IMG/VR virus record: IMGVR_UViG_3300042519_000275
Location: 1-22,875 of that record
From: a virus
DNA: 22,875 bases
Strand: one strand, 5' to 3'
Under the pieces are notes generated by a model. That model had not been told where the DNA came from, did no database searches, and saw only the letters and a program-made list of their open reading frames with translations. This document shows positions 1 to 22,875 of the stretch, piece by piece (position 1 is the stretch's first letter; each line of letters starts with the position of its first letter). Made by a program: the position numbers and the translations under genes.

Positions 1-11
1 AAATTAGAGCC

Positions 12-251
12 ATGAAAATAGATCAGAAATTTATTGGAGCCAAAGTCAAGAGTAATCTATTGAATAGATACTTTGTGATTGAGGAGGGCAACGAGGAGTT
101 ATATATTAAACTAGGACTTTTGCATATATTTGTAAATAGTGAGCCTAAAATAAAAATAATAAATGTTAAGACTCGAGAGATATCAGACATCAACACTGAT
201 AGTGACAGTAACGGAATATCAGACTCTGACAGCCCCTTATTGGCTCCTTGA
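12..251 (+). CDS. Small hypothetical protein with acidic Ser/Asp tail
   Basis: A 79-residue protein I do not recognise. The first ~58 residues look like a compact folded domain with alternating charged and hydrophobic residues (FVIEEGNEELYIKLGLLHIF). The last ~20 residues are Ser/Asp-rich (DSDSNGISDSDS). The reading frame is open to the left edge, so an earlier start outside the window cannot be excluded, but the ATG at 12 gives a natural N-terminus. Its 3' end overlaps the next gene by 89 nt in another frame. Position just ahead of portal suggests a minor virion or head-associated role; this is inference from context only. Confidence 0.55.
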   Translation: MKIDQKFIGAKVKSNLLNRYFVIEEGNEELYIKLGLLHIFVNSEPKIKIINVKTREISDINTDSDSNGISDSDSPLLAP

Positions 252-531
252 GTTTACGCATGAGCAGAGCTTTGAATCTGTGACTTGCATACTTCCAAAC
301 ATCAGTACAAGCACATCAAGATTTGATGAGTTTGTGATTGAGGATTTGGTGGATGTGACTTTCCCATATGCTGGCTTTTACACATACAGAATATTTGAGC
401 AGACATCTAGCACTAACTTAGATCCTGATCTAGCTGATAATCTATGTGAAGAGGGCCGAGCACATGTGTATGAGATTGACTCACCATCAAATGAATTTTC
501 GACAACAATATTAAATAACATATATGAGTAA
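163..531 (+). CDS. Phage structural-type small protein upstream of portal
   Basis: A 122-residue protein resembling, from memory, a small family seen in Bacteroidetes phages: an N-terminal beta-rich stretch (TSTLIVTVTEYQTLTAPYWL), then a segment like 'LEFTHEQSFESVTCIL', and a C-terminal half with 'YRIFEQTSSTNLDPDLAD'. The family-like pattern begins within the first residues, so the ATG at 163 is a sensible start even though it lies inside the preceding gene. It overlaps the portal gene start by 8 nt. Probably a minor virion component or host-surface-facing accessory of the late operon; exact role unknown. Confidence 0.65.
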   Translation: MLRLERYQTSTLIVTVTEYQTLTAPYWLLEFTHEQSFESVTCILPNISTSTSRFDEFVIEDLVDVTFPYAGFYTYRIFEQTSSTNLDPDLADNLCEEGRAHVYEIDSPSNEFSTTILNNIYE

Positions 532-2467
532 GATCACCAGCTTGTCATTCAGCAAGCAGTATCAATTGCCAATAGAGGAGAAAGATTCTCAAAGAGGCTT
601 TATGAAATGGGGAAAAAAGAATGACTATCCTTTCTTTCTTATTGAGCTTCTGCAAGGTAGTGCCTGGCATCAAGGTATCATCAAGAATAAAACCTACTAC
701 ATTGCTGGAGGTGGCCTTGAGGCAGTATCAGGTGATCTGACTGCTTTCCTTGCCAATCCATTTGCTGACTTTGACATGAATGAGATTGCTCAAAGAATGG
801 CCTTTGATTTTGAGGTGTTTGGTGCAATGGCTGTGATAGGTACATGGAACAGAGAAGGTACCAAGGTGGTGAGATGGGAGCACATGGATATTGATCTTAT
901 CAGAATCACTGAGGATGAGAGACTTTACTATGTATCTGATGACTGGTCAGCTTTGCAGCAATCAGCAGAAAAGACAAATTACAGAAGCTATCCGGCACTG
1001 AATGAGAACAATCGCACTGGATCATTCATTCTGTACTATAAGGAGCCATCTAAGCAAGCAAGAGGTGAGAAAGGAATCTATCCTAAGCCTCCTTACTATG
1101 GTGGTATTACAGCCATTCAGACAGATGTAGATATCTCTAAATTCAATATGTATGAGATACAGAATGGATTCAAGGCTGGTACACTAATTAACCTGGCATC
1201 CGGTGAGCCTGAAACGTCTGAAGAGGAAAGAAGGATAAAAGAACAAATCAAGGGCCGTACACAATCTGTGGAGGATGCTGGTGAGATCATCATCACATTC
1301 AGCAATGGAGCAGATGAAGCTCCTACAGTAATGCCATTGAATGGGAATAACCTACATGAGAGATATGCCATGACTGAGAAGTCAGTGCAGCAGAATATTC
1401 TTGTGGCCCATTCTGTGGTGGCTCCATCCTTATTTGGTATTGCTCCCAATGGATCATTCAACGCAGCTGAGACAGATGACTTGTTTGAGATCTACAAGAA
1501 TACCTACATTAATTCAAGACAGAAGCAGATTGAATGGCTGATGAATTACATGGTACAACTATCAGGTGCCATTGGTACATTGAAGCTAGTTGATGTTCGG
1601 CCAATTGTAGCAGCGGCACCAGTTACAGCAACACCGGTAGATACAGCCTTGAGCACTGATGCTAATCAATCATTAAGCAAAAGTCAGATATCAGCATTGA
1701 TGGACATAGTTGAAAGAGTAAAATCTGATTCTTTATCATCTGATTCTGCATTACATATTGTGATGGCATCATTCCCAACAATTGCAGAGGCACAAGCTCG
1801 CAAGATTGTAGGATTGCCAACAACTACACTATCAAGCTGTGATCACAAGCATGAATTCAGTGCTGATGAGATCACAATATTCTCAGAATATGGTGTTGAT
1901 TCATCTGAATACAAGGTCCTAAAGACAAATATCATTGAATGGGATACACCATCTGATGAGGTATTCAGCAAAGAACAGATGATGTTTGCAACTATTGGTG
2001 AGGTCAAAGCTAATATTTCATCACTAGAGAAATCAATTCTATCAATGCTCATTGCTGGTGAGGATGCATCATCTATTGCAACAGCAACTGGTGCTAGTGT
2101 AGAAGAGATTGCCAAGTCAACTGAGAGACTTATTGACTTTGAATTACTTGTTGATGGGGAGGTGTCTGACTTGGGAAAGCAATTGCTGGATGAAGCTCCA
2201 GCTCCTATTGATCAATTCATGGTGGTATACACTTATAAAGAAAGACCAGGTGTGCCAAAGGTATTGACTAAATCAAGAGACTTCTGCCTTAGACTATTGT
2301 CATTGAATAGACTTTATACAAGGGATGAAATCAACAATATCAGCTCAAGAGTGGATCGTAATGTGTGGAATTACAGAGGTGGGTGGTATACAAATCCTCA
2401 GACTCAAGTAAGTACACCATATTGCAGACATATTTGGGTGCAACAATTAGTTATTAAAAAACAATAA
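524..2467 (+). CDS. Portal protein with C-terminal Cys/His extension
   Basis: A 647-residue portal protein, which would form the dodecameric ring at the capsid vertex for DNA passage and tail attachment. The portal core is about residues 15-350: the N-terminal 'MKWGKKNDYPFFLIELL', the segment 'GIIKNKTYYIAGGG', and the later 'HSVVAPSLFGI', 'NAAETDDLFEIYKNTYINSRQKQIE' region (split here by position only) are typical of Bacteroidetes phage portals. An Ala/Thr-rich linker follows near 360-380. Residues ~490-560 are helical with an HTH-like look. The last 64 residues carry SRDFC (584-588), RGGWY (618-622) and TPYCRHIW (631-638), a pattern I recall from virion proteins of related phages. It is longer than a simple portal because of this extension. 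Confidence 0.85.
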   Translation: MSKITSLSFSKQYQLPIEEKDSQRGFMKWGKKNDYPFFLIELLQGSAWHQGIIKNKTYYIAGGGLEAVSGDLTAFLANPFADFDMNEIAQRMAFDFEVFGAMAVIGTWNREGTKVVRWEHMDIDLIRITEDERLYYVSDDWSALQQSAEKTNYRSYPALNENNRTGSFILYYKEPSKQARGEKGIYPKPPYYGGITAIQTDVDISKFNMYEIQNGFKAGTLINLASGEPETSEEERRIKEQIKGRTQSVEDAGEIIITFSNGADEAPTVMPLNGNNLHERYAMTEKSVQQNILVAHSVVAPSLFGIAPNGSFNAAETDDLFEIYKNTYINSRQKQIEWLMNYMVQLSGAIGTLKLVDVRPIVAAAPVTATPVDTALSTDANQSLSKSQISALMDIVERVKSDSLSSDSALHIVMASFPTIAEAQARKIVGLPTTTLSSCDHKHEFSADEITIFSEYGVDSSEYKVLKTNIIEWDTPSDEVFSKEQMMFATIGEVKANISSLEKSILSMLIAGEDASSIATATGASVEEIAKSTERLIDFELLVDGEVSDLGKQLLDEAPAPIDQFMVVYTYKERPGVPKVLTKSRDFCLRLLSLNRLYTRDEINNISSRVDRNVWNYRGGWYTNPQTQVSTPYCRHIWVQQLVIKKQ

Positions 2468-2470
2468 GAC

Positions 2471-2986
2471 ATGAACTATTTACTATCTGTTGAGAATCTC
2501 AAGAAACTTGGATTGATCCACATGAATACAGATACAAAGATCCTATCTGTATGCATCAAGAGATCACAAGATATTCATCTACAGCCAGCACTTGGAACAC
2601 CTTTGTACAAGGCATTGCTGCATAGAGTTGAAACAAGTACCTGGACAGCGGATTATCTTACACTGATGAATGACTATGTGGTGCCTTGCCTGGTAGCATT
2701 TGTTGACTTCAGAGCTGCTGCAATGCTGAATGAGAAGCTGACTAACAAAGCTGTGGGCCGCCAGTCAGATGAGACAATGACAGCTAATACAGATACAGAA
2801 ACTGTACACCTTAGAGATATGCTCAGAAAGGATGCGTATTTTTACAAAGAAAGATTGATAGGATTCTTGAAAGATGACAATGGTGTCAAATATCCTGAGT
2901 ATTTGGTATGTTGTGATGACAATTCATGCAATGAATCTATGACTAAGGATCAGACTGGATATAAACCTTTTGGATGGATAGTATGA
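2471..2986 (+). CDS. DUF6712-like putative head-tail connector protein
   Basis: A 171-residue, mostly alpha-helical protein directly after the portal gene (3 nt gap). The N-terminus 'LLSVENLKKLGLIHMNTD' and the segment 'QDIHLQPALGTPLYKALLHR' match what I remember of DUF6712, a Bacteroidetes phage family located next to portal genes and suspected to be a head-completion or connector protein. The C-terminus has several cysteines (CCDDNSCNE). Function is inferred from family memory and position; no catalytic motif is visible. Its stop overlaps a possible 41-codon gene (ATGA). Confidence 0.65.
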   Translation: MNYLLSVENLKKLGLIHMNTDTKILSVCIKRSQDIHLQPALGTPLYKALLHRVETSTWTADYLTLMNDYVVPCLVAFVDFRAAAMLNEKLTNKAVGRQSDETMTANTDTETVHLRDMLRKDAYFYKERLIGFLKDDNGVKYPEYLVCCDDNSCNESMTKDQTGYKPFGWIV

Positions 2987-3108
2987 AAAAATTCACTGCA
3001 AGCAAGAAACAAATTGACAAATTAAAAAATTACCTAAATGGAAAAGACTCTAAATCAAATCATGCTGGAGCTGCAAGAGATCGCAACACAGCACAGACAA
3101 ATAAATGA
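2983..3108 (+). CDS. Possible 41-residue basic protein overlapping the next gene
   Basis: An ATG overlaps the stop of the DUF6712-like gene in the ATGA arrangement used throughout this genome, and opens a 41-codon frame ending at TGA 3106-3108. The product is Lys-rich (begins MKKFTASKKQIDKLKNYLNG). It overlaps the start of the following gene by 71 nt in another frame. The first ~20 codons occupy the 54-nt gap that would otherwise be non-coding, which supports a real gene; the later half may be incidental. No function can be proposed. Confidence 0.35.
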   Translation: MKKFTASKKQIDKLKNYLNGKDSKSNHAGAARDRNTAQTNK

Positions 3109-3625
3109 GTTTTTTCAAGGTGACTTCCTTGATGCTATAAGCAGAGATGCTGCACAGTATCCTCTGATGGTGGCAACTTTGCAGCCTAGTGGGATGGGTG
3201 CTGGATATGTGAATGTAAATTTTGTCATCACCATCTGTGACAAGTACAATCATTCTAACTATAGACAAATAAATGAGGTCCATTCAGACTGCTTATTGAT
3301 ATGCAATGATATCAAGACTACACTACAGCAGTACAGATGGACTGAGTTTTCAGATGTCACAGCTGAGATAGGCACAGATCCATTCATCAATCAAGGTCAA
3401 GACATGGTTGCTGGATGGACCATGCTAGTATCTTTGAGAGTATTTGACAATGAAGATTGGTGTGCCATCCCATATGATGATTACGACTTTGAGAATGGGA
3501 ATCCTCCAGCTGGAAATTGTGGTGATCTGACAACGACTTACAATGTGTATGTCAATGGAGTTCTAGAAGATACATTCACACAGAATACAACTGAAAATAA
3601 TACAATCAATATAACACTAAGCTAA
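3038..3625 (+). CDS. Putative neck/tail-terminator-type virion protein
   Basis: A 195-residue protein. Residues 1-~160 form an alpha/beta domain with an amphipathic N-terminal helix (LNQIMLELQEIATQHRQINE) and strands such as 'YVNVNFVITICDKY' and 'GWTMLVSLRVFDNEDWCAIP'. This layout resembles the neck or tail-terminator-like proteins found after portal in Bacteroidetes phages. The C-terminal ~35 residues are Thr/Asn-rich and resemble the linker that begins fibre proteins (TYNVYVNGVLEDTFTQ). It is followed by a TAATG overlap with the fibre gene. Role inferred from position and fold impression. Confidence 0.5.
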   Translation: MEKTLNQIMLELQEIATQHRQINEFFQGDFLDAISRDAAQYPLMVATLQPSGMGAGYVNVNFVITICDKYNHSNYRQINEVHSDCLLICNDIKTTLQQYRWTEFSDVTAEIGTDPFINQGQDMVAGWTMLVSLRVFDNEDWCAIPYDDYDFENGNPPAGNCGDLTTTYNVYVNGVLEDTFTQNTTENNTINITLS

Positions 3626-4305
3626 TGGCAACTACAGATATCAATATCACTACCACTGGATATAAGACAATAAAGGATGAAAGCACAGCACTGACTCAAA
3701 GATCAGTATTGAAATTCGCTGGTGCTGGTGTGACAGCTGCTGATTCAGGAGGTGAGACAGTAGTAACTATACCAGGTGCGCCATCAACAGTATCTTATGG
3801 ACTCTTTGCTCAAAGTGCAAACAGCACTATAATCACGAACACTACTTCAGAAAGCAGTATTATCAATGGTGGTGTAGGTACATTAAGTATACCAGCAAAT
3901 GCATTTCAAGTAGGAGATAGTTTTAGAGCTGTATTTGGTGGTGTAATGAATGCTAATAACAATCAAAATATTAGAATTCGAGTTAAAGCAGGATCTATTG
4001 TTCTATTAGATAGTGGTATACAGAATCTAGGGAGTAGTATTATAAATGATATTTGGTCTTTAAATATTGATTTTACTATTAGAACTATAGGAGCTGCTGG
4101 TGTAGGATCTATTGTAAGTTTAGGAGCATTTCATTATACAAAGACTAACAATGCCTCTGTGCAAGGATTTGGATTTAATACAGTGAATAATACAACATTT
4201 GATACTACAATTTCTAATACATTAAATGTAACAGCTCAATGGGGTACAGCTTCTACGGGGAATAATATATATAGTGACATATTCATACTCAATAAGATAT
4301 ATTGA
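3625..4305 (+). CDS. Tail-fibre-like / receptor-binding candidate protein
   Basis: A 226-residue, beta-rich, Gly/Ser/Thr/Asn-rich protein. Residues ~20-50 contain the phage-fibre type motif 'LTQRSVLKFAGAGVTAADSG' followed by TVVTIPG. The remaining ~170 residues look like a jelly-roll (TNF/C1q-like) head ending 'YSDIFILNKIY'. It overlaps the upstream gene by TAATG and the downstream spike gene by TGATG, so it belongs to the late operon. Base composition becomes clearly richer in A+T after about codon 60, as in the next gene, which suggests modular exchange of the host-binding part. A receptor-binding role is inference. Confidence 0.6.
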   Translation: MATTDINITTTGYKTIKDESTALTQRSVLKFAGAGVTAADSGGETVVTIPGAPSTVSYGLFAQSANSTIITNTTSESSIINGGVGTLSIPANAFQVGDSFRAVFGGVMNANNNQNIRIRVKAGSIVLLDSGIQNLGSSIINDIWSLNIDFTIRTIGAAGVGSIVSLGAFHYTKTNNASVQGFGFNTVNNTTFDTTISNTLNVTAQWGTASTGNNIYSDIFILNKIY

Positions 4306-5717
4306 TGGATAATTTCTTTGATATAACTAAACTCAGACTAAGAAATCTTGAGCAGAATTCAGGGAATGTTACTGATGGTAACAAAGGTGATCTTACTGTC
4401 AGCGGATCAGGAACAGTTTGGAATATCAACACTAATGCTGTAACTGATAACGAAATAAATGATGTTGATGCCGATAAGGTTACAGAATCAGCTTTAAAAA
4501 GATTTACTACGGATACAGAAAAAAGTACCTGGAATGCAAAACAAAATAATATTTCTGCAATATCGGGAGGATCATTTGTATTTGTAAGTCAAAAATCTGA
4601 CTTACCTACACCATCAGCTGGAGTTATCACATTGGCCGATGGAGTTACTTATTTCTTTACAGATGAAATAGATCTTACTGGGGATCGTTTGGTATGTGGA
4701 ATTAATACTACTATTTTAGGAGGCTCATCTGATAATTGCCGAATAAAATCAAGTGGCCTTGTTGGAACTGCACTGATTACATCAAACTATTCACTGCCAA
4801 TAAGAAATATTACAATTGAGGCAAACGTAGCTTTGAATCTTGATGGGGATGGTACTACTACAGCAATAGATTGGTTCGGGGTGAATTTTACAGATTGCCC
4901 TACTATTGGAACTGTCAAAGACTATACTAATTTTATCATGCAAGATTCTGCATTTTTGAATAGTGGTAATATGACATTTGATGGTACAATAGGTACAATA
5001 GGTGCTAGTCAATGCTTATTCAATTGTAATGCATCAGCAACAGCTTTTATTTTAGCTCCTACTCTTACAGTGACTCGCAGATTTAGAATAGTTTACTCAT
5101 CTTTTATTATTCTATCAGGAGAGAAAGCTATTGATTCTAATCCAGCTCCTACAATTCCTGATGATGGATTTATACTAAACTATTGCAACTTTTCAGGTGG
5201 AGGGACTTATCTTGATGGACTTACTCATACATCTTTAAAATCTTTGTTTATAAACAATGTAGGCATTAGCAATACATCTAACGTAGGTCATAACTTCATG
5301 ATCAACAATACAACAAATACTACAATTGGAGTGCCTAATGTGAATGTGTGGGTGAAAGCAGCTGGTACCACTACAGTAGGTAATGGTAATTCCCCTAAAT
5401 GGACACAGCCATCATCAAATAGATTGCTTTATGGTGGTATTATTTCTACTGATTTTATCTATAATGCTGTTGGAACTGTTCAAAGTTCAGCAGCTAATCA
5501 AGTAATATCTGTTACTGTTGCAAAAAATGGTACAATACAAGCTGAATCTGAAATAACAGTCAGAACAGCAATACCTAATCAGCCATATCCATTTGCCATT
5601 CAAGATGTTATTAATATAGCAACTGGAGATTATTTAGAAATCTTTGTTTTGAATACTCAATCCACTGATATTAGAGTGGGAGATTTAAATGTAATTATTC
5701 AAAAAATCACTGGATAA
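4305..5717 (+). CDS. Tail spike with beta-helix and C-terminal jelly-roll domain
   Basis: A 470-residue putative tail spike. The ATG at 4305 is preferred over the in-frame TTG at 4302 because it makes a TGATG junction with the fibre gene. N-terminal ~80 residues contain fibre repeats (KGDLTVSGSGTVWNINTNAV) and a short helical stretch. Residues ~95-330 look like a right-handed beta-helix / pectate-lyase-like fold: short strands, many Asn/Thr/Gly turns, and an initial 'TLADGVTYFFTDEIDL' cap. The last ~110 residues resemble a TNF/C1q-like trimerisation head (NQVISVTVAKNGTIQ ... GDYLEIFVLN). It would bind or degrade a surface glycan; no catalytic residues could be assigned. Confidence 0.65.
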   Translation: MDNFFDITKLRLRNLEQNSGNVTDGNKGDLTVSGSGTVWNINTNAVTDNEINDVDADKVTESALKRFTTDTEKSTWNAKQNNISAISGGSFVFVSQKSDLPTPSAGVITLADGVTYFFTDEIDLTGDRLVCGINTTILGGSSDNCRIKSSGLVGTALITSNYSLPIRNITIEANVALNLDGDGTTTAIDWFGVNFTDCPTIGTVKDYTNFIMQDSAFLNSGNMTFDGTIGTIGASQCLFNCNASATAFILAPTLTVTRRFRIVYSSFIILSGEKAIDSNPAPTIPDDGFILNYCNFSGGGTYLDGLTHTSLKSLFINNVGISNTSNVGHNFMINNTTNTTIGVPNVNVWVKAAGTTTVGNGNSPKWTQPSSNRLLYGGIISTDFIYNAVGTVQSSAANQVISVTVAKNGTIQAESEITVRTAIPNQPYPFAIQDVINIATGDYLEIFVLNTQSTDIRVGDLNVIIQKITG

Positions 5718-5742
5718 GTGGAACAAAACTGCATAATTTAAC

Positions 5743-6018
5743 ATGGATCCAATTGCAATTGCAGCAGCAATCAAAAAGAATGGGATGGTAGGATTATTGA
5801 CTCTCATCCTAGTGTTAATGTTCAATTATTTCACAAGTAGACTTGATGCCGTTGAGGGTAAACTTGAAAGAGTAGAATCTAAATTATATGATTGCCTAGA
5901 GGATCGCATTCAAACAACAGACAATGATATGCATTCAGGTGTAAAGTATCCTGATCTGCTTGTTGGTATATTACCTAAAGAATTAAAATATGAGCCTAAA
6001 AGAAAGATGGCAGTCTAA
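5743..6018 (+). CDS. Small membrane protein with coiled coil (holin/lysis-type)
   Basis: A 91-residue protein with one transmembrane segment near residues 15-30 (MVGLLTLILVLMFNYF), then a coiled coil around 33-55 (LDAVEGKLERVESKLYDCLE), then a soluble tail. This architecture is common in small holin-like or lysis-accessory proteins. It starts the lysis cassette, 25 nt after the spike gene, and overlaps the next small membrane gene. Holin identity is inferred from topology and from the downstream endolysin. Confidence 0.5.
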   Translation: MDPIAIAAAIKKNGMVGLLTLILVLMFNYFTSRLDAVEGKLERVESKLYDCLEDRIQTTDNDMHSGVKYPDLLVGILPKELKYEPKRKMAV

Positions 6019-6196
6019 GACTCCAAAGTTTTGGAAGAAAGTGCAGCGCATTGGTGTAGCACTTGGTGTGATTGGTGCAACTATTGTTGCTGCTCCAGTG
6101 GTATTGCCGGCATCACTTGTCACAGCAGCTGGATACATGGTGGCAGCTGGTACAGTTACAGCTACATTATCACAACTAACTAAGGAAGATAAATAG
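5990..6196 (+). CDS. Small hydrophobic membrane protein, holin candidate
   Basis: A 68-residue protein: a basic N-terminus (residues 1-20, KERWQSKTPKFWKKVQR) followed by about 40 Ala/Gly/Val/Thr-rich hydrophobic residues able to form one or two transmembrane helices, and a short charged tail (TKEDK). It overlaps the upstream gene by 29 nt and is followed by another membrane gene after 2 nt. Size, Ala/Gly-rich helices and position just before the endolysin fit a holin, but no holin family is recognised with certainty. Confidence 0.5.
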   Translation: MSLKERWQSKTPKFWKKVQRIGVALGVIGATIVAAPVVLPASLVTAAGYMVAAGTVTATLSQLTKEDK

Positions 6197-6198
6197 TA

Positions 6199-6495
6199 AT
6201 GTATTCAGAGGGCGGATACACAATGACTTTTGGAGTGCTGCTCTCTCTTGGTTTTATTGCTTTGGGTGTTTGGTATTTTAATAAAATGATTGATTCTAGC
6301 CTGGATCAAAAAGCATGGCTTACAAGATTTGTATCTTTATTACTTGCCGCAATGCTTGGACTTTTTATGGTTGACAAACTTGTCTCGTTTAAAACAAAAC
6401 TATTGACAGATGAAATGTCAGATAGCTTATTTGAGCTAATTAAAAATATTGTCCTGGTAGTATTTGGCTATCAATTTAATGAGAAAACAAAATAA
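6199..6495 (+). CDS. Membrane protein of the lysis cassette
   Basis: A 98-residue protein with two or three hydrophobic segments (GVLLSLGFIALGVWYF; FVSLLLAAMLGLFMV; LIKNIVLVVFGYQF) separated by charged loops. A second in-frame ATG at 6223 (MTFGVLLSLG) is an equally reasonable start, since it begins immediately before the first membrane helix. The stop codon is one base ahead of the endolysin ATG (6497). It may be the holin, an antiholin or a spanin-like partner; the sequence does not decide. Confidence 0.5.
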   Translation: MYSEGGYTMTFGVLLSLGFIALGVWYFNKMIDSSLDQKAWLTRFVSLLLAAMLGLFMVDKLVSFKTKLLTDEMSDSLFELIKNIVLVVFGYQFNEKTK

Positions 6496-6496
6496 A

Positions 6497-6961
6497 ATGA
6501 ATCTATCAGATCACGTCACACTGGCAGAGTTTTGCCATTCAGATACTGCTAAGCGCAGAGGCATAGATAATACTATCACTGATCCAAAGCATCTAGCAGC
6601 TGCAAAGCTCCTATGTGAGAAAGTATTCGAGCCTATGAGATTGCACTTTGGTGTACCTATTCATATCAGCTCCGGCTACAGATCCGGTGCCTTGAATCGT
6701 GCTGTCAAGGGGAGTGCCAGCTCGCAGCATTGCAAGGGTGAGGCTTGTGATCTTGATGCTGACAGATATGGCAAGATAACTAATGCACAGATATTTGAAT
6801 ATATCAAGGAAAACATTACCTTTGATCAGATGATATGGGAGTTTGGTAATGACTCACAGCCTGATTGGGTACATGTCAGCTACAAAGCAAAAGGAAACAG
6901 AGGTCAAATACTAAAGGCCAAAAAGATAAACGGTTCTACCGTATACCTAGCTTTTTCGTAA
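6497..6961 (+). CDS. M15-family peptidase endolysin
   Basis: A 154-residue zinc peptidase of the M15 (VanY/D-Ala-D-Ala carboxypeptidase-like) type that would cut peptidoglycan cross-bridges at lysis. Visible motifs: SSGYRS (58-63), SQHCKGEACD (76-85) with likely zinc ligands His78 and Asp85, and DWVHVSY (123-129) with His126. The start at 6497 is preferred to the in-frame ATG at 6464 because the protein then begins MNLSDHVTLAEF, as in relatives, and does not overlap the upstream gene. It is the last gene before a strong terminator. Confidence 0.9.
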   Translation: MNLSDHVTLAEFCHSDTAKRRGIDNTITDPKHLAAAKLLCEKVFEPMRLHFGVPIHISSGYRSGALNRAVKGSASSQHCKGEACDLDADRYGKITNAQIFEYIKENITFDQMIWEFGNDSQPDWVHVSYKAKGNRGQILKAKKINGSTVYLAFS

Positions 6962-6987
6962 AGCCATCAAATGTGGTAATTTAGGTG

Positions 6988-7016
6988 AGAGTAGTCAGAA
7001 ATGGCTACTCTTTTTT
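6988..7016 (+). terminator. Rho-independent terminator ending the late operon
   Basis: A 9-bp stem AGAGTAGTC / GGCTACTCT (one G-U pair) closes a 6-nt AGAAAT loop and is followed directly by a T tract. It lies 27 nt after the endolysin stop and before the early promoter, so it would end the structural/lysis transcript. Confidence 0.88.
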
Positions 7017-7056
7017 GTGCCCCAATAAAAAAAATGTGAAAAAAATATGATAACTA

Positions 7057-7087
7057 TTTGCATATATAGAAAACTTGAGTACATTTG
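7057..7087 (+). promoter_or_regulatory. Bacteroidetes-type early promoter
   Basis: TTTG at 7057-7060, exactly 19 nt, then TACATTTG at 7080-7087. This is a full match to the Bacteroidetes primary-sigma promoter (-33 TTTG, -7 TAnnTTTG). Predicted transcription starts near 7093-7096, about 30 nt before the ATG at 7125. It also shows that the apparent upstream extension of that gene from 7047 cannot be used on this transcript. Confidence 0.85.
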
Positions 7088-7124
7088 TAAGGTCAATAAG
7101 GCACAAAACAAAAAACACAACGCT

Positions 7125-7373
7125 ATGGAACGCATCTTTGAACCAAAAAACGATCAAGAAAATGAACTTGTAAAAATCATAAAAACAAACCAAGATAAAA
7201 GAAAAAGAAAAAAAGCACTTCAAGAACTTCTTGTATTAAACGGATTAGATAAGAATGATTATTACACCATAAGAAGCAAAGAAGTATACGCAAGAATACC
7301 AAATAGACCGCCAACATGGACTCGTTTTTGGTCTGCGAGTATTGTTTACGATGATTGTATATTAAAAAGATAA
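7125..7373 (+). CDS. Early small basic hypothetical protein
   Basis: An 82-residue protein, unrecognised. The ATG at 7125 is chosen because the promoter -7 element ends at 7087; an upstream in-frame ATG at 7047 lies before the predicted transcription start. The N-terminal half is Lys/Glu-rich and helical (KIIKTNQDKRKRKKALQEL), the C-terminal half has aromatic residues (RPPTWTRFWSASIVYDD). As the first gene behind a strong host-type promoter it may be an early host-takeover factor; that is inference. Its A-rich codon use differs somewhat from the replication genes. Confidence 0.65.
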   Translation: MERIFEPKNDQENELVKIIKTNQDKRKRKKALQELLVLNGLDKNDYYTIRSKEVYARIPNRPPTWTRFWSASIVYDDCILKR

Positions 7374-7381
7374 TAAACCAA

Positions 7382-7406
7382 CGAGGGGTGCGACTCGGTA
7401 ACGCAC
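7382..7406 (+). ncRNA. Candidate H-type RNA pseudoknot leader
   Basis: Two interleaved perfect stems: CGAG (7382-7385) with CTCG (7394-7397), and GTGCG (7388-7392) with CGCAC (7402-7406). Loops are GG, A and GTAA, which is a sterically sensible H-type pseudoknot. It lies between a stop codon and the next ATG (7423), so it could act in cis on translation. No known riboswitch class is recognised. Confidence 0.45.
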
Positions 7407-7422
7407 ACTAATACCACAAAAG

Positions 7423-7677
7423 ATGAAACAAAAAATACTAAAAATTGACAAGCTCACTGTATTATTAAGTGATCTCAGAAAGCAAATCCAGGATCTTCAG
7501 GATGAGCAGATGTGTGAAGAGACATTCTACAAGCAATGCATAGAATTCATATCACATAAAGAATATGAAGATTATCTAGTCAAGCACAATAATATATCAG
7601 ATCAAATCAATATGCTGCTAAAGACCTATGCAGTTCTATCAACAGAAATAGCAAGAGTATGTTTAATTTTAATCTAA
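7423..7677 (+). CDS. Small coiled-coil hypothetical protein
   Basis: An 84-residue, highly helical protein with likely coiled-coil heptads (LTVLLSDLRKQIQDLQDEQM and the later NNISDQINMLLKTYAVL). No catalytic or DNA-binding motif is visible. The ATG at 7423 follows the pseudoknot-forming leader and the 12-nt element TAATACCACAAA that also precedes the ERF gene. It belongs to the early operon of small genes. Function unknown. Confidence 0.6.
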   Translation: MKQKILKIDKLTVLLSDLRKQIQDLQDEQMCEETFYKQCIEFISHKEYEDYLVKHNNISDQINMLLKTYAVLSTEIARVCLILI

Positions 7678-7682
7678 GTACC

Positions 7683-7838
7683 ATGAAAAAAGCACAGCAA
7701 AAAGAGAATGAATTTGTATCATTCAGATCACCAGTCAATAGAATGATTAAATGGTGGAAATCAAAAGAATCAGATGATGTGAAAAGTGCATCATTCAACG
7801 TGAAGTTATATCAACAATTTTTAAAAGCAAGAGCATGA
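7683..7838 (+). CDS. 51-residue basic hypothetical protein
   Basis: A 51-codon gene starting 5 nt after the previous stop. The product is basic and helical, with a central tryptophan pair (MIKWWKSKES) and ending FLKARA. Its stop overlaps the next ATG as ATGA, the arrangement used by the neighbouring genes, which argues that the frame is really translated. No function recognised. Confidence 0.55.
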   Translation: MKKAQQKENEFVSFRSPVNRMIKWWKSKESDDVKSASFNVKLYQQFLKARA

Positions 7839-8011
7839 AAACAGCAGCAATATTATTTGTCATGGCAGCCACTACAGTATTATTTTGGTGGGGTGTATGG
7901 AATTGGTTTGAATGGGTGGGTGTTTATGTAGCATTAGCCTGGACAGCAATCATGTTAATTATTTACAAGATAAAAGCAAGAAAAAATGAAGACCTGGAAG
8001 ATCACATATAA
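7835..8011 (+). CDS. 58-residue membrane protein
   Basis: A 58-codon gene coupled to the preceding one by ATGA. It encodes two hydrophobic, tryptophan-rich segments (AAILFVMAATTVLFWWGVW; VGVYVALAWTAIMLIIY) and a charged C-terminal tail (KIKARKNEDLEDH), which fits a two-helix membrane hairpin. Such small early membrane proteins in phages can be superinfection-exclusion factors; this is only a possibility here. Confidence 0.6.
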   Translation: MKTAAILFVMAATTVLFWWGVWNWFEWVGVYVALAWTAIMLIIYKIKARKNEDLEDHI

Positions 8012-8138
8012 ATTCAAGCTAAACAGCAAATCTAAATGGCAAGATGCGTATAGAGTGCTGCAAGCTAACAGCAGAGAGGATGCAATCAAGAAGGCTGACA
8101 TGTGGCCTCCATTAATTAAAGCAGTGCAAGAGATATGA
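7986..8138 (+). CDS. 50-residue small hypothetical protein
   Basis: A 50-codon gene overlapping the upstream membrane gene by 26 nt and joined to the DnaA-like gene by ATGA. The sequence (MKTWKITYKF ... QANSREDAIKKADMW) has a strand followed by a helix, the 'V.A.S.EDAIK.A' pattern common in small ferredoxin-like domains of phage proteins. Function unknown. Confidence 0.55.
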   Translation: MKTWKITYKFKLNSKSKWQDAYRVLQANSREDAIKKADMWPPLIKAVQEI

Positions 8139-8554
8139 ACACATCAATGATAATGGATCTAGCTGAGAAGCATGGACTCAAAGTAAGAAACAGAAAGAGA
8201 GAGCTGGTATATAAGAGATATTATCTTTGGTCAGAGCTTAGAAGATGGCACAGCCTTGATGCCATTGGGAAGATGTTTGGAATGGATCACTGTTCTGTAT
8301 TACATGGACTCAAGCAGCACAACATTTGGATGAGGGCCAAAGACTATGAATATCTAAAGACAATCAATGAGCTGCACAAGGAAGTGCATGAAGATTATCT
8401 GCTACAAATAGAAGAGGACAAAGTGTGGATGTGCGTGGACCATGTATCAGGCAATATGATCACATTGACGCTGAAGCTCAATACAGACGATTCTAGCCAC
8501 TTTCTCGACAAGAGTGGATACATTACTAGGGAGGACTTAAAAGAATTGCTATGA
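8135..8554 (+). CDS. DnaA domain IV-like DNA-binding protein
   Basis: A 139-residue protein. Residues ~18-62 resemble the DnaA C-terminal DNA-binding domain: RNRKRELVYKRYYL and then SLDAIGKMFG-MDHCSVLHGL (40-59), close to the DnaA signature 'S..eIG..FG.rDHsTV.ha'. There is no AAA+ ATPase domain; residues 65-139 are an unrelated soluble part with strands (WMCVDHVSGNMITLTLKL). It lies two genes upstream of the repeat-rich origin candidate and the replicase, so it could recognise origin sites or compete with host DnaA. The motif match is visible; the role is inference. Confidence 0.7.
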   Translation: MNTSMIMDLAEKHGLKVRNRKRELVYKRYYLWSELRRWHSLDAIGKMFGMDHCSVLHGLKQHNIWMRAKDYEYLKTINELHKEVHEDYLLQIEEDKVWMCVDHVSGNMITLTLKLNTDDSSHFLDKSGYITREDLKELL

Positions 8555-8805
8555 GGAACAAATTAAGACGAATGTCAGCTATTGTATATTGCCTTCAACA
8601 AAGGCCGTACACAATTACAAGACTGCATACCAGGATAAATCATATCCTATCCGATAATTATAGTCAGTCATCCATTGAGAAAGATATCTTTATGCTCAGA
8701 GAAGAGTTTGATTGCCCCATTGAGAAATGTCCAGCTGGACTGGTGATCCTAGAGGACTATGACTTCATTGCTAAGCTCACAGAATGGGTGCAGCTGTATG
8801 AATAA
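8551..8805 (+). CDS. Winged-helix (WYL/HTH_11-type) DNA-binding protein
   Basis: An 84-residue protein whose residues ~5-65 resemble the N-terminal winged helix of WYL/DeoR-type regulators: RMSAIVYCLQQRPYTI, then TRLHTRI..ILSDNYSQSSIEKDIFML (shown in part) and a wing 'GLVILEDY'. The effector WYL domain is missing, so it is a minimal DNA-binding unit. It is coupled by ATGA to the DnaA-like gene, and its stop is followed within a few bases by the palindromic repeats, which may be its operators. Confidence 0.65.
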   Translation: MRNKLRRMSAIVYCLQQRPYTITRLHTRINHILSDNYSQSSIEKDIFMLREEFDCPIEKCPAGLVILEDYDFIAKLTEWVQLYE

Positions 8806-9050
8806 TAGGTGTGCACATTGCACACTTGCACAGTGCACACTAGATATTTTGTAAAAAATTACCAAAGAAAAAAAGTGAAAAAACAAAAAAGGTGTGAAAA
8901 GTGTGCACTTTGCTCTGTATCCCTTATAAACACTGAGAAAATGGTGTGAAATTAGGTGTGAAATTAGGTGTGCACATTGCACACCTTGCACAGTAAGAAA
9001 TTAATTAATATTAATATCATGAATAATAAAGTTTTTTTTATATTTGTACA
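8806..9050. repeat. Palindrome/iteron block, candidate replication origin
   Basis: This is the core of the only non-coding stretch over 300 nt (8806-9143). GTGTGCA-CAT-TGCACAC occurs at 8809-8825 and again at 8968-8984, the second extended to GGTGTGCA/TGCACACC (8967-8985). A further palindrome TGCAC-A-GTGCA is at 8827-8837. GGTGTG occurs at 8808, 8890, 8943, 8955 and 8967, the last three with 12-nt spacing (GGTGTGAAATTA twice in tandem). An A+T-rich segment (8995-9045) follows. Together with the DnaA-like protein and replicase on either side, this fits an iteron-type origin, or an operator array. Confidence 0.6.
9039..9046 (+). promoter_or_regulatory. Putative promoter -7 element for the replicase gene
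   Basis: TATATTTG matches the Bacteroidetes -7 consensus TAnnTTTG. No TTTG is present at the expected 19-nt distance upstream, so the promoter may be weak or need an activator bound at the adjacent repeats. Transcription would start near 9053, giving a ~90-nt leader. Confidence 0.5.
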
Positions 9051-9082
9051 TCCTATGCAGAGGATAGTTAAGAAATTATTGA

Positions 9083-9128
9083 AGGCTCTTTCGGCTAGTA
9101 GTGCTGCATCACGAAAACTGAAGGGGCT
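9083..9128 (+). promoter_or_regulatory. Structured leader hairpin before the replicase gene
   Basis: Arms 9083-9094 (AGGCTCTTTCGG) and 9118-9128 (CTGAAGGGGCT) can form 11 pairs with G9085 bulged and several G-U pairs, enclosing a 23-nt loop. It is followed by a T/A-rich tract (TTTATATTTTAT). The shape is that of a weak attenuator or terminator-like element in the leader, 16 nt before the ATG at 9144. Confidence 0.4.
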
Positions 9129-9143
9129 TTTATATTTTATCTC

Positions 9144-11372
9144 ATGACTAAATCATATCTAAGAAAGTTAGCCTCACTGGGTTATTCAATAATACCAGTG
9201 GACCAAGATAAAAGGCCAATAGGATCATGGAAAATAAACCAAACAAAGGCAAGATCAGCTGATGAGGTTGAGCAATTGGATTCACCATTGTATGGATTAG
9301 TTACTGGTGTTAATGATGTGGAATGCATTGATGTTGATCTCAAGGTCATTGTCGGACTGCAAGAGCAGAAAGAATGGTGGAAAGAATATCTATCTTTTAT
9401 CAATGACAATATTGAGGACTTCGCTGATAAGGTAGTAATTGCCAAGACAAAGAATGCTGGATATCATATTCTGTACAAGTGTAAATTTCCAGCTGGCAAT
9501 ACAAAGATAGCTACATTAAAAGGCAAGAAAGAGGCTATTATTGAATCAAGAGGCACTGGAGGAATGGTGGTGCTATATGATAATTTTTTGTATCAGAAAA
9601 GCTATCATGAGATTGACTATATCAGTGAACAAGAGAGGGATATCATTTGGTCCATATCAAAGACATTCAATCACATTGATAATGTCAAGATTGATGCTCC
9701 TAAAAAAAGTGAATACAAGGCCACATCAGAGAATGATATCACACCTTGGGTTGACTATAACTTGAGACATTCAGCAATGGACCTAATCAGTGATGAGTTT
9801 ACTATTGTAAGGAATACATCCACAAACTACATCATCAAGAGACATGGTGCCACATCACCACATTCAGGATATGTCTACAAGGATAGTGGATGCATGTATC
9901 TATTCAGCACTGGAACATTGTATCCTAATGAGCAGCTGCTGTCACCATTTGCAATTTATGCCTATAAGTATCACAATGGTGATATGACAAAAGCAGCATC
10001 TGATATCTATTCTCAAGGATATGGTACCAGGAAGATTCCTAAAGTAGACTTCAAGAATGAGGTGCCTGAAGTACAGATTGATAGAATACAATTCCCTCTT
10101 GACATCTTTCCTCATGAGATCCAGCAGTACATCATTGAGTCAGCCAATACATTAGGTTTGTCAATTGATTACATGGGATCAGCTTTCATTTGGATGGCAT
10201 CAGTTATCATTGGTAATTCTGCTAGGATTGAAGTCAAGCCAGGATGGCAAGAGATTGCAACAGTATGGATTGCGATAGTTGGTAAACCAGGTATAGGAAA
10301 AACGCCTTCTATCAATCAGATGATTTTCCCATTGAGAGAGGTGAATGTCAGAGAGCAGAAAGAATATGTGAAGCAATATGCCAAGTGGAGAGAATATGAG
10401 GCACTGGATAAGAAAGAAAAGCAATATGCTGAAGAGATAACAAAGCCAGTTAGTAAGCAGTTTCTTGTTGGTGATATTACTCTTGAAGCTCTTGTGGACC
10501 TACATGAGCAGAACCCCAATGCTGTGGGAATATTTAAGGATGAGCTCGCTGGATGGTTTAAGGACATGAACAAGTACAGACAAGGATCTGATCTTGAGTT
10601 TTGGCTATCATCATGGTCAGGCACTAGCATATCTTTGAATCGTAAAACATCCAAGAGTGCATTTGTTGACAAGCCATTCATTCCAGTGCTAGGCGGTATA
10701 CAGCCATCAGTATTTGAGGACTTCACCACTGGTGACAATAAAGAGAATGGATTTGTGGATAGGATTCTCATCAGTTATCCTGAGCTAAATGTAAACCACT
10801 ATAATAACAAGCATATTGAAGAGGATATTATTGAATGGTATAGATCCTTTGTCATAAACTTTAGAGATTCTATACAGCGCAATCTGTTGAAATTTAATGA
10901 CAAAGGTGAGATTGAATCAACAGTATCTAAGTTTGAAAGCAAGGCAGTAGCTGAATGGATACGGATCCATGATCAGATTACTGATATTCAGAATTCAGAT
11001 GATGAGAATGAGTACATGAAATCAATGCTACCTAAACAAAAGAGCTACATCCCAAGATTCGCATTGATAATCAACACAATTTGGTCAGCATTTGATGACT
11101 CAATCAAGATGGGTATAGTAAAAACTGATAGTTTATTGAGAGCTGAAAAGCTATCTCATTATTTTATCAACATGAGTAAGTTAGTAAAAAGAGATGTTAA
11201 AGAGAAAAACAATCTCAAGCAGATAGCAAGATCAGCTGGATCAAATACTCATGATCAATTCATGGCCATGTATAAAGCAAATCCAAATATTAATCGCACC
11301 ACAGCATCTGAGATCCTTGAAGTATCTAGGAGGACAATTCAGAACTGGGTTAAAAAACTAGAGAAAGAATGA
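9144..11372 (+). CDS. PrimPol-DUF3987 primase/helicase replication protein
   Basis: A 742-residue fusion replicase. Residues ~1-160 resemble a bifunctional primase/polymerase (PrimPol) domain: GYSIIPVDQDKRPIGSW (13-29), the acidic motif CIDVDLK (61-67, Asp63/Asp65), NAGYHILYK (104-112, His108) and IESRGTGGMVVLY (133-145). After a middle region, residues ~320-690 are a DUF3987-type P-loop ATPase: Walker A GKPGIGKT (380-387), a Walker-B-like GIFKDE (462-467), and PVLGGIQP (514-521). The last 30 residues (NINRTTASEILEVSRRTIQN onwards) form an HTH. It would prime and unwind phage DNA at the adjacent origin candidate. Confidence 0.88.
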   Translation: MTKSYLRKLASLGYSIIPVDQDKRPIGSWKINQTKARSADEVEQLDSPLYGLVTGVNDVECIDVDLKVIVGLQEQKEWWKEYLSFINDNIEDFADKVVIAKTKNAGYHILYKCKFPAGNTKIATLKGKKEAIIESRGTGGMVVLYDNFLYQKSYHEIDYISEQERDIIWSISKTFNHIDNVKIDAPKKSEYKATSENDITPWVDYNLRHSAMDLISDEFTIVRNTSTNYIIKRHGATSPHSGYVYKDSGCMYLFSTGTLYPNEQLLSPFAIYAYKYHNGDMTKAASDIYSQGYGTRKIPKVDFKNEVPEVQIDRIQFPLDIFPHEIQQYIIESANTLGLSIDYMGSAFIWMASVIIGNSARIEVKPGWQEIATVWIAIVGKPGIGKTPSINQMIFPLREVNVREQKEYVKQYAKWREYEALDKKEKQYAEEITKPVSKQFLVGDITLEALVDLHEQNPNAVGIFKDELAGWFKDMNKYRQGSDLEFWLSSWSGTSISLNRKTSKSAFVDKPFIPVLGGIQPSVFEDFTTGDNKENGFVDRILISYPELNVNHYNNKHIEEDIIEWYRSFVINFRDSIQRNLLKFNDKGEIESTVSKFESKAVAEWIRIHDQITDIQNSDDENEYMKSMLPKQKSYIPRFALIINTIWSAFDDSIKMGIVKTDSLLRAEKLSHYFINMSKLVKRDVKEKNNLKQIARSAGSNTHDQFMAMYKANPNINRTTASEILEVSRRTIQNWVKKLEKE

Positions 11373-11572
11373 AACAGATATCAATCATCATGATCCTAGC
11401 TTGGTCTGCAATCTTTGCCCTATTCATCAGTAAATTGTCAGAGCAGAAGAAAGTATTACCAGCTGAAGAGCACAAATTTACATTTGTAAACGAACAAGAC
11501 TGGGCAAGAGATACAACTTTGGCACCAGGTAAAACATTAACACTAGATAGAATCTATGAACAAGGAAAATAA
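11369..11572 (+). CDS. Small single-pass membrane or exported protein
   Basis: A 67-residue protein with an N-terminal hydrophobic helix (residues 4-21, ISIIMILAWSAIFALFIS) and a polar C-terminal part outside or inside the membrane. No lipobox is seen. It is ATGA-coupled to the replicase gene and overlaps the nuclease gene by 17 nt. Function unknown. Confidence 0.55.
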   Translation: MKQISIIMILAWSAIFALFISKLSEQKKVLPAEEHKFTFVNEQDWARDTTLAPGKTLTLDRIYEQGK

Positions 11573-12020
11573 ACAAAGACTAATTGATCTTGAGACAGCA
11601 CATCTCAAAGAGAAATATCCATCAATGCCTGAATTCGCACTGGCTAAAACTAAGTGGGCCGACTCATCAGCCAATGCTCTGACTAAATCAGTGGTTTCAT
11701 TCATCAACTTATCAGGCTATCAAGCTGAAAGAATCAATACTACTGGAATGTGGAGGCAAGGAGCCAAGCTGAAGGTAGGTGAGGGCACAAGACAGATGCC
11801 GGGCAAGTGGACTAAAGGAACCGGTACAAAGGGATCTGCTGACATATCAGCCACAATCAATGGCAGATCAGTGAAGATTGAGATTAAGTATGGCAAGGAT
11901 AGACAGTCTGAAGCACAGATAAGATATCAAGAAATGATAGAGAAAGCTGGAGGAACATATCTGATTGTTAAGTCATTTGATGAATTTATTCAATGGTTTG
12001 ATTTGTTTATCTCAAAATAA
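11556..12020 (+). CDS. VRR-NUC-type PD-(D/E)XK nuclease
   Basis: A 154-residue nuclease of the PD-(D/E)XK superfamily, VRR-NUC style. After an N-terminal helical part, the catalytic signature is seen as GTKGSADISA (90-99, Asp96), VKIEIKYG (106-113, Glu109-x-Lys111) and QSEAQIRYQEMIEKAGG (117-133), which holds the Q-x(2)-Y helix, then TYLIVKS. Such proteins in phages are suspected Holliday-junction or flap nucleases. It sits between replicase and the ERF recombination operon, consistent with a role in resolving replication or recombination intermediates. Confidence 0.82.
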   Translation: MNKENKQRLIDLETAHLKEKYPSMPEFALAKTKWADSSANALTKSVVSFINLSGYQAERINTTGMWRQGAKLKVGEGTRQMPGKWTKGTGTKGSADISATINGRSVKIEIKYGKDRQSEAQIRYQEMIEKAGGTYLIVKSFDEFIQWFDLFISK

Positions 12021-12032
12021 TAATTATATTTG
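12002..12032 (+). promoter_or_regulatory. Bacteroidetes-type promoter for the recombination operon
   Basis: TTTG at 12002-12005, exactly 19 nt, TATATTTG at 12025-12032. This is a perfect consensus match with the same spacing as the early promoter at 7057. The -33 box lies inside the 3' end of the nuclease gene. Predicted start is about 12038-12041, giving a very short leader (about 15 nt) before the ATG at 12055. Confidence 0.85.
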
Positions 12033-12054
12033 TTGAAATTTAATACCACAAATT

Positions 12055-12588
12055 ATGGCAACAGTTAAAGAAAAGGAGAGTGCAGCTCCGGTACCTATGT
12101 ACAAAAAACTGCATAACGCAAAGCTGGCAATCGGCAAGGTCCACAAGAATGCTCAGTCACATCATTCAAGATACGCAGATCTCAACGCTGTACTAGATGC
12201 ATGTGAGAATATTCTGATGGAGAATGGACTGATCATCATGCAGCCTATCATTGACCAAATGGTCTATACCAAGATCATAGATGTGGACACTGGTGAACAT
12301 GTAGAATCAATGATGAAACTGCCTGACTTACAGAATCCCCAGCAGCTAGGTAGTGCCATTTCTTACTATCGCAGGTACACATTGACCAGCATCCTATCAT
12401 TGGCCGCAACAGATGACGATGGCAAGGCAGCAAGTAAGGCAACAGAAGAGCCAAAGCCAGCAGCTAAGACATCACTTACAGATGAGGCATTTGGCAGAGC
12501 ACTGGCTAAGATTGCAAGAGGTGAGTATACAGCAGAGGAGTTGAGAACAAACTATTTATTAACTAAAGATCAGGAGGCAAGACTATGA
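12055..12588 (+). CDS. erf: ERF-family single-strand annealing protein
   Basis: A 177-residue ERF superfamily recombinase that anneals complementary single strands. The core (residues ~14-125) includes YADLNAVLDACENILMENGL (40-59) and the hallmark GSAISYYRRYTLTSILSLAA (99-118) followed by TDDDG (119-123). A low-complexity Lys/Ala/Pro linker and a short helical C-terminus follow. It is the first gene behind a perfect promoter and is followed two genes later by a matching exonuclease, the usual annealase-exonuclease pairing. Confidence 0.88.
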   Translation: MATVKEKESAAPVPMYKKLHNAKLAIGKVHKNAQSHHSRYADLNAVLDACENILMENGLIIMQPIIDQMVYTKIIDVDTGEHVESMMKLPDLQNPQQLGSAISYYRRYTLTSILSLAATDDDGKAASKATEEPKPAAKTSLTDEAFGRALAKIARGEYTAEELRTNYLLTKDQEARL

Positions 12589-12791
12589 AAGCAATGGCAA
12601 TACAACAGATGCTAGAATTCATGCAGAGTGATGAATGGATTTTAATTAGTGACGATCTCAGATCAGAATGGATAAAAAACTTCTATCAGAAAGCTAAGCT
12701 AGAGATAATGACAGCCTATATTGATGGCAAGTACAAGTCAGAAGGCTATGAGAATTCAGAAGATTACATCAAACAAAACTTTGAGATATGA
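12585..12791 (+). CDS. Small hypothetical protein in the recombination operon
   Basis: A 68-residue helical, mildly acidic protein (MQSDEWILISDDLRSEWIKN; DGKYKSEGYENSEDYIKQNF). It is coupled by ATGA overlaps to both the ERF gene and the exonuclease gene, so it is translated with them. No family recognised; a small partner of the recombination proteins is possible. Confidence 0.6.
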   Translation: MKAMAIQQMLEFMQSDEWILISDDLRSEWIKNFYQKAKLEIMTAYIDGKYKSEGYENSEDYIKQNFEI

Positions 12792-13420
12792 AATGGCATC
12801 CATCAAGTATAGGTAAGATCATGACAAACGCTAGAAGCAAGTCAGAGGTCCTATCAGAAACAGCAAAGAGTTACATCAAGTCAATTGCAAAGCAAGACTT
12901 TTACGGCTATAATATTGAGCTGAATAACAAGTACATCATTAAGGGCATTGAGCAAGAGCAAGACAGCATTGATCTAGTCAATGCAGTGAGATTCACTGAC
13001 TACAAAAAGAACAAGGTCAGACTAGAGACTGAACTGATGACTGGTGAATGCGACATCCTACTGGATGATGCTATCATTGACATCAAGACATCTTGGTCAT
13101 TAGAGACATGGCCAGCAACAGCAGAGGATGGTGATGAGTCACTTTATGAATGGCAAGGCAGAGCCTACATGTATCTGTATCATAGGCCATCATTTGAACT
13201 GATCTACTGCATGGTGTCAACAGATCCTAAAAATGATCTAGGACTGCTTAATCAGTGGGATAACATGTCATTGCATAGAGTGGATCATATTGATGCAGCA
13301 AAACGTATCACAGTCATCAGATATGAACGTGACATTGAGCTTGAGCTGGCAATGCTGGAGAGACTCAGACATGCATCAGAATTCTATGTGCAGTATATTA
13401 ACAAGCTAAACAATAAGTGA
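12788..13420 (+). CDS. PD-(D/E)XK exonuclease (YqaJ/RecB-like)
   Basis: A 210-residue recombination exonuclease. It starts 'MKWHPSSIGKIMT', as in phage-type nucleases with an N-terminal 'RPSSLGKIMT' helix. A helix carrying the acidic GIEQEQDSI (53-61) comes first; then GECDILLDDAIIDIKTSW (86-103) gives Asp89 and the Asp98-x-Lys100 pair, and EWQGRAYMYLY (121-131) the QxxxY motif. It would resect dsDNA ends to make single strands for the ERF protein encoded just upstream. Confidence 0.82.
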   Translation: MKWHPSSIGKIMTNARSKSEVLSETAKSYIKSIAKQDFYGYNIELNNKYIIKGIEQEQDSIDLVNAVRFTDYKKNKVRLETELMTGECDILLDDAIIDIKTSWSLETWPATAEDGDESLYEWQGRAYMYLYHRPSFELIYCMVSTDPKNDLGLLNQWDNMSLHRVDHIDAAKRITVIRYERDIELELAMLERLRHASEFYVQYINKLNNK

Positions 13421-13602
13421 TGGAAGTAGTACAAGAGCATGTATATGATATCAAGTCTGAATCAATGTATTGGAGGGTTTATTTTACTCAAATATCTTTA
13501 ATACCTTTGACAAATGAGGAATATCATGAGGTGTCTGCTAAGCTGGATCAAATCCTTGAGGACTTGGAGACCAGGAGAAAATTTATGGGTACTGGTAATT
13601 AA
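13420..13602 (+). CDS. Small hypothetical protein
   Basis: A 60-residue protein; the ATG at 13420 (TGATG junction with the exonuclease stop) is preferred over an in-frame GTG at 13417. The N-terminal half is beta-like with aromatic residues (SESMYWRVYFTQISLIPL); the C-terminal half is an acidic/basic helix (AKLDQILEDLETRRKFM). No family recognised. Confidence 0.55.
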   Translation: MEVVQEHVYDIKSESMYWRVYFTQISLIPLTNEEYHEVSAKLDQILEDLETRRKFMGTGN

Positions 13603-13626
13603 TTTAATCTATAGAAACAAATAAGT

Positions 13627-13902
13627 ATGGAACAGAAAATCAACAGTGGAGCAATCTTCAAAAACGATAAGAAGACTGCCGACAATCAGCCTGACTACAG
13701 AGGCAAGATCAATGTAGAAGGCAAGGAGCTTGAGATCTCACTATGGGTGAAGACAGCTCAATCAGGAGTTAAGTACATGAGTGCAGCAATCAAAGAGCCA
13801 TGGGTAGCACCAGCACCAGCACCAGCACCGGTATTGCAGAATACAAGTGAAAAAATAAAGTCAGCAGCAGATGAGTTATTTGAAGATGACCTTCCCTTCT
13901 GA
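13627..13902 (+). CDS. SSB-like (DUF736-type) ssDNA-binding candidate
   Basis: A 91-residue protein. Residues 1-~58 form a small OB-like beta domain (SGAIFKNDKKTADNQPDYRG, then EISLWVKTAQSGVKYMSAAI), resembling short DUF736-type proteins. A Pro/Ala repeat linker (APAPAPAP) and an acidic tail ending EDDLPF follow. That tip closely resembles the SSB C-terminal peptide (DDDIPF) that recruits partner proteins. Position behind ERF and exonuclease supports an ssDNA-binding function. A-rich, SD-less leader before the ATG. Confidence 0.65.
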   Translation: MEQKINSGAIFKNDKKTADNQPDYRGKINVEGKELEISLWVKTAQSGVKYMSAAIKEPWVAPAPAPAPVLQNTSEKIKSAADELFEDDLPF

Positions 13903-14098
13903 TGTGAGCCTAAGTGATTGGATGAGAGGAGAGCTTCACAAGAGGCTCTCCAATCGTTACAAGTTGACTCATCTGTCAGAAGATAGTGATCTTAACTATT
14001 CACAGCTATGGCGGTTTTGTAATAGCAAGCCAGTATCAGAACAATTTCTCAATGAGGTATTCAAATATTTAATAACTTCGGGATGTGTTTTGGAATAA
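13886..14098 (+). CDS. Small HTH-like protein
   Basis: A 70-residue protein if started at the ATG 13886, which overlaps the SSB-like gene by 17 nt; an in-frame ATG at 13871 would add five residues. The segment LSNRYKLTHLSEDSDLNYSQ with the following LWRFCNSKPVSEQFLNEV resembles a Cro/lambda-repressor-like helix-turn-helix. It may regulate the operon or the late switch together with the adjacent sigma-like gene. Assignment is moderate at best. Confidence 0.5.
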   Translation: MTFPSDVSLSDWMRGELHKRLSNRYKLTHLSEDSDLNYSQLWRFCNSKPVSEQFLNEVFKYLITSGCVLE

Positions 14099-14585
14099 AG
14101 AGGCATACAATATCGCTATCAAGATCACTGGAGGATCAGAGCTATACCGTGACCTTGTCTCAGATGTATTCATCATACTCAGTAAGTACGAGATCCAAGA
14201 GGCCGATCTTCCAAGAACATTTGCAAGGTATGCTTACAATCAGTGGAAATGGCCTGGCAGTGAATTCAACAAGAAATTCAATCCCCCAATACGTCTGCTC
14301 CCATTCGAGACAGATGTTGCCTTCAAAGAGACAGAAGATGATGACCTATCAGAATATCAATGCTATCTTGATAACTACATGCAGAAATCTCCTGAAGATG
14401 ATCAAGAGCTATTTTGTAAAGAACTAACCAAAATGCATCTGTATGGGATGACTTATAGAGATATCAAAGCAGAAACAAATCTGCCCCTCAGAGTCATCCA
14501 TGGTGCAATAAAACAATTTAAAAATGATTTATATTCTATTCATACTGGCGAGCCTAGGGATATCAAGAGCAATGATGACCTTTGA
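14085..14585 (+). CDS. Sigma-70-like (ECF-type) transcription factor candidate
   Basis: A 166-residue protein read from a GTG at 14085. Residues 6-35 (AYNIAIKITGGSELYRDLVS, then DVFIILSKY) resemble sigma region 2, with an aromatic basic stretch following (FARYAYNQWKW). Residues 117-149 (MHLYGMTYRDIKAETNLPLR, then VIHGAIKQFKNDL) resemble the region 4 HTH. Between them is an acidic linker. In this position it could direct host RNA polymerase to phage late promoters. The GTG start overlaps the preceding HTH gene by 14 nt. Confidence 0.6.
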   Translation: MFWNKEAYNIAIKITGGSELYRDLVSDVFIILSKYEIQEADLPRTFARYAYNQWKWPGSEFNKKFNPPIRLLPFETDVAFKETEDDDLSEYQCYLDNYMQKSPEDDQELFCKELTKMHLYGMTYRDIKAETNLPLRVIHGAIKQFKNDLYSIHTGEPRDIKSNDDL

Positions 14586-14739
14586 ACTCCCTGATATCAA
14601 ACCATTAAACTGCTGGAGCTGCCTATCCTTTTGGACTTCAGTAATCTTATTACTGATGTACGACTGGCATACTGTTGGCATAGCATTCATCACATATTTA
14701 CTAGCTGATATTATACAATCATGGGAGAGCAAGCAATGA
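14524..14739 (+). CDS. Small membrane protein with CWSC motif
   Basis: A 71-residue protein with a first hydrophobic segment (IYILFILASLGISRAMM) and a second one after PLNCWSCLSFWTSVILLLMY, then a third (TVGIAFITYLLADII). The 'NCWSC-SFW' arrangement recalls small DUF1360-like membrane proteins. The gene overlaps the sigma-like gene by 62 nt and is joined to the next small gene by ATGA. Function unknown. Confidence 0.55.
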   Translation: MIYILFILASLGISRAMMTFELPDIKPLNCWSCLSFWTSVILLLMYDWHTVGIAFITYLLADIIQSWESKQ

Positions 14740-14870
14740 CTGATCAGGACAAGTATTTTGCCATGATTGGTGCAATACTTTTGCGTGAGCTGCACAATAG
14801 CAGAGAGCTCAGAAGAAAGATAAAAGGCACAGCCTTAGAGAAGAAACTACTTAAAATTATGAAGCCATGA
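14736..14870 (+). CDS. 44-residue basic hypothetical protein
   Basis: A 44-codon gene ATGA-coupled on both sides. The product is a basic helical peptide (IGAILLRELHNSRELRRKIK and KKLLKIMKP at the end). Tight coupling to flanking genes supports real translation. No function recognised. Confidence 0.5.
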   Translation: MTDQDKYFAMIGAILLRELHNSRELRRKIKGTALEKKLLKIMKP

Positions 14871-15220
14871 TATCAAATGAGCTGATGAGCCAGGTGCAGA
14901 GATTTATGAAGACTAGATCCTTTGCACTGAATGAAGAGCTAAAAGAGGAGCTGTCCATGTGGCTCAAGTTAAACAAGAATATAGTGCTCAATAAAAGATG
15001 TGGCACATGCCTACGGAATGCAATGAGAGACTTGTCTGCCCATATTCAATCAAATATCAACACAGAGATCAAACCAGCTAAGATTCAGTTTATTGGAACA
15101 AAACAATATAACTATGAGAGCATGAGCTACAATGATATGAAGGCACTGGCAAAAGATAGAGGACTAAACTTAGGAGCAGCACCAAAGAAAGCTGACCTAC
15201 TTAATGCATTGAAATCATGA
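14867..15220 (+). CDS. Protein with C-terminal SAP/HeH-like domain
   Basis: A 117-residue protein. The N-terminal helical half contains a CGTC pair (45-48; KRCGTCLRNAMRDL). The C-terminus (residues ~84-117, SMSYNDMKALAKDRGLNLGA then PKKADLLNALKS) has the pattern of SAP or HeH/LEM-like helix-extended-helix DNA-binding domains. The same arrangement of a Cys pair plus SAP-like tail is, from memory, seen in other Bacteroidetes phages. It may be a DNA-associated accessory factor; precise role unknown. Confidence 0.55.
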   Translation: MISNELMSQVQRFMKTRSFALNEELKEELSMWLKLNKNIVLNKRCGTCLRNAMRDLSAHIQSNINTEIKPAKIQFIGTKQYNYESMSYNDMKALAKDRGLNLGAAPKKADLLNALKS

Positions 15221-15936
15221 TTGTAGCTCCTATTCCAGTGAATGGCAGAAGGCCACTGCTCAAGATTACAATCACAAGACTTCAGAAGGTAGGAGTTAAA
15301 GTCATCTGCATGGGCCATGATCCCGAAGATAAAGAGCTATGCATCAACCTAGGTGCCGAGTGGATAGAGATATCCAATGATCCGCTAGGTGCGAAGTGGA
15401 ATGCTGGATTCATGGCAGCTAAGAAATACAATCCTAGTGGAGTGCTGTTTGTTGGCTCATCTGATTGGGTTTCAGATAATTACATCCAAGAGGCTGAAGA
15501 TAAGCTCAAAGAGTTTGACATGGTAGGAAAGCTAGGATGTCACTTCATTGATGTGGATGATAAGATCAGACTTGTCAACTGGACTGGATACGGCAAAGGA
15601 CCAAGATCCTATGAGCCAATAGGTATTGGCAGAATGCTATCCAATAGATTCCTTGACAAGATAAACTGGCAGCCATTTGATAAGAGATTGAACAGCGGAC
15701 TTGATTGGGCCATGTGGCTCAGAGCAATCATCAGTGATGCATCCATTGGGATATTCGATGCAGATGAGATACAATTCTTGTCAATCAGTACAGATAAGTG
15801 GGAGAATAAACATAAATTTGAGGATCATTGGACTGGCAAATTAAAGAGTGAACGCATAACTGGCAAAGAGCAGATTGCATTCCTTCAGTCATTCCCTGAG
15901 ATTTATGATTTACAAAATGAACTATGCGCAGAGTAA
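15217..15936 (+). CDS. Glycosyltransferase-like protein (GT-A type)
   Basis: A 239-residue protein with the look of a GT-A glycosyltransferase or related nucleotide-sugar enzyme: an N-terminal Rossmann-like start (MIVAPIPVNGRRPLLKITIT), GVKVICMGHDPE, then DPLGAKWNAGFMAAKKY (55-71) and VLFVGSSDWVSDNYI (76-90), where Asp83 could be the metal/UDP-binding acid. A downstream WFD-type region (NSGLDWAMWLRAI) fits the acceptor side. It heads a three-gene cassette with a methyltransferase and a PP-loop enzyme. The target could be phage DNA, the virion or a host glycan; the sequence does not tell. Confidence 0.6.
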   Translation: MIVAPIPVNGRRPLLKITITRLQKVGVKVICMGHDPEDKELCINLGAEWIEISNDPLGAKWNAGFMAAKKYNPSGVLFVGSSDWVSDNYIQEAEDKLKEFDMVGKLGCHFIDVDDKIRLVNWTGYGKGPRSYEPIGIGRMLSNRFLDKINWQPFDKRLNSGLDWAMWLRAIISDASIGIFDADEIQFLSISTDKWENKHKFEDHWTGKLKSERITGKEQIAFLQSFPEIYDLQNELCAE

Positions 15937-16463
15937 AGGATAAAATAAACACCAACAGCATGGTATTTTGGGATGACTACTATGCTAGTGTTGATATTGA
16001 GGAGGATAGGCTGATAATCTATGAGCAACTGTCTGAGATCCTAAACCACATAAAATTCAAGACTATCCTAGAGATTGGATGTGGCACTGGCATAGGAGCT
16101 GAATATCTGAAAAGTAAGTTTGATTGCATCTATACTGCATCAGACTTCTCAATGATAGCTGTCAACAAAGCTGCTGACAAAGCGGATCACATTCAGCTAC
16201 TAGATATCAGAACAGATGAGCCATCCAGTCAATACGATGTGATTATCATTGCAGAAACACTAGAGCATCTTGAGAATCCATTTGAGGTGATTGACAAATG
16301 CAACAAATATTGTAAATATCTTGTGCTATCTTTGCCACTGGATGAGCCTGAAGATTGTGATGCTGAACATATTTGGTACAATATTAATCCTATAGACTTT
16401 GCTGATTACAATATACACATGGTCAATACAAACGAAAGCTATTTTCAAATAATTATAACATGA
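15924..16463 (+). CDS. Class I SAM-dependent methyltransferase
   Basis: A 179-residue methyltransferase. Motif I is ILEIGCGTGIGAEYL (48-62), an acidic end of strand 2 is near TASDFSM (71-77), and motif IV-like DVIIIAETLEHLENP (105-119) resembles small-molecule (UbiE/type 11-like) rather than DNA methylases, which would show DPPY/NPPY. The N-terminal 'VFWDDYYAS' is common in type-11 enzymes. It overlaps the glycosyltransferase-like gene by 13 nt and the PP-loop gene by ATGA, so the three are co-translated. The C-terminus is short for the family. Confidence 0.78.
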   Translation: MRRVKDKINTNSMVFWDDYYASVDIEEDRLIIYEQLSEILNHIKFKTILEIGCGTGIGAEYLKSKFDCIYTASDFSMIAVNKAADKADHIQLLDIRTDEPSSQYDVIIIAETLEHLENPFEVIDKCNKYCKYLVLSLPLDEPEDCDAEHIWYNINPIDFADYNIHMVNTNESYFQIIIT

Positions 16464-17530
16464 AAAAAGAATGTAAAAGATGCCTATTCACTTCTGACTT
16501 CGCTGTCATAGGTAGTAAGCAATGCAACTATTGTGATCTACATGATGAGCTACAGCAGCAGTCAAATCCTGAAGAGCTCAATGGAGTTATCAACAGAATC
16601 AGAGAGCATGGCTATGGTGACAAATACGATTGCATTATGGGCATCAGCGGAGGTCTTGATAGCTCAGTGCTACTGTACACTGCTGTGCGTTACTGGGGAC
16701 TCAAGCCACTAGTGATCCACTTCGATAACAACTGGAATGCACCACAAGCTGTGCACAATATGCAGCAGCTCATCAAAAAGCTAAATGTGGATGCAATCAC
16801 CTACCAGGTGAACAAATCAGAATATGACAAACTCAATGAAGCATTTCTTTACGCTGGACTGCCTGATGCAGATATCCCCAATGACATAGCCATGACAAAG
16901 CTGATGTACGATACTGCACACAAGTACAAGATCAAGTACATTCTCAATGGTCATGACTTCCGTACTGAGGGATCAACACCAGCATCATGGACCTATATGG
17001 ATGCCAAGTATATCAGATCAGTCTACAAGGCATATACACAAGCTGAGCTAACTAATTATCCACTATTCACATTCAAGGACCAACTGTACTATGCACTGAA
17101 GGGTATCAAGAATGTTAGGCCATTCCACTATGGATTTGATAGAGACACAATGGAGGCTGAAATGAAACGACTGATCCAATGGCAAGACTATGGCGGAAAG
17201 CATTGTGAGAATGTTTACACTGAGTTTGTAGGTAGCTTTCTACTGCCTAATAAATTTGGCATTGATAAGAGAATAGTATACCTTTCTGCACAAGTCAGAT
17301 CAGGCAGATTGACAAAGCAACAAGCTAGAGAGCTGTTCGATGTCAAGCCAGAGTTTGATATGACTAAGCTGGGAGAATACGAATCAAAAATAAATGCACT
17401 AATTAACCTTCGCAAAGGTGATAGAGCCAAATATGAGAAGTACAACTTCAAAGCCTATAGGCCACTGATATGGATCCTGGCAAAGATGAAGGTGGTGCCG
17501 TATACATTTTACACTAAATATTGCAAGTAA
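16460..17530 (+). CDS. PP-loop ATPase, N-acetyl-sugar amidotransferase-like
   Basis: A 356-residue PP-loop enzyme resembling the WbpG/PseA N-acetyl-sugar amidotransferase family of LPS and flagellin glycan pathways. N-terminal Cys pairs CKRC (5-8) and CNYC (22-25) form a likely zinc site. The PP-loop is GISGGLDSSVLLY (61-73). ILNGHDFRTEG (161-171) and YGGKHCENVYTEF (residues ~236-248) also fit the family. Such enzymes normally use ammonia from HisH/HisF-like partners, none of which is visible here. It is the last gene of the sugar/methyl cassette before packaging genes. Confidence 0.75.
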   Translation: MKKECKRCLFTSDFAVIGSKQCNYCDLHDELQQQSNPEELNGVINRIREHGYGDKYDCIMGISGGLDSSVLLYTAVRYWGLKPLVIHFDNNWNAPQAVHNMQQLIKKLNVDAITYQVNKSEYDKLNEAFLYAGLPDADIPNDIAMTKLMYDTAHKYKIKYILNGHDFRTEGSTPASWTYMDAKYIRSVYKAYTQAELTNYPLFTFKDQLYYALKGIKNVRPFHYGFDRDTMEAEMKRLIQWQDYGGKHCENVYTEFVGSFLLPNKFGIDKRIVYLSAQVRSGRLTKQQARELFDVKPEFDMTKLGEYESKINALINLRKGDRAKYEKYNFKAYRPLIWILAKMKVVPYTFYTKYCK

Positions 17531-17976
17531 TGCCAATACCTAAACCAAGACCAGCAGAGTCAGAGAATGAATTCATTACTAGATGCATGGCTGATGAGAA
17601 GATGACACAAGAATATCCATCTACTCAACGCTATCCAGTATGTAAGTCATCATGGCAAAGAGCAAAGCAAGAATTTCAAGATAGCTATAATGACTATCCT
17701 GATGCTGTAGTGAATAACGCTAGACGAGGGATAGAGCTGAATGAGAAGCAAGGCAACAGATGTGCAACACAAGTGGGTAAGGTCAGAGCACAGCAGCTCA
17801 GCAATAGAGAAAAGCTATCAATTGATACAATCAAAAGAATGATAAGCTATCTATCAAGAGCTGAGACTTACTATGAAAATGGTACACCTGAAGATTGTGG
17901 ATACATCTCATACCTTCTATGGGGTGGCAAGGCAGCAAAGACATGGGCAGAATCTAAAATTAATGAACTGAAATAA
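17530..17976 (+). CDS. Conserved phage protein with PKP-EFI-RCM and DYP motifs
   Basis: A 148-residue protein, started at ATG 17530 (TAATG with the upstream stop) rather than the in-frame TTG at 17521. The N-terminus MPIPKPRPAESENEFITRCM and YPSTQRYPVC match a motif widespread in phage capsid-protease or portal-associated proteins. The second part (NDYPDAVVNNARRGIELNEK; CATQVGKVRAQQL; WGGKAAKTWAESK) matches another conserved phage module usually found near the head protease. Here both occur as a free-standing small protein directly before TerS. A head-maturation or packaging accessory role is inferred. Confidence 0.65.
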   Translation: MPIPKPRPAESENEFITRCMADEKMTQEYPSTQRYPVCKSSWQRAKQEFQDSYNDYPDAVVNNARRGIELNEKQGNRCATQVGKVRAQQLSNREKLSIDTIKRMISYLSRAETYYENGTPEDCGYISYLLWGGKAAKTWAESKINELK

Positions 17977-18377
17977 TGGCATACTCAGATGAATTCATAA
18001 AACACCTTGAGGAACTAGCACATATCTATATCGAGGAGTGCATGTCCCATAAGAAAGAAATGATATCCAATAAAGGAGAGATTGTCCTGGTACTAGATAG
18101 GCATATACCTACTATAGATTACTTCCTTAGAATATGGATTCCTATTGTTAGGAAAGAAAAGAGTATTGTAAGAGAGACTTATTACACTTGGTTGAATTCT
18201 GATGACAAACTCAAATCTGACACTATTAAAAAAATAGATGAGCTTTTTAAAGGCTTAGCTGTTGATATTGTGGGCAATGAGGGCAAGGGAATATTCTATG
18301 CCAAGAACAGATTAGGCATGCATGATCGCCAGCAAGTTGAGACTAGAAATGTTGATAACTTTGACTTTGATGAATGA
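17976..18377 (+). CDS. terS: Terminase small subunit
   Basis: A 133-residue helical protein directly upstream of and ATGA-coupled to TerL. The N-terminal HTH-like region includes 'IPTIDYFLRIWIPIVRKEK', and the C-terminus GKGIFYAKNRLGMHDRQQVE (103-122) is the typical small-terminase 'IF.LKNR.GW.D' motif, followed by an acidic tail (NVDNFDFDE). It would recognise phage DNA and recruit TerL for packaging. Family match is good although overall sequence is divergent. Confidence 0.8.
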   Translation: MAYSDEFIKHLEELAHIYIEECMSHKKEMISNKGEIVLVLDRHIPTIDYFLRIWIPIVRKEKSIVRETYYTWLNSDDKLKSDTIKKIDELFKGLAVDIVGNEGKGIFYAKNRLGMHDRQQVETRNVDNFDFDE

Positions 18378-19576
18378 GTACTATCAAAGGCTACAAGCCT
18401 CATCCTAATCAGAGGCACATCCACAATGCTATCAATCAAGGCAGCGAAAAATACTATGCTCTGAATATTGGTAGGCAGTTTGGCAAGACCTTACTAGGGA
18501 TCAATCAGCTTCTGTACTGGGCCATCAATCATCCAGGCTCACAGATTGCTTGGGTAACACCGGTATACAAGCAAGGTAAGAAAGTATTTGCAGAGCTTGA
18601 GAGAGCTACAAAGAACAGCGGACTATTTGAATTCAACAAGTCAGATCTCAAGGTGACTGGCTTTGGATCATCAATAGAATTCTTTAGTGGTGAACGGCCC
18701 GACAATATCAGAGGAAATACCTTTCACTTCATGGTAGTGGATGAGATGGCCTTCACAAGACCTGAGCTGTGGAATGAGGTGCTATCTGCAACTGTCATGG
18801 TCAAGGGAAAGAAGGTGATATTCATCTCAACACCAAAGGGAAAGAATCATTTTCATGCCTTATGCATGCAGCCTAACTATGATGACAGATACAAGTACAT
18901 TCACTTCACATCCTATGACAATCCAATGATTGCACCACAAGAACTGGAGGAGAGAAAGCGGTCACTGCCTGATCATATCTTTCGCCAAGAATACATGGCT
19001 GAATTCATTGACAACGCATCCGGACTATTCAAGAACGTGAGGCAGTCAGCTGGAACATGGGAGAGAGGTGGCAAGTGCTATGCTGGTCTTGACATAGGTA
19101 GGGCAGATGACTACACAGTGCTGACAATACTGAATGAGAGAGGGCAGATGGTCTATGTGGGAAGATGGCGGCATGATGAGTGGTCCAAGATCATTGACAA
19201 GGTAGCAGACATCATCAAGCAATATCAAGCAGTCACATTGATAGAGGTCAACAATCAAGGTGATATCTTCTTTGAGATGCTATCATCAAGACTGCGTAAC
19301 CTAGTCAATCCCTTCACAACTACCAGCAAGACAAAGCCTATCATCATTGAGGATCTAGCACTAGCATTTGAGCAGTCAGACATCAAGATAATAGAAGAGC
19401 AATGGCTGATAGATGAGCTTGAGAATTTTACCTATATTTACAATCCGAATACCAGGTCAGTACAATACTCTGCACCAAGTGGGCTGCATGATGATGGGGT
19501 TATCTCACTAGCACTGGCATGGCATAGCAAAAAGAACTATAGTAAGAGAGGTCAATACAAAATATTAAGAGCATGA
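18374..19576 (+). CDS. terL: Terminase large subunit
   Basis: A 400-residue DNA-packaging motor with ATPase and nuclease domains. ATPase: Walker A GRQFGKT (33-39), Walker B FMVVDE (119-124), coupling motif STP (152-154). Nuclease (RNase H-like): GLDIGRADDYTVL (238-250, Asp240), IEVNNQGD (290-297, Glu291) and HDDGVISLALAW (372-383, Asp373/374). All canonical residues are present, so the enzyme should be active. It is slightly short, as is common for Bacteroidetes phages. It is followed by an ATGA-coupled tail chaperone gene. Confidence 0.93.
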   Translation: MSTIKGYKPHPNQRHIHNAINQGSEKYYALNIGRQFGKTLLGINQLLYWAINHPGSQIAWVTPVYKQGKKVFAELERATKNSGLFEFNKSDLKVTGFGSSIEFFSGERPDNIRGNTFHFMVVDEMAFTRPELWNEVLSATVMVKGKKVIFISTPKGKNHFHALCMQPNYDDRYKYIHFTSYDNPMIAPQELEERKRSLPDHIFRQEYMAEFIDNASGLFKNVRQSAGTWERGGKCYAGLDIGRADDYTVLTILNERGQMVYVGRWRHDEWSKIIDKVADIIKQYQAVTLIEVNNQGDIFFEMLSSRLRNLVNPFTTTSKTKPIIIEDLALAFEQSDIKIIEEQWLIDELENFTYIYNPNTRSVQYSAPSGLHDDGVISLALAWHSKKNYSKRGQYKILRA

Positions 19577-20357
19577 AAACCATTGATGTAAACTATCCAC
19601 AGACAATCCAAGAGTGTAGACCTGATCAGCTAACTAAATGGCTTATGCTGGCACCATTCATCCAGCAGACAGATAAGTCACTTATCAACATGCTTGACTT
19701 TCAGTCACAGCTTGTCAGCATATTCACTGGACTGCCAATCAACAAGGTCAGGAAGATTCACATTGATGACATCATGAATGCCAGCAGTGTACTTCTGAAT
19801 ATGCTATCACAATACAGCACAAAGGAGCCATCTGAATTCATTGAGATAGAAGGCAAGAGATACAGATTTGAAAAGGACTTTAGTGCTATAGAGACTGGTC
19901 AGATCATTGACATGAAGCTCATTGAGGATGTCAGCTCAACACCATGTGAGGCATTGGCTATATGCTACATTGAGGAGGGCATGGAATACTGCCAAGAGGA
20001 TGATAGGGGCAAGGTCATCAATCCCAATAAGAAGAGGGAAGAGATATTCAAGAGGGCCTTTCCTGGTGATGAATTTCTGAATTTCTTCGCTTTTTTTTTG
20101 CGAGAATCAGAGAGGCGGAGTCTCGCTATCTTGGGAATACAGACAGCGAGGCTGATGAATCAGAATCAGACAATGCATCAGAAACTCTTAGAGACAGCGA
20201 ATGGTTTACATGGACAAGAATCCTCCTCAAGCTGGCGCAAGAGCTTGGCAAAGATGTGGACACTATCACGCGTCAGCCATACATAAAGACATTGTTTTGG
20301 CTGAACTTCTTTAAGCTGAAAGCGGAACAAGATTACATATTACAAAGACATGGCTGA
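19573..20357 (+). CDS. Tail-assembly chaperone made by -1 frameshift at a T9 run
   Basis: The zero frame from 19573 encodes about 175 residues up to a run of nine T (20091-20099), reading GCT TTT TTT TTG, and then continues to a stop at 20284-20286 (237 residues in all). The continuation looks unnatural (ILGIQTARLMNQNQTMHQKL). One base back, the frame is open from the run to TGA 20355-20357 and reads like a real protein (SEWFTWTRILLKLAQELGKD, then PYIKTLFWLNFFKLKAEQDY). The shifted product is ~261 residues and its stop overlaps the next gene start. This is the G/GT tail chaperone layout of long-tailed phages. Whether the short, 237-residue form is used is unknown. Confidence 0.7.
20091..20126 (+). 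promoter_or_regulatory. Slippery T9 run with downstream stem (frameshift signal)
   Basis: T9 at 20091-20099 is directly followed by GCGAGA (20100-20105), which pairs perfectly with TCTCGC (20121-20126) around a 15-nt loop. The run permits ribosomal -1 slippage or transcriptional slippage. The stem starts closer to the run than usual for ribosomal frameshift stimulators, so transcriptional slippage is an equal possibility. Confidence 0.6.
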
Positions 20358-20880
20358 TGATCTGCAATTTCTTGACTCACTAGGTATATCTCAGACTGAA
20401 CTTACTCAGCCTCAGACAGCTTATGAGAAGTTTATTCTAGGTCTTGCCAATGAGGTCACAGCACAATTCCAAGAGTATATACTTACTAACGTAAATAATA
20501 CTGGAGGACTAGCTCAGTCAGTAGTATACTTTCCTACTGGAGCATTGTCATTTGAGATACAAGCGGATGAATACTACAAGTTTCAAGATGAGGGTGTCAA
20601 TCCAGTAGGGCAGAATAAATTTCAAACACCTTACAGCTTTAAGTATCCTAATGTTTCAAAGAATCATGCAAAGGCAATACAGCAATGGAAGGGATATGAT
20701 CTGAGTCATGCCTATGCATCAGCATCAGCTACAAAGAACAAGTATGGTATCAAGCCTCGCAATATCACATCCAATGTCATGAGCAATGAGGTCCTTGATA
20801 GGATAGCTAATGATCTAGCTGCTGTCACTGGGTTGATGTTTGAAATATCATTCACAAAAAATACAAGAACATGGCAATAA
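20350..20880 (+). CDS. HK97 gp10-like tail completion protein candidate
   Basis: A 176-residue protein. An N-terminal helix leads to 'GGLAQSVVYFPTGALSFEIQ' and 'ADEYYKFQDEGVNP', then a mostly polar stretch (SFKYPNVSKNHAKAIQQWKG) and 'SNEVLDRIANDLAAVTGLMF'. The pattern of a strand pair followed by 'Y..F.DEG....' is what I associate with gp10-like/tail completion proteins that sit between head and tail. Its start overlaps the end of the frameshifted chaperone by 8 nt; it ends 10 nt inside the next tail gene. Family assignment is moderate. Confidence 0.5.
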   Translation: MADDLQFLDSLGISQTELTQPQTAYEKFILGLANEVTAQFQEYILTNVNNTGGLAQSVVYFPTGALSFEIQADEYYKFQDEGVNPVGQNKFQTPYSFKYPNVSKNHAKAIQQWKGYDLSHAYASASATKNKYGIKPRNITSNVMSNEVLDRIANDLAAVTGLMFEISFTKNTRTWQ

Positions 20881-22082
20881 CGATAATAGATGAGCCAATG
20901 CCATTCTGGCCTATCTGCAACAATGTGGAATGGACCTTTGAATCAGACAATACTGGACAAGCAAACTTCTCATTCATTGTTGAGGTGTATATCAATGGCG
21001 GCCTTAATTCTACTCATCAAGTATTCCCTGAGAATGGTGATGCTGGCAAGTTTAATATATCAGCACTTGGTAGGGCTGTCTTGAATAATAACTATCCTGA
21101 TCAAGCTACATTCGGACAAGAGTTATTAACAGAGTATGTTTGGTCATTACTAATCTTTGAGAGATATGGAACACCAGCTGAGGTTATCATTGCATCCTCA
21201 GAGGCAACAAGTGGATTCATTTTTCTAAACGGATCATTCAGATATGCCAATGCTACTACTGGAAACTGGGATTATCAAGACTATGACATTGATACTGGTG
21301 GCAAAGGTGACTTATTTTTAACTGACTTTCCAAGAAATAGAAAGGATTTAGTATCTTATTCAGAGGCAAAGTATCTATCAATCATCAATAGTGGTGGTGA
21401 CAACTGTACTGGATATGTGAGTCTATACAATATCAGTGGCACACTTATTACATCAGCTACATGGACTGGAGCACTTGCAACTGGTCTTATAATACCTTTG
21501 GTTAGTGTAGGCCCATCTGTTCTAGTAGGTGGCACATCATTGGTACAAGCTGACTTTGATAACTGCTACTACTACACCATCCAATTAAAACAGACTGCTG
21601 ATGCCTCAAAGGATTCAGAGATTTACAGAATATACTATGATCAGTCATGCAGTGCATATTCAAGGCGCAGATTGATTTGGCTAAATAAATATGGGGCATG
21701 GGATAGTTTTACTTTTACTTTGTTATCTGAGGATAGCTCTGATGTGACATCAAATAGATACAGCAAAAGAACTGGGAGATGGGTAGGAAGCAGCTATGAA
21801 TATGACTTGAGTGATGGTCATCAGATGACTGTTAGTAAAAGTGTGCAAGACAAGCTCATTCTGAATTCAGACTGGATTCATGAGGAGGTACAGCAATGGC
21901 TAGTGAGGGATCTGTATGAATCTCCAAGAGTATATCTACAGAATGATTTTGGCCTTGATATATTTGAGCCAGTGAACGTCACCAATGCTAACTACCTACT
22001 TAAGCAGAGACGTAAAGCTGGACTCATTCAAGAGCAAGTACAGATAGATAGAACATACACCTACATTTCACAATTAGGATAG
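20871..22082 (+). CDS. Phage tail/baseplate-type structural protein
   Basis: A 403-residue beta-rich protein. The N-terminus (EPMPFWPICNNVEWTFESDN) and the later 'YRIYYDQSCSAYSRRRLIWL' and 'NKYGAWDSFTFTLLSE' are features I recall from large tail proteins of Bacteroidetes siphophages and prophages. C-terminus 'LIQEQVQIDRTYTYISQLG' is also typical. It precedes another tail protein without a gap. It probably forms part of the distal tail or baseplate; which exact component is not determined by the sequence. Confidence 0.6.
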   Translation: MAITIIDEPMPFWPICNNVEWTFESDNTGQANFSFIVEVYINGGLNSTHQVFPENGDAGKFNISALGRAVLNNNYPDQATFGQELLTEYVWSLLIFERYGTPAEVIIASSEATSGFIFLNGSFRYANATTGNWDYQDYDIDTGGKGDLFLTDFPRNRKDLVSYSEAKYLSIINSGGDNCTGYVSLYNISGTLITSATWTGALATGLIIPLVSVGPSVLVGGTSLVQADFDNCYYYTIQLKQTADASKDSEIYRIYYDQSCSAYSRRRLIWLNKYGAWDSFTFTLLSEDSSDVTSNRYSKRTGRWVGSSYEYDLSDGHQMTVSKSVQDKLILNSDWIHEEVQQWLVRDLYESPRVYLQNDFGLDIFEPVNVTNANYLLKQRRKAGLIQEQVQIDRTYTYISQLG

Positions 22083-22875
22083 ATGGAGCTATACATCAAT
22101 GATATAAGAGTTGACCTTGATGAAAGGCTGCCATTCCCATTGACATACAACATCAGTGATGTCAGAGATTTGTCTAGTAGGAAAGGTAATAATTCCAAGA
22201 CTATCACTTTGCCTGGTACCAAGATAAACACATATCTGATGTATCAAGTATTCAGCTTGACAGCAGCAGAGCCAGTGCTGGATACTCAAAGCGCATTTCT
22301 TAACTTTGATCCATCTGTCAAGGCCACAGCTAGATACTATGATCAAGGTCTATTGCAGTTCAATGGTATATGTCAGCTCACTGAGTGCAGCTGGATGGAT
22401 GGTATGTGGAGATTCTCTATCATCATGATCTCAGAAACTATTGACTATATTGGACTGCTATCCAAGATCAGAATCAATGAGCTGTCATGGTCCGAATATA
22501 CACATACACTAATCAAGGCCAATCAAGAGAATTCATGGGCTGGAACTATCCAGGTGAATGGTGTACCAACAAGCAACAAGACTGGAGCCAACTGGGATGG
22601 ACTAGGGTACTACTATGGACTGATTGACTATGGATATGATAGGCCAGCAGCTGATGCCTTTGGTGTGGAGCATATTCCGCCACAAGTATTCTGTTATGAC
22701 ATCCTAAAGAGGGCATTTGATTACTGCGGCATTAGCTGGTCCTCAGCCTTCCTTGAGAGTCAAACATTCAAGAGAATGCTCATGGCCTTTGAAGGTGGCT
22801 CATTGCCAACAATCACAGCTGCTGATTCACTTGCCTTGTCAGCCTATACTACAGAAGATAATGGTACCAGTGGTC
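22083..22875 (+). CDS. Distal-tail/baseplate-type protein, cut by window end
   Basis: An open frame from ATG 22083, directly after the previous stop, running past the window edge (264 codons seen). It begins MELYINDIRVDLDERLPFPL followed by TYNISDVRDLSSRKGNNSKT and ITLPGT, the usual start of a widespread Bacteroidetes phage tail protein ('NDV..L..R....S.TI.LP.T'). It continues with beta-rich sequence (LLQFNGICQLTECSW). It likely forms part of the tail tip. Partial: the C-terminus is not visible. Confidence 0.65.
   Translation, partial: MELYINDIRVDLDERLPFPLTYNISDVRDLSSRKGNNSKTITLPGTKINTYLMYQVFSLTAAEPVLDTQSAFLNFDPSVKATARYYDQGLLQFNGICQLTECSWMDGMWRFSIIMISETIDYIGLLSKIRINELSWSEYTHTLIKANQENSWAGTIQVNGVPTSNKTGANWDGLGYYYGLIDYGYDRPAADAFGVEHIPPQVFCYDILKRAFDYCGISWSSAFLESQTFKRMLMAFEGGSLPTITAADSLALSAYTTEDNGTSG

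Follow-up and report, generated by a model that had tools for sequence, protein, structure and literature searches.

A repeat array beside a phage primase-helicase gene as a probable replication origin whose repeat words vary with the predicted recognition helix of the replicase

Results

The locus and its array

The window analysed here is the entire 22,875-bp record of a virus that is a Bacteroidetes-type phage. An array of short repeated words lies between two small genes and a replicase gene, and the features of the locus are as follows:

8135 to 8554, + strand: DnaA domain IV-like protein, without the AAA+ domain
8551 to 8805, + strand: small protein of 84 aa, without a family match
8809 to 8825: left palindrome GTGTGCA-CAT-TGCACAC, with the words as an inverted pair (read from the sequence)
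8827 to 8840: TGCACAGTGCACAC, an imperfect third palindrome plus one more word on the − strand (8834-8840)
8846 to 8890: A-rich stretch separating the left from the middle words, with A/T-rich stretches at the equivalent place in relatives
8891 to 8907, + strand: word pair GTGTGAA (8892) and GTGTGCA (8901)
8913 to 8936: non-repeat block CTCTGTATCCCTTATAAACACTGA inside the array, with at most five mismatches in many relatives whose words differ
8943 to 8966, + strand: two direct iterons GGTGTGAAATTA with a 12-bp period, continuous with the right palindrome
8966 to 8986: right palindrome AGGTGTGCACATTGCACACCT
8994 to 9046: A+T-rich segment (AT 0.80-0.86), a candidate unwinding region that ends 3′ in promoter-like TATATTTG (9039-9046)
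9047 to 9140, + strand: predicted H-type pseudoknot RNA with a terminator-like 3′ hairpin and U-run (from covariation and shuffles); stem A 9055-9060/9104-9109, stem B 9080-9094/9118-9132
9144 to 11372, + strand: replicase with an AEP Prim-Pol domain, DUF3987 (putative helicase), and a C-terminal helix-turn-helix (HTH) (from Pfam and PHROGs)
11328 to 11366, + strand: putative recognition helix of the C-terminal HTH, residues 729-741, RRTIQNWVKKLEK (from covariation, the predicted HTH, and array/replicase exchange)

The first-pass annotation had described the repeats from the letters of the sequence, and its description held up on recounting. The palindrome GTGTGCACATTGCACAC (GTGTGCA-CAT-TGCACAC) is exact at 8809-8825 and 8968-8984, 159 nt apart, with no further copies elsewhere in the contig at two or fewer mismatches; the third palindrome, TGCACAGTGCA, is present at 8827-8837; and the five + strand copies of GGTGTG fall at 8808, 8891, 8943, 8955, and 8967, of which the last three are spaced 12 nt apart, with one extra copy on the − strand at 8980. 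The A+T-rich segment was likewise recovered (approximately 8981-9056, AT 0.80-0.86 vs. 0.61 for the contig). The word GTGTG[CA]A occurs nine times in the 176 bp from 8809 to 8984 vs. four times in the other 22.7 kb, and a density of six copies of one 7-mer per 200 bp was reached once when the whole contig was shuffled 200 times with dinucleotides preserved. The array has two hallmarks of an iteron origin, being composed of several short direct repeats in an intergenic position near a putative initiator gene, with an A+T-rich region adjoining the repeats. A motif resembling TAnnTTTG, which we take to be the Bacteroidetes -7 type promoter element, is found at the place equivalent to TATATTTG in most relatives. 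This promoter-like site, the conserved non-repeat block, and the pseudoknot-forming stretch are additions to the first-pass annotation.

Among the neighbouring genes, the label of DnaA domain IV-like protein was borne out by a match to PF08299 (E = 1.5e-5, below its gathering score), by profile matches to the solved DnaA structures 8btg and 1j1v, and by a Foldseek search with the predicted fold, in which the top four matches were all DnaA DNA-binding domains. The protein is 139 aa long, with a helical DnaA-IV-like part and a small C-terminal extension, and at this length it holds no AAA+ ATPase domain III; by profile and predicted structure, it is a real relative of DnaA domain IV with the HTH fold. 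The 84-aa protein had been called winged-helix, a label for which Pfam and PHROG searches returned no match. The third neighbour had been read as a PrimPol-helicase, and Pfam finds in it both Prim-Pol, as the AEP family PF09250, and DUF3987. Its C-terminal HTH is indicated by a weak Pfam match to HTH_11 and by the predicted structure, which has weak Foldseek matches to HTH regulators and places the residues that vary among relatives at the start of the recognition helix. When the replicase was searched against isolate phages and plasmids, it gave distant partial matches only, and hence no cultured relative with data emerged; nor did an experimental study of the family come to light.

One layout and many words in related phages

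Approximately 160 related loci, retrieved via the replicase and via both small proteins, were compared. In most of the closer relatives, an array of like layout with a lineage-specific word lies upstream of the PrimPol-DUF3987 replicase. The shared order begins with left words or a palindrome, an A/T-rich stretch, further words, and a 24-nt block like CTCTGTAACCCTTATAAACACTGA, and continues with direct iterons spaced by roughly one helical turn, a palindrome, the TAnnTTTG site, often an RNA-like element, and then the gene. The words by lineage are GTGTGCA (more generally GTGTG[CA]A), GTGTGAAA, GTGTAAAG, GTGTAACA, GTGGGACA, GTGTAACC, GTG[GC]GACA, GTGTGTAA, GTGTGCCC, and CTGTAAAC, with GGTTTAAA or GGTTGCAA in distant relatives. 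Conservation of the repeats, which had been proposed as a check on the origin reading, is seen in the closest relatives, whose replicases (99%) retain the words; with more distant replicases, the layout is retained and the word is altered in step with the replicase's own C-terminal helix. Three loci (L008, L009, and L016) have only weak arrays, and many distant relatives (e.g., L310-L319) have no array within 1.3-3 kb upstream of the replicase.

Several minor observations were made in these loci. A plain scan for the palindrome gave 16 matches, several of them in other contigs. In one distant relative (L314), a short unit around TTATCCAACGCTGATTTA is repeated about 20 times in 350 bp, approximately 1,150 bp upstream of the replicase and unlike the other arrays. 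In six loci (L010, L045, L046, L059, L072, and L074), a gene that by eye resembles an HNH/NUMOD homing endonuclease lies just upstream of the replicase, separating it from the array or RNA element.

Exchange of the array together with the replicase

The annotation had proposed one of the two small proteins as the factor that recognises the array, and the DnaA domain IV-like protein, or alternatively the 84-aa protein, might accordingly act as its initiator or master regulator. In most close relatives, the array is directly preceded by the DnaA-like gene, whose product resembles DnaA DNA-binding domains in its predicted fold, and TGTG is common to the words and to half of the DnaA box. Against this stands a set of phages in which both small proteins nearly match those of the window (93-99% identity for the DnaA-like protein, with its recognition helix unchanged, and 96-100% for the second) but which carry an unrelated AATCGG array without GTGTG[CA]A words; the downstream replicase in these phages is a different primase-helicase of 791 aa with BT4734-like_N, PriCT_1, and DUF5906 domains. 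In an oriC-like arrangement, the words would follow the phage's DnaA-like protein; here the array is replaced and the DnaA-like helix stays identical. Arrays also persist without the DnaA-like gene: in one complete relative (G006, end overlap 123 bp), the array is present and no DnaA-like protein was found in the most sensitive search; in L031-L037, arrays are present and a DnaA-like protein was not seen; and the gene was not seen in 48 of 120 array loci, which are partial loci. As for the 84-aa protein, only 16 of the first loci have it upstream of their array. Because the array switches with the replicase while both small proteins stay 93-100% identical, we do not regard them as the readers, and recognition by either is scarcely credible; on this comparison, they are neighbours that the array does not require. 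The DnaA-like protein had also been considered as the reader on the grounds that the words resemble half DnaA boxes, a candidate that was dropped in view of the arrays lacking this protein and of the array/replicase exchange.

The exchange suggests that array and replicase are swapped as whole modules under an unchanged DnaA-like protein. Another complete relative (G019, the same phage as L117) has AATCGG and GTGTGCA arrays in tandem (L117 6256-6700) and encodes only the 742-aa replicase, which adjoins the GTGTG array, with small proteins 85.6% and 81% identical to those of the window. The tandem arrays are the pattern expected of a recombination junction and are probably a relic of recombination.

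Two relatives (L014 5075-5494 and L015 890-1309) have DnaA-like proteins with Lys or Ser at the equivalent of E. coli DnaA D433 (MKHCSV and ISHCTV) at a position where Asp is usual. Their words are TGCGACA/TGGGACA, and a link to the D433 change may be a coincidence of lineage.

Covariation of the word with the replicase recognition helix

The predicted recognition helix of the replicase reads SRRTIQNW in the window, and across lineages, helix and word change together. Residues 729-734 ranked first among 584 variable six-residue segments after correction for whole-protein distance; in that register-fixed scan, one segment that hardly varies stood above the helix until the variability filter was applied, and in a fully automatic register-free scan of 7-mer distances, probably too noisy, the helix was not among the top segments. 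Across 38 helix/word units, in which the words were registered by hand with the helices already seen and for which p-values are optimistic because the units share ancestry, helix distance was correlated with word distance given the distance of the replicase body (partial Mantel r = 0.39, permutation p = 0.0005), and the reverse test, body given helix, explained little (0.07, p 0.10); within the same units, Arg at the second helix residue goes with G5 of the word (Fisher p = 1e-4), Arg at the sixth with ACA at 6-8 (p = 1e-5), and Leu, Val, or Thr at the first with a GGT- rather than a GTG-type word (p = 2e-6). The Arg-G5 rule was written down prior to the retrieval of new loci, and in those with clear arrays G5 was present in 4/4 Arg types vs. 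0/10 others (exact p 0.001).

Diverged lineages with like helices share words. The window and L329 both have SRRTIQN and GTGTGCA with replicase bodies 54% identical, L037 and L251 have the helix SRKTIYE and the word GTGTAACA, and L035 and L047 have the same or nearly the same helix and the common word GTGTGAAA. An exception is L033, which has Arg at the second position and mainly GTGTAAAG. In L039 and L060, the same array is found with a different HTH, a pair that does not discriminate since both HTH types occur in the group associated with CTGTAAAC. Comparison among relatives thus supports the view that the word belongs to the replicase and that its spelling follows the recognition helix, and the predicted C-terminal HTH is a better candidate for the reader than the small proteins.

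The words could alternatively be single-stranded template sites at which Prim-Pol primes, rather than duplex binding sites. Most words start with GTG, and the NrS-1 PrimPol primes at GTG(A/G) and TTTGGTTA (PMC8718748). We consider this very unlikely, as the variable part of the word is best tracked by the C-terminal helix and not by an N-terminal segment, the conserved GTG is absent from CTGTAAAC, GGTTTAAA, and the AATCGG arrays, and palindromic pairing suggests binding to duplex DNA.

A conserved block and a predicted pseudoknot RNA

The non-repeat block inside the array has the consensus CTCTGnAACCCTTATAAACAYTGA; in shuffled regions, the best match averages 9.9 mismatches with a minimum of 5. 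The block is inverted in three relatives (L034, L077, and L334), so it probably acts as an orientation-independent DNA site, and its conservation points to it probably being the site of a conserved factor. As a lead only, this factor could perhaps be host DnaA, given that TTATAAACA resembles a DnaA box.

The predicted pseudoknot lies between the TAnnTTTG promoter-like site and the replicase gene. In ten close relatives, 19 of the 19 pairs are kept in every sequence and four pairs are changed on both sides; shuffled controls reached the observed value in 0/500 cases for cells paired, in 0/500 for the covariation score, and in 185/500 for the count of such doubly changed pairs. When 16 sequences from close and diverged relatives were examined, a pseudoknot of like layout outscored nearly all dinucleotide shuffles, and distant relatives have the same layout with unrelated stem sequences. 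An Rfam search with eight source sequences gave no family at the gathering score; a full-length similarity to RT-14 is sub-threshold and unproven (24.4 bits for window 8985-9129 and 24.8 for L115 495-638, gathering 48.1). The pseudoknot is retained where array and replicase are exchanged, and it may serve the replicase as an attenuator or as a copy-control RNA.

Origin or operator

We think it likely that the array is the iteron part of a replication origin that is read by the C-terminal HTH of the replicase, and that it is probably also the replicase's operator. Copies of the replicase would use the HTH to dock on the GTGTG[CA]A words, which form inverted pairs within the palindromes and direct iterons with a 12-bp period, and would then load at the adjacent A+T-rich DNA, unwind it, and prime synthesis. 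Binding at the array would probably autoregulate the replicase gene as well, because the array is upstream of that gene's own promoter. The use of the array as an origin in vivo is inferred from comparative sequence evidence. The proposal of an iteron origin in the first-pass annotation is supported insofar as the layout is conserved beside the replicase and array and replicase are exchanged together; the skew check that it had named lends no support, as the cumulative GC skew of the window climbs throughout with no minimum near the array and the detrended minima of complete relatives lie away from it, a measure that is not decisive where genes are mostly on one strand.

The skew, lacking an origin signal, would also suit an array that is an operator only, at which the replicase or a repressor controls the replicase promoter and replication starts elsewhere. 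The array is just upstream of promoter-like TATATTTG and, in many lineages, of the attenuator-like pseudoknot RNA, and palindromes are typical of operators. Word identity, however, tracks the replicase and not a repressor gene, and the direct iterons by A+T-rich DNA, the block found in either orientation, and the persistence of the array beside a primase-helicase are a better fit to an origin, a function that is itself compatible with autoregulation. We therefore judge a role as operator alone to be unlikely.

Discussion

The nearest functional parallel to the proposed origin is the alpha protein of P4, which has primase, helicase, and winged-helix on one protein and binds origin repeats, unwinds, and primes (PMC4234260). 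The phage replicase similarly has primase, putative helicase, and a predicted C-terminal DNA-binding domain on one chain; the primase of alpha is of the TOPRIM type, whereas here AEP Prim-Pol is joined to DUF3987. The replicase would thus work like P4 alpha but is not classed as a member, since its primase is AEP-type, and in contrast to P4 the word in the phage family shifts from lineage to lineage along with the recognition helix. ORF904 of the crenarchaeal plasmid pRN1 also has an AEP primase-polymerase, helicase, and C-terminal winged helix on one chain, and its binding motifs were stated to await identification (PMC4234260). In pRN1, the origin lies downstream of the gene and consists of a large stem-loop with no iterons, whereas the iteron array here is upstream. 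The fusion of an AEP primase with DUF3987 is shared with the PrimPol-PV1 supergroup (PrimQH, All3500), in whose proteins DUF3987 is predicted to be a helicase; for a relative, PolpTN2, the same paper speculates that the C-terminal winged helix recognises the origin, and it nowhere uses the word "iteron" (PMC5862659).

A phage AEP replicase with sequence-specific initiation is likewise found in NrS-1, for which two copies of its 8-nt site have been put forward as a candidate origin (PMC7102993). The NrS-1 PrimPol differs in reading its template via a helix-bundle domain, with no iteron array described there. In lambda, the O protein recruits the host helicase and is not known as a primase-helicase itself, and a lambda-type ori is located inside the O gene. 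The O initiators of lambdoid phages (lambda and the Stx phages P27 and 933W) bind iterons near their own gene, and origin and O differ between phages (PMC7466680).

How AEP primase-helicase replicons choose their origins has so far been a matter of speculation (PMC5862659, PMC4234260). Hundreds of related phages hold natural variants of helix and word, so that one small domain and short oligonucleotides would suffice for a direct test of the specificity determinant. If the proposed origin is confirmed, origins could be located in uncultured Bacteroidetes phages, replication types could be read from sequence, and a route would be opened to orthogonal replicons for laboratory use. More tentatively, and with a good deal less confidence than in the origin itself, we raise the possibility that the words and the replicase helix, and perhaps also the pseudoknot RNA, are diversifying type determinants, such that co-infecting related phages would not fire or repress each other's origins and a simple residue-to-base code would predict the word from the helix. 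Such determinants, if real, would be the replication counterpart of heteroimmunity or plasmid incompatibility.

Elsewhere in the window, 15217-17530 holds a cluster of genes that by eye resemble a glycosyltransferase, a methyltransferase, and an N-acetyl sugar amidotransferase, possibly for the modification of surface sugars.
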